From: an uncultured Hungatella sp. | GTDB taxonomy: Bacteria; Bacillota; Clostridia; Lachnospirales; Lachnospiraceae | Direction of reading: 5' to 3' | Assembly: GCA_947089145.1 (NCBI GenBank) | Contig: CAMUJH010000012.1 | Coordinates: forward strand, 20,159-84,158 | Length of the DNA: 64,000 bases | Shown here: in pieces, positions 1-64,000 of the stretch | How the letters are laid out: the number at the start of each line of letters is the position of its first letter | Numbering within the stretch: position 1 is the stretch's first letter | Position numbers and translations under genes: made by a program | Notes under the pieces: model-generated | The model's input: the letters and a program-made list of their open reading frames with translations, nothing else | What the model was told of the DNA's origin: nothing | The model's database searches: none

Positions 1-1
1 T

Positions 2-217
2 GACGATTATTATGGTAATAACCTGGATGCACTGTATGACCAGCTGACCTGTATTGGGGAGGACACCTGTGTAGGCGTGTTTTGCCCGCCGAAGGAAGAT
101 ACAAAGATGTCCCTGTATTTGGAAAGGGTGAAGAAAGTTTTCAAGGATGCAGAGCAGGACAATCCACGGCTCTGCGTCATATTTGGAGATATGGAAGAGA
201 ACTATGATAAAGAGTGA
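2..217 (+). CDS. Barstar-family (barnase inhibitor) protein, 5'-truncated by window edge
   Basis: An open frame enters from the left edge and ends at a TGA at 215-217, giving 71 visible residues. They include the motif YGNNLDALYDQLT, characteristic of the barstar family, and an acidic C-terminal part. Known members inhibit secreted or toxin RNases of the barnase type. The N-terminus and any partner RNase lie outside the window. The stop overlaps the start of the next gene by 14 nt, suggesting translational coupling. Confidence 0.8.
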   Translation, partial: DDYYGNNLDALYDQLTCIGEDTCVGVFCPPKEDTKMSLYLERVKKVFKDAEQDNPRLCVIFGDMEENYDKE

Positions 218-767
218 AGAAACAAATTCCTATGAGGTGATCCGTTCTAAGAGAAAGACCAGTGCCATTCAGGTGAAAAAGGATGGAGGCGTAGTGGTAA
301 GATGTCCCCTGTGGATGACGGACAGGGAGATACGCAGGTTTGTGGCGGAGCACCGGGAATGGATCGCAAGACATCAGCGGGAAGTGCTGGAGAGGCTTGA
401 AAAAAGGACGGTCTACACAAAGGAGCAGGTTAAGGAGTTCAGGCAGCATGCAAGATGGATGCTGGCTCAGAAAACATGGCTGTGGGCCCAGAAGATGCAG
501 GTGACTTATGGAAAACTGACCATTCGGCAGCAGGCGACCAGATGGGGAAGCTGCAGTGCAAAGGGAAACTTAAATTTTAACTGGAAACTGGTTTTGGTTC
601 CCCAGGATCTTGTGGATTATGTGGTGGTTCACGAACTGGCACACCGCAGGGAAATGAACCATTCGCCAAAATTTTGGAAGATTGTGGAGGAGCAGCTGCC
701 GGATTACCGGGAGAGAAGGAGAAGGCTAAGGGAGTATGAGACAGAGATAGAGATTGCAGAGGAATGA
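204..767 (+). CDS. YgjP/DUF45-type zinc metallopeptidase domain protein
   Basis: This 187-residue protein has the HExxH signature at about residues 143-147 (HELAHRREMNHSPKFW) with a further His at 153. Together with the upstream RWGSCS segment this is diagnostic of the YgjP/DUF45 (WLM/M48-like) metal-dependent hydrolase family. Physiological substrates of the family are largely unknown. The ATG at 204 is chosen because the upstream in-frame residues (from 147) lie inside the barstar gene and have no family resemblance. The overlap with the barstar stop implies co-transcription. No signal peptide is visible, so it is probably cytoplasmic. Confidence 0.8.
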   Translation: MIKSEETNSYEVIRSKRKTSAIQVKKDGGVVVRCPLWMTDREIRRFVAEHREWIARHQREVLERLEKRTVYTKEQVKEFRQHARWMLAQKTWLWAQKMQVTYGKLTIRQQATRWGSCSAKGNLNFNWKLVLVPQDLVDYVVVHELAHRREMNHSPKFWKIVEEQLPDYRERRRRLREYETEIEIAEE

Positions 768-906
768 AGAATGCCTCTGAAATTCCAGAAGAACGGGAGA
801 TAAAAGTTTGAGAGGCAGAGAACGGTGAAAGAGAATCCGCAGAAGAAATAAACAGCAAGGGATAACGCTTACTTACTAACTACCAACTGACAGGAAGGAA
901 CGGCTT

Positions 907-2613
907 ATGACAGCGAAGTGGATGCTATATGCGAAAAAGGCAGATTTTGACAGGATTGCAGAGGAGTTTCATATTAATCCGGTGACGGCAAGAGTTATGA
1001 GGAACCGGGACGTGGAAGGCGATGAGGCAATACGCAGATATCTGTATGGCACGAAACATGATTTTTATTCTCCCCACCTTTTAAAGGATGCGGATAAGGC
1101 AGCCGGGATTTTGGAGGAGAAGACGGCTCAGGGAAAGCGGATTCGGATTGTGGGGGATTATGATATAGACGGGGTGTGCTCTACCTACATACTTTATAAG
1201 GCGTTAAAACGCATTGGGGCTGCGGCGGATTATGAGATCCCTGACCGGGTTAAGGACGGTTATGGAATTAATGAGCAGATTATTGAGGCAGCCTACAGCG
1301 ACGGGGTGGATACCATTTTGACATGCGATAACGGGATTTCCGCAGTGGAGCAGATGCATAGAGCCAGAGAACTGGGAATGACAGTGATCATTACGGATCA
1401 CCATGATATTGCCAGGGAAAACGGGAGAGATATATTGCCGGAGGCAGATGCCATTGTGAATCCCAAGCAGCAGGACTGCGGCTATCCCTGGAAGGAAATC
1501 TGCGGGGCAGTTGTGGCATATAAGGTGGTCAAGATTCTGTACGAGCGGTATGGGATATCTGACAGGGAATGGGAAGAAATGATGGAGTTTGCCGCTATTG
1601 CCACGGTGGGGGACGTGATGCGGCTTCAGGATGAAAACAGGATTTTGGTGAGAGAGGGCCTGGGACGAATTCGGTCTACCAAAAGCGTAGGGCTTCGTAA
1701 GCTGGTGGAGAAGAATAAACTGGAAATTGAAAAGTTAAACGCATTCCATATCGGATTTGTCATCGGGCCATGCCTGAATGCAGGGGGAAGGCTGCAGACG
1801 GCAAAGATGGCTTTAAGGCTTTTGCTATGCGGGGATGAGGAAGAGGCGGACAGGCTGGCAGAGGAGTTAAAGCAGCTTAATGACCAGAGGAAGGATATGA
1901 CCAGCCAGGGAGCAGAGCAGGCTGCCAGGCAGGTAGAGGAACGCTACGGAAACGACAAAGTTCTGGTGGTCTATCTGCCGGACTGCCATGAATCCCTGGC
2001 GGGGATTATTGCAGGACGGCTGCGGGAAAAATACCATAAGCCTTCTATTGTGCTTACAAGGGCAGAGGAGGGAGTGAAAGGCTCCGGGCGATCCATAGAA
2101 AGCTATCACATGTTTGAGGCGCTTTTGGAGGTGAAGGAGCTACTCACCAAGTTTGGAGGGCATCCTATGGCAGCAGGGCTTTCTTTAAATGAGGACAATG
2201 TGGAGGCCTTTCGGAAAGCTCTTAACAAGAATGCAAAGCTGACGGAGGAGGACTTTATTCCGAAGATATGGATTGACGTGGCTATGCCTATGGAGTATGT
2301 GTCGGAACCGCTGATCCGGGAATTGGAGATGCTGGAGCCCTTTGGGCAGGGAAATGAAAAGCCTCAGTTTGCCCAGAAAGGAATCCATATCCGCAGCGCA
2401 AGGGTGATTGGCAAGAACAGGAATGCGGTGAAACTGTCCATGGTAACCCCAAGGGGAGTGCCGGTGGATGGGATTGCATTTACCGACGGCGACACATTTA
2501 TGGAAGAGATGGGGATGCGGCGGGAGATGGATGTGATTTATTATCCGGGGATTAATGAGTATAATGGTAGACGGAGCATTCAGATGGTGATTAAGGAGTG
2601 GAGGTTTTCTTGA
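907..2613 (+). CDS. recJ: Single-stranded-DNA-specific exonuclease RecJ
   Basis: The 568-residue protein has the DHH phosphoesterase motifs in order: GDYDIDG at about 83-89, CDNG at 140-143, TDHHD at 163-167, and a DHHA1-type glycine-rich segment (KFGGHPMAAG) at about 418-427. These are the manganese-binding and nucleotide-binding motifs of RecJ, the 5'-3' single-strand exonuclease of RecF-type recombination and mismatch repair. Length is close to that of E. coli RecJ. The start is preceded by AGGAAGGA. A 139-bp gap separates it from the upstream peptidase gene and glyA follows with its own promoter. Confidence 0.93.
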   Translation: MTAKWMLYAKKADFDRIAEEFHINPVTARVMRNRDVEGDEAIRRYLYGTKHDFYSPHLLKDADKAAGILEEKTAQGKRIRIVGDYDIDGVCSTYILYKALKRIGAAADYEIPDRVKDGYGINEQIIEAAYSDGVDTILTCDNGISAVEQMHRARELGMTVIITDHHDIARENGRDILPEADAIVNPKQQDCGYPWKEICGAVVAYKVVKILYERYGISDREWEEMMEFAAIATVGDVMRLQDENRILVREGLGRIRSTKSVGLRKLVEKNKLEIEKLNAFHIGFVIGPCLNAGGRLQTAKMALRLLLCGDEEEADRLAEELKQLNDQRKDMTSQGAEQAARQVEERYGNDKVLVVYLPDCHESLAGIIAGRLREKYHKPSIVLTRAEEGVKGSGRSIESYHMFEALLEVKELLTKFGGHPMAAGLSLNEDNVEAFRKALNKNAKLTEEDFIPKIWIDVAMPMEYVSEPLIRELEMLEPFGQGNEKPQFAQKGIHIRSARVIGKNRNAVKLSMVTPRGVPVDGIAFTDGDTFMEEMGMRREMDVIYYPGINEYNGRRSIQMVIKEWRFS

Positions 2614-2684
2614 GCCTGTATTCTGCGGAAAGCCCTTGTGCCATACAGAGACAGGAATGCCTGAAGAGAGCCATTTAGTACTTC

Positions 2685-2713
2685 TTGACAGCGGTTATGG
2701 AAAACAATATAAT
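2685..2713 (+). promoter_or_regulatory. Consensus sigma-A promoter for glyA
   Basis: TTGACA at 2685-2690, a 17-bp spacer and TATAAT at 2708-2713 form a perfect consensus promoter about 40 bp upstream of the glyA start, with AGGAG at 2742-2746. This predicts a short leader with no room for a riboswitch. Confidence 0.85.
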
Positions 2714-2754
2714 AAAAAACATCAATTTACAAGCAGATTGAGAGGAGAAAAGTC

Positions 2755-4005
2755 ATGGTTAATGAAGTCATGGAGTTTATCACAAAGTTTGATCCGGAAG
2801 TGGGACAGGCCATCGAGTCCGAGGCGGCCCGCCAGAGGAGGAATCTGGAACTGATTGCTTCAGAAAATATTGTATCTGAGGCGGTTATGATGGCTATGGG
2901 GACGGTTCTGACCAACAAGTATGCGGAAGGATATTCCGGAAAACGGTATTACGGCGGCTGTCAGTGCGTGGATGTGGTGGAAACCCTTGCCATTGAGCGG
3001 GCAAAGAAGCTGTTTGGCTGTGACTATGCCAATGTACAGCCCCATTCCGGCGCGCAGGCTAATATGGCAGTTTTTGTGGCCATGCTGAAGCCTGGGGATA
3101 CGGTTATGGGCATGAACCTTGACCATGGCGGACACCTGACTCATGGGAGTCCGGTAAATTTCTCGGGCCTTTATTTTAACATCGTGCCTTATGGTGTCAA
3201 TGACGAGGGGTATATAGATTATGATGAATTAGAGAGAATCGCAATGGAAGCCAAGCCGAAGCTGATTGTAGCCGGAGCCAGTGCATATGCCAGAACCATT
3301 GACTTTAAGCGCTTCCGTCAGGTAGCTGATAAGGCAGGGGCATATCTGATGGTAGATATGGCTCACATTGCGGGCCTGGTGGCAGCAGGGCTTCATCCAA
3401 GTCCCATTCCTTATGCAGACGTAGTAACCACCACCACCCACAAAACGCTGCGGGGGCCCAGAGGCGGCATGATTCTGGCCAATAAAGAGGCGGCTGACAA
3501 ATTTAATTTCAACAAGGCTATTTTCCCGGGAACCCAGGGAGGCCCGCTGGAACATATAATTGCCGCCAAGGCCGTATGTTTTGGAGAGGCGCTGAAGCCT
3601 GAGTTTAAGACTTATCAGGAGCAGGTGGTGAAGAATGCCGCAGCCTTGGCAAAGGCTTTGGAAAAGCAGGGCTTTAAGATTCTTACAGGCGGCACGGACA
3701 ACCACCTGATGCTGGTAGACTTAAGGGGAATGGATATATCCGGCAAAGAGCTTCAGAACCGGTGCGACGAGGTGTATATCACGCTGAATAAGAATACAGT
3801 ACCCAATGACCCGAGAAGCCCGTTTGTGACTTCCGGCGTAAGGATCGGTACTCCTGCGGTTACTTCCAGAGGCCTTAAGGAAACAGATATGGAAAAGATT
3901 GCAGAGTGCGTATGGCTGGCAGCTACAGACTTCGAGAACAAGGCCGGCTACATCCGGGAAGAGGTTACTAAGATCTGCAGTGCCTACCCGATCTATGAAG
4001 GCTGA
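2755..4005 (+). CDS. glyA: Serine hydroxymethyltransferase
   Basis: The 416-residue PLP enzyme interconverts serine plus tetrahydrofolate and glycine plus 5,10-methylene-tetrahydrofolate, feeding cytosolic one-carbon metabolism. Visible family motifs are LELIASEN near residue 31, [15 protein letters not shown] at about 54-68, and the PLP-lysine motif [14 protein letters not shown] with Lys230. Length matches bacterial GlyA. It is monocistronic: it has its own consensus promoter and an intrinsic terminator shared with the convergent activase gene. Confidence 0.96.
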
Positions 4006-4023
4006 AAATAATTTTTAAAGCAA

Positions 4024-4064
4024 AAAGGCTGAGAAAAGTCCAAAAGATTTTTCTCAGCCTTCTT
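4024..4064. terminator. Bidirectional intrinsic terminator between glyA and the activase gene
   Basis: A 12-bp inverted repeat (AAGGCTGAGAAA and TTTCTCAGCCTT) has an A-run on the left and T-rich sequence on the right. It sits between two convergent stop codons, so it can serve both genes. Confidence 0.85.
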
Positions 4065-4068
4065 ACAG

Positions 4069-7000
4069 TCAATGCTGCTGTTTCTCTAAATTTTTCTGCG
4101 CAGTAGCCAGCATCAGCTTAATCCTGTTCAGCTGGTTTACTTCGCTGGCCCCTGGATCGTAATCTACAGCAATCACATTCGAGCTGGGGTAAACCCTGCG
4201 CAGTTCCTTAATAACGCCTTTTCCCACAATGTGGTTCGGCAGACATCCAAAGGGCTGCGTGCAGACGATATTGGTGACCCCGCTGTGAATCAGTTCCAGC
4301 ATTTCCCCAGTCAGAAACCATCCTTCGCCGGTCTGATTGCCAAGAGAGACGAAATCCTGTGCCATCTTGGCCAGATCCTGAATCCTGGCAGGGGCAGTAA
4401 AGTGCCTGCTGGCAAGAAATTCCCTGCGGGCAGCCTTGCGCAGATATTCCAGAAGGGCGATTCCCATATTGCAGAGCCGCGCAGTAGAGACTTTGCCGCC
4501 TAAATGCTCTGCCTTAAAATTGGCATTATAGAAACAATAAAGCAAAAAGTCCATTAAATCCGGCATTACTGCCTCTGCGCCTTCTGATTCCAGCAGCTCT
4601 ACAATGTGGTTGTTGGCCAGAGGAGAAAATTTTACCAGAATCTCTCCGACAATGCCTACTCTGGGCTTTTGCACATCTGTCCTTGGAAGGCTGTCAAAAT
4701 CCCGGATAATCCCTTTAATATTGCGGTGGAACTCCATCATGGACGGGGAGCGCTTAGACAATGCAGCAACGCACCGTTTTTTCCAGGCGGTGTGAAGCCT
4801 GTTGGCAGCCCCGGGCTCTTTTTCGTAAGGCCTGGTTGCGTAAAGCACCCTCATAAACACATCGCCGTAAACCACTGCCTGCATACACTTAATCAATAAA
4901 GGAACCGTGATCTGAAATCCCGGGTTGGTTTCCATGCCGTTGGCATTGATAGAGATGACGGGAACCTGGGGCATTCCTGCTTTTTCCAGCGCGCGGCGGA
5001 TAAAGCCGATGTAGTTGGACGCCCGGCAGCCGCCGCCGGTCTGGCTCATGAATACAGCCGTATGATCCAGGTCGTATTTGCCTGACAGGAGAGCCTGCAT
5101 TACCTGCCCAATAACAATAAGGGACGGATAACAGGCGTCATTATTTACATACTGAAGTCCCACATCAATAGCAGAACGGTCATCATTTTTAAGGATCTCA
5201 AGGTTATAGCCAAAAGATCGGATAGCAGGCTCTAACAGGTCAAAATGGATGGGCGACATCTGAGGACATAAAAGAGTGTAGTTCTTTTTCATATCTTTGG
5301 TAAACAGTACCCGGTTATAGGCGCTGGATACCATCTTCCGGTCAAAGTGATTTTTGTCCCTGACTTTTAATGCGGCAATGAGAGAACGCACTCTTATACG
5401 GGCAGCCCCTAAATTGTTTACCTCATCAATCTTTAAAACCGTATAAATTTTCCCCGCAGAGGAAAGAATATCATGTACCTGATCCGTAGTGACGGCATCC
5501 AATCCGCAGCCAAAAGAATTTAACTGAATCAGATCCAGGCAGTCGTTTGCCTTTACATAGGAAGCGGCAGCATACAGCCTGGAGTGGTACATCCACTGGT
5601 CAGTGACAATAAGAGGACGTTCCACATGGCCCAGGTGGGAGACGGAATCTTCTGTCAGGACTGCCATTCCATAGGAAGCGATCATCTCCGGGATGCCATG
5701 GTGTATCTCCGGATCAATGTGGTACGGGCGCCCTGCCAGGACAATGCCGTGGCGGCCCTGCTCTTTCAGCCAGGCAATGGTTTCCTCGCCTTTTTTCTGC
5801 AGATCAAGGCGGCAGTCCATCAGTTCCTGCCAGCCCTTGTGAGCTGCCAGACGGATTTCCTTCTCGGGAATATCAAACTCTTTTACAAATTCAGATACCA
5901 GCTGGCCGGTGAGAATTTCTTCATTGGTAAAGGCCATAAAGGGATTAAGGAACCGGATATTCTTTTCCGCCAGCTCTTCCACATTATTTTTGATATTCTC
6001 CGCATAGGAAGTAACCATGGGGCAGTTGTAGTGGTTGCCGGCATCAGGCTGCTCATTCCGTTCGTAAGGGATGCAGGGATAAAAAATGGTTTTGACTCCC
6101 TGAGCTATAAGCCAGGAAACATGGCCATGGACAATCTTTGCCGGATAGCATTCGGATTCGCTGGGAATAGATTCAATACCCAGTTCATAAATCCTTCTGG
6201 TGGACTGTGGTGACAGCACGGTACAAAACCCTAATTCTTTAAAGAAAACCGCCCAAAAAGGATAATTTTCGTAAAAGTTCAATACCCGCGGAATGCCTAT
6301 GGTTCCCCGCACTGCCAGATCCGGAGTCAGGGATTCGTAGTCAAAGATACGGCGGTATTTATAATCAAACAGGTTTGGAACCTCTTTTTTGGCCTTTTCC
6401 TTTCCAAGTCCCCTCTCGCAGCGGTTTCCGCTGACAAACTGGCGGCCGCCTTCGAAACGGTTGACAGTCAGAACGCAGCGATTGGTGCAGCCCTTGCATC
6501 GGGCCATGGAGGTTTCATATTTCAGGCGGATAATCTTGTCCAAGGGAAGCATGGTGCTTTGACGTCCTTCTTCAAACCTTTCCCTGGCAATAAGCGCAGC
6601 GCCGAAGGCTCCCATAATTCCGGCGATATCAGGGCGGACGGCCTGGCAGCCGGATATTTTTTCAAAGCTTCTCAATACTGCGTCATTATAGAAAGTCCCT
6701 CCCTGGACTACCACATTGGTTCCAAGATCCGCAGGGTTTGTTATCTTTATTACCTTGTAAAGGGCGTTTTTTATGACTGAGTAAGCCAGGCCGGCAGAGA
6801 TATCAGCCACGCTGGCGCCCTCCTTCTGGGCCTGCTTTACATTAGAATTCATAAAAACCGTACACCGGGTTCCCAAGTCCGTAGGATTTCGGGCGAATAG
6901 TGCCTCTTTTGCAAAATCTTCAATAGAAAAGTTCAGCGATTTGGCAAAGGTTTCAATAAACGAACCGCAGCCTGAAGAACAGGCTTCATTTAACTGGACG

Positions 7001-8310
7001 CTTTCCACGGTATTGTCCCGGATTTTTATGCATTTCATGTCCTGGCCGCCGATATCCAGGATGCAGTCTACCTGAGGGTCAAAAAATGCGGCCGCATAGT
7101 AGTGGGAAATGGTTTCTACCTCTCCTTCATCCAGCATCAGAGCGGCCTTTAAAAGGGCTTCTCCATACCCTGTGGAACATGACCAGGCGATATGAGCAGT
7201 CTCAGGAAGCAGTGCGCGGATCTCCCGTATGGAACGTATGGCAGTTGCCAGAGGACTTCCGTTGTTGTTGCTGTAAAAGTGGTACAGCAGCGTACCGTCC
7301 TGCCCGACAATGGCAACCTTGGTGGTGGTGGAACCGGCGTCAATGCCCAGAAAGCAGTTTCCTTTATAGGAAGCTAAGGAAGCCTTCCGGACGGAGTGAC
7401 GGCTGTGGCGGGCTAAAAATGCATCATAATCTGCCTGATCATCAAACAGGGGTTCCATCCGTTTTATTTCCACATCCATCTTAATGCCATGAACCAGCTG
7501 CTTTATCAAATCTTCCAAGAAAACCGCAGTGCCCTTGCTGCTGTTCATGGCGGCGCCCAGTGCGGCAAAAAGATGCGAGTGTTCAGGCGCGATAATCTGG
7601 CTGCCAGACAGATTCAGGGTACGAATAAACGCCATGCGCAGTTCGGAGAGGAAATGCAGAGGCCCTCCAAGAAAGGCCACATTGCCCCGGATAGGCTTTC
7701 CGCAGGCCAGGCCGCTGATGGTCTGATTGACCACGGCCTGGAAGATGGAAGCAGCCAGATCCTCCCTGGTGGCCCCGTCATTAATAAGGGGCTGGATATC
7801 GGATTTGGCGAACACGCCGCATCTTGCAGCTATGGGATATATCATCTGATAATTTTTTGCATATTCGTTAAGGCCGGATGCGTCAGTCTGAAGCAGTGAC
7901 GCCATCTGGTCAATAAAAGAGCCGGTGCCGCCGGCACAGATGCCGTTCATCCGCTGATCGACTCCGCCGGTGAAATAGATGATTTTGGCATCTTCCCCCC
8001 CAAGCTCAATGGCTACATCCGTGTGCGGGGCCTCCGCTTGAAGAGCAGAAGCGACAGCCACAACCTCCTGAACAAAAGGCACTTTCAGATGGCCGGACAG
8101 AGTCAGGCCTCCGGAACCGGTGATGGTGGGAAAAAGCATGAGGGCACCCAGCTTTTTGTGGGCCTGCTCCAAAAGCTGAGCCAGCGTTTCCTGAATATTG
8201 GCATAATGCCGCTTGTAGTCAGCAAAAAGTATCTTATGTGCTTCATCAATAATTGCTACTTTTACAGTGGTGGAACCGATATCGATTCCTAAAGAATAGT
8301 ATTTCGTCAT
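4069..8310 (-). CDS. Giant 2-hydroxyacyl-CoA dehydratase activase (BadF/BadG/BcrA/BcrD ATPase) fusion
   Basis: The 1413-residue protein carries two tandem ASKHA-type ATPase domains. The first (about 1-260) has [15 protein letters not shown] and [10 protein letters not shown]. The second (about 318-580) has [15 protein letters not shown] and [12 protein letters not shown], including a Cys typical of the iron-sulfur-bridging activase dimer. The remaining 800 residues match the DUF2229/activase-associated C-terminal type, with several Cys motifs such as CKGCTNRC. Family members use ATP to deliver low-potential electrons to 2-hydroxyacyl-CoA dehydratases or related reductases. No dehydratase subunits are next to it, so the substrate is unknown. 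This long form is common in Clostridia. Confidence 0.88.
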
Positions 8311-8539
8311 ATTCTGCGGGGTCAGTCCCTGCCTCCTTTGCGTAAAAAAGCATACCTTCTTGTGCTTTTAGGTATACCTTATGGCATAAAATGCCCCTGC
8401 TGGGAGAGAGCATTCATTAAGAGATTTATAAACTCTATACCGTAGGTAGTGTACCATAAAATAAGAAAGAATACAATTGGAGGTGAGTGTTAAAAAATTG
8501 TTAACGGCCTATAAAAATCTGGTGAAAATGCTGATTTGT

Positions 8540-8568
8540 TTGACAAACACGCAGTCAGAAACTATAAT
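8540..8568 (+). promoter_or_regulatory. Consensus sigma-A promoter for the CorA gene
   Basis: TTGACA (8540-8545), a 17-bp spacer and TATAAT (8563-8568) form a perfect consensus. Transcription would begin near 8575, leaving a leader of about 40 nt, too short for an M-box type magnesium riboswitch. The promoter lies inside a possible longer frame that starts at 8536, which rules that start out. The rest of the 8311-8539 divergent spacer holds only a weak inverted repeat near 8348-8380. Confidence 0.88.
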
Positions 8569-8613
8569 GGTAGGGTCAAGGAAATAATTGGCATACAGGA
8601 AAAGGGTGAGAAT

Positions 8614-9549
8614 ATGGTTCAGATCTTTATGACAGAGGATGATGCGATCCATCAGAAAGATGAAATTCAGAATGGCTGTTGGATGGCGCTTACGGACCCT
8701 ACAGCCACGGAGATCCTGGAAATCTCGGAAGCCTATGGCATAGACCCAGATCATTTGAGAGCGCCTTTGGACGAAGAAGAGCGTTCCCGTATCGAAACGG
8801 AGGACAACTATACCCTGATATTGGTGGACATCCCCGCAATAGAGGAGAGAAGCGGCAAGGACTGGTATGTGACAATCCCTTTGGGAATCATCATGACAGA
8901 GAAGATGATGATCACCGTATGTCTGGAGGAAACGCCTATACTTACGGCATTTATGGACGGCAGGGTGAAAGAGTTCTATACTTACATGAAGAGTCGGTTT
9001 ATTTTACAGATTTTGTATAGAAATGCTTCCCAATATCTGCAGTACTTAAGGGTTATTGACAAGAAGAGCGACGTAGTAGAGCGGAAACTGCACAAGGCTC
9101 AGAAGAACCGGGAACTGATGGAGCTTCTGGAATTGGAGAAGAGTCTTCTGTATTTCTCCACGTCCCTCCGCTCCAATGAGGTGGTGCTGGAAAAGCTGAT
9201 GAAATATGAGAAGATCAAAAGGTACCAGGAGGACGAAGAGCTTTTGGAGGATGTTATCATCGAGAACAAACAGGCTATTGAGATGGCCAATATTTACAGC
9301 GGCAATTTAAACGTGACTACGGAGGCAGTGGCGTCGGTGATTTCCAATAACCTGAATATTGTCATGAAGCTTCTGACTACGATTACGCTGGTTTTGTCGA
9401 TCCCTACTATGATTGCCAGCTTTTACGGTATGAATGTGAAAGGGATTCCGTTTGCGGAACATCCTTACGGATTCTGGATCGTTTTGGGCTTTACGGCTGT
9501 ATTGTCCATGGTGCTGGCATTGTTTTTTTCCAAGAAAGACTTGTTTTAG
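8614..9549 (+). CDS. CorA-family divalent cation (magnesium) transporter
   Basis: The 311-residue protein has the CorA signature GMN at about 272-274 (SFYGMNVKG) at the end of the first C-terminal membrane helix. A second helix and the basic tail SKKDLF follow. The N-terminal two thirds form the soluble funnel domain with a long helical stretch (about 130-230). CorA pentamers conduct Mg2+ or Co2+ inward across the plasma membrane. The ATG at 8614 is chosen for the purine-rich AAAGGGTGAG upstream and because the consensus promoter lies just before it. Confidence 0.9.
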   Translation: MVQIFMTEDDAIHQKDEIQNGCWMALTDPTATEILEISEAYGIDPDHLRAPLDEEERSRIETEDNYTLILVDIPAIEERSGKDWYVTIPLGIIMTEKMMITVCLEETPILTAFMDGRVKEFYTYMKSRFILQILYRNASQYLQYLRVIDKKSDVVERKLHKAQKNRELMELLELEKSLLYFSTSLRSNEVVLEKLMKYEKIKRYQEDEELLEDVIIENKQAIEMANIYSGNLNVTTEAVASVISNNLNIVMKLLTTITLVLSIPTMIASFYGMNVKGIPFAEHPYGFWIVLGFTAVLSMVLALFFSKKDLF

Positions 9550-9621
9550 CAGCGATGTAATAAGTTGAACCGCTGTCTTGTTAAGGGTTAAAGGCATGTG
9601 TTAGAAAGGGTGCAGAAAAAT

Positions 9622-10476
9622 ATGAAATTTTTCCACAAATTGGAGCATAAGTACGGAAGATATGCGATTCACAATCTGATGTATTACATCGTGATTATGT
9701 ATGCCATAGGGTTAGTGATGAATCTGCTGAATCCGGCAATTTATTGGGTATATTTTTCGCTGGATATAGAAAAAATTCTGCATGGGCAGATTTGGCGTCT
9801 GGCAACCTTCCTCGTCTATCCCCCAACCCTGGCAACCTGGGCGTTTATGGACATTTTTTTCGGAATTTTGGCGTTGTTTATGTACCACAGCCTGGGCATA
9901 ACCCTGGAGAGGGTGTGGGGGGCTTTCCGGTTTAATGTGTTCTTCTTTATGGGAGTTATCGGACAGATCCTGGCGGCTTTTGCAGGATATGCGATTTTCC
10001 ACGAATCTTACTACATTACCACCGGGTTCCTGAATTTTTCTATATTTCTGGCATTTGCCATCTGCTTTCCGGATGTGCAGTTTCTGATGTTTATGGTGAT
10101 TCCGGTGAAGGCCAAATGGCTGGCCATAGCAGAGTCGGCCGTGTACGCCTACAGCTTTTTCAGGGGAACTGCCAGCACCAGATGCGAAATTGTGCTGTCG
10201 CTGATCAATGTACTTGTGTTTGTGGCAATGACCCGCAATTATCATCGCTACTCGCCTAAAGAGATTAAGAGAAAGCACGATTTTAAAGCAAAAGTAAAAG
10301 TTATGCCTAAAGGACGCAGCATGCACAAATGTGCAGTGTGCGGACGGACCGAAGCGGATGGGGCGGATTTGGAATTCAGGTATTGTTCAAAATGTGCAGG
10401 AGGACTTGAGTACTGCATGGATCATCTGTATACCCACCAGCATGTGACAGAAGACATTGGGAAACTTCATGAATAA
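9622..10476 (+). CDS. Rhomboid-like polytopic membrane protein with C-terminal zinc ribbon
   Basis: About 284 residues. Five or six hydrophobic segments span 15-210 and include QIWRLATFLVYP, resembling the WR motif in the first loop of rhomboid and derlin proteins. The rhomboid catalytic GxSx motif and the later catalytic His are not visible, so it is probably a non-proteolytic rhomboid-fold protein. After a basic linker, the C-terminus carries CxxC...CxxC (KCAVCGRT and YCSKCAGG) followed by a Cys and several His, suggesting a zinc ribbon. A GTG at 9598 is an alternative start; ATG 9622 follows GAAAGGGTG. The function is unknown. Confidence 0.7.
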   Translation: MKFFHKLEHKYGRYAIHNLMYYIVIMYAIGLVMNLLNPAIYWVYFSLDIEKILHGQIWRLATFLVYPPTLATWAFMDIFFGILALFMYHSLGITLERVWGAFRFNVFFFMGVIGQILAAFAGYAIFHESYYITTGFLNFSIFLAFAICFPDVQFLMFMVIPVKAKWLAIAESAVYAYSFFRGTASTRCEIVLSLINVLVFVAMTRNYHRYSPKEIKRKHDFKAKVKVMPKGRSMHKCAVCGRTEADGADLEFRYCSKCAGGLEYCMDHLYTHQHVTEDIGKLHE

Positions 10477-10575
10477 GATGGTTTTATGCGGAAACAGCGG
10501 TATATATCAGAGTGCGATGAAGCCATCTGGGCCGATATGTGACAGAGGGCTTCAGACGGGGAAATGGAGGAAATT

Positions 10576-12012
10576 ATGAAGAAGACTAAAATTATTTGTA
10601 CTATGGGGCCGAACTCGGATGATAGGCAGGTAATGACTGACCTGGCTCTTAACGGGATGGACATTGCAAGGTTTAATTTTTCACATGGGGATTATGAGGA
10701 GCAGAGAGCGCGGCTGGAACAGCTGAAAAGCGTCAGGGAAGAATTGGATCTTCCCATTGCGGCCTTGCTGGACACCAAGGGGCCTGAGATCCGGACAGGA
10801 CTTTTGAAAGACGAAAAGAAGGTGATGCTGACAGAAGGACAGGAGTTTACTTTGACTACCAGGAAGGTAGAGGGAGATGAAACTATCGGGCACATTAACT
10901 ATGCCGGCCTTCCGGAGGACGTGGCAAAGGGAAACCGGATTTTAATTGATGACGGCCTTATTGAGCTGAACGTAGAAAAGGTGGAGGGGACAGAGATCTA
11001 CTGCACCGTTATCAACGGCGGGGAGCTTGGACAGAGAAAAGGAGTCAATGTGCCCAATGTGAAGGTAAAGCTTCCGGCTCTTACAGAGAAAGACAAGGAA
11101 GATATCTGGTTCGGCATTGAGGAAGGATTCGATTTCATTGCGGCTTCCTTTGTGCGGAATGCGGATGCCATCATAGAGATAAAGCAGATGCTTGATGTGG
11201 CAGGCGCCAACCTTAAGGTCATTGCCAAGATTGAGAACGCAGAGGGAATTGAGAATATAGATTCCATTATTGCTGCCAGCGACGGAATTATGGTGGCCCG
11301 CGGCGACATGGGAGTGGAGATTCCGGCGGAGCGGGTTCCCTACATTCAGAAGGAGATTATCCGCAAATGCAACGAAGCCAGCAAGCCGGTGATCACGGCG
11401 ACTCAGATGCTGGATTCCATGATACGCAATCCCCGTCCAACCAGGGCCGAAGTTACGGATGTGGCTAATGCGGTGTATGACGGAACCGATGCGGTAATGC
11501 TGTCAGGGGAGACTGCCATGGGCAAGTACCCTGTAGAGGCTTTAAAGATGATGGCCCAGATTGCGGAGGAGACGGAAAAGCATCTGGACTACAATTCATA
11601 CCGCAGACGCAATGTTTCGGCGGAGAACCTGAGGAAGATTTCCAATGCCGTATGTTTTTCTTCCGTATCTACGGCTCATGACCTGGACGCCAAAGCCATT
11701 GTGGCTCCCAGCATCAGCGGCTTTACGGCAGGGCTGCTTTCCAAGTATCGTCCAGGCGTTCGGATTATCGGTATGTCCCCCAGCGCCACTGCGGTCCGGC
11801 AGATGCAGATTATGTGGGGAGTAACGCCCTTCCTGGCAAAGAGGGCGGAGTCTACGGATATTCTTATTGCTTCTTCTGTAGATTTGCTGCGGCAGAAAGG
11901 AATTCTGGAGTCAGGTGATGTGGTAGTGGTCACTGCGGGAGTCGTAAGTCATGAGAGGCGCCATGAACCGGCTCAGGATACCAATATTATGAGGGTTGTG
12001 AATATTTTATAA
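10576..12012 (+). CDS. pyk: Pyruvate kinase
   Basis: The 478-residue enzyme transfers phosphate from phosphoenolpyruvate to ADP in glycolysis. Visible motifs are KIICTMGPNSDD at the N-terminus, LDTKGPEIRTG at about 71-81, the active-site lysine region VIAKIENAEG, MVARGDMGVEIP, and TATQMLDSM with the metal and substrate residues. The protein stops after the allosteric C domain, so it lacks the extra PEP-utiliser-like domain found in longer Firmicute versions. The start at 10576 is preceded by GGAGG with a 5-nt spacing; the ATG at 10564 overlaps that ribosome site and is rejected. Confidence 0.95.
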   Translation: MKKTKIICTMGPNSDDRQVMTDLALNGMDIARFNFSHGDYEEQRARLEQLKSVREELDLPIAALLDTKGPEIRTGLLKDEKKVMLTEGQEFTLTTRKVEGDETIGHINYAGLPEDVAKGNRILIDDGLIELNVEKVEGTEIYCTVINGGELGQRKGVNVPNVKVKLPALTEKDKEDIWFGIEEGFDFIAASFVRNADAIIEIKQMLDVAGANLKVIAKIENAEGIENIDSIIAASDGIMVARGDMGVEIPAERVPYIQKEIIRKCNEASKPVITATQMLDSMIRNPRPTRAEVTDVANAVYDGTDAVMLSGETAMGKYPVEALKMMAQIAEETEKHLDYNSYRRRNVSAENLRKISNAVCFSSVSTAHDLDAKAIVAPSISGFTAGLLSKYRPGVRIIGMSPSATAVRQMQIMWGVTPFLAKRAESTDILIASSVDLLRQKGILESGDVVVVTAGVVSHERRHEPAQDTNIMRVVNIL

Positions 12013-12029
12013 TATATTGTAAAAAGTAC

Positions 12030-12059
12030 TGGACAAAGAAGTCTGCTATCAGGTACAAT
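12030..12059 (+). promoter_or_regulatory. Probable promoter for lysA
   Basis: TGGACA (12030-12035), 18 bp, TACAAT (12054-12059) lies about 100 bp upstream of lysA. The 150-bp pyk-lysA spacer shows no structure long enough for a lysine riboswitch. Confidence 0.45.
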
Positions 12060-12162
12060 GTGTCATCATTGCATCTGAAGATGGCAGGCTTTTTGCTGTA
12101 GGAATGAATTTACTATAAAGATCCCAGGCAGAAAATGCAGGGAGAAAAGAGGACGAGGGATT

Positions 12163-13437
12163 ATGGAAAAGAAACCATTTGTGACACTGGAGAAACTGCA
12201 GGAGATTGTGAAAGATTACCCGACCCCTTTCCATCTGTATGACGAAAAGGGAATTCGGGAAAATGCAAGAAGGCTTAAGGAGGCATTTGCCTGGAATCAT
12301 GGGTTTAAAGAGTATTTCGCCGTGAAGGCTACTCCCAATCCATTTATATTAAAGATTCTTAAAGAGGAGGGATGCGGGACGGACTGCTCTTCCCTGACAG
12401 AGCTGATGATGTCAGATGCCTGCGGATTTGGAGGGAAAGAAATCATGTTTTCGTCCAATGATACGCCCCTGGAAGAGTTTCGGTTTGCCAATGATCTGGG
12501 TGCCATTATAAATCTGGATGACTTTACGCATATTCAGTGTGTGGAGGAGACTTTGGGGAAGATTCCGGAAACCATTTGCTGCAGATATAATCCGGGAGGC
12601 GTGTTCAAGATCAGCAATGACATTATGGACAATCCGGGAGATTCCAAATACGGCATGACCACGGAGCAGATGTTCCAGGCATTTAAGATATTGAAAGAAA
12701 AAGGAGCGAAGTATTTCGGCATCCACGCTTTTTTAGCCAGCAATACAGTGACTAACGAATATTATCCCATGCTGGCAAAAGTATTGTTTGAGCTGGCTGT
12801 AAGACTTCATGAGGAAGTTGGCGCGGATATTCGCTTTATCAATCTGTCAGGCGGAGTCGGAGTTCCCTACCGCCCTGACCAGGAGCCTAATGATATCAAG
12901 GTTATTGGTGACGGCGTGCGGAAAGTATATGAGCAGGTTCTGGTTCCGGCAGGGATGGGAGACGTGGCGCTGTTTACAGAACTGGGGCGGTTTATGCTGG
13001 CGCCTTACGGATGCCTTGTGACAAAAGCGATTCATGAGAAGCATACCCATAAGGAATATATAGGAGTAGACGCCTGTGCCGTAAACCTGATGCGGCCAGC
13101 GGTTTATGGCGCGTATCACCATATTACCGTGGCGGGAAAAGAGGACAGAGATTGTGACCATATCTATGACGTGGTGGGATCTTTGTGTGAAAACTGTGAT
13201 AAATTTGCTATTGACAGAAAGCTGCCGCAGATTGAAAAGGGCGATTTGCTGGTGATTCATGACACGGGAGCCCACGGGTTTTCTATGGGATATAATTACA
13301 ATGGAAAGCTAAAATCAGCGGAGCTGCTTTTAAAGGAGGACGGTTCTGTAGAGATGATACGAAGGGCGGAGACTCCAAAGGATTATTTTGCTACGTTTGA
13401 CTTCAGCAGTGTAATGGGGAAATACGGAGAGCGGTAA
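12163..13437 (+). CDS. lysA: Diaminopimelate decarboxylase
   Basis: The 424-residue, PLP-dependent, alanine-racemase-fold enzyme converts meso-diaminopimelate to lysine plus CO2. The PLP lysine is in EYFAVKATPNP (Lys55). Other family signatures are the glycine-rich NLSGGVGVPYRPDQ and the C-terminal SLCENCDKFA, which fits the CENxD motif that contributes across the dimer interface, and a final GAHGFSMGYNYN. It stands alone here, not beside other lysine genes. Confidence 0.93.
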   Translation: MEKKPFVTLEKLQEIVKDYPTPFHLYDEKGIRENARRLKEAFAWNHGFKEYFAVKATPNPFILKILKEEGCGTDCSSLTELMMSDACGFGGKEIMFSSNDTPLEEFRFANDLGAIINLDDFTHIQCVEETLGKIPETICCRYNPGGVFKISNDIMDNPGDSKYGMTTEQMFQAFKILKEKGAKYFGIHAFLASNTVTNEYYPMLAKVLFELAVRLHEEVGADIRFINLSGGVGVPYRPDQEPNDIKVIGDGVRKVYEQVLVPAGMGDVALFTELGRFMLAPYGCLVTKAIHEKHTHKEYIGVDACAVNLMRPAVYGAYHHITVAGKEDRDCDHIYDVVGSLCENCDKFAIDRKLPQIEKGDLLVIHDTGAHGFSMGYNYNGKLKSAELLLKEDGSVEMIRRAETPKDYFATFDFSSVMGKYGER

Positions 13438-13600
13438 GAGATTTGTAAGGAAACCGAAAGGCGGGCTTACGAAAAAAGGACAGAAAAGCTGCACAGCGGA
13501 GGAAGGTGGTTTCAGGGATTTTCCTCTGCTGCCTGCCTGCTTTGGAAAAAATGGGAAGCGGGCTGAAAAAGGGAGAAAGTCTGGCAAAAGACAGAAAAAT

Positions 13601-13636
13601 CCCCGTATCCAGGTGATACGGGGGAACACTTTTTCT
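13601..13636 (+). terminator. Intrinsic terminator after lysA
   Basis: The 9-bp stem CCCCGTATC/GATACGGGG is followed by a T-rich run. The rest of the 13438-13907 spacer (470 bp) holds nothing else recognised. Confidence 0.75.
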
Positions 13637-13907
13637 TTAGGATTAGGATTAAAAGGATTAAGGATTTAATAATTGTGCATTTCTTATGGTCATAGTATAA
13701 CACAGGGAGCGGGAAAATGTTTGTATAATGTTTGAATAGATTATGAAGAAATTCTTAAGGTTACACAGATGGCGCACAGACGGCAGAAACGGATAAGACG
13801 GGATATGGTAGTCGGCAGAAGGATGCGATGACAGAGAGGAAACGCCCAGGCATAGACTCCTGAACGGATACATATTTTGGAAGAAAGAACGCTGTTAAAG
13901 AGGTTTT

Positions 13908-15632
13908 ATGCAGAATCAGAAGATGGAGAATATACTGAATCTGGCTCTTGAGGCCACGCCGGAGGAAATAGAGAGGTCGGAGACACTGGCCATAGGATAT
14001 GATCCTGCAGAGAAAACGTGGGAAGTGATTGTGAAGCATTCGCAGCCCCTTAGTGGGCTGGAGCAGATGGGAGTGAGGCAGACAGAGCTGTTAAATCAGT
14101 ATTCTATCCTTACGGTTCCAGAGTCAAAACTTGAAGAAATAAGCAGGCTGAATCAGGTGGAATATATTGAAAAACCAAAGAGGCTGTACTTTTCCGTAGG
14201 GGTGGGAAAGACGGCCTCTTGCATTTCCTATGTCCAGGCCGAAGGCAGCAGCTATGGGCCGTATTTGACAGGGCGGGGGTGCCTGGTAGCGGTGATTGAT
14301 TCAGGGATTGATTATTACCATGATGATTTCCGCAGCGAGGACGGGAGCACCAGGATCGTGGAATTGTGGGATCAGACGCTTGATAGGATTTTTACGGAAC
14401 AGGAGATAAACGAGGCGCTTAGTCAAGGAAGCCGCAGGGAGGCGAGAAGGGTTGTTCCAAGCGTGGACGGAAGCGGCCATGGGACGGCAGTGGCAGGGAT
14501 TGCTGCGGGAAACGGGAGGGGCAGCCAGAGTCAGAGCCAATACCGGGGAGTGGCGTTTGAAAGCCGTCTTTTGGTGGTAAAACTTGGAAGAGCCGATCCT
14601 TTAGGATTTCCAAGAACGACAGAATTAATGAAGGCATTGGATTATGTGGTGCGGCGGGCTGCAGAGATTGGGATGCCGGTATCGGTTAATGTGAGTATCG
14701 GCAATACGTACGGCTCTCACGACGGAACCAGCCTTTTGGAGACTTACATTGACGGGATTTCCAATTATGGAAGAAATGTCATTGTAATTGGTTCAGGAAA
14801 TGAGGCAAGAAGCGGAGGCCATGCTTCAGGAGTTCTGGCAATGGGCAATTCTGTTAATGTGGAACTGTCCGTTGCCCCGTATGAAAGCGGAATAACAGTT
14901 CAGCTGTGGAAGCATTGTGTGGATGATTTTTCCATTACTCTGGTGACTCCGTCAGGGGATATTCTGGGGCCTTTGCCGCCGGTGATTGGCCCGCAGACTT
15001 ATAATTACGAAAGCACCAGAATTCTTTTATATTACGGAGAGCCAGGCCCTTACAGTAAAGCCCAAGAGATTTATTTTGATTTTATCCCTCTTCATCGGGA
15101 CTATCTGCAGAGCGGAATATGGGTGTTCCATTTAACGCCAAGGAAAATTATTCAGGGAAATTATGATTTTTGGCTGCCGTCATCGACCATATTAAACAAC
15201 TCTACCTATTTTTTACAGTCAACACCAGATACCACGTTGACAATTCCGTCTACAGCCTCTATGGCCATAACAGTGGGGGCCTATAACAGTAATTATCAGA
15301 CGTATGCTGACTTTTCGGGACGGGGATTCACCAGAGTGACGAATCAGGTCAAGCCGGATATTGCGGCGCCGGGAGTGGGGATCATGGCGCCTAAAAGTGG
15401 AGGAGGGTATGAGGCGGTGACCGGTACATCCTTTGCTGCCCCTTTTGTGACTGGAAGCGGGGCGCTGCTGATGCAGTGGGGGATTGTGGAAGGGAGAGAT
15501 GAATTTTTATATGGGGAGAAATTGAAGGCGTATCTGATGCGGGGAGCCAGGCAGATTCCGGGGTATAATGTGTGGCCGAATCCTCAGCTTGGCTGGGGGA
15601 CTTTGTGTTTGCGGGATAGTTTGCCTGTGTAA
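13908..15632 (+). CDS. S8 subtilisin-family serine protease, Csp-like
   Basis: The 574-residue protein has an intact catalytic triad: Asp131 in VAVIDSGID, His191 in GSGHGTAVAG and Ser508 in TGTSFAAPF. A long insertion of about 150 residues lies between the oxyanion-hole Asn region (SGNEARSGG) and the Ser motif, consistent with the jelly-roll insertion of clostridial Csp proteases. No signal peptide is seen; residues 1-90 look like a prodomain. Csp homologues process spore cortex-lytic enzymes, but this family also includes vegetative members, so the role is uncertain. Its last 12-13 codons are found again at 29543-29590. Confidence 0.88.
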   Translation: MQNQKMENILNLALEATPEEIERSETLAIGYDPAEKTWEVIVKHSQPLSGLEQMGVRQTELLNQYSILTVPESKLEEISRLNQVEYIEKPKRLYFSVGVGKTASCISYVQAEGSSYGPYLTGRGCLVAVIDSGIDYYHDDFRSEDGSTRIVELWDQTLDRIFTEQEINEALSQGSRREARRVVPSVDGSGHGTAVAGIAAGNGRGSQSQSQYRGVAFESRLLVVKLGRADPLGFPRTTELMKALDYVVRRAAEIGMPVSVNVSIGNTYGSHDGTSLLETYIDGISNYGRNVIVIGSGNEARSGGHASGVLAMGNSVNVELSVAPYESGITVQLWKHCVDDFSITLVTPSGDILGPLPPVIGPQTYNYESTRILLYYGEPGPYSKAQEIYFDFIPLHRDYLQSGIWVFHLTPRKIIQGNYDFWLPSSTILNNSTYFLQSTPDTTLTIPSTASMAITVGAYNSNYQTYADFSGRGFTRVTNQVKPDIAAPGVGIMAPKSGGGYEAVTGTSFAAPFVTGSGALLMQWGIVEGRDEFLYGEKLKAYLMRGARQIPGYNVWPNPQLGWGTLCLRDSLPV

Positions 15633-15791
15633 TTAAAAATTTGATGTCGATGTAACCTGTGTTATCAGAAATTTCCGATAAGGGAGTAGAGTGCTGTATT
15701 TTGGAATCTCCGGAAGAAATCACTGGAATAAAGAAAATAAGGGAAAACAGGATGATTTTTTGTCCTTTCCGGTTATCCGGCCACATATTTT

Positions 15792-16437
<646 letters not shown>

Positions 16438-16441
16438 AAGT

Positions 16442-16771
16442 GTGAAGGAAACCATCAGGCTTTCCCTGGCGGCTGCCGTGCTGTTTACCATAGGAGTTAC
16501 AACCATAGTCATGATATGGCCGGAACCGTTTATCCGGATATTCAACGCGGACCAGGAGCTGATTCACATGGGAAAGGGGATGCTGCGGATCTATGTGGCG
16601 GGAATGTTTGTTCGTCATACTGATTCCTTTGATCTACATGCTGCCAGTATTGCTGCCATGGGGAGTCATGGCGGTAGTTTTAGCGGAGCCGGCGGCCGAT
16701 CTGATAACTACGGGAACAAATGCCGTCTATTTTAGATGCTTTATCAGGAAGAAACTGAAAGGAGAAAAACG

Positions 16772-16781
<10 letters not shown>
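16442..16781 (+). pseudogene. MATE efflux protein C-terminal remnant
   Basis: The frame from 16442 encodes SLAAAVLFTIGVTTIVMIW and RIFNADQELIHMGKGMLRIY, typical of the last third of MepA-like MATE exporters. After MFV the homology moves to the frame opening at 16593 (LLPWGVMAVVLAEPAADL), ending in the usual basic tail. It lacks the N-terminal two thirds. A separate MATE N-terminal piece lies at 18066-18260. Confidence 0.65.
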
Positions 16782-17613
<832 letters not shown>

Positions 17614-17700
17614 GGAAAGTCTTGACAGGAAACGGTTCCTCACGGGGCAAAGCAGGTTTTGGTTAACGAAGTGACATTGGATATGAACAGGAGGGCGGAT

Positions 17701-17937
17701 ATGGGCATTGAGGAAGAGATACGAAGATGGCAGGATGGCGAATGTATGGAAACCATGCGTCAGGGCGGTTTTAAAGCCGGGGACAGGGTTGTGGATTCCG
17801 GCTGTGGTATCGGCAACTACACGTTTCCTTTATCCAGGGTAGTACGGGAAAAGGGGGAAGTTTATGCCGTGGATGTGGACCGGTATGTGCTGGAGAGAAT
17901 CAGGGAGAGGGCAAAGAGCCGGCGGGCTCCATTTTGA
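17701..17937 (+). pseudogene. Class I SAM methyltransferase, N-terminal fragment
   Basis: The 78-residue frame begins after AGGAGGGCGGAT and contains the SAM-binding motif VVDSGCGIGNYTFPL and the acidic end of the next strand (VYAVDVDRY). It then stops, while normal members run over 180 residues. A short frame at about 17937-18040 (RYLGSSSEHLKDYERGDIYNL) may be further relict coding sequence. Confidence 0.6.
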
Positions 17938-18065
17938 GATGCATCGGTATCTGGGCAGTAGTTCGGAGCATTTAAAGGACTATGAACGGGGCGATATTTA
18001 TAATCTTAAAAGGTCGGCAGACAGAGACGCAGAGGGATGAAAGGCAGCGGTAAGGGGCTGGGGCT

Positions 18066-18260
18066 TTGGCGGCCGTAAGCGCTTCGGGTCCAATATCCAG
18101 CCTTATCGTCACTCTTTTTATGGGGCTCTCCGTTGGGGCCAAGGTGCTTTGTGACCAGTATGCCGGGGCGGGTAAGGACCGGGATTTAAGCGAGACTCTT
18201 CACACGGCGGTAGCGGTTACCGCTTGGGCAGGAACTGTCCTGGGCGCTGTTCAGCGCGCT
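18066..18260 (+). pseudogene. MATE efflux protein N-terminal remnant
   Basis: The encoded peptide AVSASGPISSLIVTLF and GLSVGAKVLCDQYAGAG matches the first membrane helices of MATE exporters (the usual G-x-G-x-x-V region after helix 1). The homology dissolves by about 18260, just before the second operator-promoter module. No start codon with a ribosome site is convincing. Confidence 0.6.
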
Positions 18261-18291
18261 GATCTCCGTTTATCTCATCATTATTTAATTG

Positions 18292-18392
18292 AAAACGGCA
18301 TTTACATTTTTCCTGCTGTCAGACGGCAAATATGTAAACGGCGTTACATACGGCCTCAAATCCCTTGCCAACAAGGGAAAATTTATTAAAAT
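18292..18392 (+). promoter_or_regulatory. Operator-promoter module, copy 2
   Basis: This is a diverged copy of the element at 15792-15892. An imperfect palindrome (arms from 18292 and ending near 18347) is followed by TTGCCA (18365-18370), a 16-bp spacer and TAAAAT (18387-18392). Every landmark is offset by exactly 2500 bp from copy 1, so the internal geometry is preserved while the loop and arms carry substitutions. Confidence 0.7.
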
Positions 18393-18434
18393 AAAGGTCA
18401 GATACGAACCAATAATCATGAGGAGGAGAAAAAA

Positions 18435-18644
18435 ATGTTCAAGTTCAAAAATGAAGCTTATAACGGCACATTCGATCCCACAGACAACCGGCTGGCCGCC
18501 ATAAAGGAGATGGGAAAGCTGAAGACACTTTCTTATGAAGAAAGATTAAAAACACTTAGAGATTCCGGCTTCTGTTCCTTTAACTGGACAGACAAACTGC
18601 TGGGAACGGCAGACCGGTTATCACAACCGCGCAGTGTTTCTTAA
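18435..18644 (+). pseudogene. Truncated ORF of unknown family behind promoter module copy 2
   Basis: ATG 18435 follows AGGAGGAG and encodes 69 residues (FKFKNEAYNGTFDPTDN near the start), so translation is plausible. Coding character seems to continue in another frame after 18615 (YHNRAVFLKALSHELAG), suggesting a frameshift or internal deletion in a once longer gene. The family is not recognised. Confidence 0.4.
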
Positions 18645-18717
18645 GGCGCTTTCCCACGAACTGGCAGGTGACGGGAGGCGGCGCGCGCTGTTATCTTAAT
18701 AGAAGGAGGTTCACAAT

Positions 18718-19824
18718 ATGTTATCAGATTCAAAATTAGGGTTCGGCCTTATGCGTCTTCCAAAGGATGGAGACGGAAATATTCTTCAGGAGGAAGTCAC
18801 CCGCATGGTGGACGCATTCATGAAATCAGGGATGAACTATTTTGACACAGCTTACGCCTACGGCGGAAGCGAGGCAGCCATGAGGAAGGCCCTGGTGGAG
18901 AGGTATCCCAGGGAGTCCTTCACCATCGCCGACAAGCTCCCGGCCTGGAAGCTGAAATCGGAAGAGGACGTGGAGAGGATCTTTAAGGAATCCATGGAAT
19001 TGTGCGGAGTGGATTATTTTGATTTTTACCTTCTCCACAGCGTGGAGGAAAGCCATCTTCCCACTTATGAAAACTATCACTGCTTTGAGTTCCTTCAGGA
19101 GATGAAGAGACAGGGGAAGATCCGGTATATTGGGTTTTCCTACCATGACAATGCCCGGCTTCTGGATCAGGTTCTGACGAAGCACCCGGAGATGGATTTT
19201 ATCCAGCTGCAGCTCAATTATCTGGATTGGGAGAACGGGGTGATCCAGTCCCGGAAGAACTACGAGACCGCCAGGAAGCACAACAAACCGGTGGTGGTTA
19301 TGGAGCCGGTGAAGGGCGGAACCCTGGCAGCCTTCCCGGAGGACATTGAAAAGATCTACAAAGATTATGCGCCGGAAAAATCCGCGGCGTCATGGGCTCT
19401 CCGGTACATAGGGTCCTTGGAGGGGGTCATGACGGTTCTGTCCGGCATGTCCAACGAGGAGCAGATGAGGGACAACCTTGATACGTTCGTGAATTTCCGG
19501 CCAATGGATGAGGAGGAGTACGGGCTTGTCCGCCAGGTGACATCAAAGGTGTTGTCCTTCCCCACCATTCCCTGCACAGGCTGCCGTTACTGCGTGCCGG
19601 GCTGTCCCATGAAGATCCAGATCCCGGATCTGTTCACGGCCTACAACAGCGCCAAGACCTACGGTTCCAACCGGAGATATGACACCTACTACAAGAATCA
19701 CACACAGGGCGACAACGGGACAGCTTCGGCCTGCATCGGATGCGGACAGTGTGAGGGAGTATGTCCCCAGCACTTGGAGATCATTTCCCTTCTGAAACAG
19801 GTTTCCGAAGAATTTGACGCCTGA
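18718..19824 (+). CDS. Aldo/keto reductase with C-terminal 4Fe-4S ferredoxin domain
   Basis: The 368-residue protein has an AKR TIM barrel at about 1-280: GFGLMRLP, the catalytic Asp/Tyr segment NYFDTAYAYGGSE, and a Lys in FTIADKL. A ferredoxin-like tail carries CTGCRYCVPGCP at about 283-294 and CIGCGQCEGVCP at about 341-352, enough Cys for two 4Fe-4S clusters. This is the common clostridial AKR-ferredoxin architecture, presumed to couple carbonyl/alcohol redox to low-potential carriers. GAAGGAGG precedes the start. It forms a likely operon with the alcohol-dehydrogenase-like gene and the AEC transporter. Confidence 0.9.
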   Translation: MLSDSKLGFGLMRLPKDGDGNILQEEVTRMVDAFMKSGMNYFDTAYAYGGSEAAMRKALVERYPRESFTIADKLPAWKLKSEEDVERIFKESMELCGVDYFDFYLLHSVEESHLPTYENYHCFEFLQEMKRQGKIRYIGFSYHDNARLLDQVLTKHPEMDFIQLQLNYLDWENGVIQSRKNYETARKHNKPVVVMEPVKGGTLAAFPEDIEKIYKDYAPEKSAASWALRYIGSLEGVMTVLSGMSNEEQMRDNLDTFVNFRPMDEEEYGLVRQVTSKVLSFPTIPCTGCRYCVPGCPMKIQIPDLFTAYNSAKTYGSNRRYDTYYKNHTQGDNGTASACIGCGQCEGVCPQHLEIISLLKQVSEEFDA

Positions 19825-19855
19825 CGTCCAATATGATTAAAGGAGAACAGAGAAC

Positions 19856-21001
19856 ATGATTAATTTTGAATATCAGAATCCCACCAGGATCATCTTTGGA
19901 CAGGGAGCGGTGAAGAAATTGAGCAGCGAGATCTTAAAGTACGGAAACAAGGTGCTGCTGGTATACGGAGGGAGAAGTTTGAAGGAAAGCGGAACCTACG
20001 ACCTGATCACGGACCAGCTTTCTAAGAACCAGATCACCTGGGCAGAGCTTCCGGGAGTGACCATCCCTTCCCTAAAGACCGTGTATGAGGGGATCCGCAT
20101 CGCCAAAGAAACCCATGTGGATATGGTCATCGGCATCGGCGGGGGCTGCTGCATAGACGTGGCAAAGTCCGTCGCCCTGGGCGCTGCCGGGGATGTGGAT
20201 ATCTGGGATGTGCTGGATCGGAAAATCCCCTGGACCGGCTGCGACGTGCTTCCCATCGGCGCTGTGGTAACCATCGCCGGGAGCGGCAGCGAGATTGACA
20301 ACCTGGAGACAGGAGTCCACGGAAGCATCGGAAGCTATGTAAAGACTTACCCTGCATTTTCCATCTTGGACCCGGATCTGACGGCCTCGGCTCCCTTTAA
20401 GCTGACGGCTTACCACGGCGTCTGCATCCTTATCCAGGCGTTGGAGCAGTATTTCTGCCAGACCCAGGACACACCCATCCAGGACGGATTTATCGAGACC
20501 ATCTGCCGGACCGTCATCTGTTCTCTGAAAATGCTGAAGAAAAATATGGACAATGTAAATGCCAGAGGCCAGCTTCTGTGGGCGGGAGCCCTGGTGACCA
20601 ACCGGATCCTGGGAAGGGGCAAGGAGGCGCCGTGGATGGCAGGCCCTCTGGGAAATCTTATTGAAGAGAAGGCAGGGCTGGACTATACCACAGCCATTGC
20701 CATCACATTTCCCAAATATATGAGGGTCTGCTATAAAGACTGTCTCCCCCTTTTCGTACAGTTTGCCATCAACGTGATGAACATCAACACGGAGAGGAAA
20801 TGTGACAATCAGATCGCCAAGGAAGGGGCGGAGGCCCTGCAGAAGATCTTTGACGACCTGGGCCTGGCCCACAGCTTAAGGGACTTAGGGAAGGACTTTA
20901 CGTCTTATGAGGAGTTCCAGGAGGAGATTGACGCGTATGCCGCCAAGGGGGTTATCTCAAAAGAGGATCTTCAGGAGATCGTTCAGATGTCAATCGGCTG
21001 A
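19856..21001 (+). CDS. Iron-containing alcohol dehydrogenase-family protein with all four metal ligands replaced
   Basis: The 381-residue protein matches the Fe-ADH (BdhA/YqhD-like) fold: FGQGAV near 15-20, the NAD(P)-binding GIGGGCCIDVAK at 93-104, and a helical C-terminal domain. An ungapped comparison with the conserved family segments (GVADxxxH...EQYF and WATH...ITH) puts Cys190, Gln194, Gly263 and Tyr277 at the positions of the usual Asp, His, His and His metal ligands. It may work without metal or be non-catalytic. It starts 31 bp after the AKR gene and is probably co-transcribed. Confidence 0.85.
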   Translation: MINFEYQNPTRIIFGQGAVKKLSSEILKYGNKVLLVYGGRSLKESGTYDLITDQLSKNQITWAELPGVTIPSLKTVYEGIRIAKETHVDMVIGIGGGCCIDVAKSVALGAAGDVDIWDVLDRKIPWTGCDVLPIGAVVTIAGSGSEIDNLETGVHGSIGSYVKTYPAFSILDPDLTASAPFKLTAYHGVCILIQALEQYFCQTQDTPIQDGFIETICRTVICSLKMLKKNMDNVNARGQLLWAGALVTNRILGRGKEAPWMAGPLGNLIEEKAGLDYTTAIAITFPKYMRVCYKDCLPLFVQFAINVMNINTERKCDNQIAKEGAEALQKIFDDLGLAHSLRDLGKDFTSYEEFQEEIDAYAAKGVISKEDLQEIVQMSIG

Positions 21002-21081
21002 CTGAGGCAGGCGGCGCTGCCATGGCCGCAAGGATGATGGAGAAAAGGACGCTGCTATGTTAGAATAAGGAGTGATAAATA

Positions 21082-21999
21082 ATGGAGATTGGGGCAATTG
21101 TCTTGCCGGTAATTATAATGCTGGTGTTAGGAACCTTTCTAAAGTCAAAAGGTATGATAGGCAGCCAGTGCGTTAGCGGAATCAAAAATATAATTTCTAA
21201 TATCATGCTTCCGGCGGTACTCTTTAACGCCATTTCCACGGCGGTGTTTACGGGCAACGACATAAAGCTTGTGGCAGGGATTTACGGGGTATTCACGGTG
21301 ATTCTGGCATTGGGATTTCTCATGCGTCCGGTTTTTGGGACATACGGCAGGTTTGCCCCTTTTCTCTGCGTAAGCTGCGAGACGGGGATGCTGGGGTATC
21401 CTCTGTATATGACGCTTTATGGACAGGAAGGCTTAAGCACCATTGTAAGGGTGGATCTTGCAAATATTTTATTTGCTTTTACTATATTTTTGTTTGCTAT
21501 AAAAGCGGCTGCCAACGGAAACGTGGATAAAAAGCGCATGGTTACGGATTCCCTCCGCTCCCCTATCATTATCGCGGTGATTATGGGACTGGCGATGTCA
21601 GTAACCGGCCTGGGCAGGATGCTGACGGTTTCCCCAATATTCCCGGTGTATAACTCCGTGGTGGAAATGGTTACCGGCCCGTTGACAGCGCTGGTGCTGA
21701 TTACTGTTGGATATGACCTGGATCTGGATAAATCCGTCATGGTTTTCGTGGCAAAAGTGTCGTTGGCGCGTCTGCTGCTTAATGGGTGCGGTCTGGCGGC
21801 GATCTTTTTCCTGTTTCGTTCTTTCTGGAGCGACAGAGGGCTTTTGGCTGCGGTTGTCCTTATGTTCTGCCTGCCGGGACAGTTTATTACGCCCATCTAC
21901 GTGTCGGAGGAAGGGCAGAGAAGGTTCGTGTCAACCCAGATTTCCCTTTACACCCTCATATCCATCCTGGCGTATGTGATGATTGCCGTATTTTTTTAA
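21082..21999 (+). CDS. AEC (auxin efflux carrier) family transporter
   Basis: The 305-residue integral membrane protein has about ten hydrophobic segments in two halves, as in AEC/MleP-type transporters. Examples are VLPVIIMLVLGTFLKSKGM at the start and a C-terminal helix pair with CLPGQFITPIYV. AEC proteins carry small organic acids such as malate. An AATAAGGAGTG ribosome site precedes the ATG. Following the AKR and ADH-like genes, it may import or export the acid or alcohol they act on. Confidence 0.85.
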   Translation: MEIGAIVLPVIIMLVLGTFLKSKGMIGSQCVSGIKNIISNIMLPAVLFNAISTAVFTGNDIKLVAGIYGVFTVILALGFLMRPVFGTYGRFAPFLCVSCETGMLGYPLYMTLYGQEGLSTIVRVDLANILFAFTIFLFAIKAAANGNVDKKRMVTDSLRSPIIIAVIMGLAMSVTGLGRMLTVSPIFPVYNSVVEMVTGPLTALVLITVGYDLDLDKSVMVFVAKVSLARLLLNGCGLAAIFFLFRSFWSDRGLLAAVVLMFCLPGQFITPIYVSEEGQRRFVSTQISLYTLISILAYVMIAVFF

Positions 22000-22022
22000 A
22001 GAGGCGTAAAGAGTTTCCGAAA

Positions 22023-22670
22023 GTGTTCGGAATAGGAAAATTCTGTTTTTGTGTAAATTTTTTTGCTAATTCCCTAACCGGGTTTTCTCTTGAAGAACAC
22101 ACGGCTCCGGAAATCTGGTTTACCCAGGATGCGGGGCCCTGGGAATGGAAAGGGCCGGTGATTCGGGAAAATGGATACGCTTACGGAAAGTTTTTTGAGA
22201 GAAAGGCGGCTTATATAAGCAGGGAATGGTTTCCGGACTTTGCCAACTACCGGAGGGACGGCTATGATTTCGACGCCCGGTTCGACGACGGGCTGGCATC
22301 CTATAAGGACAGGGTGCTTTACGAGCTTGTTGAGAAAAACGGCCCGCTCCTGTCGAAAGAATTGAAACGGCTTGGAAATTATAAAAAAGGCGGGAATACA
22401 GGATTTGATACCATGATTACCAGGCTGCAGTCACAGTGCTATGTGGTAATCAGCGATTTCGTATATCTGAAAGACAAGAAGGGCTGCCAGTATGGGTGGG
22501 GAGTGGCCAAATATGCGACTCCGGAACAATTTATGGGGGAAGATTTCGCAAAAAAGGTGTATGAAAGAGAACCTGAAGAATCATATGAACGGATATTGGA
22601 GCATCTGTGCAGAGTGCTTGGGGGAGTGAAAACGGAAAGGCTGAAAAAGTTTCTGGGGAGGTTTGGATGA
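22023..22670 (+). pseudogene. AlkZ-related winged-helix protein, 5'-truncated
   Basis: From about 22085 the frame carries the signature of AlkZ-related proteins: GPWEWKGPVI, YGKFFERKAAYIS and FANYRRDGYDFDA. It runs cleanly to the stop at 22668-22670. The beginning is abnormal: the frame continues backward through the AEC gene out of phase, no ribosome site precedes the in-frame GTG at 22023, and the usual N-terminal helices are missing. I read it as a 5'-truncated gene, although a short functional protein is not excluded. Homologues are annotated from similarity to AlkZ DNA glycosylases. Confidence 0.55.
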
Positions 22671-22695
22671 AAGGATTTAGAGGGAGTTTTACCTG

Positions 22696-23548
22696 ATGGA
22701 CAGGGGATATTCGGCGTCCAAGGTAAGCCTGGTCGTTTCTGCTTCCTTGGCTGTTTCCGTGGCTTTGCAGCCGGTTGTGGGGTTTTTAAGCGACCGGTTT
22801 GACAATCCGGTGGTGGAGCAGATGGCTACTGTCTCCAGATTCCCATATGGCAGAATCCGGGTGTATGGGACCCTTGGATACGCCGTAGGGACCCAGATCA
22901 GCGGGATTCTTTACCGCTATGTTTCCCCAGGAGCCATGTATCAGATGTGCGGTATCGGCATGGTGGTGTGCATGGCAGGCATTCTTGGCACCCAGGATGT
23001 CCGGCAAAAAGGAGAGGAGGAAGGCAAACCGTCAAAGAAAGGGCACCTTTCTCCCTTCCATGTTTCAGGAACGGGGCATGAGCATAGATATGGCGGCCAC
23101 GGTGATTTTTGCGGCAACTCTGATGGAGTTCCCCATCGTTATGTTTTCCGGCAGGGTTATGGATTGTATGAAAAATAAAGTGCTGCTACTGGCGGTATTT
23201 TCGCTTCTGGTGATACAGTTTGGGGTTTACGCTTTTGTACCGGCTGTGACATTTCAGGCTGCTGCCGCATTTTTTACCAAATCTGTAGCAACCATGGCAT
23301 ACATTATGATTAATCTGAAAGCGATTGCATCCATCGTGGATAAACGGTATCAAATGACGGCCCTTGCCCTGGTAGCGGCGTTGAAAAGCCTGTTTACCGT
23401 CGGATTTCAGACTGTGTGCGGGTATCTGCTGGACCATGGGACTTATGAGCGACTGTATCTGCTCCTGTTGGGGGTATCGGCAGTTGGGATTCTGCTGACT
23501 TTGGCCAGCCCCATTCCAGACGGAACCCAGGAGAAGCTGTTTGGGTAA
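22696..23548 (+). pseudogene. MFS transporter (LacY/NupG-like) pseudogene
   Basis: The frame from 22696 encodes KVSLVVSASLAVSVALQP and VGFLSDRF, a typical MFS loop 2-3 motif. It then jumps directly to PVVEQMATVSRFPYGRIRVY, implying an internal deletion of about two membrane helices. After HLSPF the homology shifts to the next frame (PSMFQERGMSIDMAATVIF) and continues to 23548. The start, first helix and reading frame are all damaged, so no transporter is made. Confidence 0.8.
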
Positions 23549-23606
23549 GAGAATTTGTAAAAGATAAAAATAAGTAGAAGGAACAAAAATAATGAAATTA
23601 CACATT

Positions 23607-23655
23607 GCAGGGGCAATCTCCAAAGTGGGGCTTAATATGTTGCCCCTGCAGTTTT
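23607..23655 (+). terminator. Intrinsic terminator downstream of the MFS pseudogene
   Basis: A 10-bp stem GCAGGGGCAA/TTGCCCCTGC has a 23-nt loop and is followed by AGTTTT. It ends the readable part of the MFS remnant and precedes the defence-like operon region. Confidence 0.7.
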
Positions 23656-23701
23656 GATAAAGGATATTTGATAAAAAGATATATACTGGTATGTAACTAA
23701 A

Positions 23702-23868
23702 GAAACGCACACTTTATAGAAAACGTTGGCACTGCTAGACCGTTGATTGGTTCTGAGTAGCAGTGTGCTATAAAGGGCGATATAGACATGTAACGGTTTT
23801 AGTTCGTATAAAAGCCGTTACTTTATGAAAAGAGATACGGCAAAGGAAAGGAAGTCCGTGTCTTTTTT
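23702..23868 (+). ncRNA. Candidate structured small RNA upstream of the defence-like operon
   Basis: TTGATA (23668-23673), 16 bp and TATGTA (23690-23695) could start a transcript near 23702. It would contain a nested hairpin with outer arms CTTTATAG/CTATAAAG and inner arms GCACTGCTA/TAGCAGTG (23712-23775). A second hairpin GTAACGG/CCGTTAC follows (23790-23821), and a G-U-containing stem GATACGG/CCGTGTC ending in six T (23834-23868) resembles a terminator. No coding frame fits. Promoter and RNA are inferred; the structure is seen. The following 23869-24182 shows no convincing gene. Confidence 0.35.
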
Positions 23869-24182
23869 ATTTTTCCATATATTTTAGATATGATGCAGAT
23901 TTTACGGGAACCCGCACCGGGAGACAGGAAAAAATCCTTATGTTCTGACTGGGGCGGTTTTCCCGTCCAAATAATTCCGGCAGAGGAGATATCAGCCCTC
24001 TGCTGGATTCTTGCCGGATGCAAGACCTGCCGCCACAGACCTGGCAATCTGCTTTGTTTGCGGCGCATAGTGTTTCATTCGGCTGGCAATGGAACTGACA
24101 GAGGGAAGAAAAGTGATTAGAAGTTGTAGAAATGCTCATAGTTTGGTACAATAACGATAGTATGGATGCCAAAGGAGTTTCT

Positions 24183-26516
24183 ATGAGAAAACGAGTCAGG
24201 GAAATCGGGTTTGACGTAGATGCTTATACTGCCAGATTGATCGGCCGGGAGAATGTGTCAAAACTAGAGGGTGCAGTGTTTGAGATTGTGAAAAACGCCT
24301 ATGATGCGGATGCAAGTGTATGCTGTCTGTATTATTCCAACACAGAGGATCGAATCTACATTTTGGATAATGGCTGGGGAATGAAGGAAGAAGTGCTGCG
24401 CACCCATTGGATGACAATCGGAAATTCATCCAAAAAGAGTTCTTATATTACAAAAAATGGAAGAATACAGACAGGAGCAAAGGGAATTGGCCGATTTGCT
24501 TTGGATCGCATGTCCGATCAATGTGATATGCTTACGATTTCAGATGAAGGAAGCCTGGAATGGATCGTAGACTGGAGGGACTTTGATGGAAGTAAACGAA
24601 TATCCGAGGTAAAGGCAAGAGTTTATGATACGGATATTCGTTTGCTGGAGCATGTGGGAATTGAAAGTTGGAAAAACAGGGCAGTGGCAGCAGAAATAGA
24701 GAAATGTAATTTTGGGGGAACAGGAACAGCATTTTGCCTGGACCATCTTCATGATGTCTGGAATGAAAAGACAATGAACGCTCTCAGAAATCATTTGGAG
24801 AATTTGTTACCTCCAGATGTGACGCAGAAGTTCTGCATTTGGTTTTTTGATGATTCAACCAGTGTGGAGGATGCATTGATAACCAGTGCAAATGTGGAGT
24901 CCTATGACTATCGGATAGATTTTCAGGTTACCGCTAATTTAGTGAATATTCAGATCACACGGAATGAATTCGATTTTCGTGGAGAGGAGCAGGAAGTATA
25001 TACAGAGGCAGGATTTGATGAACTTGAGCAGGCCTATCTGCAGGGGAAAAAGAAGGAAGAGTCGTTTACCATTGAAGAAATAGGGGAGAAAGAGAACTTC
25101 ATCGGGGACTTTGAAGGCGTATTATATTTTTATAAAATAAGTGCGAACAAAAAGGATCAGGAAAGATTTTATTATAAAGATATTACAGGCCGGGCAAACC
25201 TTGCCAAAAAATTTGGCGGGATTAAGTTGTATCGTGATCAATTCCGTGTGCGCCCTTATGGTGAGTATGGTGATAATGATTTTGACTGGTTAGAGCTTTC
25301 TGCCAGGCGGAATCGTTCTCCGGCAGGTCTTGGAAAGAAAACGGGAAATTGGCGTGTCGGCTCAGAACAGATGCTGGGAACCGTGTCAATATCCAGAGAA
25401 AATTCAAACCTGGAGGATGCGGCGAATCGTAACGGTATTCAGGAGGGAATCGGTTTTTCACAGCTGAAAAGGATTCTGTTATTTGTGATTGCAGAGTTTG
25501 AACGGGATCGGCAGTTTGTAGGGCGTAAGCTGGCCAGATATGCGGATAAAAAGGATCAACTGGCGGCTAAACTGGAAGAAATACGTCGACTTGCGGAAGC
25601 ACGGAAAAAATGGGAAGCAGAACAATCAGCCAGGGAACAGTCGGAAAAAACAAAAAACGCGGAGGAGCGGCCATCAAAATCGAGTTTGCCGCCTTCGGCC
25701 AATCCGGAAGATGTTATGAATCTGGTGGCAAATATGGAGCAGAAACAGGAGGAAGAACTGGAAGAACTGCGAAACGAGAATAAAATGCTTCAGACATTAG
25801 CCACGACAGGGATTATTACCAATATGTTTATGCATGAGATTCGAACATCTACCAATAATATTGGCCTGGAATTAAACGCAGCCTATGAAGCTATAGAATA
25901 TGATAATGATGTGGAGTATGCTTTACAGAATATCTTGCGTGCGATCAGAGTTAAAAAGAATTTTGCTTCATGGTTTGGCATCACCATTGAATCCATCAAA
26001 AAGGATAAACGAAAGAGAAAAAAACATAATATTCAAAGCATGCTGGAACAGTATATGAATACGTGGAATGATATTCTGGATAAAAGCGGAACCAATTTTA
26101 TCTATAAGTGTGACTCGGATATAGAGCTTTGGTGCTTTGAGTTTGATATTGAGAATATTATTAGTAATTTAATTGCTAACAGCCTGGCGTCTTTTGACAG
26201 GGAAATGGACAGAAAGCTGGAAAAACGGGAAATTAGATTGAATATATCCAAACTTGAAAGTAGATTATCAATGGATTATCAGGATAGTGGATGGGGTTTG
26301 ATTCCAAAATATAAAAAGCGGCCGGAGTTGATTCTAGAACCATTTGAGAGCGGTCATCATTTTGAAGGAGCGGATGAAGAGGATGGGACCGGGATGGGGA
26401 TGTGGATCGTAAACCGTACTATATCCGAGTATAATGGAACTATTGATCTGAGTGAAAATCTGAGAGCGGAAACAGGATTTTATGCAAAAATCATATTAGG
26501 AGGTCGAAATGTATAG
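24183..26516 (+). CDS. Double GHKL protein: Hsp90/MORC-like ATPase fused to a histidine-kinase module
   Basis: The 777-residue protein has two ATPase units. The first (about 25-200) shows EIVKNAYDADA, DNGWGM and GAKGIGRFAL, the Bergerat N, G1 and G2 boxes of Hsp90/MORC-type ATPases, followed by a transducer-like region. A charged coiled coil at about 450-540 leads to a dimerisation-helix segment MHEIRTSTNN with His551 as the likely phospho-acceptor. A second Bergerat fold has NLIANSLASF, DSGWGL and GTGMGMWIVN. No membrane helices or signal peptide are seen. ATG 24183 follows AAAGGAG. It overlaps the response-regulator gene by 8 bp, so the two are probably cotranslated partners. Confidence 0.85.
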   Translation: MRKRVREIGFDVDAYTARLIGRENVSKLEGAVFEIVKNAYDADASVCCLYYSNTEDRIYILDNGWGMKEEVLRTHWMTIGNSSKKSSYITKNGRIQTGAKGIGRFALDRMSDQCDMLTISDEGSLEWIVDWRDFDGSKRISEVKARVYDTDIRLLEHVGIESWKNRAVAAEIEKCNFGGTGTAFCLDHLHDVWNEKTMNALRNHLENLLPPDVTQKFCIWFFDDSTSVEDALITSANVESYDYRIDFQVTANLVNIQITRNEFDFRGEEQEVYTEAGFDELEQAYLQGKKKEESFTIEEIGEKENFIGDFEGVLYFYKISANKKDQERFYYKDITGRANLAKKFGGIKLYRDQFRVRPYGEYGDNDFDWLELSARRNRSPAGLGKKTGNWRVGSEQMLGTVSISRENSNLEDAANRNGIQEGIGFSQLKRILLFVIAEFERDRQFVGRKLARYADKKDQLAAKLEEIRRLAEARKKWEAEQSAREQSEKTKNAEERPSKSSLPPSANPEDVMNLVANMEQKQEEELEELRNENKMLQTLATTGIITNMFMHEIRTSTNNIGLELNAAYEAIEYDNDVEYALQNILRAIRVKKNFASWFGITIESIKKDKRKRKKHNIQSMLEQYMNTWNDILDKSGTNFIYKCDSDIELWCFEFDIENIISNLIANSLASFDREMDRKLEKREIRLNISKLESRLSMDYQDSGWGLIPKYKKRPELILEPFESGHHFEGADEEDGTGMGMWIVNRTISEYNGTIDLSENLRAETGFYAKIILGGRNV

Positions 26517-27153
26517 AGTTGGATATATAGATGATGAACCGACACAATTTGAAAATTATAAGAGATCATTGCGCCGGCGGTGTAAGGAACTGGATCTGGT
26601 GCTGATAGAGGATTGTGAGAGTAAACAGGATATTTTGGATAAAATTTATGAGAAACAAATTGATGTACTGTTAATTGACTATAAAATGGTAAAGAATTAT
26701 GGATTTAACGGAACTACATTGATTAATTATATTAATGATTCTATGCGTGATATCCAGTGCTTTATTATGACCGCTGTAGATACGGAGCAGATTACGGACG
26801 GACTTGTGGCCGATAGGGATAAATTTTCTAAAAATATTTTTGATACGGAAGGAGCAGATCCGAAAAAAGAGGCGGAATTAAATGCTTTTATCCAGATTTT
26901 GTTGGAGAGCGCAAAAGTATTTCAGGTTCGGCGACAGCAAAAATTAGGGCGGTATAAAGAACTGTTAGACAAAAAACTTCATGGGGAGTTAGGGGCAGAT
27001 GAGGAGGAATTTCTGGAGTTGTATAAGGTCTTGTCATCTTATGGGTTAGTAGAAAAGTTGCCTAAAAATATGCTGAATTCAAAATTTGAGGAGCGATTAC
27101 AGCGGATACTGGAATTGGGAAGTGCGATCATTGCGGAACATAAGACAGAATAG
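26509..27153 (+). CDS. Response-regulator-like protein (REC domain plus novel helical C-terminus)
   Basis: The 214-residue protein begins with GYIDDEP (acidic pair Asp8/Asp9), has the phospho-acceptor Asp57 in VLLIDYKM, and a Thr in CFIMTAVD followed by a Lys in DKFSKNIF, the standard receiver-domain residues. Residues 125-214 are helical and charged with no recognised DNA-binding domain. It lies in frame overlap with the preceding kinase-like gene, which makes it the likely phosphorylation target. The output may be protein-protein, for example on the HNH nuclease or methylase encoded next. Confidence 0.8.
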   Translation: MYRVGYIDDEPTQFENYKRSLRRRCKELDLVLIEDCESKQDILDKIYEKQIDVLLIDYKMVKNYGFNGTTLINYINDSMRDIQCFIMTAVDTEQITDGLVADRDKFSKNIFDTEGADPKKEAELNAFIQILLESAKVFQVRRQQKLGRYKELLDKKLHGELGADEEEFLELYKVLSSYGLVEKLPKNMLNSKFEERLQRILELGSAIIAEHKTE

Positions 27154-27178
27154 CCAGCAATAGATAAAGGAGAATATA

Positions 27179-27763
27179 TTGAGAGTACATGGTGATAAAA
27201 TAATTCGGAGACGGAAAGGTATCTCGGAATTGAAAAAGTATCAGGATGGCAGAGAACTGTTGGAGCAGGATTTTTATTATCTATGTGGTTACTGTGGAAA
27301 AGATGGAAATGTGTTGCACCAAAAACTTCATTTGGATCATTTTGTCCCGAAGAGTTTAGATAAAAGCCGGGAAAATGATTATTATAATTTGGTTTTAGCC
27401 TGTTCAAGATGTAACCTGTCTAAGTCAGATAAATGGCCGACAGGAGATATTACGCAACCACATAATGAAAAAGATGGATTTGTGGATCCGGCAGTTCCAG
27501 AATTTGACGAGCATTTGGAGCGGAATGAGAAAGGATATGTGGTTGGGAAAACACCTGTTGGAGACAGTATGTGCAATATGCTTCACCTGGATATCAGAAG
27601 AACAGATCTATACTGGAATGCGGCTCAATTAAAGAGGCAGCTCAAAGAATTGGAGAAACTATTTCAGGAAGGAAAATTAACAGAGCGGCAAAAAGATATT
27701 TATATCGAGACTAATATGATTTTTAATGAATACATAGACCAGGCATTTACAAAGGGTGAATAA
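27179..27763 (+). CDS. HNH endonuclease
   Basis: The 194-residue protein has a complete HNH motif with zinc knuckles: CGYC at 36-39, HLDHFVPKS with catalytic His54, NDYYNLVLACSRCN at 66-79 and SKSDKW after it. HNH proteins of this kind cut DNA in restriction and phage-defence systems. The start is TTG 27179, seven nt after AAAGGAG. It ends exactly where the methylase begins (TAAATG), so the two genes are tightly coupled. A standalone HNH nuclease next to a methylase suggests a restriction role. Confidence 0.82.
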   Translation: MRVHGDKIIRRRKGISELKKYQDGRELLEQDFYYLCGYCGKDGNVLHQKLHLDHFVPKSLDKSRENDYYNLVLACSRCNLSKSDKWPTGDITQPHNEKDGFVDPAVPEFDEHLERNEKGYVVGKTPVGDSMCNMLHLDIRRTDLYWNAAQLKRQLKELEKLFQEGKLTERQKDIYIETNMIFNEYIDQAFTKGE

Positions 27764-29350
27764 ATGGACAGTGATAAATTATCGGGTACCTATTACACTC
27801 CGCCCGATGCAATTCAGTTTATGATGGAGTATTTAAAAAAAGAACAACAGGATTTTTCTAATGTGTTGGAACCTTCAGCAGGTGATGGAAGGTTCCTTCC
27901 TTTGTTGCAAGAGAATGCGTCACATATAACAGCTATTGAGCTATTTCAGGAAAAAGTAGATCAGATGTGCCGGGAATATACAGGAGGCTTATTTACAATC
28001 GTAAAGGATAATTTTCTTGACTTTGCTGTCAATACATTAGAGCGCTATTCACTGATTATAGGAAATCCTCCGTATATTAATAAAAAACGGATGGGTAAGG
28101 AGGATCTTGAGAAAGCATATGTAATTTGTACAGAGGCAGGATTAAGCAAAACGGTGATGCAGAATATGTGGCTGGCGTTTATAATGGGCTCCTGTCGTTT
28201 ACTTCAACCAGGTGGCAGTATTTTTTTTATATTACCGATGGAATTTTTGCAAGTGCAATATGCAGAGAGACTTAGGGAACATCTGGAGAAGATATTTAAT
28301 ACGATTCATATTATTGTTTTTCAAAAGGCTCTGTTTCCGAAGATTGAACAGGAGGTCTGCCTGGTATATCTGACAAATAAAAGATATGCGGAAAGGCATA
28401 TACGTTATGAGATATATGAGGACTGCAGAAAGAGAGTTCCAATACAGGAAAATAGTATCCGTTGGAATAAACCATTAAAAAAGTGGTCAAACGCAATTCT
28501 CGATGATAGTGATATTTCTTTATTAAAAAATGCTATGAATCGATATCCACGAATCAAAAATATGGGGCAAATCGCACCTGGTATTGTGACAGGAGGGAAC
28601 CGATATTTTATTTTATCAGAAGAAATGGTAGAAAAGTATCAGTGTAGGGAGTTTGTGCTTCCCATTGTTCAGAAAGCTTCTTATATACCAAAGAATATCA
28701 TAGAAATTTCTGAGGAAGTAGTAAAAGAGATAAGCCTGAATAACAAGCCGCTTTATCTGTTGAACCTTTCTGGGGAGAAAGATATACTAAGATTGCCTAT
28801 TGCACTGCAAAAATACTTGAACTGGGCGGGAGACCAGAAGGTGGGTGATATACCGCTGAAAGATTGTTATAAATGTTCGACTCGGATGCCGTGGTATGGT
28901 GTGCCTATTGTGAAAAAGGGAGAAGTGGTATTTTTTAAACGTTATGGTCAACTGCCTCGTATTTATTATAACTCAGCGGGGGTACATACTACGGATGCAG
29001 GGTATCATATACGGCTTATGGACGAGTTTGATGGGGAGAGTTTGGTGTTCTGTTTTTTTAATTCTATCACTCTTGCTCAATGCGAATTTGATGGACGCTA
29101 TTATGGCGGAGGAGTATGTGAACTTGTACCAACAGAGTTTAAGGATATTGTGGTTCCATATCGTCGTATTAGAGAAAAAGATAAAGAAAAATTAAAGTCT
29201 TTGTTCAAAAGTGGAGAACCAGTGGACGAAATTGTTAAATTTGTAAATGAGTTGACAATTTATAGAGATTACGAGGCCAAACAGATACATCGGTTTGAAG
29301 AAATTCGCAGAGTATTGATGGGAAGAAGAGATGGTAAGATAGGATTTTAA
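27764..29350 (+). CDS. N6-adenine DNA methyltransferase, Eco57I/TaqI-like
   Basis: The 528-residue protein has the gamma-class amino-methyltransferase motifs: TYYTPPDA at 9-16, SAM-binding VLEPSAGDGRF at 34-44 and catalytic NPPY at 101-104. The C-terminal half (about 270-520) looks like the target-recognition and helical spacer region of type I/IIG enzymes, ending in a coiled segment. No nuclease motif (PD-ExK) is seen in the protein itself. It is the last gene of the four-gene operon, probably marking self DNA so that the adjacent HNH nuclease, or the ATPase-receiver pair, acts only on foreign DNA. Confidence 0.87.
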   Translation: MDSDKLSGTYYTPPDAIQFMMEYLKKEQQDFSNVLEPSAGDGRFLPLLQENASHITAIELFQEKVDQMCREYTGGLFTIVKDNFLDFAVNTLERYSLIIGNPPYINKKRMGKEDLEKAYVICTEAGLSKTVMQNMWLAFIMGSCRLLQPGGSIFFILPMEFLQVQYAERLREHLEKIFNTIHIIVFQKALFPKIEQEVCLVYLTNKRYAERHIRYEIYEDCRKRVPIQENSIRWNKPLKKWSNAILDDSDISLLKNAMNRYPRIKNMGQIAPGIVTGGNRYFILSEEMVEKYQCREFVLPIVQKASYIPKNIIEISEEVVKEISLNNKPLYLLNLSGEKDILRLPIALQKYLNWAGDQKVGDIPLKDCYKCSTRMPWYGVPIVKKGEVVFFKRYGQLPRIYYNSAGVHTTDAGYHIRLMDEFDGESLVFCFFNSITLAQCEFDGRYYGGGVCELVPTEFKDIVVPYRRIREKDKEKLKSLFKSGEPVDEIVKFVNELTIYRDYEAKQIHRFEEIRRVLMGRRDGKIGF

Positions 29351-29411
29351 GAGGGTGTCTCGTGCTCGAAGATATTGGATGATGGGAGGTAAATAGAAGT
29401 TTTTTGAGAAC

Positions 29412-29545
29412 AACTTGACACTAATTTACAGTCAATTTTGCCTAAACTTAGCATTACTGTACCATTCTCCCCACAGAGTTATACGGGTTTCTGCGGTTTT
29501 CGCTCAAAAAAAGTGAAAAAAGTTTGTGACATTAACTTGACATTA
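29412..29545 (+). repeat. Direct repeats at the right edge of the accessory region
   Basis: AACTTGACACTA (29412-29423) and AACTTGACATTA (29534-29545) are 12-nt direct repeats with one mismatch, 122 bp apart. The second abuts the displaced subtilase 3' end. Such pairs resemble integrase arm-type sites. The rest of 29351-29542 shows no gene. Confidence 0.4.
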
Positions 29546-29590
29546 GCGGGATGGGGGACTTTGTGTCTGCGGGACAGTCTGCCGGTGTAG
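29543..29590 (+). pseudogene. Displaced 3' end of an S8 (Csp-like) subtilase gene
   Basis: The frame reads GWGTLCLRDSLPV followed by TAG at 29588-29590, identical in protein to the C-terminus of the intact subtilase at 13908-15632. At DNA level TGGGGGACTTTGTGT is identical, then third codon positions differ (CTG/TTG, GAC/GAT, CCG/CCT). Nothing upstream resembles the subtilase. It is either a duplicated integration-site end or the relic of a second subtilase gene. Confidence 0.8.
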
Positions 29591-29623
29591 AATAAACTTG
29601 TTATCTGAACTGTTACCTATAGA

Positions 29624-29672
29624 ATGCCCCATGAAGAAATGCTGTCAGCAACAGCGGCTCTTCATGGGGTAT
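29624..29672 (+). terminator. Intrinsic terminator after the displaced subtilase 3' end
   Basis: Arms ATGCCCCATGAAGA and TCTTCATGGGGTAT enclose a small inner stem GCTGT/ACAGC. It lies 34 bp beyond the displaced subtilase stop, whereas the intact subtilase at 15632 has no comparable hairpin directly after it. It may also serve the convergent AraC gene. Confidence 0.7.
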
Positions 29673-29704
29673 TTATGTAACAGCTATTCTGCTGCTGATA
29701 ATTT

Positions 29705-30625
29705 TTATTGTAAATCCATGTTTGCGCCTGGGGCGCCCATTGCCTTAAGCTTTGCCCGGTACTGCATGGGCGTCATGCCGTGGAGGGTGCGGAAGGATTT
29801 GAGAAAGCTGCTGTAGTTGGTGAAGCCGCTGTTGGTGCAGGCGTCCAGGACGCTGCGTCCGGCGGCGATTTCCTGACGGCAGTGCTGCATGCGCAGGTTT
29901 CGGATATAATCGTGGATGCTTTCCATGGTGTATTCTTTAAAGACCCGGGAAAGGTGCTCCCGGCTGGTGAAGGTGTATTTGGCCAGGAACGTTGCGGTCA
30001 GGCCCGGATCTGTGTAGTGGTCCCGGATGTATTCTACCGCAGCGGAAACCAGGGTGCTGGTACAGCTGGGAGATGGCATCTCTGTATGCCGGTCTTCTAC
30101 AAGCTGGTTGATAAAAAGCTGGAGCTCTATAAGCTCGCAGGTGAGAATAATCTCCTGGCAGTCCCTCCGGATGTGGGGAATCTGGACCATCCTTTCCAGA
30201 AGGCCCCGCAGATCCCAGGTAGATACGGCATGGGCGTTGAGTATGACAATATTCTGCTGCCACTGGGGATTGCTAAGACCAGACTGGCGGATGGCCATGT
30301 CCCAGACACTGGTACTGATCTGGACCACAAGCCGGTCGGAGACTGTGTCTGTCACCGTATATCTGCCGGCATGGTAGAGCTCCGCTGGGAAGAAAACCAT
30401 CTCCCCGGGGTGCAGGGTGTAGAGATTTCCCAGAAAGGAGTACTGTACATCACTGCCGGATATGAGAAGAATAATCTCATGGTAGGGGTGGGAATGGACT
30501 ACAGACTGCTTATTTTTCTGGTTTGTGAACCAGGTTACCGCCACCTGGCATTCCTCCAGATTGATCCGGGCCATTTCCTGGGTGAGCAGAGAATCGGTGA
30601 AGTGGTTAATTTTCTGGACAATCAT
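29705..30625 (-). CDS. AraC-family transcriptional regulator with cupin sensor domain
   Basis: The 306-residue protein has an N-terminal cupin/AraC-binding domain (HSHPYHEIILLISG and LHPGEMVFFPAELYHAG at about 43-87). A C-terminal pair of helix-turn-helices at about 200-300 includes SREHLSRVFKE and ACTNSGFTNYSSFLKSFR, and the family ending GMTPMQYR. Such regulators bind a sugar or sugar acid and activate catabolic operons. It is divergent from the TRAP/GH31 locus and is its likely controller. An AGGAGG site precedes the ATG. Confidence 0.9.
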   Translation of the reverse strand: MIVQKINHFTDSLLTQEMARINLEECQVAVTWFTNQKNKQSVVHSHPYHEIILLISGSDVQYSFLGNLYTLHPGEMVFFPAELYHAGRYTVTDTVSDRLVVQISTSVWDMAIRQSGLSNPQWQQNIVILNAHAVSTWDLRGLLERMVQIPHIRRDCQEIILTCELIELQLFINQLVEDRHTEMPSPSCTSTLVSAAVEYIRDHYTDPGLTATFLAKYTFTSREHLSRVFKEYTMESIHDYIRNLRMQHCRQEIAAGRSVLDACTNSGFTNYSSFLKSFRTLHGMTPMQYRAKLKAMGAPGANMDLQ

Positions 30626-30646
30626 AAGAGGCCTCCTTTTTCTAAG

Positions 30647-30675
30647 AGTATATCTGGAAATATCACATTTTGCAA
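30647..30675 (-). promoter_or_regulatory. Sigma-A promoter of the AraC-family gene
   Basis: On the minus strand, TTGCAA (30670-30675), a 17-bp spacer and TATACT (30647-30652) lie just upstream of the AraC-family start. The remaining A+T-rich divergent spacer up to 30800 should hold the plus-strand promoter but shows no clear consensus. Confidence 0.65.
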
Positions 30676-30800
30676 GTTTTCAGTCACAAAAAAATGAGAT
30701 TTCTATTTATTTTAATTGGTAAAATTAGACGAAAAGTAATGGAAAAAATAAGAAAATAGTAAAAAATATCTACAAAAATTTCTGAAATGAGGCCTTGCTA

Positions 30801-31382
30801 ATGGGTGGCGAACATAAATGTTTTGATATTCTGGTGGTTTTTGACGACGATACGATCCGGCGCATGTTCCGGGCGGAGTATTACACCTATGAGACGGCAC
30901 GGCGTCTGCTGCGGTTTCTCCTGGGAGCAGCGGGAATCATGGCCGCACTGTTTGTGGATTTCCCCACGGCAGGTAAGACAGTCTGCCTGATGGCTGGGGT
31001 GTGGATGCTGGTTGCCGGGGACTTTCCCAGCAAGGTCCAGGCCGAGGGTGTTATCAGTCAGCGGAGGGGCCGGCACAGCCAGGTGGTCTGCCGTGTGAAG
31101 GATGAAGGACTGGAGGTTCAGGGCGGCGGGTTTCTTTCCTACAGCAGCCTGGACAGGCTGGTCTATGACGAGGAATATCTGTATCTGTTTGCCAGCCGCC
31201 AGACAGCCGTTATGCTTCCGGCAGCCGCCATAGGCGCAGAACGGCTGGAGTCTTTTAAGGCGGAGGTTCGGGAGAAAAGCGGAAAACAATGGAAACGGCT
31301 TACAACCGGATTTCTGGAATACAATCTGAGGGATCTGGTGGAAGCCCTTGCAGGGAGGCAGAAAGCCAGCACGCGGAAGTAA
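30801..31382 (+). CDS. YcxB-like membrane protein
   Basis: The 193-residue protein has two adjacent hydrophobic segments at about 37-75 flanked by the phrase YTYETARRLLRFLLG, then a soluble domain resembling YcxB-like C-terminal domains (a beta-rich run LEVQGGGFLSYSSLDRLVYD and YLYLFASRQTAVMLP). The function of the family is unknown. ATG 30801 lies 8 nt after GAGG. It is the first gene of the TRAP locus but may be an unrelated passenger. Confidence 0.6.
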   Translation: MGGEHKCFDILVVFDDDTIRRMFRAEYYTYETARRLLRFLLGAAGIMAALFVDFPTAGKTVCLMAGVWMLVAGDFPSKVQAEGVISQRRGRHSQVVCRVKDEGLEVQGGGFLSYSSLDRLVYDEEYLYLFASRQTAVMLPAAAIGAERLESFKAEVREKSGKQWKRLTTGFLEYNLRDLVEALAGRQKASTRK

Positions 31383-31412
31383 TTAAAATTATATATATAG
31401 GAGGAATTTGTT

Positions 31413-32447
31413 ATGAAATTACGCAAGCATGCAAGGAAAGTAGCGGCATTGGTAGCGGCGGGGGCATTGATGCTGACCGCCTGCGGAGGGAGTGGGGGTA
31501 ATTCCTCAGGTTCCGGACAGGGAGCTTCTGGTGAGCAGACTTTTAATCTGAAGTTGAGCCATGGGCTGGCGGAGGATCATGCCGTCCACATCCAGATGAC
31601 CGAGTGGGCAGCAGATGTAAAGGAAAAATCCGGCGGCACCATCAATATCCAGATTGTCCCCAACGGACAGCTGGGCAGTGAGGCAGACAATATTTCCTCC
31701 ATCCAGGCCGGGGGGCTGGATATGGCCAAGGTATCTGCATCTACCCTTGGCAACTTCAATAACACCTGGAATGCCCTGTCTGTTCCCTATGTATTCAATG
31801 ACAAGGAGCACTTCTACCAGGTGATGGACGGAGAGATTGCCCAGGAGCTTTATAAGATGACAGAGGGAGACGGCTTCATCGGTCTTACCTGGCTGGATTC
31901 CGGCGCCCGTTCCTTCTATACGGCCAACACCCCCATTCGTGTGCCGGGTGACTTAAAAGGATTAAAGATCCGTACCATGGACAGCCAGATGGCCATTGAT
32001 ATGATGAATGCCCTGGGAGGCTCTGCTACGGTTATGAGCTATTCCGAGATTTATACCGGCATGCAGCAGGGTGTGGTAGACGGTGCCGAGAACAATATTA
32101 CGGCGCTTCGCGACCACAGCGATGTGACCCAGTATTACTGCTATGACGAGCACACCCGTATCCCGGACATCATCGTGATTTCTGCCAAGGTATGGAACCA
32201 GATGAGCGACAGCCAGAAACAGGTCATGACCGAAACCGCGGCTGCGGCCACGGAAGCTTACAAGACCCGCTGGGCCGAATTTGAAGACGAAGTAAAAGCC
32301 GCTGCCCAGCAGAACAATGTGACCTTTGTGGAGGATGTGGATACGGCTGCCTTCCAGGAAGCATGCAGCTCCATCTATGACAGCTTAAAGAGCAGCGCTC
32401 CTGAGGTGTATGCAATTGTGGAGAAGATCCAGAACGCTGGAAAGTAA
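31413..32447 (+). CDS. TRAP transporter solute-binding lipoprotein, DctP family
   Basis: The 344-residue protein has a lipoprotein signal peptide (LVAAGALMLTACGG, lipidated Cys about residue 24) and a Ser/Gly linker. The DctP fold includes GLKIRTMDS, whose Arg normally binds the ligand carboxylate, and GVVDGAENN. It captures a carboxylated solute outside the membrane and delivers it to the DctQM permease. A GGAGGAA site precedes the ATG. It is followed at 12 bp by the small permease gene. Confidence 0.92.
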   Translation: MKLRKHARKVAALVAAGALMLTACGGSGGNSSGSGQGASGEQTFNLKLSHGLAEDHAVHIQMTEWAADVKEKSGGTINIQIVPNGQLGSEADNISSIQAGGLDMAKVSASTLGNFNNTWNALSVPYVFNDKEHFYQVMDGEIAQELYKMTEGDGFIGLTWLDSGARSFYTANTPIRVPGDLKGLKIRTMDSQMAIDMMNALGGSATVMSYSEIYTGMQQGVVDGAENNITALRDHSDVTQYYCYDEHTRIPDIIVISAKVWNQMSDSQKQVMTETAAAATEAYKTRWAEFEDEVKAAAQQNNVTFVEDVDTAAFQEACSSIYDSLKSSAPEVYAIVEKIQNAGK

Positions 32448-32459
32448 AGGGGTGAGACT

Positions 32460-32936
32460 TTGAAGAAATTTGACGAGATTTTAGACAAGGTTATGCGCCT
32501 GATCATGGCAGTTGCCATGTTCGCGCTTCTGGCAGGAGGAACATGGCAGATTACCTCCAGATGGATACTTAAGAATCCATCTACCTTTACCGACGAGTTT
32601 CTCCGCTATGTACTGATCTGGGCATCCATGATTGGATCGGCCTACTGCTTTTACAAGGACGAGCATCTGGCCCTGGATCTGGTCAAAGACCGGGTAAAAG
32701 GCAGTGCCCGTCTGGCCCTGCTGGTGTTCATTGAGGCTGCGATCCTGTTCTTCGTGTGCTATGTATTTATTTTCGGGGGCTTCAAGCTTGTGATGAATGC
32801 AACCAACCAGTCTTCTGTTATGCGTATTTCCTTTAAGCTGCTTTATGCATGCCTTCCCCTTTCCGGCATCTTTATTGTGATAGCCAGAGGGATCAAATAC
32901 GTACAGCTTTACATCAACAGCAAAGGAGGTAAATAG
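32460..32936 (+). CDS. TRAP transporter small permease, DctQ family
   Basis: The 158-residue protein has four hydrophobic helices and the DctQ pattern (ITSRWILKNPSTFTDEFLRY, then FYKDEHLALD). It acts as the scaffold subunit for the large permease in sodium-driven solute uptake. The start is TTG 32460 after AAAGGGGTGAG. The next gene starts 2 bp after its stop, indicating tight coupling. Confidence 0.9.
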   Translation: MKKFDEILDKVMRLIMAVAMFALLAGGTWQITSRWILKNPSTFTDEFLRYVLIWASMIGSAYCFYKDEHLALDLVKDRVKGSARLALLVFIEAAILFFVCYVFIFGGFKLVMNATNQSSVMRISFKLLYACLPLSGIFIVIARGIKYVQLYINSKGGK

Positions 32937-32938
32937 GC

Positions 32939-34252
32939 ATGGTTCTGCAGGCTGTGTTAATGCTGTTTGGTTCATTCTTTATCATGCTGTTTGCGGGTGT
33001 GCCCATCTCTGCGGGGATCGGAATCGCTTCCATCATTACAGCCATTATGAGCGGAATGGATGGAAATATCTTTGCCCTGACGGCTGCCCAGAGATGCTTT
33101 TCCGGCTGCGATTCCTTCTCGCTTCTGGCTCTGCCCTTCTTCTCCCTGGGCGGAAGCATCATGAATAAGGGCGGAATCGCAAAGCGCCTGGTTCGCCTGG
33201 CCAGACTTTTAGTAGGCTGGGTGCCTGGCTATCTGGCGGCTACCAATGTACTTGCCAATATGTTCTTTGGCGCAGTGTCCGGCTCTTCGGTGGCAGCCAC
33301 CTCTGCCATGGGGTCCATCATGAGTCCCCTGGAGGCAGACGAGGGCTATGACCCCAACTATTCTGCGGCAGTGAATATCTGTTCCGCACCCACCGGAATC
33401 CTGATTCCGCCTTCTGGTCCGCTGATCCTTTATTCCATTACAGCCGGCGGAGTGTCTGTGGCTGCGCTGTTTATGGGCGGATACCTGACCGGCGGCCTGC
33501 TGGGAATCGCCGTAGCGGCCCTGGCGATATTCCTTGCCATCCGGAAGGGCTATAAGGCATCCAGCATCAAGGAGGCAGATCCGGCCTGGAAGATCTGGTT
33601 GGACGCAGTCCCCTCCCTGCTGGCAGTGATCATTGTAATGGGCGGTATCCTGTCCGGTATTTTCACGGCCACGGAGGCAGGGGTAGTCATGTGCCTGTAC
33701 TGCGGTCTGCTGGCAATCATTTACCGGGAAATGAATCTGAAAACCTTTTATAACCTGCTGGCAGATACCATGAGGAGCTCTGCGACCATTCTGTTTTTGA
33801 TTGCATCTTCCTCCATCATGTCCTACGTGATGTCCTATACCGGCATCCCGGCAGCCATCAGCGGTGCCCTCATGAGCATTTCCAGCAACCGCTATGTGAT
33901 CATCTTGATTATGAATGTGTTCCTGCTGGTCATGGGGATGTTCCTGGATCTGACCCCTGCGGTCCTGATCTTTACCCCCATTTTCCTGCCTATCGCTACC
34001 AGTGTGGGGATGAGCCCGGTCCACTTTGGCCTGATGCTGATCATGAACCTGGGAATCGGCTCTGTGACGCCGCCGGTAGGCTCCTGCCTGTTTGTAGGCT
34101 GCGGGGTGGGCCATGTGAAAATTGAGGGCGTTACCAAATACATTGTGCCGATTTTCGCAGCCATGGTGGTGGCGCTGTTTCTGGTAAGCTTTATTCCGGC
34201 GATTCCGCTGCTGGTTCCTTATCTGTGCGGTCTTGTGCCCAGCATGTGGTAA
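32939..34252 (+). CDS. TRAP transporter large permease, DctM family
   Basis: The 437-residue protein has about 12 hydrophobic segments, with family motifs GAVSGSSVAATSAMG, PTGILIPPSGPLILYS and GSVTPPVGSCLFVG. It forms the transport pathway coupling solute uptake to an ion gradient. It follows the DctQ gene by 2 bp and a GH31 gene follows it by 25 bp, so the glycosidases are likely in the same transcript. Confidence 0.93.
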   Translation: MVLQAVLMLFGSFFIMLFAGVPISAGIGIASIITAIMSGMDGNIFALTAAQRCFSGCDSFSLLALPFFSLGGSIMNKGGIAKRLVRLARLLVGWVPGYLAATNVLANMFFGAVSGSSVAATSAMGSIMSPLEADEGYDPNYSAAVNICSAPTGILIPPSGPLILYSITAGGVSVAALFMGGYLTGGLLGIAVAALAIFLAIRKGYKASSIKEADPAWKIWLDAVPSLLAVIIVMGGILSGIFTATEAGVVMCLYCGLLAIIYREMNLKTFYNLLADTMRSSATILFLIASSSIMSYVMSYTGIPAAISGALMSISSNRYVIILIMNVFLLVMGMFLDLTPAVLIFTPIFLPIATSVGMSPVHFGLMLIMNLGIGSVTPPVGSCLFVGCGVGHVKIEGVTKYIVPIFAAMVVALFLVSFIPAIPLLVPYLCGLVPSMW

Positions 34253-34277
34253 ATATTAATAAAATGGAGACAGAATC

Positions 34278-36776
34278 ATGAATATTTGTACACAATTTAC
34301 AGGTGTTGAAAAAGGAAAGGGCAAATGGACCATCCACACCAACTGTGCGGATATCCAGGTGATCTTTGTTACCGATGAGATCGTGCGGGTGCGCACATCC
34401 TTTGAACGAACCTTCCCGGAGGAATCCTATGTGCTGATGACAACTGCCTGGGAGGATCGGCTGGACGGCCTGTTTGCAGAGGAGCGGACACGGGTGGAGC
34501 CGGTGATCCCGGATGTGGCGGAAAATGAAAAGGAAATCATCTTTGCTACGGGAAAGATTCGGCTGGTGTTTACAAAGGACCCCATCGGCTTTGCCCTTTA
34601 TGACAAGGAAGGAAGTATGCTTTACAGTGACCTTCCAGGCGCCTTCTGCACCCTGGATTCCAATCACAGGGTGAACCATTACTCCTGCATGGAGGAAGAG
34701 GACTGCTTTTACGGTTTTGGCGAGAAGGCCGGACTGCTTAACAAGAACAAAACTTTTCTGCGGCAGCGGGCTACGGATGCCATGGGGTATGATCCAGAGA
34801 AAACAGATACCCTTTACAAGCACATCCCCTTTTATATCCGGTTAAACCGCAGCACGAAGAAGGCTGTGGGAGTGTTCTACCACAACTTCTATGAGTCCTG
34901 CTTTAACATGGGCTGTGAGAAGAGCAATTACTGGCAGCGGTATACTTACTGGCAGGCGGACGGCGGGGATATAGACCTGTTTTTGCTGGGAGGCAACTCC
35001 ATTGCCCGCATTGTAGACAATTACACCCTGCTGACCGGCCGGCCGGTGCTGCTTCCCAAGCGGGCCATAGGCTACCAGGGAAGTTCCATGTTCTATCCGG
35101 AGCTGGAGAAGGACAGCGATGATGCGGTGCTGGGATTCATTGACACCATCCGGGAGGAGGGCTTCCCCATTGACGGATTCCATTTGTCCTCCGGATACAC
35201 CAGCGTGGAGAACAAGCGGTGCGTGTTTACCTGGAATAAGCAGCGGTTCAAGGACCCCTCTGGTTATTTCCATGCCATGCAGGATAAGGGTGCGGAAAAT
35301 GTTCCCAACATCAAGCCTGGAATCCTGCTTTCACACCCCTGGTTTGAGGAATTTGCCGGCAGGGACGTATTTGTAAAGGACAGCCAGGACCCCCAGGCCT
35401 GTGCAGTAGGACGGTGGTGGGGCGGTCCCGGGGCATTCTGGGATTTCACCAGCCCTACAGCCCGTGAAGCATGGAAGGAATATCTGATTAAAAATGTCAT
35501 AGCAGTAGGAACCAACTCCATCTGGAATGACAACTGTGAGTATGACAGCCTTCTGGATAAGGATGCCAGGGTGGATTTTGACGGCAGGGGCGGCACTATC
35601 GGACAGCTGAAGCCTTTGATGAGCACCCTTATGTGCAAGTTGAGCAATGATGCGGTGAAAGAACACGATAAGGATGCAAGGCCCTATTCGGTGTGCCGCA
35701 GCGGCAGCAGCGGTATCCAGCGTTATGCCCAGACCTGGTGCGGCGACAATTACACCAGTTGGAAATCCCTAAAGTACAATATTCCCACCATTACTGGAAT
35801 GGGGCTTTCCGGACAGCCCAACGAAGGCGCGGACATTGGCGGCTTCGCCGGTCCGGCCCCGGAGGAGGAGTTGTTTGTGCGGTGGGTACAGCAGGGAATC
35901 TTCCAGGCACGGTTTTCCATCCATTCGGCCAGCAACGACAACACTGTGACCGAGCCATGGATGTTCCAAGGCAGTGCGGATCTGATCCGTGAAGCCATCC
36001 TTCTGCGCTACCGTATGGAGCCCTACCTGTACTCCTGCGTATATCAGGCGTCACAGACAGGGGCCCCCATTATGAGAGCCCTGGTGTACGAGTTCCAGGA
36101 AGATGAGCATACCTATGACAACAGCTTTGACTTCCTCTTTGGAAGAAGCCTGCTGGTAGCCAATGTCCTTGAGAAGGGAGCCGTAAGCCGCAGCGTATAT
36201 CTGCCCAGGGGCTGTAAGTGGTATGATATGAATGATAACTACCGCTGCTATGAGGGCGGACAGACCATAGAGGTTCCGGTGATTCTTAAGACCATTCCCA
36301 TGTTTCTGCGCGAAGGGGGGATTCTGGCGTTGGCGGATAACCAGCTGATGAATATGGAAAAGGATTGTGTGAAGGATCTTCACCTGGTCATTGCCCCGGC
36401 AGCCGGAGGCTCCCGGTTTGTCCTGTATGATGACGACGGGAAAACCAATGACTTTAAGAAGGGCGTATTCCGCAGAACCGCCATTGACGTCCAGGGTACG
36501 GATGTGGTGACCGTAGACTTTGCCGGTGAGGGGGACTACCGGGATACGGTGGAGACGGTTACCGTGGAGATGATCCGCAAGGACAGAAGTCCCTTCTGGG
36601 TAAGCCTGGACGGGCAGAAGCTGGAACATTATCTGAATCGGAGGAAATTCGAGGCGGCCAAGAGCGGATGGTACTACAGCCAGAGCAGACGGGCTGTGCT
36701 GGTGAAATATGGGAATCCAGGGAGGGATGCGCGACTTACGGTATCCTTTGAGGATTTTGATTTGATCGGTATGTAA
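34278..36776 (+). CDS. GH31 alpha-glycosidase (first of two)
   Basis: The 832-residue enzyme has an N-terminal beta-sandwich (to about 230), the GH31 TIM barrel and a C-terminal beta region. The predicted nucleophile is Asp418 in IWNDNCEYDS and the acid/base Asp490 in WCGDNYTSW, both in family context. Other marks are FYGFGEKAG and GMGLSGQPNEGADIGGF. GH31 covers alpha-glucosidases, alpha-xylosidases and related enzymes; the specificity cannot be read here. No signal peptide is seen, so it probably acts on imported oligosaccharides. It is about 45 percent similar by eye to the next gene. Confidence 0.92.
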   Translation: MNICTQFTGVEKGKGKWTIHTNCADIQVIFVTDEIVRVRTSFERTFPEESYVLMTTAWEDRLDGLFAEERTRVEPVIPDVAENEKEIIFATGKIRLVFTKDPIGFALYDKEGSMLYSDLPGAFCTLDSNHRVNHYSCMEEEDCFYGFGEKAGLLNKNKTFLRQRATDAMGYDPEKTDTLYKHIPFYIRLNRSTKKAVGVFYHNFYESCFNMGCEKSNYWQRYTYWQADGGDIDLFLLGGNSIARIVDNYTLLTGRPVLLPKRAIGYQGSSMFYPELEKDSDDAVLGFIDTIREEGFPIDGFHLSSGYTSVENKRCVFTWNKQRFKDPSGYFHAMQDKGAENVPNIKPGILLSHPWFEEFAGRDVFVKDSQDPQACAVGRWWGGPGAFWDFTSPTAREAWKEYLIKNVIAVGTNSIWNDNCEYDSLLDKDARVDFDGRGGTIGQLKPLMSTLMCKLSNDAVKEHDKDARPYSVCRSGSSGIQRYAQTWCGDNYTSWKSLKYNIPTITGMGLSGQPNEGADIGGFAGPAPEEELFVRWVQQGIFQARFSIHSASNDNTVTEPWMFQGSADLIREAILLRYRMEPYLYSCVYQASQTGAPIMRALVYEFQEDEHTYDNSFDFLFGRSLLVANVLEKGAVSRSVYLPRGCKWYDMNDNYRCYEGGQTIEVPVILKTIPMFLREGGILALADNQLMNMEKDCVKDLHLVIAPAAGGSRFVLYDDDGKTNDFKKGVFRRTAIDVQGTDVVTVDFAGEGDYRDTVETVTVEMIRKDRSPFWVSLDGQKLEHYLNRRKFEAAKSGWYYSQSRRAVLVKYGNPGRDARLTVSFEDFDLIGM

Positions 36777-36876
36777 CTGTAAAGAACCAATGCAACATGC
36801 GGACAGCCGTCCTGGATATGGGCGGCTGCCTTGCTATCAAACGGTAATATTCAATCAATATAAGGAGAAAGAGAAT

Positions 36877-39387
36877 ATGCTGCTGCGTCAACTGAAATCC
36901 ATGGAAAAAACAGAAGCAGGCTACATCCTTCATGGGGATGCAGCCGATGTGCTGCTGGTTTTTATGACAGATGATATTATCCGCTTTCGGGTAAGCTTCC
37001 GGAAGGAATTTAAGGAAGAATCCTATACCCTGGTAACCACTGCCTGGGAAGACCGTATGGATGATCTGCTTAAGGGAGAGCGGGTGCGTATAAAAGCCCT
37101 GGAGATCCCTTGTGAGGAGCAGGAGGATAAACTGGTATTTGCTACAGGAACCTGTATTCTGGAGGTAAGCCGGAATCCATTTTACATGACCCTTAAAACT
37201 CTGGACGGCAAGGTAGTCTACCAGGATTTGCGGGAGCGTGCTTTTGAGGAGGATCAGTTGGGCCGCTTGTCTCACTTTTCGAGAATCGATCCGGTATCTG
37301 ACCATTTCTACGGCTTTGGCGAGAAGACCGGACACCTGGACAAGAAGGGAAGGCGTCTGCGGATGTCGCCTAAGGATGCCATCGGCCATGACCCGGAGAA
37401 GGGCGATCCTATGTACAAGCATATCCCCTTCTATATTCGGATCAATGAAAAGACTCTCCATGCCGTGGGTCTGTTTTACCACAATTCCTATGACAGTGTG
37501 TTTGACATGGGCCAGGAACTGTCTGGCTACTGGGATCGGTACTGCTACTACCAGACAGACGGAGGGGATATAGACCTGTTCCTGCTGAATGGTCCTGACA
37601 TGGCATCGGTCATTGACCACTATACCCTGCTGACCGGGCGCACGGCCATGCCTACCCGCCAGTCCCTGGGCTACTGTGCCTCCACCATGTATTATGCGGA
37701 GCTGGAGAAGGACTGCGACCAGGAGATCTACCAGATCATGGATAAGCATGAGAAGGAGGAGATCCTTATAGATAACTTCTGGCTGGCCTCCGGCTATTCC
37801 AGCGGGGAGGAGGACAACCTGCGCTATGTGTTCAACTGGAACCACAAGCGGTTCCCCAGGCCGAAGGAATTTTTTGAAAAGATGAATGCCCGGGGCATCA
37901 ATGTGATCCCCAACTTAAAGCCGGGTATCTTAAAGAACCATCCCTATATGGAGCGTTTTGAGAAGAACCAGGTGTTTATCAAAAACCCGGAGGGGGACGG
38001 CGACTACTATGGAAGATGGTGGGGCGGGGAGGGGCGCTTTTTCGACTTTACCAATCCAAAGGCCAGACAGGTATGGAAGGAGCTTCTGGAGGAGAATATC
38101 CTGAGGATGGGCACTAAGACAGTCTGGAATGACAACTGCGAGATGGACGGGGTAGAGGATCGGAATGCCAGATGTGACTTTGACGGTGGAGACGGAACCA
38201 TGGCAGAGCTTAAGATTCTCCATTCCAACCTGATGGCATTTCTGGCAAAGGACGCCATCGCCCAGGTATATCCTGGAGAGCGTCCTTATATCATCAACCG
38301 GGCAGGCTACGCAGGCATCCAGCGTTATGCCCAGGTATGGGGCGGCGACAACTTAACAGACTGGAAGACCGTAAAGTTCAACATTGCCACCATCCTGGGC
38401 ATGGGGCTTTCCGGCTGTGCCAATATGGGCTGTGATATCGGCGGTTTTGCGGGAGGGGCTCCGGACGCAGAGCTGCTGCTGCGGTGGATACAGAACGGGA
38501 TCTTCCAGCCCCGGTTCTGCTTAAATTCAGCCAATGATGACAATACCGTGACCCAGCCCTGGATGTATGAGGAGAATAACCGGTATGTACGGGAGGCCTT
38601 TGCCCAGCGCTACAGGATGCTTCCTTATCTGTACAGCCTGATGTATGAGGCCAGTGTCACCGGCATGCCGGCCATGCGCCCTCTGTTCCTGGAGTTTCCG
38701 GAGGATGTGAACTGCTACAGGGACGAGAATCTGACCTTCCTGTTGGGCAAGAGCGTGCTGGTGGCCAATGTGGTGGAGCCGGGTGCTGTTACACGTACCA
38801 TCTACTTGCCTGCCGGCTGCCGCTGGTTTGACATGCAGGACAATATGAAGGAGTACCAGGGGGGACAGACCATCACCATCCCGGTGAATCTGGGCAGCAT
38901 ACCCATGTTCCTAAGGGGCAGCGGCGTGTATGTGACCAGTGAGGATGTAAAGCATATTCTGGCGGATACCATGAGGCAGGCGGATCTGCTGGTAAGTGCA
39001 GATACGGACACCAGTTTCGTACTCTATGACGACGACGGCCATACAGAGGATTATAAGAAGGGCGTATACGCCAGGACTGCCATTGATGTAAAGGCCGGAG
39101 ATCGGACTGTGCTTTCCTTTGACACCCAGGGAACCTATGAGAGTCCCCTGGAGCGGATAAACATCCGGCTGGTGAGCCGGCAGAAGGGGGCTTTCTGGGT
39201 TACTGTGGACGGGGAGCAGATTACCCGCTATCTGGTACGGGACGGCTGGGAGGAAGCAGAATCCGGCTGGTATTACAACCTGTCTGACAGAACCATCTGG
39301 GTCAAGTATCCGGTTCCGTCAAAGAAACGCTATGAGGTAGTGATCTCCCGGGAGAAGTTTGACCTGATCGGAATGGGAGAAGAGTAA
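36877..39387 (+). CDS. GH31 alpha-glycosidase (second of two)
   Basis: The 836-residue paralogue of the preceding enzyme has the nucleophile Asp419 in VWNDNCEMDG and the acid/base Asp491 in WGGDNLTDW, with YGFGEKTGHLDKKGRR near residue 145. ATG 36877 is chosen for AAGGAGAAAGAG just before it; the frame upstream to 36790 has no ribosome site. It lacks a signal peptide. A GC-rich inverted repeat (near 36802-36830) sits in the 100-bp spacer and could weaken read-through from the first gene. Confidence 0.92.
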   Translation: MLLRQLKSMEKTEAGYILHGDAADVLLVFMTDDIIRFRVSFRKEFKEESYTLVTTAWEDRMDDLLKGERVRIKALEIPCEEQEDKLVFATGTCILEVSRNPFYMTLKTLDGKVVYQDLRERAFEEDQLGRLSHFSRIDPVSDHFYGFGEKTGHLDKKGRRLRMSPKDAIGHDPEKGDPMYKHIPFYIRINEKTLHAVGLFYHNSYDSVFDMGQELSGYWDRYCYYQTDGGDIDLFLLNGPDMASVIDHYTLLTGRTAMPTRQSLGYCASTMYYAELEKDCDQEIYQIMDKHEKEEILIDNFWLASGYSSGEEDNLRYVFNWNHKRFPRPKEFFEKMNARGINVIPNLKPGILKNHPYMERFEKNQVFIKNPEGDGDYYGRWWGGEGRFFDFTNPKARQVWKELLEENILRMGTKTVWNDNCEMDGVEDRNARCDFDGGDGTMAELKILHSNLMAFLAKDAIAQVYPGERPYIINRAGYAGIQRYAQVWGGDNLTDWKTVKFNIATILGMGLSGCANMGCDIGGFAGGAPDAELLLRWIQNGIFQPRFCLNSANDDNTVTQPWMYEENNRYVREAFAQRYRMLPYLYSLMYEASVTGMPAMRPLFLEFPEDVNCYRDENLTFLLGKSVLVANVVEPGAVTRTIYLPAGCRWFDMQDNMKEYQGGQTITIPVNLGSIPMFLRGSGVYVTSEDVKHILADTMRQADLLVSADTDTSFVLYDDDGHTEDYKKGVYARTAIDVKAGDRTVLSFDTQGTYESPLERINIRLVSRQKGAFWVTVDGEQITRYLVRDGWEEAESGWYYNLSDRTIWVKYPVPSKKRYEVVISREKFDLIGMGEE

Positions 39388-39405
39388 AGAGAGCGGTATG
39401 GAGTT

Positions 39406-40776
39406 ATGGACAAGAACACTATGGATTTGACAACCGGAATCCCGGTCTGGCAGATTCTCCTGTTTTCCGTTCCGCTGGTGCTGGGAACCGTGTTCCAGCA
39501 GCTTTACAGCTTTGTGGACACGGTGATTGTGGGAAGATTTCTGGGAGTTTCGGCGCTGGCGGCAGTGGGGAGTACTTATTCCCTGAATTTTCTGATTCTG
39601 GGATTTGTCCAGGGCATGTGTGTAGGGTTCGGCATCCTGCTTTCCCAAAGCTTTGGGGCCCATGACAGAAAGGAGCTTCAGAAGTACTTTGTCAACGGAA
39701 GCGTCCTTGCTTGTCTCATAGGTGCAGTGCTTACGGCAGTAACCGTGGTTCTGGCCGGGCCTCTGCTGCGGCTCATACGGACGCCGGAGGATATTCTGGC
39801 CATGGCGGTGGAGTATATCAGGATTATATTCCTGGGAATCCCGGCCTCCATTCTTTACAATTACTGCGCAGGCGCTTTAAGGGCAGTGGGGGATTCGAAG
39901 CATCCCTTTTACTTTCTGCTGTGCTCCAGCGTCCTGAATATCGTTCTGGATTATGTGTTCATTGTCCCCCTGAACGGCGGCGTAGGCGGGGCGGCCTGGG
40001 CCACGGTGATCAGTCAGCTGGTAAGCGGCCTGCTGGACATCTACTGGCTGACCTCCAGGGTCCGTATTCTGGAAGGATGGAAGGAAGGCGCCGGCCTTAG
40101 CGGGGCACATATGGGGCGGCTCTGTTCGGTAGGGCTGCCTATGGGTTTAGAGTATTCGGTGTCAGCCGTCGGGGCCGTGGTGATGCAAGGGGCCATTAAC
40201 AGCCTTGGAAGCATTGCCGTGGCCGCCCAGACGGCTGGGGAGAAAATCCGGCAGATGTTCACCCTTCCCATGGAGAGCGTGGGCATGGCCATGGCCACTT
40301 ACGCAGGACAGAACTACGGCGCCAGACGGCCTGACCGAATCCGGGAAGGGATTCGCAGCGGGCTGAAAATCCAGTATGTCTACTGTGCAGTGGTGTGGGT
40401 GGTGATCTTCCTGACAAAAAAGACTTGTGTAGGCCTGGTGCTGGGGGAGACAGAGAGTGAGGCAGCCCAGGGGGCGGTAAAGTATCTGTCAGTTATGAGC
40501 ATATTCTTCTTTATCCACGGCTCCCTGATGATCATGCGGAATACCCTCCAGGGGCTGGGCCGCAGTCTGGAAGCCATTCTCTCCGGCATTGGGGAGCTGG
40601 CCGGCAGGAGCCTGGGCGGATTTCTGGCAGTAAGGGGGCTGGGATTTACGGCCATTTGCCTGTCCAATCCTATGGCGTGGCTGTTTGCACTGATTTACTG
40701 TAGCGTGGTAACCGCTTACAGGCTGTCTGGCCTGCTGCGCAGCCAGGGCCAGACTTCTGGCATAGGGAAAGCCTGA
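39406..40776 (+). CDS. MATE-family efflux transporter
   Basis: The 456-residue protein has 12 hydrophobic segments and the usual MATE marks: PLVLGTVFQQLYSFVDTVIVGRF near the N-terminus, a GFGILLSQSFGAHD loop and a YAGQNYGARRPDRI repeat in the second half. It exports cationic compounds or small metabolites driven by Na+ or H+. It follows the second GH31 gene by 18 bp and probably ends the operon, before a large hairpin. Confidence 0.92.
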   Translation: MDKNTMDLTTGIPVWQILLFSVPLVLGTVFQQLYSFVDTVIVGRFLGVSALAAVGSTYSLNFLILGFVQGMCVGFGILLSQSFGAHDRKELQKYFVNGSVLACLIGAVLTAVTVVLAGPLLRLIRTPEDILAMAVEYIRIIFLGIPASILYNYCAGALRAVGDSKHPFYFLLCSSVLNIVLDYVFIVPLNGGVGGAAWATVISQLVSGLLDIYWLTSRVRILEGWKEGAGLSGAHMGRLCSVGLPMGLEYSVSAVGAVVMQGAINSLGSIAVAAQTAGEKIRQMFTLPMESVGMAMATYAGQNYGARRPDRIREGIRSGLKIQYVYCAVVWVVIFLTKKTCVGLVLGETESEAAQGAVKYLSVMSIFFFIHGSLMIMRNTLQGLGRSLEAILSGIGELAGRSLGGFLAVRGLGFTAICLSNPMAWLFALIYCSVVTAYRLSGLLRSQGQTSGIGKA

Positions 40777-40777
40777 A

Positions 40778-40856
40778 ATGGAACCGTTGGGACAGGGAAA
40801 TTTTCTGTTTCCGGGAGGCACCGGGAACAGGAAACTGCCCGTCTCAACGGTTCCAT
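40778..40856 (+). repeat. Nested long hairpin after the MATE gene
   Basis: Outer arms ATGGAACCGTTG and CAACGGTTCCAT (40778-40856) enclose an inner perfect-looking hairpin (TTTCTGTTTCCGG and CCGGGAACAGGAAA, about 40802-40834). The outer stem has no U-tract. A second small stem GGCGGG/CCCGTC at 40907-40921 is followed by six T and is a better terminator for the MATE gene. Confidence 0.6.
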
Positions 40857-40931
40857 ATAAAGAGCAGTCCCGGAATACGCTTTACTGGTTATATTCTTTT
40901 GGATTCGGCGGGTTTCCCGTCTTTTTTATTC

Positions 40932-41367
40932 CGAAGAATTAGAAAGGAAATTTTGCAAGATGTGATTTCTCATGGCTATTATGACTCCTATGGCTGTTAT
41001 GCTCCAATTAAAGAGTTGGCAGGAAAGCTATACATAACAGACAAGGAAACACTGGAGTTTGCAGATCTGCTGAATGAGCATGAGACTTACGCAAGAGAGG
41101 CAGCGGATTTGTATTGTCAATATGGAAAAACGGATAGGTATATCCAATATTTGGAGACGCATTTAAGCAGGACATCTAAAGAGTATATTGAATTAATTCA
41201 GTGTTATTGTAATGCAGGAAATAATTTGGGAGCACGTGAAATTGCAGAACAGGGATTAAAGTAGTGCAAAGATGATCTGACGGACAAAGGCGTGTAAAGA
41301 TAAAGAACGGTATAAAAAGCTGTATGCCAGTGCCAAGAGGAGAAAGTTTTTTCTGAGTAATGTGTAA
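40932..41367 (+). pseudogene. SWIM-zinc-finger-type protein, C-terminal remnant
   Basis: The coding stretch encodes TPR-like helices (LYCQYGKTDRYIQYLETH and LIQCYCNAGNNLGAREIAEQ) resembling the C-terminal region of large SWIM-domain proteins, then stops at 41262-41264. The likely ending KDKERYKKLYASAKRRKFF is readable in another frame up to 41367. There is no real start, and a terminator lies where a 5' end would be, so this is a 3' relic. The family assignment is tentative. Confidence 0.45.
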
Positions 41368-41530
41368 TATCACAAACTGGTTCCACATTACAGAATAACA
41401 TATAGGTAAAGCCAGGAGTGTATTTACAGCGTCCTCTGGCTTTTGTTTTTGCCTAATAGCGAAAAAATGACTCATGAAACTATGGGGCGTGGTTTTCTAT
41501 TGTTTCTCCGGCTGCAGGGGGCCATAGTAA

Positions 41531-42031
41531 TTAGGAGGCAGTTGCCCCTGCGTCACTCATTAAAAGCTCTGCCATATTTGCCATCTCATCTGAGGTTCCC
41601 GGTCTTCTTGCCGGGCATTTGGCGAACATATTTTTATAAAAGTCCCCTCTTGGGCCGTTGAATTCGTCAATGGCAAGGGGAGTCACAATAATTCCCGGTG
41701 CGATGTCATTGAGCCTTGCGCCCCGCTTGCCCCAGCGGACGCTCTCATACATCATACGTTTTTCATTCCAGCGTTTTGCCATCTGATATGCATGGAGAGT
41801 GTCCCGGATATTTTCCGGCTTCAGCATATCCAGCGACAGCAGCTCTTCTGCCGGCGTCATGGCCAGGATGCTCTCTCTGGAGGACAGATCCATCTCAAAG
41901 GGCTCCACATCAAAGCCTGCGTCAACCATGGTCTTGGCAATCGTCTCACAATTTTTCACGCTTTTGTCCCCAAGAACAATCTTTTTCCCAAAACCGATCC
42001 TTCTGTCTATTGTCCCACTGCCGGATTTCAT
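41531..42031 (-). pseudogene. SDR oxidoreductase remnant with internal deletion
   Basis: The N-terminal part reads FGKKIVLGDKSVKNCETI and DVEPFEMDLSSRESIL, a Rossmann SDR that lacks the leading glycine motif. It jumps without the central NAG and active-site Ser region to the C-terminal half: a Tyr/Lys-like segment (MYESVRWGKRGARLNDIAPG) and DEMANMAELLMSDAG. Both ends of the fold are present but the middle is missing, so it is inactive. Confidence 0.65.
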
Positions 42032-42038
42032 GCCATCA

Positions 42039-42539
42039 TTATAGCCATTTTTCTATTTCTGCCTTTGCGCTGTCTACACTGCCTCCCTGAATGGCCAGCC
42101 CTTTTGTAACGGATGCCCTCTTGCAGGCTTTTTCTATTTTTTGTACTGTGCCGGAAAGTCCACTGCCTTCATGAGTGCAGAAAGGGTGGATCACCTTTCC
42201 GTTCCAGTGGAAATTCTCCAGAAATGTATAAACCGCCATAGGCATATCCTCCCAGTAGTTGGGGAAGCCCAGATAGAATTCATCATATTCCTTAAGTCCT
42301 TCTGGCATGGAGGCCAGTTTTGGTCTTGCCTTTGCCTGCAGATCTTTCTTTGTCTGGGCAATACAAGTGTCATAGTCCGCAGCATAAGGAATCTCCTGAT
42401 CTATTTTAAACAGCCTGGCTCCTGTAGCGGCCGCAATCATCTTTGCTGCTTTTTCCGTATTTCCCACCGTAATATAACGGCGGCCTCCGCTGAAATAATT
42501 TTCGTCTGCCCTTGAATAAAACGCCTCTGTAAAAGAATC
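42039..42539 (-). pseudogene. Flavodoxin, probably with lost start
   Basis: The frame carries a flavodoxin-like protein: FYSRADENYFSGGRRY and the FMN-binding VGNTEKAAKM loop, then LGFPNYWEDMPMAVYTF and FCTHEGSGLSGT. The end is normal. The first strand extends upstream to about 42539 without an ATG, GTG or TTG behind a ribosome site; the GTG at 42465-42467 is inside the FMN loop and would give a truncated protein. It is therefore probably a 5'-damaged copy of an FMN electron-transfer protein. Confidence 0.6.
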
Positions 42540-42625
42540 AATTTTACTTTCGGGGCAAGCTGATAAGTTTTTCTTATGCTAAATCCCCGGTGATTAGACC
42601 ATTCCGCAAGAAGTAAAAAATCATT

Positions 42626-42653
42626 TTGCTATTATCCATATGGAAGGTATGAT
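42626..42653 (+). promoter_or_regulatory. Probable promoter of the PrpR-like regulator
   Basis: TTGCTA (42626-42631), a 16-bp spacer and TATGAT (42648-42653) lie about 55 bp upstream of the regulator start at 42709. Confidence 0.5.
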
Positions 42654-42708
42654 AAAATAAGAATTATAAGCAGGAAAACGGAAAAAGATGTTTTTGGGAG
42701 GGACGTTC

Positions 42709-44583
42709 ATGGGGAAAATCGCACTTTTGGTATCCAGGGAAGAGATGCTTTGCCAGGCGCACAATATTCTTCAGGAAAGAAAATATCCCATTGGGGAAAT
42801 GAAGGCAGTCCGTTCCGAAACGGCGGTTATAGAAGCCCGGAAGTCCATAGCCGACGGGGCCTCTATTATTATTGCCAGAGGGCTTCAGGCATCCCTGATT
42901 AAACAGTATACCCATATCCCGGTGGTGGAGATCGTGCTGACGGCTCAGGAAATGGCGCTGCTGGTTATGCGGGCAAAACAGGTGGTGAAAAAGCTTCGGC
43001 CGGTTATTGCGGTGGTGGGATTTAAAAACATGTTTTGCGATATGTCTTATTTTGACGAGCTTTACGATGTACAGCTTCGCATGTACTATACGGCCCAGGG
43101 GCAGGGGCGGGATTTAAAGGAGCTGGCTGCTCAGGCCATCGCCCAGGGGGCGGATCTGATTATCGGAGGGGATACGGCGGTAAAGGCGGCTGAGGAAGCG
43201 GGGGTGCCGTCCCTGTTTCTGTCCATGACCGAAGAGTCTCTGAAGAATGCGTTTTCCATGGCGGAGAGCATGGACTATGCCATGAATGCAGAAAGAAAAT
43301 CGGCCGCCCGGATGGAAACCCTTTTGGACTATACATTTAACGGGGTGATTCAACTGGACAGAGACGGCGTGGTAAAGGGGGTAAACCCTCTTTTAGAGGA
43401 TATGATGGGCCGGTCCCAGGAAGAGATGAGGGGGCTGGCCATCGGGGAACTTGTCCCGGAAGTGGGAGCGGACGTATTGGAGCGGGTGCTGGGCAATGGA
43501 AAAGAATATTCCATGTTTCTGGAACTGAACCACAGGTCGGTATTTGCGGTTCTGGCGCCAATCCTTTACGACGGCCAGGCAGACGGAGCGATTATTACCT
43601 GCCACAAGACGACCAGAAAACAGACAGAGGAAGAGAAGGGCAAAAAGGAAGGGATTCTTCCGTCACCGGACCGGTTCCAGGATATTTTACAGGAGTCGTC
43701 TTCCATGAAAAAATGCGTGCATTTGGCCAGGCTGTATGCCCTGTCCTGTCAGCCGGTGGTGATAATGGGGGAGGCGGGAACAGAGAAACGCCTTCTGGCC
43801 CAGAGTATACATGGAAGCAGCGCTTATAGACGGGGGCCTTTCCTGGATGTGCCCTGCGGCGGCCTTTCCGGCGAAGAGCAGCGGGAGGCAATCTTCGGAG
43901 ATAAAGGGGCGGCGGTGCAGGCCCAGGGAGGCACCCTTTTACTCCAGGATGGGGACTGCCTTACACCTGCCAATCAGTACAGGCTGTATCAGATGATTGG
44001 TTTTCACCTTTGCTATGGCCAGGAGATGGGCCAGATGAGAAAGCTTCATGTGCGGGTAATGGTTACAGTAAGGAAGCCATTGGCTATACTGGCAAAAGAA
44101 GGGAAGGTTCAGGATGAACTTTATTACCTTTTGTCGGGAATGGAGCTGAACATTCCGCCTCTCAGGGAACGGCCGGAAGACCTTAAAAGAAAACTGGAAG
44201 ATACCATAAGAGCGTGCTGTGAACAGTACGGAAGATTCCATGTGCTGACAGAAGGGGCCATGGCGATTTTGATGGGATACCCTTGGCGGGGCAACCTGTT
44301 TCAGATTGACAGCTTCTGTGAAAGGATGATTCTTACTGCAAAAAGGCGTTCCATAGATGAAATCGCGGTAAGGAGGCTGCTTCGGGAACTTTACGGGGAA
44401 GATGACGGGGAAAGCAGCGAAAAAGCTGGAAAAAAGGGGACAGGGCAGGAAATGTGCCAGGAAGCCAGGCTTATGGGGGAAGTGTTGAAAAAATACGGCG
44501 GAAACAGGGAAAAAACCGCTATGGAGCTGGGCATCAGCAAGACTACCCTGTGGAGGAAGATGAAAAAGTATGAGTTAGAGTAA
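42709..44583 (+). CDS. PrpR-N/PAS/AAA+/Fis regulator with degenerate sigma-54 activator core
   Basis: The 624-residue protein has an N-terminal PrpR_N-type sensor (about 1-190), a PAS domain (about 205-310), an AAA+ region (about 330-540) and a C-terminal Fis helix-turn-helix (NREKTAMELGISKTTLWRKM). The AAA+ core is degraded: Walker A reads GEAGTEKR (354-361) instead of GESGTGKE, the GAFTGA sigma-54 contact loop is deleted, and Walker B reads LLLQDGD. It probably acts without sigma-54, binding DNA by the Fis domain. ATG 42709 follows GGGAGGG. It precedes the galactarate-type operon and is its likely regulator. Confidence 0.85.
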   Translation: MGKIALLVSREEMLCQAHNILQERKYPIGEMKAVRSETAVIEARKSIADGASIIIARGLQASLIKQYTHIPVVEIVLTAQEMALLVMRAKQVVKKLRPVIAVVGFKNMFCDMSYFDELYDVQLRMYYTAQGQGRDLKELAAQAIAQGADLIIGGDTAVKAAEEAGVPSLFLSMTEESLKNAFSMAESMDYAMNAERKSAARMETLLDYTFNGVIQLDRDGVVKGVNPLLEDMMGRSQEEMRGLAIGELVPEVGADVLERVLGNGKEYSMFLELNHRSVFAVLAPILYDGQADGAIITCHKTTRKQTEEEKGKKEGILPSPDRFQDILQESSSMKKCVHLARLYALSCQPVVIMGEAGTEKRLLAQSIHGSSAYRRGPFLDVPCGGLSGEEQREAIFGDKGAAVQAQGGTLLLQDGDCLTPANQYRLYQMIGFHLCYGQEMGQMRKLHVRVMVTVRKPLAILAKEGKVQDELYYLLSGMELNIPPLRERPEDLKRKLEDTIRACCEQYGRFHVLTEGAMAILMGYPWRGNLFQIDSFCERMILTAKRRSIDEIAVRRLLRELYGEDDGESSEKAGKKGTGQEMCQEARLMGEVLKKYGGNREKTAMELGISKTTLWRKMKKYELE

Positions 44584-44754
44584 AAAAGGGAGGCAAAAGC
44601 AGAATTCGCCTAAGTTACTGGCATTGTGCAAAACAGGGTTTCAAAGGACATGGAATAAAACAATAATGAAACATTTATGAAAAAAAGATGAAATTAATTT
44701 GAAATCTTATGCAGTAAATACAGAAAAGCAAGGCCGGTTTAGGGAAAAATACCA

Positions 44755-44783
44755 TTGTTTTCAAGCCAGGTTTCTCCTATAAT
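44755..44783 (+). promoter_or_regulatory. Candidate sigma-A promoter of the galactarate-type operon
   Basis: TTGTTT (44755-44760), a 17-bp spacer and TATAAT (44778-44783) lie about 118 bp before the garR start. The 316-bp spacer holds no sigma-54 (GG-N10-GC) promoter, agreeing with the regulator's missing GAFTGA loop. Confidence 0.55.
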
Positions 44784-44900
44784 CCAGATACAAGCTGACA
44801 GAGGATGTGATAAGAGGGAAAAGAGAATGTCCCTTAATTCCGCAGCCAGCAAAACTCCTAAAGATTTTAAAATATTTGCAGAAAGGCAAGGTAAGGAAAG

Positions 44901-45785
44901 ATGAAAGTTGGATTTATCGGTTTGGGGATTATGGGAAGGCCAATGAGCAAGAATCTGGTTAAGGCCGGTCATGAGGTAGTGGTGTTTGATTTCAATAAGG
45001 AAGCTGTTGCCGACCTGGTTTCCTGCGGTGCAAAGGCTGCTGAGAGCGGAAAAGAGGTAGCCCAAAAGTGTGATGTGGTGATCACCATGGTTCCAAACTC
45101 TCCTCACGTAAGAGCGGCAGTCCTGGGCGAAAACGGCGTGGCCGAGGGCGCTCATGAAGGCTCCGTAGTAATTGATATGAGTTCCATTGACCCAACAGAG
45201 AGCAAGGCAATCGGCGCCGAGCTGGCTAAGATGGGAATTGAGATGTTAGACGCACCGGTATCCGGCGGAGAGCCAAAAGCCATAGACGGCACTTTGTCTG
45301 TTATGGTAGGCGGAAAGAAAGAGCTGTTTGATAAATATTATGACCTTTTGATGGTAATGGCCGGTTCTGTTGTCTATGTAGGGGAGCTTGGGGCAGGCAA
45401 TGTGGCGAAACTGGCTAACCAGATTGTGGTTGCCGTAAATATTGCCGCCGTGTCAGAGGCCCTTACTTTTGCGAAGAAGGCCGGTGCTGACCCTGAACTG
45501 GTATACCAGGCTATCCGGGGTGGTTTGGCAGGCTCCACGGTTATGGACGCCAAGGCTCCTATGATGCTGGGAAGGAACTTTAAGCCTGGCTTCAGGATTG
45601 AACTGCATATCAAGGATCTGAACAATGCTCTTAACGCAGCCCATGCTATCAGTTCTCCGGTTCCCCTGACCGCCCAGATGATGGAGATCATGCAGTTCTT
45701 AAAATCAGAGGGATATGACAAAGAGGATCATTCCAGTATTGTGAAGTACTATGAGAAGATTGCTAATGTAACGGTAGAGTCTTAA
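44901..45785 (+). CDS. garR: 2-hydroxy-3-oxopropionate (tartronate semialdehyde) reductase
   Basis: The 294-residue beta-hydroxyacid dehydrogenase has the NAD-binding GFIGLGIMGRPMSKNL at the N-terminus, the substrate loop DAPVSGGEPKA at about 118-128 and the catalytic Lys in NVAKLANQIVVAVN. It reduces tartronate semialdehyde to D-glycerate. That product matches the next enzymes: an aldolase that could make the semialdehyde and a glycerate kinase. AAGGAAAG precedes the ATG. It heads a five-gene run on the same strand. Confidence 0.88.
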   Translation: MKVGFIGLGIMGRPMSKNLVKAGHEVVVFDFNKEAVADLVSCGAKAAESGKEVAQKCDVVITMVPNSPHVRAAVLGENGVAEGAHEGSVVIDMSSIDPTESKAIGAELAKMGIEMLDAPVSGGEPKAIDGTLSVMVGGKKELFDKYYDLLMVMAGSVVYVGELGAGNVAKLANQIVVAVNIAAVSEALTFAKKAGADPELVYQAIRGGLAGSTVMDAKAPMMLGRNFKPGFRIELHIKDLNNALNAAHAISSPVPLTAQMMEIMQFLKSEGYDKEDHSSIVKYYEKIANVTVES

Positions 45786-45810
45786 TCAGGTACGAAAAAG
45801 GAGAGCTGGT

Positions 45811-46710
45811 ATGAATACAGATTTTATCAAGGGTGTGGTAGTGCCGATTCTGACCCCAATCGATGAGAACGAGCTTATTGACGAGAAAAAGTTAAGAGAA
45901 CAGGTTGACTATGTAATTGAGGGCGGGGTTCTGGGAATCCTGGCGTTTGGAAGCAACGGCGAGTTCTATGTTATCGAGGAAGATGAGATGGAGCGGGGCT
46001 TAAAGATCATGGCAGACCAGGCTGCAGGCCGCGTGCCCGTATATTTTGGCATCGGGGCTATCAGCACGAAGAAATGCTGCCGTCTGGCGAAGATGGCAGC
46101 GGCAGGCGGCGCGGCAGGCATCTCTGTTCTGCAGCCTATGTTCTTAAAGCCTACGGAGACTGAACTGTTCCTTCATTTTAAGACTATTGCGGAGGCGGTT
46201 CCCGATACGCCCGTGCTGCTGTACAATAATCCGGGAAGGGTGAATTATACTTTGTCCGGCAATCTGGTGGAGAGGCTGGCCCATGAAGTCCCCAATATTG
46301 TGGGAATGAAAGATACCAGCGGGGATATTACCCAGACTGCGGAATTTATCCGCAGAACCAGAGATGTGGATTTTAAGGTATTCGGGGGAAAAGATACTCT
46401 GCTGTATGCCTCTATGTGCCATGGCGCCGTGGGCGGCGTGTGTACTGCGGCGAATTTTATGCCGGAGCTGATTACGGATGTGTACAACAAGTACATTGCG
46501 GGGGATCTGAAAGGTTCTCTGGAGGCCCAGTTCAAGCTGAATCCGGTGAGGCTTTCCATGGACGGAGCCAGTTTTCCCGTGGCGGCAAAAGACATGGCAA
46601 ACTTAAGGGGACGGGATATTGGAGTTCCCTATACCCCCAATCTGCCCACTCCTGAGGGCCCGGTTCTGGATAAGATAAAAACAGAGATGAAAAAAGCGGG
46701 ATTAATCTAA
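45811..46710 (+). CDS. DapA-family aldolase/dehydratase, likely 5-keto-4-deoxyglucarate aldolase
   Basis: The 299-residue class I aldolase of the DHDPS/NAL superfamily has FGSNGEFY, the Tyr in LLYNNPGRVN and the Schiff-base Lys in IVGMKDTSGDI at about residue 165. Family members split or form 2-keto acids. Between garR and the glycerate kinase, a plausible reaction is cleavage of 5-keto-4-deoxyglucarate to pyruvate and tartronate semialdehyde, replacing the classical GarL. This role is inferred from context; KdgD-type dehydration to 2-ketoglutarate semialdehyde is the alternative. Confidence 0.82.
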   Translation: MNTDFIKGVVVPILTPIDENELIDEKKLREQVDYVIEGGVLGILAFGSNGEFYVIEEDEMERGLKIMADQAAGRVPVYFGIGAISTKKCCRLAKMAAAGGAAGISVLQPMFLKPTETELFLHFKTIAEAVPDTPVLLYNNPGRVNYTLSGNLVERLAHEVPNIVGMKDTSGDITQTAEFIRRTRDVDFKVFGGKDTLLYASMCHGAVGGVCTAANFMPELITDVYNKYIAGDLKGSLEAQFKLNPVRLSMDGASFPVAAKDMANLRGRDIGVPYTPNLPTPEGPVLDKIKTEMKKAGLI

Positions 46711-46717
46711 AATGGAA

Positions 46718-46763
46718 GCGCAGCAGACCGGCAATACTCTGTTTTTGCCGGTCTGTTGTGCGC
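46718..46763 (+). repeat. Long hairpin between the aldolase and glycerate kinase genes
   Basis: Arms GCGCAGCAGACCGGCAA and TTGCCGGTCTGTTGTGCGC form a stem of about 17 bp with one G-U pair and a 9-12-nt loop. There is no U-tract, so it may tune mRNA stability or processing between two operon parts rather than end transcription. Confidence 0.65.
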
Positions 46764-46893
46764 AGAACCCCACAGCGGAATATGTCCCAGAGGCGGTGGG
46801 GCGGGAAGGGGAAAAGCGGCCTCTGCCGGATGATATCGGAGATAACAGCCGGAATGTCCCGGCGTTTGCTGCAAAAAATGCGGGAGGGTTTAT

Positions 46894-48048
46894 ATGAGAT
46901 TTTTATTTGCATCGGATTCTTTTAAAGGAACCTTATCATCAGAAAGAATTATTGAGCTGTTAACTGCGTCGGCGGTTAAAGTTTTCCCGGACTGCAAGAC
47001 CCTTGGGGTTCCCATTGCGGACGGAGGGGAAGGGACTGTAAACGCGGTAATTACGGTAACCAAAGGGGAAAAAAGGAAAGTTTGGGTACATGGGCCCCTG
47101 ATGGAGATGACAGAAAGCTTTTATGGCGTATTTCACGGGGATTGTGCAATCATTGAGATGGCGGCGGCTTCCGGTCTTCCCATGGTTCCTCCGGAAAAGA
47201 GAAATCCTCTTAATACTACTACATACGGAACCGGGGAGCTTATTCGGGATGCCCTGGAACATGGTTATCGGAAAATATCCATCGCCATCGGAGGAAGCGC
47301 TACCAATGACGGCGGTATGGGAGCCATGAGAGCTTTGGGAATCCGTTTCCTGGACAAGGAAGGGAATGAACTGGAAGGCATTGGGGCTGACCTTGAGAAA
47401 GTGGCTGATATTGATATTACAGGGCTCCATCCTGGGGCGGCGGAGGCGGAGTTTACGGTAATGTGCGATGTGAATAACCCTCTTACGGGACCTGACGGGG
47501 CAGCTTATACGTTCGGCAGACAAAAAGGAGGAACGCCGGAAATTCTGGATGAGCTGGAGGCGGGAATGAAAAACTATGCCGCGGTAATTCTGGACAAACT
47601 GGGCAGGGATGCGGCTCAGATTCCGGGAGCCGGAGCGGCAGGGGGATTGGGAGCAGCCCTGTGCGTATTCCTTCACGCAGGTTTGAAATCCGGTATTGAG
47701 ACGGTTCTTGACCTTATTGATTTCGACGGACTTTTGGAGGGGACGGATCTGGTAGTCACAGGAGAGGGGCGCATGGACTGGCAGTCCGCCTTCGGAAAAG
47801 TGCCCAGCGGCATCGGGCAAAGATGCAGGGCAAAGAATGTGCCGGCGGTGGCCATAGTAGGCGGCATGGGAACCGGCGCGGAGAAGATTTATGAGTTTGG
47901 GGTGGAGAGCATCATCCCTACCATCAATGGGGCTATGGATATTGATGAGGCTATGGAGCGGGCTGAAGAACTGTACAGCAGCGGGGCGGAACGCATGTTC
48001 CGGATGCTGCGGATAGGAATGGGACTGAATCCGTATCAAATTTTATAA
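46894..48048 (+). CDS. garK: Glycerate kinase (GarK/GlxK family)
   Basis: The 384-residue protein has the family start FASDSFKGTLSS, ADGGEGTVNAV near residue 46, AIGGSATNDGGMGAM at about 130-145 and GAGAAGGLGAAL at about 245-256. It phosphorylates glycerate from GarR, normally giving 2-phosphoglycerate that enters lower glycolysis. GGGAGGG precedes the ATG. It completes the acid-sugar route with its neighbours. Confidence 0.93.
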   Translation: MRFLFASDSFKGTLSSERIIELLTASAVKVFPDCKTLGVPIADGGEGTVNAVITVTKGEKRKVWVHGPLMEMTESFYGVFHGDCAIIEMAAASGLPMVPPEKRNPLNTTTYGTGELIRDALEHGYRKISIAIGGSATNDGGMGAMRALGIRFLDKEGNELEGIGADLEKVADIDITGLHPGAAEAEFTVMCDVNNPLTGPDGAAYTFGRQKGGTPEILDELEAGMKNYAAVILDKLGRDAAQIPGAGAAGGLGAALCVFLHAGLKSGIETVLDLIDFDGLLEGTDLVVTGEGRMDWQSAFGKVPSGIGQRCRAKNVPAVAIVGGMGTGAEKIYEFGVESIIPTINGAMDIDEAMERAEELYSSGAERMFRMLRIGMGLNPYQIL

Positions 48049-48095
48049 GGGTGAAAACGGTATTTAGAAATATATAGGAAAGAAGGAGTTTTGCT

Positions 48096-49613
48096 ATGGC
48101 ACGGTTATATGTGAAGATAAAAGAGCAGGATAACGTAGTTGTGGCGGTTCAGGATTTGAAAGCCGGAACCAAGGTTATGGAAGGCCTGGTTACCAATCAT
48201 GATATTCCTCAGGCGCACAAGATAGCGCTGCGGGACATTCCGGCGGGGGGAGAGGTCATCCGCTATGGCGTGGTTTTAGGGTATGCCATCCACGATATCA
48301 AAAAAGGAGACTGGATCAATGAGCATATGCTTGAGCTGCCGGAGAGCCCATCCGTAGATGACATGGAGTTTGGAACAAATCTTGTGAAGCGGGAGGACCT
48401 GCCTATGCCCACAAGAACCACCTGGATGGGATATAAAAATTCAGAGGGACCGGCAGGCACCAGAAACCTGCTGGGTATTGTGACCACTGTGCAGTGTGCG
48501 GCGGGAGTGCTGAAAGTGGCGGTTGAGCGCATCAAAAAGGAACTGCTTCCCAAGTATCCCAATGTGGACGGCGTAGTAGCCGTGACCCATCCATACGGCT
48601 GCGGCGTTGCCATTAATGCCCCCATGGCGTATATTCCAATCCGCGCCATCGCCAATGTTATCCGCCATCCTAATTTTGGCGGGGAGATTATGGTGGTGGG
48701 CCTTGGATGCGAGAAGCTGACCTATGACCGGGTGCTTCCAAAAGAGGACATTACCCCGGAGAATGTGCTGACTCTCCAGGACTATGCAGGTCATGACGCT
48801 ATGATGAACGGGATTATGGAGATGGCCGAGAGAAAGCTTAAGAAGCTGAATTTAAGAAAACGGGAAGAATTGCCTTTAAGCCAACTGCTTATTGGAATGC
48901 AGTGCGGCGGCAGTGATGCGTTTTCCGGCGTTTCCGCCAATCCCAGCGCAGGTTATGCGGCGGATATGCTGGTACGGGGCGGGGCAACTGTGATGTTCAG
49001 CGAGGTAACCGAGGTGAGGGACGGCGTACATATACTGGCAAAACGCTGCCCGGATGCTTATACCCGTGACAGGCTGGCTGAGGAGATGAAATGGTATGAT
49101 AAGTATCTGGCCGACGGCGGAGTAGGGCGCGATGCCAACCCGACTCCCGGCAACAAGCAGGGCGGCCTGGCCAATATTGTGGAGAAAGCCATGGGCAGCA
49201 TCGCAAAAAGCGGAACCAGCCAGATCGTGGAAGTTCTGTCCCCGGCTCAAAAGCCTACGAAGCATGGCTTGATCTATGCGGCAACCCCGGCCAGCGACAT
49301 TGTATGCGGTCCCTGCCAGGTTGCCAGCGGCATCGGCCTGCAGGTGTTCATGACCGGAAGAGGAACCCCCTACGGACTGGACATCAGCCCGGTAATCAAG
49401 GTCTGCAGCCGAAATGAGATGAAGGATCATTGGTTTGACCTGATAGATATTTCCGCAGGCGATGTGGCTACGGGAGAAAAGACCATTGCCGATGTGGGGC
49501 AGGAGATCTTTGATATGATTCTGGATGTGGCCAGCGGCATAAAGGAGCCTTACAGCGATAAGTATGGCTTCCACAATGACATGTGTATTTTTAACCCCGC
49601 GCCAATAACGTGA
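48096..49613 (+). CDS. garD: UxaA-family dehydratase, likely galactarate dehydratase
   Basis: The 505-residue protein has an N-terminal SAF-like domain (about 1-85) with DLKAGTKV and AIHDIKKGDW. The UxaA/GarD core follows: GPAGTRNLLGIVTTVQC, HPYGCGV, GLGCEK and GGSDAFSGVSANP, with conserved Cys and Asp for an iron site. UxaA dehydrates altronate and GarD galactarate. The reductase, aldolase and kinase beside it favour galactarate or glucarate dehydration as the entry step. AGAAGGAG precedes the ATG. Confidence 0.85.
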   Translation: MARLYVKIKEQDNVVVAVQDLKAGTKVMEGLVTNHDIPQAHKIALRDIPAGGEVIRYGVVLGYAIHDIKKGDWINEHMLELPESPSVDDMEFGTNLVKREDLPMPTRTTWMGYKNSEGPAGTRNLLGIVTTVQCAAGVLKVAVERIKKELLPKYPNVDGVVAVTHPYGCGVAINAPMAYIPIRAIANVIRHPNFGGEIMVVGLGCEKLTYDRVLPKEDITPENVLTLQDYAGHDAMMNGIMEMAERKLKKLNLRKREELPLSQLLIGMQCGGSDAFSGVSANPSAGYAADMLVRGGATVMFSEVTEVRDGVHILAKRCPDAYTRDRLAEEMKWYDKYLADGGVGRDANPTPGNKQGGLANIVEKAMGSIAKSGTSQIVEVLSPAQKPTKHGLIYAATPASDIVCGPCQVASGIGLQVFMTGRGTPYGLDISPVIKVCSRNEMKDHWFDLIDISAGDVATGEKTIADVGQEIFDMILDVASGIKEPYSDKYGFHNDMCIFNPAPIT

Positions 49614-49657
49614 TAACAGATAGAGCATCTGATAAATAGATGACAGGAGGGAATTTT

Positions 49658-50503
49658 ATGCTGCAACTAGGTTTGCGTATTCATGATGCAGAAAGGCTGC
49701 CTATGGAGAAACTGCTTGGAGTGGTGCGGGCCAAAGGATACACCTGTGTTCATCTGGCTTTGAGCAAAGCTATGAAAGAGTATCCTTCCGGGCCGTCTGC
49801 GCTGACGCCAGGGTATGCCCATTATCTTAAGAGGCTTTTTGAGCGGAATGAGATGGATATTGCCGTGCTGGGAAATTATCTGAATCTGGCACACCCAGAT
49901 GGGGAAATAATCCGGCAGACGCTGGAAAAGTACTATGCCCATATCCGTTTTGCTTCTTTGCTTGGCTGCGGCATGGTGGGAACCGAGACGGGAGCTCCCA
50001 ATGCCGAATACAGGTTCTGTCCGGAATGCCGCTCTGATGCCGCACTTTCTGTTTTTATTAAAAACTTAAAACCTGTAGTACGATGTGCGGAACAATTTGG
50101 CGTGATTCTGGCTATAGAACCGGTAGCCCGTCATATTGTATGGAACGCCAGACGGGCCAGGACGGTGCTGGATGAAATCGGCTCCCATAATCTGCAGATT
50201 CTGTTTGATCCGGTTAATCTGCTTGATTTGGATAATGTGGACTCCAGGGATGAAGTATTTGCAGAGGCAATGGAACTTCTTGGCCCGGATATTGCCATGG
50301 TACATTTTAAAGATTTCCTTCATGTAAATGAAGGCTATGGCCTAAAGGCTGTCGGCGCCGGGACAGGTGAAATGGATTTTACAGAGATCATGAGATTTAT
50401 AAAAAGGGAGAAACCATTTATTTACGGCACTTTGGAGAATACAACTCCTGAAAATGCAGAATACTGCGGTATGAGGATGCGGGAGATTTATAATACGGTA
50501 TAA
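49658..50503 (+). CDS. Sugar phosphate isomerase/epimerase-like TIM barrel protein
   Basis: The 281-residue AP-endonuclease-2-type TIM barrel is recognised by LGLRIHDAERLP, VGTETGAP, ILAIEPVARHIVWN and VHFKDFLHVNEG, whose Glu and His/Asp would bind a divalent metal. ATG 49658 lies 6 nt after ACAGGAGGG. As the fifth gene of the galactarate-type run it may isomerise a hydroxy-acid or sugar intermediate, but the substrate is unknown. Confidence 0.82.
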   Translation: MLQLGLRIHDAERLPMEKLLGVVRAKGYTCVHLALSKAMKEYPSGPSALTPGYAHYLKRLFERNEMDIAVLGNYLNLAHPDGEIIRQTLEKYYAHIRFASLLGCGMVGTETGAPNAEYRFCPECRSDAALSVFIKNLKPVVRCAEQFGVILAIEPVARHIVWNARRARTVLDEIGSHNLQILFDPVNLLDLDNVDSRDEVFAEAMELLGPDIAMVHFKDFLHVNEGYGLKAVGAGTGEMDFTEIMRFIKREKPFIYGTLENTTPENAEYCGMRMREIYNTV

Positions 50504-50875
50504 TCAAAACAGACTTTTTATTTCTAGGCTTAACAATTGCTCTGACTGCTCTGAGAACCTATTTTACTGTAACAGTTGATTTTGCAGTGAGTCCGGCTGA
50601 TTAAGGGGGTGAATAAGGCTGAGGGGAAGGGGTTGATTAGAAATTTTTAATAATACACCAGTCATAGTTCATGTACATAGCTTTGAAAGCTCATGTCGGT
50701 TTTGAAAGTGAGGCGCAGTTAATGTCAGATATAAAACACGATGTAACCACAGAGCTGGTTATAGCGTGCGGCAATAGCAACCGTGGTCTGTATCACATCA
50801 TTAGAGAATCCTGCTCCAGACCTCATCAGCAAAAAATAATTGATAAGGCAAAGATAAGAAAAAACTTTTTTGATA
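50504..50875 (+). other. Spacer without recognised gene
   Basis: No convincing coding frame was found. A 76-codon frame at 50671-50901 has no ribosome site and no recognised motif and runs into the palindrome. Confidence 0.5.
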
Positions 50876-50919
50876 TGCCAAAATGTATTTTTATGATATG
50901 ATAAAAATACATTTTGGCA
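50876..50919. repeat. Perfect 19-bp palindrome with 6-nt loop
   Basis: Arms TGCCAAAATGTATTTTTAT and its reverse complement enclose GATATG. Outer TAAGGC (near 50854) and GCCTTA (near 50922) may extend the pairing. It lies just before an oxidoreductase remnant. It could be a bidirectional terminator or an operator. Confidence 0.75.
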
Positions 50920-50943
50920 AAGCCTTATAGGAGAATTATATTT

Positions 50944-51242
50944 ATGGAAATCATCAGCCAGCCAATGGAGATAAACGGATGTGAGCCGGTGGGCCCCAGC
51001 GCGATAATCCACCCCAATGCCGGAAAAGGTTCTCTTTTGCTCCCCGTGAACTGACAAAGAAAGAGATAGAGGAGATTGCATCCGGCTTTGCCCAGGCGGC
51101 CAGGAGAGTGAAAGCAGCCGGAGTTGACGGAGTGGAGATCCATTCGGCACACGGCTGCCTTCTAAACCAGTTCTACTCGATGCTGCTGAATTTAAGCATG
51201 GATATTGCCAGGCTGATGACAAGAGGAAGGGGTTGTATTTGA
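50944..51242 (+). pseudogene. Old-yellow-enzyme (NADH:flavin oxidoreductase) remnant
   Basis: A start with MEIISQPMEINGCE breaks after about 35 codons. In another frame the family segment RELTKKEIEEIASGFAQAA, GVDGVEIHSAHGCLLNQFYS follows, with the FMN/substrate His pair. The expected GGS repeats and C-terminal half are missing. Only two N-terminal portions of a roughly 350-650-residue protein remain. Confidence 0.75.
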
Positions 51243-51244
51243 CA

Positions 51245-52276
51245 ATGATTGACAGCAAATTGGTTTTGGCCTATATCGGCAATGGAAAAAGCGCAAACCG
51301 CTACCACATTCCCTTTGTGCTTCAGAGGAAGGACAGATTTGTGGTTAAGACGATTTTTAGCCCCCATATCCACCATGACATCTGGAGGGAGATTCCCGGG
51401 GTTCACTATACGGAACATGTGGATGAAGTGTTCGGCGACCCGGAGATTGACATGGTAGTGGTGAATACCTGTCCTGATTTCCACTATGAGTACGCAAAGC
51501 GCACCTTGGAGAGCGGGAAACACTGCCTCTGTGAGAAGCCGTTTATGCCTTCCGGTGACCAGGCCAGGGAGATTTTTCAGATGGCCAAGGAGAGGGGGCT
51601 GTACTGTTCGGCTTATCAGAACCGTCGCTATGACAGTGATTTTCTGACGGTTCAGAAAGTGATGGAGAGCAAAAAGCTTGGCGATCTTTTGGAGCTGGAG
51701 ATGCACTATGACTATTATCGGCCGGAGGTTCCGGAAGGGAGAAATTCTTTCAGCGCCTCAAGTTCTTATCTTTACGGCCATGGGTGCCATACTTTGGACC
51801 AGGTGATCAGCTATTTCGGAGAGCCTGACCGGATTCACTATGATGTGCGGCAGCTTTTGGGGGAGGGCCGCATGAACGATTATTTTGATATTGACATGTA
51901 TTACGGAACCCTGAAGGTGTCGGTGAAGTCCAGCTATTTCCGGGTGAAGTCCAGGCCAAAGTTTATTGTTTACGGCAAAAGGGGGATGTTTGTGAAGGAG
52001 ACGGACGACCGGCAGGAGGAGCATTTAAAGATGTTCTATATGCCGGGGCAGCCGGGGTTCGGATTGGATAAGCCCAGGCATTACGGGGTGCTGACTTATT
52101 ATGATGAGGATGGAGTGTTCCATGAGGAGAAGGTGCCAAGCGTGCCGGGGGATTACGGACGGGTGTATGACGGGATTTATGAGTGCATTGTAAATGGGAA
52201 AGAGCCGATTATCAAACCATGGCAGACTTTGCTTCAGATGGAGCTGCTGGAAAACGGCGTTAAAGATTTGAGATAG
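51245..52276 (+). CDS. Gfo/Idh/MocA-family oxidoreductase
   Basis: The 343-residue NAD(P)-dependent dehydrogenase has a Rossmann start (LAYIGNGKSANRYHIPF), the conserved CLCEKPFMPS at about 101-110 with the catalytic-type Lys, and a beta-sheet C-terminal domain with GCHTLDQVISYFG. It likely oxidises a sugar, inositol or their derivative. The start is uncertain: TTG 51239 has better spacing from AGGAAGGGG. It lies behind remnants and is not tied to a clear operon. Confidence 0.83.
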   Translation: MIDSKLVLAYIGNGKSANRYHIPFVLQRKDRFVVKTIFSPHIHHDIWREIPGVHYTEHVDEVFGDPEIDMVVVNTCPDFHYEYAKRTLESGKHCLCEKPFMPSGDQAREIFQMAKERGLYCSAYQNRRYDSDFLTVQKVMESKKLGDLLELEMHYDYYRPEVPEGRNSFSASSSYLYGHGCHTLDQVISYFGEPDRIHYDVRQLLGEGRMNDYFDIDMYYGTLKVSVKSSYFRVKSRPKFIVYGKRGMFVKETDDRQEEHLKMFYMPGQPGFGLDKPRHYGVLTYYDEDGVFHEEKVPSVPGDYGRVYDGIYECIVNGKEPIIKPWQTLLQMELLENGVKDLR

Positions 52277-52403
52277 GTCTGAAATGACATTTTTGTATAA
52301 CCTTCCTGGGAAGGGCCGGGCTGTGGGCGGAAATGCGCATGGCGCGGCCTTTCCGCAATTTTGTGCTGGCTTCATAAAGGGCCTTGTCCGATGATGTACA
52401 TAA

Positions 52404-52607
<204 letters not shown>

Positions 52608-52612
52608 CCGAT

Positions 52613-52672
52613 AAAAACAGTGTTTTGACGTTTTGGCCGGAAGAGGCAGGACTTTAAAACACTGTTTTTTCA
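52613..52672 (+). terminator. Intrinsic terminator after the GH1 remnant
   Basis: Arms AAAACAGTGTTTT and AAAACACTGTTTT enclose a GC-rich loop and end in a T-run. It separates the remnant from the next Gfo gene. Confidence 0.75.
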
Positions 52673-52733
52673 TAACACGCTATTTACGAAGGGGAACTCA
52701 AGGGGTAAAATAGGGAAAAGAAGGAGGCGTGTT

Positions 52734-53726
52734 ATGAGGATCGGAGTTGTGGGAAACGGGAATATCGTGAAGAGATTTTTAAAAGACGCAGGTAACGTGG
52801 AGGATGTAAAGATCATGGCCATATGCGTGCGGGAGCAGAGCCGGAATAAGGGGGAGGAACTGGCGCTTGCCTATGGAATGGATGTTTACACGGATTACGG
52901 GGAATTTCTGGAACGTGGGGACATGGATGTGGTCTATGTGGGACTTATTAATACCCAGCACTATCCATATGCGAGACAGGCACTTTTGGCGGGAAAGCAT
53001 GTGATTTGTGAAAAGCCCTTGACGGTCACATGGGAAGAGGCCAGGGAACTGGCTGATTTGGCCCGGAAGCAGGGACTCTTTTTGTGGGAGGCATTTAAGC
53101 TGCCTTACGGTCCGGTGGTTCCTGCCGTGAAGAAGCATATGGACAGACTGGGGGCTGTCCGTCTGGTGCAGTGCAGCTATTGCCGCACCGGAAAGGTCTA
53201 TGAGGAGTATCTGGCAGGGGTGGTTCGGCCGGTGCTTGATCCGGAGTGCGGCGGGGGAAGTTTGTATGATGTCAATATATACAACCTGCATTTTGTGGTG
53301 TGGCTTTTCGGAAAGCCGAAGAGCGTGGAATACTCTGCGGCGGCGCAGGGGTTTAACGGTGTGGATACTTCCGGTACGGCGGTTTTGCGCTACGACGGGT
53401 TTCAGGCGGTCTGTACGGCGGCTATGGACTGTGACGGCGACAATTTTTGTCTGGTACAGGGTGAAAAAGGATGGATTAAGGCGGAGGGGCCTGTAAGCTC
53501 CTCTTCACAGGCTGTCCTGAACACAGGCGCAGGAAGTGAGGTAATTGCGGAAAATCCCGATAAGGGGCGGCTGAAGGCGGAGATTACGGAATTTGCCAGA
53601 CAGTTTCACGCCGGGGATTACAAAGCCTGCTATGATGCGCTGGAACACAGCCTTACGGTGATGGAGGTGCTGGAACAATGCAGGAAAAGACAACGAGGAG
53701 ACGGAAAAAGCGTGCAGGGACATTAA
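52734..53726 (+). CDS. Gfo/Idh/MocA-family oxidoreductase
   Basis: The 330-residue dehydrogenase has RIGVVGNGNIVKRFL at the N-terminus, HVICEKPLTVTWEEARE at about 86-103 and the C-terminal GGGSLYDVNIYNLHFV, matching the scyllo-inositol/glucose-fructose type. The AAGGAGGCG ribosome site is good. It is monocistronic by position, with a terminator ahead of it and an inverted repeat after it. It is not close in sequence to the other Gfo protein. Confidence 0.87.
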   Translation: MRIGVVGNGNIVKRFLKDAGNVEDVKIMAICVREQSRNKGEELALAYGMDVYTDYGEFLERGDMDVVYVGLINTQHYPYARQALLAGKHVICEKPLTVTWEEARELADLARKQGLFLWEAFKLPYGPVVPAVKKHMDRLGAVRLVQCSYCRTGKVYEEYLAGVVRPVLDPECGGGSLYDVNIYNLHFVVWLFGKPKSVEYSAAAQGFNGVDTSGTAVLRYDGFQAVCTAAMDCDGDNFCLVQGEKGWIKAEGPVSSSSQAVLNTGAGSEVIAENPDKGRLKAEITEFARQFHAGDYKACYDALEHSLTVMEVLEQCRKRQRGDGKSVQGH

Positions 53727-53893
53727 TGAAAACTGCCCGGCCCTGGAAGCTTTTCAGAATAAAAACTCCGCTGATATCGTGAGAACAGGATGTTCGAAAG
53801 GGCGGGGGTGTCTGGCGGTGAAGGAGCAATGCATCCCGTTTGATACCAAGTAGAATGAAATTTTCGCCGATGTATGTAATTATTGTTATAGCC

Positions 53894-53940
53894 ATAAGGA
53901 ATCTTTTTGCCCGGTTCTGACAGACAAGAAGATTCCTTAT
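53894..53940. terminator. Likely terminator hairpin after the second Gfo gene
   Basis: A perfect 12-bp repeat ATAAGGAATCTT/AAGATTCCTTAT has a 23-nt loop. A T-run follows the left arm. It may end the plus-strand transcript or the minus-strand small gene. Confidence 0.55.
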
Positions 53941-53966
53941 GAACTCCATATTTAGGGATGGCGGCT

Positions 53967-54245
53967 TTATTTCTTCTGCATTTTTTTTAATACCAATTTC
54001 AAGAGCAAACGGGCAGTCCCTCCGCATATGGAAATCAGAAATCCGTCTTTTACCAGTATTTCTCCGATCCCCATATGGATGGCATACTGTATCTGCACCT
54101 CTAACGGCGGTTCCTGGCAGGGGATACCTGCCTTAACCACGCAGTAATATACACCTATGAACAAAATAATAATGCCAGCTGCTATAATGGCGTTAATCAT
54201 CTGACAGAGAAATGCTTCGCCTTTTGTCAGCTTCCCATATTCCAT
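53967..54245 (-). CDS. Small membrane protein of unknown family
   Basis: A 92-residue frame from ATG 54245, preceded by a GAGAGG/TTAGGA purine stretch, has one strong hydrophobic helix (NAIIAAGIIILFIGVYYCVV, about 17-36) and a weaker C-terminal one. The tail is basic (LKKMQKK). The frame extends upstream to 54416 without support. It is not recognised and could be a degraded gene. Confidence 0.4.
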   Translation of the reverse strand: MEYGKLTKGEAFLCQMINAIIAAGIIILFIGVYYCVVKAGIPCQEPPLEVQIQYAIHMGIGEILVKDGFLISICGGTARLLLKLVLKKMQKK

Positions 54246-54437
54246 AAGTTTTCCTAACCTCTCATCTTTATTTTGCCTTTTGCCCCATAAGCCGGAAGTT
54301 AAAATGAGGCTGAACTTGGTGAATTTCGTCAGAGGGAATTGGATAAGGTATGTCACACGATCATATAAGCAGCATCCGTGATATAAGACGCTGTCCTCCG
54401 AGATCCCGCAACCCATTTTTCGCCGCTTTTTTACTGC

Positions 54438-56768
54438 TTACTCTGTCACGTACTGAATGCCGGCTTCTTTCACAATCCTATCCATCACGTCATCACAGGC
54501 CTTAACGCAAATCCCTTTCTCGCCCTTCTCATTTTTTTCCCACTTCACAGAAACCTTCCCCCAGGGAGTCACGCTTTCCCCTTTGGCCCAGCGAAGATAC
54601 CCGGTTTCCGGTTTCACCAGAATTTTCCCATACCCGGGCGCTCCGGGTCTTACGCCCAGAATAACAGACGGCAGCTCATAGAGAGCCAGGGCTCCCCAGG
54701 CATGGCACTCGCTTCGCGGATCGTCATCCGACTCCGCTACTGTAGTCATATGGTTCCTCACCATATCCCTCCACGCATCCCAGCACCTTTCGGTCTTTGC
54801 ATAGGCCCCGGCAGTCTCGAGAGCCCGGAACAGATACCAAGCCATGGAAACGGTACACTGGGCGTACCGCTCCCTGTTCCTCAAGGTTTCCATAAGATTC
54901 CTTTTGCCTGTCTCTGCGTCCAGGACCCCGGCCAGAATCCCAAATACCTGGCAGTGCTGGCTGTATTCCCGGACCCCGGGTCCGTCTGTCACCCAGCCGT
55001 TCTCGTCTACGCAGAAAGACTTTACACTCTCCTCCACCTGGCTCCTGAGCTTCCTGTACTCCTGAGCCTGCTCCTGTCTTCCCAGAAACCCTGTAAGCTC
55101 TGCCGCTTTCTCAAGCCCTATCATATACAAAAGGCTCTCCATGGTCAGAGGTCCCTTCTCTGCGGCTTTCGGAACCCCGACCTTCCACTGGGGCGCCCAG
55201 TCGATAAAGGACCAGAACTTTGCCTGCCTGTAATACCCGCCGACTCTCCCGACATATCCCTCTTTAGTCCGGTTCCGCTCAAAAAACGCCAGAACCTGCT
55301 CCACAGCCGGCATGTGATAACGGATCAGATCCTTATCCCCAAAATACATCATGTGGTCAAACACCATCCACACATAGAAAATCGAAAATCCTGGAATCAC
55401 ATTGGGCCTGGTGTTGGGATAGGCGCTGCAAAGAAGCCCGTCATATCGCTGAGCCCTCTTAAAATCATCCATGCATTTTCTGGCCAGCCGGTCATCCATG
55501 GATACACTGTAAGTATACAAAATCTGCGCCCTGGAATCCATCACATATTGAAGCTGCTCATAATACGGACAATCCATGTACGTCTCATGCATACACCGTT
55601 TGAGAGTTCTGGCGCTGATATTCCAGATATCCCCCAGCGAATCATCGGAAGTCTCAGCCCGGGCCTGGATATCCAGAGGATACCCGGTCTCCTCAAAGGA
55701 AATATCCCGTATCCCCAAAGGCGCATCCCCGGTAACCACCTTAAGTTTTACGAACCTAAACGTCCTGAACCAGAACGGCTCATAGACCTCCGGTTCCTCC
55801 GGCGTCCCGCCTCCTGCAGGTCTGAATACATCCTGATACCCGAGAAGAACCCCGTTTTCCGCATCCGTCCTGTCCCCCTTTACAGGCTTTCCGTTCCCTT
55901 CCGCCAGATCCATTCTCACATAGCTCTCCGCCTGCACAATCTCAATCACCGCTCCCTGCCCCTGCTCAAAAGCCAGGTGCAAATAAGCCGTCATCTCCTC
56001 CCCTGCGTGAAACTCCACGATCTCCTCCCGGTTGGGCCCGATCTCCACGGTTTTGTTTCCTTGTATCAAATCCTCCCAGCGTTCCCTGGAAAGCTCAGAC
56101 TTTCTTACTGCCGTGACCTCACAAAACCGCCCCGGGTTCCTCCTCATATAGGGGATGGTCCTTGCATTCAGATTTCCCGGGCTCACCGCATCACGGATAA
56201 GGCTCCTCTCATAAGGACAGGCTGCTTCCCATGCAGCATCCGCATACCCGGGACACATCCACCGTCTCATGCTCTCATCCCCTGTTACATCCTCATAAAA
56301 ATGCAGAGGCGAGAACCCTTTCGCCTCCCTGACAAACTGAACCCTCTCGTCAATCCTGCATTTCCAAGTCCCGTTCCCGGAGATATCTGTACTTTCCCCC
56401 TGGCACACAATCTGCCCCTCCACAAAAAGCCCGGGAATATGGCTCCCCACCATGCTCTGGTTGCTCTCTGACGGATTCAGGGGAAACCTGAGTGCTGCCA
56501 CTGCCAGCACATTCTCCCCCCGTCTCAGATAAGGCATGAGGGATACCTTATCATAAAACCATATCTGCCCATCCCCCTTGCTGGGTCCTGCCTCCACAAA
56601 GGTGCCGTTTACAAACAGCTTATACCTGGAATCCGCAGAAATTTTCACATCCGCCTGCTTGGCCTTCCCGTTTAAATAAACCTTCTTCCTAAACAAGACG
56701 GCAACAGGCCTTCTGTCGCACCCGCTGTCCCAGTTACGCGTCCAGATCCAATTAGAATACGCTTCCAT
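54438..56768 (-). CDS. Alpha-L-rhamnosidase-like glycosidase (GH78 type)
   Basis: The 776-residue protein has N-terminal beta-sandwich modules (carbohydrate-binding and concanavalin-like, about 1-330). A six-hairpin alpha/alpha barrel follows with MHETYMDCPYYEQLQYVMD at about 395-413, the usual GH78 catalytic-region motif, then GYYRQAKFWSFIDWAP and a C-terminal beta domain with GVRPGAPGYGKILVKP. It should hydrolyse terminal rhamnose. There is no signal peptide, so it probably acts on imported substrate. ATG 56768 follows GGAGGAG. It lies 177 bp downstream of the PTS IIA gene on the same strand. Confidence 0.82.
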   Translation of the reverse strand: MEAYSNWIWTRNWDSGCDRRPVAVLFRKKVYLNGKAKQADVKISADSRYKLFVNGTFVEAGPSKGDGQIWFYDKVSLMPYLRRGENVLAVAALRFPLNPSESNQSMVGSHIPGLFVEGQIVCQGESTDISGNGTWKCRIDERVQFVREAKGFSPLHFYEDVTGDESMRRWMCPGYADAAWEAACPYERSLIRDAVSPGNLNARTIPYMRRNPGRFCEVTAVRKSELSRERWEDLIQGNKTVEIGPNREEIVEFHAGEEMTAYLHLAFEQGQGAVIEIVQAESYVRMDLAEGNGKPVKGDRTDAENGVLLGYQDVFRPAGGGTPEEPEVYEPFWFRTFRFVKLKVVTGDAPLGIRDISFEETGYPLDIQARAETSDDSLGDIWNISARTLKRCMHETYMDCPYYEQLQYVMDSRAQILYTYSVSMDDRLARKCMDDFKRAQRYDGLLCSAYPNTRPNVIPGFSIFYVWMVFDHMMYFGDKDLIRYHMPAVEQVLAFFERNRTKEGYVGRVGGYYRQAKFWSFIDWAPQWKVGVPKAAEKGPLTMESLLYMIGLEKAAELTGFLGRQEQAQEYRKLRSQVEESVKSFCVDENGWVTDGPGVREYSQHCQVFGILAGVLDAETGKRNLMETLRNRERYAQCTVSMAWYLFRALETAGAYAKTERCWDAWRDMVRNHMTTVAESDDDPRSECHAWGALALYELPSVILGVRPGAPGYGKILVKPETGYLRWAKGESVTPWGKVSVKWEKNEKGEKGICVKACDDVMDRIVKEAGIQYVTE

Positions 56769-56945
56769 ATAATTCCTTCTCCTCCTGCTATTTTTTATGG
56801 CAGCCATTTTCCTTCCGGAACATGACTGCCATACCTAATCAAAACATTTAAACTTTTATCTCAGGGCTTACACGGCCCGGCCTTCCCCTACTTCCGCATA
56901 GGCCATAACCGGGGGAGCTGACATGCACTCCGGCAGGCGAAATCC

Positions 56946-57281
56946 TTACATCTGCCTTTCCAGCCTTTGATACACATCCACCAATTCCGCCGCCATCATG
57001 CGGAAGGTTTCTGCACACATCATCTGATCCTCCCCATGAATCAAAATCAGGTTAATCTCAGCCCCCCTGCCGCAGTCTGTCAAAGACGCAGCCCCGGCCT
57101 CCAGAAACTCCCCGTGAATCTCGTGGGCTTTCCCAAAGCACTTGTCGCCTTCGTCCATGAGCCTGCCAGCCTTCTCAAAATCACCGGTCTTGGCTGATCT
57201 CACCGCCTCCATGTACCTGGCTCTGGCCAGACCTGCCGTGCTGATCATCTGTACAATCCTTGAAACATTTTCCTCACTCAT
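56946..57281 (-). CDS. PTS lactose/cellobiose-family EIIA
   Basis: The 111-residue helical protein has the typical EIIA-Lac/Cel pattern: MISTAGLARARYMEAV, AHEIHGEFLEAG and the phospho-His segment LILIHGEDQMM. It takes phosphate from HPr and passes it to IIB. ATG 57281 follows AGGAG; an in-frame TTG three codons upstream is less likely. It lies downstream of the IIC gene in the same orientation. Confidence 0.88.
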   Translation of the reverse strand: MSEENVSRIVQMISTAGLARARYMEAVRSAKTGDFEKAGRLMDEGDKCFGKAHEIHGEFLEAGAASLTDCGRGAEINLILIHGEDQMMCAETFRMMAAELVDVYQRLERQM

Positions 57282-57326
57282 GCCAGCCAACTCCTGCCTG
57301 TAAAATCACTGTTGCTGTCCTTTCAA

Positions 57327-58625
57327 TTATTCTTCTGCTGACCCACCGTTTTCCGTAGCCAGAATCCTTCTGTCAGCCTTTCTCATAAACGGCAGCCAGA
57401 TAACCGTGGCCACAATCAGCTGCACCAACTGCAAAACCGCACCCCAGATGCTGTTGGTTACCAGCGCCCCGCTGACCAGAAGAGGCGTGGTCCAGGGAAG
57501 CTGCACAAGTCCCGTAGCCACCGGAACCAGCTTCAAAGCAAATGCCACGTAAGCGATTACCGCAGAAATGGCATTGGAAAACAGAAACGGAATCAGCAAA
57601 TCAAAGTTAAGCATCATAGGGAATCCAAACAGTGCCGGCTCCCCGACACCAAAGATATAGGGAACTGCCGCAATCCTGGAAATTTCCTTGTACTGACGGC
57701 TCTTCGCCACAATCAGGGCCGCAATCACGCCTCCCACAACGCCCACGGAGGCAAAATGAGAATAAAAACTGCTGCTGATAATGTTGGTGGGAATCTGTCC
57801 CATCATGGAAAGGTTCCGGTTTTGATCCTCCAGCACCTGGAACACCGGGGTCATAACGCCTGACACGATAGAACCGCCGTGAAGCCCGAAGAACCACAGA
57901 AGCTGCTCAAAAATCTTTGCTCCCGCCGCACCGAAGATAGAACCGCCGATAAGGAACAGAGGCAGGCCCAGGGTATTGTTGATGAGAGCCACCGCATTGG
58001 TTCCCATGGCATCAAGGATAAGACGCACAATCCAGAACGCCGCAATGGCACCGAATGAAGGAATCAAAGACTCAAAAGGAGCCGACACTGCCGGAGGAAC
58101 CGCATCCGGCATTTTAATCTTAATGCCCTTGCCGTCAATAAACTGATAAATCTTAGCCGTAAAAATACCGGTCAGAATGGCACAGAACATAGCCTCCGCA
58201 CTTACGGAATTGAGGGCTATGGCCTTTCCGGCATCCGTTACAAGCATCGGCGTCAGAATCAGGTAGTTAACCACCGCTGTCACGGTAACCTGAATCTCGT
58301 TAATCTTCATCTTCTCCGCAATAGAGTGAGCCATGGTCATAACCACCAAAAGTCCGCCGATAGCCAAACTGGACGCATGAACGTACATCAGTTTCCCCTG
58401 CCACACTGCTGCCTCGCAGTGCAGAATAGATGACACCAGATTGTTAAACCCCTCCAGAGGGAAACAGGCCAGAATCAGGAATATAGATGCAATAAACGTA
58501 AACGGCACATAGGCCAGCATGGCATCCCTGATTGCTGTCACATAGATATTGGCGCTCATGGCAGTGGCAAACTGCCCAAGCTTCATTTGAAACGTATCTG
58601 TAAATTTGCTCTTAGTATCCGACAT
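57327..58625 (-). CDS. PTS lactose/cellobiose-family EIIC permease
   Basis: The 432-residue membrane protein has about ten hydrophobic helices, a conserved GVGEPALFGFPMMLN segment (about 325-340) of the EIIC sugar site, and PWTTPLLVSGALVTNSIWG near the end. It transports and phosphorylates a disaccharide or aryl glycoside with its IIA and IIB. Substrate specificity cannot be read; the rhamnosidase next to it suggests a rhamnose-containing glycoside. Confidence 0.9.
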   Translation of the reverse strand: MSDTKSKFTDTFQMKLGQFATAMSANIYVTAIRDAMLAYVPFTFIASIFLILACFPLEGFNNLVSSILHCEAAVWQGKLMYVHASSLAIGGLLVVMTMAHSIAEKMKINEIQVTVTAVVNYLILTPMLVTDAGKAIALNSVSAEAMFCAILTGIFTAKIYQFIDGKGIKIKMPDAVPPAVSAPFESLIPSFGAIAAFWIVRLILDAMGTNAVALINNTLGLPLFLIGGSIFGAAGAKIFEQLLWFFGLHGGSIVSGVMTPVFQVLEDQNRNLSMMGQIPTNIISSSFYSHFASVGVVGGVIAALIVAKSRQYKEISRIAAVPYIFGVGEPALFGFPMMLNFDLLIPFLFSNAISAVIAYVAFALKLVPVATGLVQLPWTTPLLVSGALVTNSIWGAVLQLVQLIVATVIWLPFMRKADRRILATENGGSAEE

Positions 58626-58750
58626 TTTCTTTCTCTCCCCTGCATTTTCTACTGTGTTCCCAAATCAGCAGCTTTTGGCGGGCCATTCCCTGTTCCTTTT
58701 TATGCCTTTTCATCTGCCGCCTGGATTAACGAAAACCTAAACCTACCATA

Positions 58751-59053
58751 TCAGTCACTCAGGACCTTTCTCACATGGTGCAGAACCTTCTTCCCGTCCA
58801 TCCTTCCGTAATCTTTGATATCGATCACTTCAAGCCGCTTGTCAGGATATTTCTCCCTAAGCGTGGGCAGTTCGTACTCCACCTGAGGCCCTATAAGCAG
58901 AATGTCCGCCTCCTCGATCATGGGGTCAGCCTTCTGAAGTGAATGAGCCCTAATCTGGCATTCATATCCCTCCTCCTTGGCTGCCGCTTTCATTCTGTTT
59001 ACCATCAGACTGGTGGACATTCCCATGTTGCACAGCAATAGGATATTTCTCAA
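58751..59053 (-). CDS. PTS lactose/cellobiose-family EIIB
   Basis: The 100-residue protein has the EIIB P-loop and phospho-Cys motif ILLLCNMGMSTSLMV (Cys8), a DILLIGPQVEYEL strand-helix and an alpha/beta fold. It relays phosphate from IIA to the sugar in IIC. It lies between the regulator and IIC genes, in the order regulator, IIB, IIC, IIA, rhamnosidase on the minus strand. Confidence 0.9.
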   Translation of the reverse strand: MRNILLLCNMGMSTSLMVNRMKAAAKEEGYECQIRAHSLQKADPMIEEADILLIGPQVEYELPTLREKYPDKRLEVIDIKDYGRMDGKKVLHHVRKVLSD

Positions 59054-59134
59054 TCTGCCTCCCTCCGTTTCCTTGATTCAGTCTCTTTATACCTGTATTA
59101 TAGTGAAAATGCCGGATAACCTCCACAACGCTTC

Positions 59135-61036
59135 TTACCGCTTTAATGCGGTAATTCTCTTCTCAAAATTCTCAAATGCCGGCTCCCTTATGAGCCCCTC
59201 CACCGCCTCCTTATCCGAAAGAAATGCCGCTGTAATCTCATAAAACTGCTGTGTTTCCTCGTCGTCCTCCTCATTGAGGGAGGTGAGGATCACCACCTGC
59301 ACCATATTGGTTGCCCACAATATGGGCTCTTTCAGCACCGCAACCGCAACCACGGTTTCTTTTGTCATCACGTACCTGGGATGGGGAATCGCTGCCAGGT
59401 TGCCGAAATCCGTGGCTCCAAACCGCTCCCTCTCCAGAACCGATTCTTCAAATCCATCAGGAATCCACACCGCCTGAGCCATTCTGACACAGATCTCATG
59501 GACAGCCTGTTCCCGGCTTTGTGCCGCAATATTCGAGAAGAACAGTTCCCTCCGGTAGAACCGGTTGAGAAACTGCAGATTCCCTGCCTGAAAGAAATGG
59601 CGGATGGACATAATCTCCCCGCTCTCCAAAAAATCGTGGATTTCCATAATGGGAACGGACACCTTCTGATAAATAGGCACTGTAGTAAAAACGAAATCCA
59701 CCCCTTTGAAATCCACCTGTTCCAGCTCGTGAACCCCGCAGATTTCCAGGGAATCAATATACTCCCCGAACTCCTTCAAAAACCGGTACTTTAAAAGCCT
59801 GGAGCTGGCCTTTCCGCTGACACAGATAAGGAGAATCCGGTTCTTTTTCTTTTTCAGGTTCTTCTTCTCGTCAAGAGCCATGGCAAAGTACATGGCAATA
59901 CAGCAGACCTCGTCCTCCGGCATTTCCGCCTTATAATGCTTTGACAGTATGACCGCCGCCAGCTGGGCCATGGAGTAGGCCAGCATATACTTTTCCTTCA
60001 CTTCCCTGTCTGGCACGTTCTCCACGGGAATCCCATACCGTATGCGAATCTCCATGGGAATCAGATGCTGTATGAGCATGATTCTAAGATTCAAATCTTC
60101 CCGCAGTTCCACCCCGTAGCCGGCATAGATTTCCTCCAGAATCCGGGAAACAAGGGCATCCGTCTCCTTTGTCGCCACCATATTCTCAAGACAGCCGCCG
60201 TCCAGCTCCAGAATCCTTTTCCCTGCGATGTACACACCAGTAAAATAAACCTCGGCCCAGGGAATTTGCAACTCCTTTAGATCCAGGCGCCCAAAAAGCT
60301 TTCCCGCCAGATCTGCTTCTTTCTCAATCCTGTCGTCAGCCACCGGCCACATCTTTTCCCCGATAAACATGCCCTTTTTCATCCGGGATATGCTTAAAGA
60401 AACATAAAACACGGTATTCCGGAAAGCAATCTCCGTAAACCGTATGCCATACTGGCCGGCCAGCTCCAGAAAAATTCCGGCAATCCGATTATACTCCTTT
60501 TCATGGCGCTCCTCTCCCCTCCAGAACGGATTAGGGGACAGATAAAATTGTTGGAGAATACAGCACCTTTTATCAAACTCCCTGCCCACGGCGCGCATGC
60601 CGTAATAGGGCTTCCGCTCCAGAATCAGGGCAAACCGGCCAAGAATATACTCCACCCGCTTTAACTCATTGGTCAGGGTCTTAGCCGACACATAGAGAAA
60701 ATCGCTTAACTCCTCCATTTTAATGTAGTCTCTGCGGTTCAGGAACAGAAGCAAAAGATACTCCACCCTCTCGCCGGAATCAGCAGGGGGCCTCTCCTGC
60801 TCCCCATACCTTCCTGCTCTGAACTTCTCCCACTGCCCTGTATCCTCCACCACCAGCCGAAAACCGTACCTGGGTTTTGAGCATATCACCCCGCCGCTTT
60901 CCTGGACAACCTGTTCCAGTTCCTTTATCCTGGTTCTCACGGTCTTTTCACTTAAGCCCAGTTCTTCCCCCAGCTGCTTTGCGGTCTTGTAATCCTCTGA
61001 CAGAATATCCAAAAGCATCCATAGCCTGTTATCCAT
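59135..61036 (-). CDS. PRD-domain PTS regulator (BglG/MtlR-like multi-domain)
   Basis: The 633-residue protein has a winged HTH start (AKQLGEELGLSEKTVRTRIKEL), two PRD regions (about 180-400) with His in CIAMYFAMAL-type context, an EIIB-like domain (ILLICVSGKASSRLL) and an EIIA-2-like domain with His in IPHPRYVMTKETV. PTS phosphorylation of such His and Cys residues tunes activity. It is an activator with HTH, not an RNA antiterminator. It is transcribed from a consensus promoter and lies first in the PTS-rhamnosidase run, so it likely controls it. Confidence 0.9.
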   Translation of the reverse strand: MDNRLWMLLDILSEDYKTAKQLGEELGLSEKTVRTRIKELEQVVQESGGVICSKPRYGFRLVVEDTGQWEKFRAGRYGEQERPPADSGERVEYLLLLFLNRRDYIKMEELSDFLYVSAKTLTNELKRVEYILGRFALILERKPYYGMRAVGREFDKRCCILQQFYLSPNPFWRGEERHEKEYNRIAGIFLELAGQYGIRFTEIAFRNTVFYVSLSISRMKKGMFIGEKMWPVADDRIEKEADLAGKLFGRLDLKELQIPWAEVYFTGVYIAGKRILELDGGCLENMVATKETDALVSRILEEIYAGYGVELREDLNLRIMLIQHLIPMEIRIRYGIPVENVPDREVKEKYMLAYSMAQLAAVILSKHYKAEMPEDEVCCIAMYFAMALDEKKNLKKKKNRILLICVSGKASSRLLKYRFLKEFGEYIDSLEICGVHELEQVDFKGVDFVFTTVPIYQKVSVPIMEIHDFLESGEIMSIRHFFQAGNLQFLNRFYRRELFFSNIAAQSREQAVHEICVRMAQAVWIPDGFEESVLERERFGATDFGNLAAIPHPRYVMTKETVVAVAVLKEPILWATNMVQVVILTSLNEEDDEETQQFYEITAAFLSDKEAVEGLIREPAFENFEKRITALKR

Positions 61037-61085
61037 AAGTATCTACCTTAGACTGCATGTTGTTTTTACCTCGCTTTTGTATGAT

Positions 61086-61114
61086 ATTATAGCAAAACAG
61101 CCAGTCTCTGTAAA
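61086..61114 (-). promoter_or_regulatory. Sigma-A promoter of the PRD regulator
   Basis: On the minus strand TTTACA (61109-61114), a 17-bp spacer and TATAAT (61086-61091) lie about 50 bp upstream of the regulator start. The region also ends the spacer after the TauE/SafE gene. Confidence 0.8.
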
Positions 61115-61145
61115 GGCGAGGGCTTTTAGACTTAATCCGGGCATT

Positions 61146-61859
61146 CTATACAATATTCAGGATTCCGCTTAACCCGATTACCACGTAAGTAATTTTTTTA
61201 ATCTTCTCCCCATCCAGCCTGTCTACGATTTTATTGGCGATTCCAAGCCCGGCTATAATACTGATTATACCAATACCGATGTAGGGCAGATGTACTGACG
61301 TCAGAATATGGCTGTACACTCTCATCACAGTCCCATAAGCAACGGTTATAGAAAACAATGCCTGGATAGTACCCAGATATTCCTCTTTGCTATTGGTCTG
61401 TCCAAGATAATACAGTACCATCAGGGGACCTCCAATCCCGAAAAGCCCGTCGCAGGCTCCCGATGCGGCGATAAATAAAATACTGACCGGCAGACTCACA
61501 GCTGCTGTTTGTTTCTTGTTAAAAAAAAGATAGTACGCTGACAGAATCACCAGAAAAACTCCTAATCCTTTTTTCATTGCCGCCTGATTCACCCTGGTGG
61601 AAAAATAGATCGAAATACCCGAGATGACCATATAGAGGAGGGCCGGCATTATTACCTTTTGCGCCTTCACATACTTTCTGTACCGCAGCGCCATTAACAG
61701 GCTTTGTGAGGCGGCAATGGCGCTGGAGATGCCTGCAGCCTGGTTCAGCGGGAAAAACCCTGGAATTGCCATCATCATTACGACTCCTGCTCCAAATCCT
61801 GTGACTCCCTGAATCACTCCTGCACATAAAGCAATTAACCCGATTACTGCATATATCAT
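61146..61859 (-). CDS. Sulfite exporter TauE/SafE-family membrane protein (paralogue)
   Basis: The 237-residue protein parallels 16772-17482 along its length: GVTGFGAGVVMMM and GACDGLFGIGGPLMV, with eight hydrophobic segments. ATG 61859 is 12 nt after AAAGGAG; an upstream in-frame start at 61922 adds 21 unsupported residues. The transported anion is unknown. It lies between the PRD regulator and the esterase gene without an obvious functional link to them. Confidence 0.85.
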   Translation of the reverse strand: MIYAVIGLIALCAGVIQGVTGFGAGVVMMMAIPGFFPLNQAAGISSAIAASQSLLMALRYRKYVKAQKVIMPALLYMVISGISIYFSTRVNQAAMKKGLGVFLVILSAYYLFFNKKQTAAVSLPVSILFIAASGACDGLFGIGGPLMVLYYLGQTNSKEEYLGTIQALFSITVAYGTVMRVYSHILTSVHLPYIGIGIISIIAGLGIANKIVDRLDGEKIKKITYVVIGLSGILNIV

Positions 61860-61990
61860 ATCTTTTGACTTCTCCTTTCTTTTTTCTGTAACTATCAAAT
61901 CCATTAAAATCGGACTGTACACAGGCCCCTTTTTATAGATGGCGGTGCAAAAAAATCACACAAGGGTACTGTGTATGCGCCACTTAAGAA

Positions 61991-62036
61991 AGCCGATGGC
62001 TTCTGCTGTGATTCAGCATCAGCCATCGGCTATTTT
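61991..62036 (-). terminator. Intrinsic terminator of the lipoprotein esterase gene
   Basis: Arms AGCCGATGGC and GCCATCGGCT with a T-run on the minus-strand side lie directly after the esterase stop, upstream of the TauE/SafE gene. Confidence 0.8.
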
Positions 62037-62037
62037 A

Positions 62038-63816
62038 TCAGTTGACTATTATTTCCCCGCTCTCTGTGTCTCTGGCGTAGCGTGAGAAGAAATTCCAAAT
62101 ATATTCAGCTTCTGCCTTGTAATTCCAGTGAGGCTGATCCAGGATAGCCCCCAGTTCCATCACCACGCCCTTATCATCAGACAGTGTTCCTGTATACATC
62201 TGCTTGTCTCCCAGAGTTACGATTTTCCAGTTATCCAAAGCAATGCCGTAATAAGGATTAGCCTCCATATCCGGCTTGTCTGTTACAGGAAGTCCCAGAG
62301 TCTTTTGATATGCCTGAAGTGCGGAGAAAATTCTCACATTGGGATCAGATTCCCACACACCGGGCATGCCGTTAGGACTGCTGCCGTCTACCGGGATCAT
62401 CTGGAAAAAGTCATAATCTCCGCACATATATAAGAGAGGAGTTCCATGACCGCTGTAATCCTTAAGAGCCTTTTGTATCTCGTCCCCATAGGAATTAACC
62501 CCTGACACAGGCGCCGCCGCTGCAAATATATCACTGTGTTTAATCCCCATCATAAAAGAGAAAGCTCCGCCTGCAGACAGACCGCTGATATACACTCTGG
62601 ATGGATCAATCTGCGGATATTTTTCCATAAGATCGCCTACTAAAGCTATAACTCCGTCTTCACCAAGGCCGTCGCAGCCAGTAAAATTAATATCGGAAGG
62701 CTGCCATTCCGGTGATACCACAATAAATCCTTCCTTTGCCGCCATTTCCGGCCATCCGGTGGTATCTCCCTGGATATGCGGGTCATTTTTATTGCCATGG
62801 CAGCTTACCACAAGAGGGACTGTCTTCTCTTCTTTATCAAGAATAGATTCCGGCACATACTCGAACCAGGAGTAAGCCCCGTCCATTCCGGTTACGCTGA
62901 CATCCTTGCAGGTAATATACCGAATCCCCAGGGCGTCAAAATCTACAATCTCATTCAGCTCATAAGGGGTGTTGTGATCCATAATATTGCTGGAATAAAA
63001 TTCCGTGGTCCAGTCATAGATCCGGTACGTTTTTGCCAGAACCTTGTCCCATGCATTGCCGAATGCCGTTTTTAGATCCTCTTCGGTTCCCGTCTCCACA
63101 ACAGCCAGCGGTTCGTCCTGGTTGGCTGCCGTATAGTAGTCAACGGCAGTCTTGCTTCCGCCTGACAGATATACCGGAACAGGAACCATATAGTCAAGCC
63201 CTCCTTCCATCTCTCCGCCGTAGACAAACATACCTGATACAAAATAGCAGCTCTGGGACACATAATTGTTAACAAATGTGCCGCCGTTTTCAATTCCTAT
63301 AACCTTTACATTTTTAGCCGGACCCTGGCCGTTTACCAGCTCCAGAAAAGCGTCAAGATCTTTCCCGCCGTACTCCCCGCCGGCTAAAGGATTGATTATG
63401 GAAACGGTTCCCGCCCATTTTTGCACAAGTTCAACTATGCCCAGATCGTCTGCCAGCTTGCCGGCATCATCCCCGCCAAGCTCCCCTGCAAAGATGTAAA
63501 ATGCCGGTGACATAATGTCTGTGCGGTTGCTGTCATATCCGTCGTTTTTTGCGTCATAAAAAAAGTAGGTCACTTCCCCGCCCTCAGTCTCCAGCGAATT
63601 TTTTTCCATAACATCTCCGGTTCGCTCACTGGCAGACTCTTCTTCAGAGATTTCCTCTTCTGTAGTCGCCTCTTCTTTGGCCGTTGCCTGCTCCAGGGCC
63701 TGACTTTCCACGGTTTCCGTCTGTTCCGCCGCAGGTTCCGCCGGGCCAGTGGCGGCGCATCCTGTCAATGTCAATGCCCCTGCCAGCATAATGCTTGCTG
63801 TAGATCTCCACTTCAT
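62038..63816 (-). CDS. Secreted lipoprotein with PHB-depolymerase-like esterase domain
   Basis: The 592-residue protein starts with a lipoprotein signal (MLAGALTLTGC, lipid Cys about 20). An acidic, low-complexity linker rich in Glu, Thr and Ala follows (about 25-70), then an immunoglobulin-like region and an alpha/beta-hydrolase domain from about 320: VSCHGNKND, the nucleophile elbow GLSAGG and VSPEWQP. This is typical of esterases and feruloyl or acetyl xylan esterases fused to a membrane anchor. The start at 63816 follows GGAGGAATGAGAAG; an ATG upstream overlaps that site. It is likely cell-surface, releasing ester groups from polysaccharides. Confidence 0.82.
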   Translation of the reverse strand: MKWRSTASIMLAGALTLTGCAATGPAEPAAEQTETVESQALEQATAKEEATTEEEISEEESASERTGDVMEKNSLETEGGEVTYFFYDAKNDGYDSNRTDIMSPAFYIFAGELGGDDAGKLADDLGIVELVQKWAGTVSIINPLAGGEYGGKDLDAFLELVNGQGPAKNVKVIGIENGGTFVNNYVSQSCYFVSGMFVYGGEMEGGLDYMVPVPVYLSGGSKTAVDYYTAANQDEPLAVVETGTEEDLKTAFGNAWDKVLAKTYRIYDWTTEFYSSNIMDHNTPYELNEIVDFDALGIRYITCKDVSVTGMDGAYSWFEYVPESILDKEEKTVPLVVSCHGNKNDPHIQGDTTGWPEMAAKEGFIVVSPEWQPSDINFTGCDGLGEDGVIALVGDLMEKYPQIDPSRVYISGLSAGGAFSFMMGIKHSDIFAAAAPVSGVNSYGDEIQKALKDYSGHGTPLLYMCGDYDFFQMIPVDGSSPNGMPGVWESDPNVRIFSALQAYQKTLGLPVTDKPDMEANPYYGIALDNWKIVTLGDKQMYTGTLSDDKGVVMELGAILDQPHWNYKAEAEYIWNFFSRYARDTESGEIIVN

Positions 63817-63921
63817 GTTCTTCTCATTCCTCCGCATAATTGACTCTCTCCTCTGTGTGCTAAGATTTAGTCCTTATGCCATAATTATAAAGAAAACAGC
63901 GGATTACTTCCATAACGCTTC

Positions 63922-64000
63922 TTACCGTTCTAATACGGTAATTTTTTTCCTGAATTTTCTGCTTCCGTGTTCAACGGACGCTGTATCTTGACTTCTAGTA
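63922..64000 (-). CDS. 3' end of a second PRD-type PTS regulator, cut by the window edge
   Basis: The minus-strand frame reads QRPLNTEAENSGKKITVLER and a stop at 63922-63924. Its last residues resemble the regulator at 59135-61036, which ends FEKRITALKR, and the DNA after both stops is similar (AACGCTTCTTACCG). It appears to be the C-terminus of a related regulator whose body lies to the right. Confidence 0.5.
   Translation of the reverse strand, partial: TRSQDTASVEHGSRKFRKKITVLER

Follow-up and report, generated by a model that had tools for sequence, protein, structure and literature searches.

The window, i.e., the whole stretch of 64,000 nucleotides from an uncultured Hungatella sp. that was analysed, carries an operon of four plus-strand genes (24183-29350) encoding, in this order, a hybrid histidine kinase, a receiver, an HNH nuclease, and a DNA methylase. 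The features of this locus are as follows:

24121-24182, plus strand: leader; from 24121 on, the DNA aligns with the operons of L023 and L026, two close relatives
24183-26516, plus strand: hybrid kinase, 777 aa (Pfam HATPase_c_3 and HATPase_c above cut-off; structure model)
24219-25535, plus strand: MORC/Hsp90-type GHKL ATPase and the following domain (kinase residues 13-451)
25833-25835, plus strand: codon of His551, the expected phospho-acceptor of the histidine-kinase half
26010-26513, plus strand: catalytic ATP-binding domain (kinase residues 610-777; HATPase_c; HK853 family, 2c2a at 6.6e-17)
26509-27153, plus strand: stand-alone receiver, 214 aa (REC 1-117, helical arm 118-212)
26677-26679, plus strand: codon of receiver Asp57
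27179-27763, plus strand: PtuB-like HNH nuclease, 194 aa, TTG start (Pfam HNH 41.6 bits; PADLOC PtuB 3.8e-16)
27764-29350, plus strand: N6-adenine methylase of Eco57I type, 528 aa (PADLOC MTase_II 1e-117; Pfam Eco57I and M_Eco57I_C)
28064-28075, plus strand: methylase NPPY motif
28481-29218, plus strand: M_Eco57I_C region (methylase residues 240-485; Pfam PF22837)
29409-29589, no strand assigned: intergenic repeat element that follows the operon

The genes had been described in the initial annotation as overlapping or abutting, which is nearly but not wholly right because, although the kinase and receiver ORFs share 8 bp and the HNH and methylase genes abut, the receiver and HNH genes are 25 bp apart. 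The module is indeed richer in A+T than its flanks, as had been noted, with a GC content of 0.37-0.43 at 24-29 kb versus 0.445-0.554 in the 10 kb on either side (14-24 and 30-40 kb). Other GC dips are present inside the window (e.g., 0.412 at 50-51 kb). The kinase ATG is preceded by AAAGGAG, and blastn alignments of the region 22000-31500 start at 24121 against L023 and L026 and at 24201 against L027. Copies of the downstream intergenic element flank the operon on both sides in L026. An Rfam scan of 23400-30700 gave no match, promoter and terminator scans of the locus gave scores at shuffle level, and a search of the genus for an empty site with both flanks revealed no clean one, with partial matches and a repeat.

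The kinase is a soluble protein composed of a MORC/Hsp90-like ATPase half and an HK853-like histidine-kinase half. Its Pfam domains, its structural neighbours, and the lack of any stretch hydrophobic enough for a membrane helix (maximum 19-residue Kyte-Doolittle value of 1.08) agree with the earlier description of a cytoplasmic protein with two GHKL folds, Hsp90/MORC-like at the N-terminus and kinase-like at the C-terminus. In the structure model, which is of modest quality (pLDDT 79.2, pTM 0.55), the folds resemble HK853 and DNA-bound MORC2, and the N-terminal half shows the MORC-type arrangement of a GHKL ATPase followed by a transducer-type domain, with MORC3 and Hsp90 tied as nearest structures. 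Judging from this fold alone, for which Hsp90 scores equal those of MORC, the ATPase half probably binds DNA. The receiver matches Pfam Response_reg marginally (30.9 bits vs a cut-off of 30.2), and its fold is supported by the structure model (pLDDT 86.6) and Foldseek. No DNA-binding output domain was found in it by Pfam, structure model, or Foldseek, in line with the initial annotation, and the longer receivers of its kin (340-385 aa) have no Pfam output domain above cut-off. The Pfam models HNH, Eco57I, and M_Eco57I_C all score above cut-off, confirming a complete HNH nuclease and an N6-adenine methylase, in which the M_Eco57I_C region is likely responsible for target recognition.

The residues singled out in the initial annotation proved to be conserved: kinase His551, receiver Asp57, HNH His54, and the NPP of the methylase motif are identical in all 77 complete sets, as are kinase Asn662 and Asn666 and HNH Asn70. 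The phospho-acceptor His and the receiver Asp are accompanied by the partner residues expected of two-component proteins, the residue after His551 being E or D in 76 of the 77 sets, position 88 of the receiver Thr in 75 (Ser in two), and position 108 Lys in 50 (Arg in 23, other residues in four).

The gene content of 83 kinase-anchored loci was then compared; as these comprise the best 80 of 482 confirmed loci plus three viral ones (IMG/VR), the sample is weighted to close kin. The co-occurrence elsewhere, which had been named as a check on the proposed system, was found in 76 of the 83 loci (best 80 of 482 plus three viral), distributed over many phyla, and five of the seven incomplete loci reach a contig end. 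Among the 76 complete loci of this best-80-of-482-plus-viral sample, the order kinase-receiver-HNH is kept in 75, the remaining one being permuted round the contig end; receiver and HNH are separate genes, as in the window; and HNH and methylase, adjacent in the window and both present in all 76, lie on opposite sides of the kinase and receiver in 29. No receiver-HNH fusion was observed in the listed loci inspected. In 77 of the 83 loci (best 80 of 482 plus three viral), the kinase has a methylase match next to it, and five of the six others end at a contig end; L028 has no methylase match despite 2.6 kb after its HNH gene. Nucleotide differences between the window operon and close relatives are mostly at third codon positions, as for the kinase genes of the window and L026 (85, 40, and 262 at positions 1, 2, and 3, respectively). 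Considering the co-occurrence in 76 of 83 loci, this third-position bias, and the residues invariant in every complete set, the four-gene set is not due to chance.

HNH-anchored searches of 391 and 246 genomes (window and seed genome included) yielded 13 matches at E ≤ 1e-20: 12 have the kinase as a neighbour, and the remaining one (G255) adjoins a shortened receiver. The HNH gene was found on six plasmids, five of them among the listed kinase records, and the kinase itself is also carried by plasmids; phage records contain two weak partial kinase matches, and IMG/VR three loci. This HNH type occurs in Bacillota, Bacteroidota, Pseudomonadota, Campylobacterota, Myxococcota, Kiritimatiellota, Melainabacteria, and Deinococcus, and because of this spread over many phyla the HNH-type system may be a general feature of bacteria that has no name in the PADLOC copy used. 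A homologous operon is present in Paenibacillus anaericanus (L036). Operons from Streptococcus, Lachnoanaerobaculum, and Haemophilus share 89-92% DNA identity operon-wide, with no DNA match found outside the operon among their 18-kb loci, which argues that the cassette moves as one unit; on this comparison, the four-gene unit appears to be mobile and transferred as a whole across phyla. Such behaviour bears on the idea that the operon serves not in defence but as an epigenetic or DNA-repair switch, whose kinase would read hemimethylated or damaged DNA. MORC/MutL-type ATPases do work in repair and chromatin (covered in part by the accessible text of PMC2292703), but the rare and patchy spread (of the 391 genomes of the class, five, one of them that of the window, match the kinase at 1e-20), the cross-phylum transfer, the plasmid carriage, and some nearest neighbours of kinase loci with hits to models of R-M, Abi, and other defence systems make a switch of this kind very improbable, although the neighbour survey is weak evidence (25 families shown of 153, each in 1-4 of 128 proteins, with 34 window ORFs as control).

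A search of the PADLOC collection of defence models, suggested in the initial annotation, assigned the HNH protein to PtuB and the methylase to MTase_II and left the kinase/receiver pair unassigned, no PADLOC model covering the kinase or receiver of the window or its relatives. The kinase gave only partial matches (2.7e-8 over 102 residues, and 0.0015), and the receiver none at E 0.01. REase_II PDLC03485 and PD-Lambda-5_A were rejected as identities of the kinase because each matches no more than a portion of it. The receiver of L020 partially matches PDC-M60B (0.00035). No description of this four-gene set was found in the literature (mainly open-access main texts); HATPase and REC are mentioned for a predicted system in the legend of Fig. 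6F of PMC13092281, the DefensePredictor paper (accessible part).

The earlier view of an undescribed system holds in that the exact set has no named match among the models and texts searched; however, HEF_HK kinase-receiver-R-M elements were published in 2021. The accessible text of Bellieny-Rabelo et al. 2021 (PMC8011034) describes soluble HATPase_c_3 histidine kinases and receivers beside R-M genes, with HNH-type and N6/N4-methylase domains among the HEF_HK neighbours. As far as that text goes, HEF_HK (PF19191)/Response_reg_2 (PF19192) elements resemble our operon in having a soluble HATPase_c_3, DHp, and HATPase_c kinase, a receiver, and a DNA methylase. A profile of the Hungatella-type kinase finds five HEF_HK proteins (E values 1e-44 to 1e-51), with homology over most of the kinase length (HATPase_c_3 N-terminus, HATPase_c C-terminus), which places the Hungatella kinase, as judged by sequence, within the superfamily of these elements; HEF_HK is a separate starred branch. 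Membership in HEF_HK/Response_reg_2 by Pfam was rejected because both models miss the window proteins yet match real HEF_HK loci: PF19191 has no match to E 0.1 in the window kinase, no match in G000, and, at E 0.01, no match in another nine superfamily kinases but matches the L126 kinase at 1.1e-28 (positive control), and PF19192 has no match to E 0.1 in the window receiver, which does match Response_reg, but matches the L126 receiver at 3.9e-24. HEF_HK loci L126-L130 also encode larger proteins (kinase ~960-1000 aa and receiver protein ~530-600 aa vs 777 and 214 aa) and, as fetched, show no match to an HNH of the Hungatella-operon family, and L126, the sole one scanned, has a C5 methylase whereas the Hungatella operon has an N6 methylase and a dedicated HNH gene.

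Other systems share parts of this architecture. VcSduA (GHKL-Shedu) also joins a GHKL ATPase half to a nuclease in phage defence, which its E27A mutation abolishes, but according to the accessible text (PMC12137116) it is a single protein with a PD-(D/E)xK nuclease and without kinase core, receiver, or methylase. Prokaryotic MORCs and paraMORCs are likewise MORC-like GHKL ATPases encoded near R-M genes; the accessible account (Iyer et al. 2008; PMC2292703), however, mentions neither a histidine-kinase core on the same protein nor a receiver, both of which the Hungatella operon has. Unlike the R-M operons of prokaryotic MORCs/paraMORCs, the Hungatella operon has no helicase. In Detocs, a histidine kinase phosphorylates a receiver that controls an effector, the effectors being exchangeable and the receiver fused to the effector. 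The Hungatella operon has a similar predicted kinase-to-receiver relay controlling an effector, but its receiver is a protein distinct from the effector, its kinase has a MORC-like sensor half, and it includes a DNA methylase.

Identities of kinase, receiver, and HNH co-vary (Spearman 0.68-0.77; 0.70 for HNH-kinase), whereas those of the methylase correlate with the other three at 0.15-0.24 (0.15-0.17 with HNH), low values that nevertheless exceed chance (Mantel p 0.002 for all gene pairs). Kinase, receiver, and HNH diverge jointly, with the methylase sometimes exchanged; this exchange is not universal because the methylase-kinase correlation reaches 0.82 within the window's own methylase family. 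These patterns are relevant to the possibility of a classical type II R-M pair, in which HNH and methylase share one site and the MORC-kinase and receiver only adjust enzyme level or loading, as proposed for MutL/MORC-type looping factors. It would suit the type II Eco57I-like methylase, its joint divergence with the kinase within that family, and the DNA looping proposed for MORCs/paraMORCs in R-M operons, paraMORC1 occurring with HNH genes (accessible text of PMC2292703). Nevertheless, we consider it unlikely, since HNH identity between the window and L023 is 85% and methylase identity 56% (although 56%-alike methylases may share a site), for 14 of 70 kinases the closest relative is accompanied by a methylase of another family (for five of these, the singletons L042, truncated by a contig end, and L073 are involved), no DNA-binding domain was detected in the receiver, and an unrelated fold replaces HNH in sister operons.

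These sister operons have a related kinase-receiver core; in three loci, HNH is replaced by an MBL-fold protein, and in others a C5-methylase or PAPS-reductase-like gene stands where the methylase would be. That the effector position is exchangeable supports gating of the nuclease by the kinase-receiver pair, which is our best inference. Effector exchange is also typical of abortive-infection systems, and the relay might instead free the nuclease on all DNA, including that of the host, after an infection signal other than methylation, with the methylase protecting the host or tuning the system. The MBL-fold protein found in place of HNH shows weak similarity to the RTasMBL, LmuA, and Avs1a models, and the best PADLOC match of HNH is PtuB, a defence effector of Septu/retron systems, although the NCBIfam PtuB model gives 36 bits vs a 150-bit cut-off and the PtuA AAA ATPase partner is absent, the ATPase of the operon being the GHKL kinase. 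We regard such abortive infection as quite unlikely, given that a methylase match adjoins the kinase in 77 of 83 loci (best 80 of 482 plus three viral) and that most related operons with other effectors contain a DNA-modifying enzyme. Because a modification enzyme accompanies the kinase in most loci and most related operons, modification is pointed to as the gate.

In our assessment, the chances are slightly better than even that the cassette is a mobile, modification-gated phosphorelay restriction/defence system. The ATPase half would close as a dimer, probably on DNA, and the DNA state of invaders, most likely lacking the cassette's own modification, would trigger phosphorylation of His551. 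The phosphate would pass to Asp57, and the helical arm of the receiver would then activate the HNH nuclease, while the methylase would keep the relay off by marking host DNA. In the alternative polarity, phosphorylation would keep the nuclease silent. More tentatively, with chances somewhat below even, there might be a large unnamed immune class, in which a core of MORC-like DNA clamp-histidine kinase and receiver reads the cassette's mark and relays by phosphate to plug-in effectors, the marks being plug-in as well. Its effectors would be HNH, MBL-fold, an unknown 'X', and perhaps a caspase-like protease (the L181 effector is caspase-like by eye only, with no Pfam match), and its marks N6-methylation, C5-methylation, and perhaps phosphorothioation. 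If this class is real, restriction would be the output of a phosphorelay and not of the nuclease's own site reading.

If true, the proposed mechanism would mean that a two-component phosphorelay separates the reading of self and non-self DNA from cutting in bacteria. It would also provide a testable role for MORC-type ATPases, the eukaryotic relatives of which work on chromatin in ways that are still under debate, and one for the 2021 HEF_HK/Response_reg_2 elements, which are without a shown function in the accessible text of PMC8011034. Weaker homologues of the HNH protein in three genomes adjoin, as judged by eye, an AAA-ATPase-like ORF, as in PtuAB.

Judging from sequence comparison, the four-gene set is real, widely conserved and mobile, and is best read as a putative phosphorelay-gated restriction/defence system, of which the relay, polarity, trigger and phenotype are all putative.

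24183-29350, + strand: operon of four genes (kinase, receiver, HNH nuclease, methylase)

The products are 777, 214, 194 and 528 aa long, respectively, and the HNH gene starts with TTG. Pfam assigned HATPase_c_3 (residues 28-144) and HATPase_c (655-766) to the kinase, Response_reg to the receiver (score barely over the cut-off), HNH to the nuclease, and Eco57I and M_Eco57I_C to the methylase. The initial annotation had described the genes as overlapping or abutting, which holds for kinase/receiver (8-bp overlap) and HNH/methylase (abutting) but not for receiver and HNH, which lie 25 bp apart. Its descriptions of the operon as A+T-richer than its flanks (GC 0.37-0.43 vs 0.445-0.554 in 10 kb either side) and of the kinase as cytoplasmic (hydrophobicity peak well short of a membrane helix) were borne out.

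A kinase alignment was scanned against 84,980 species genomes, and the best 80 of 482 confirmed relatives (loci L023-L102) were combined with three further loci from IMG/VR. With locus content called by profiles for the four proteins, the expectation that the genes co-occur elsewhere held, the set being complete in 76 of these 83 loci. Gene order was kinase-receiver-HNH-methylase, as in the window, in 46 complete loci, methylase first in 29, and permuted in one (L030, contig DPJQ01000014.1, 5550 bp), where the order receiver-HNH-methylase-kinase runs across the contig ends, as would be expected of a circular contig with little besides the operon; alternatively, this may be an assembly effect. 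Among the seven incomplete loci, five are cut by a contig end (L024, L025, L055, L081 and L082), an unread base interrupts the receiver start in L070, and no methylase match was found in the 2.6 kb between HNH and contig end in L028. The kinase and receiver residues proved conserved as anticipated, with His551, Asn662 and Asn666 of the kinase and Asp57 of the receiver identical in 77/77 complete sets (window included), as are HNH His54 and Asn70 and the NPP of the methylase NPPY motif. Such invariance of two-component catalytic residues points to strong selection on them. Receiver position 108 is Lys in 50 sets and Arg in 23, with other residues in the remaining four.

Two less biased samples were searched as well. 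In 246 genomes from the family around G632 (the genome of L096), 25 had a kinase relative at 1e-30, and loci were fetched from 20 of them (all except the seed G632, G690, G724, G819 and G830). Seven of the 20 (L163-L169) carry kinase-receiver-HNH-methylase, and 13 are related operons of different composition. In the class to which the window belongs, the kinase was matched at 1e-20 in 5 of 391 genomes, the window's own counted. Searches anchored on HNH (E<=1e-20) gave 13 matches, in 4/391 class and 9/246 family genomes, 12 of which adjoin a kinase (in G690 a kinase end truncated at the contig edge); that in G255 adjoins a shortened receiver, without a kinase. Of six weaker matches, those in class genomes G360, G253 and G183 adjoin an ORF whose start looks AAA-like by eye, an arrangement resembling PtuAB, and family genomes G732, G816 and G876 had no match in the 246-genome kinase search. 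Six plasmid records match HNH, five of them among the 40 listed of 82 kinase records and the sixth (Kovacikia) outside those 40. A Klebsiella variicola plasmid (L018) bears a decayed copy comprising methylase, kinase in three ORFs, receiver and HNH.

The four genes move together. A stretch of 5.0-5.4 kb is 89-92% identical in DNA between Streptococcus taonis (L034), Lachnoanaerobaculum (L049) and Haemophilus haemolyticus (L054); it consists of the four genes and at most ~0.3 kb besides, and blastn at 1e-10 matched nothing else across these 18-kb loci. Phyla are intermixed in the kinase tree, and DNA homology of the window with L023 and L026 starts at 24121, just 5' of the kinase. A repeated element was found near the operons:

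Window 29409-29589: intergenic repeat of ~180 bp, just downstream of the operon
L026 1803-1959, 7695-7870 and 13233-13371: copies of this repeat, on both sides of the operon

Because it flanks the L026 operon on both sides, this repeat may be a trace of insertion or exchange. Several genomes of the genus have whole or partial copies; the window itself has a 41-bp partial copy at 15591-15631. We also compared the 128 nearest neighbours of operons from 76 loci (83 minus seven near-copies) with PADLOC models at E 1e-8. Matches were obtained for 153 models, of which the 25 listed each match 1-4 proteins, and some neighbours match type I, II and III R-M, AbiEii, Argonaute-associated protein and candidate models. 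The 34 window ORFs outside the operon matched four models, none R-M or Abi; as this control is small and drawn from another setting, the neighbour matches lend weak support to the defence reading.

The methylase has been exchanged in places, though not everywhere. In 70 dereplicated sets (kinase identity <95%; 7/77 removed), kinase, receiver and HNH co-vary in pairwise identity (correlations of 0.68-0.77), and the methylase correlates with any of the three at 0.15-0.24, which is low yet above chance (p 0.002). At a 33% identity threshold the methylases form three main families (23, 23 and 22 sets) and two singletons, and the nearest kinase kin carries a different family in 14/70 sets, five of them via the two singletons, L073 and L042 (the latter truncated at the end of its contig). 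Were HNH and methylase a classical type II pair, the methylase tracking the kinase within the window's own family (correlation 0.82) would fit, but little or no such tracking is seen within the other two families (0.01 and 0.27), and window and L023 share 87% (kinase), 88% (receiver) and 85% (HNH) identity vs 56% for the methylase. Since methylases 56% alike may share one site, this divergence makes a type II pair less probable rather than impossible.

Soluble GHKL kinases with receivers adjoining R-M genes are a published concept (PMC8011034), and Iyer et al. 2008 (PMC2292703) tied MORC/paraMORC ATPases to R-M operons, with paraMORC1 noted alongside HNH. Two-component-like phage defence is also known, as Detocs. 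The Pfam models for the kinases and receivers of PMC8011034, PF19191 (HEF_HK) and PF19192, match HEF_HK control loci but gave no match in window-type kinase and receiver. HEF_HK kinases nevertheless align with window-type kinases over most of their length, so that the operon represents a sister branch of these elements, distinct in its type of nuclease and methylase. The initial annotation could not assign the logic to a named system; models in PADLOC, Pfam and NCBIfam put names to the types of nuclease and methylase but to no system.

Around the related kinase-receiver core, the effector is exchanged. Hymenobacter volaticus (L107) and Burkholderia aenigmatica (L115) have an N6-methylase, kinase, receiver and, in the expected HNH position, an MBL-fold protein weakly resembling RTasMBL, LmuA and Avs1a models; in L179 a C5-methylase (own profile), kinase and receiver-like ORF accompany an MBL-fold protein in effector position. 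Six loci (L170, L171, L174, L175, L176 and L178) comprise a kinase, a receiver-like protein of 351-374 aa (matched by the receiver profile in three, recognized by eye in the others), a protein 'X' and a methylase of 609-634 aa. 'X' (237-263 aa) takes the HNH position beside related kinases in these six and in L180, and by eye forms one family with HPxYHxQ- and PRIxHxPM-like motifs; four members scanned gave no Pfam family above cut-off. L180 consists of a PAPS-reductase-like gene, kinase, receiver-like protein and 'X'-like protein, and L181 of a C5-methylase (own profile), kinase, receiver-like ORF and a protein bearing GHG and SC motifs:

L180 1879-3003: PAPS-reductase-like gene adjoining the kinase in methylase position
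L181 7107-7853: GHG/SC-motif protein (by eye), downstream of kinase and receiver-like ORF

The former might provide a candidate sulfur-based DNA mark; the latter, which had no Pfam match, is perhaps a candidate caspase-like protease effector, as judged by eye. L108, L112 and L173 lack HNH and combine a long receiver with a kinase and a C5-methylase. In a tree of 55 kinases, where L016 and L109 form long branches, each operon type is one group; the HNH group (40 rows) has support of 91/46 and is not starred, and the MBL, long-receiver and HEF_HK groups are starred. One genome, G297, has two superfamily members (L110 and L111), of the HNH/N6-methylase and long-receiver types.
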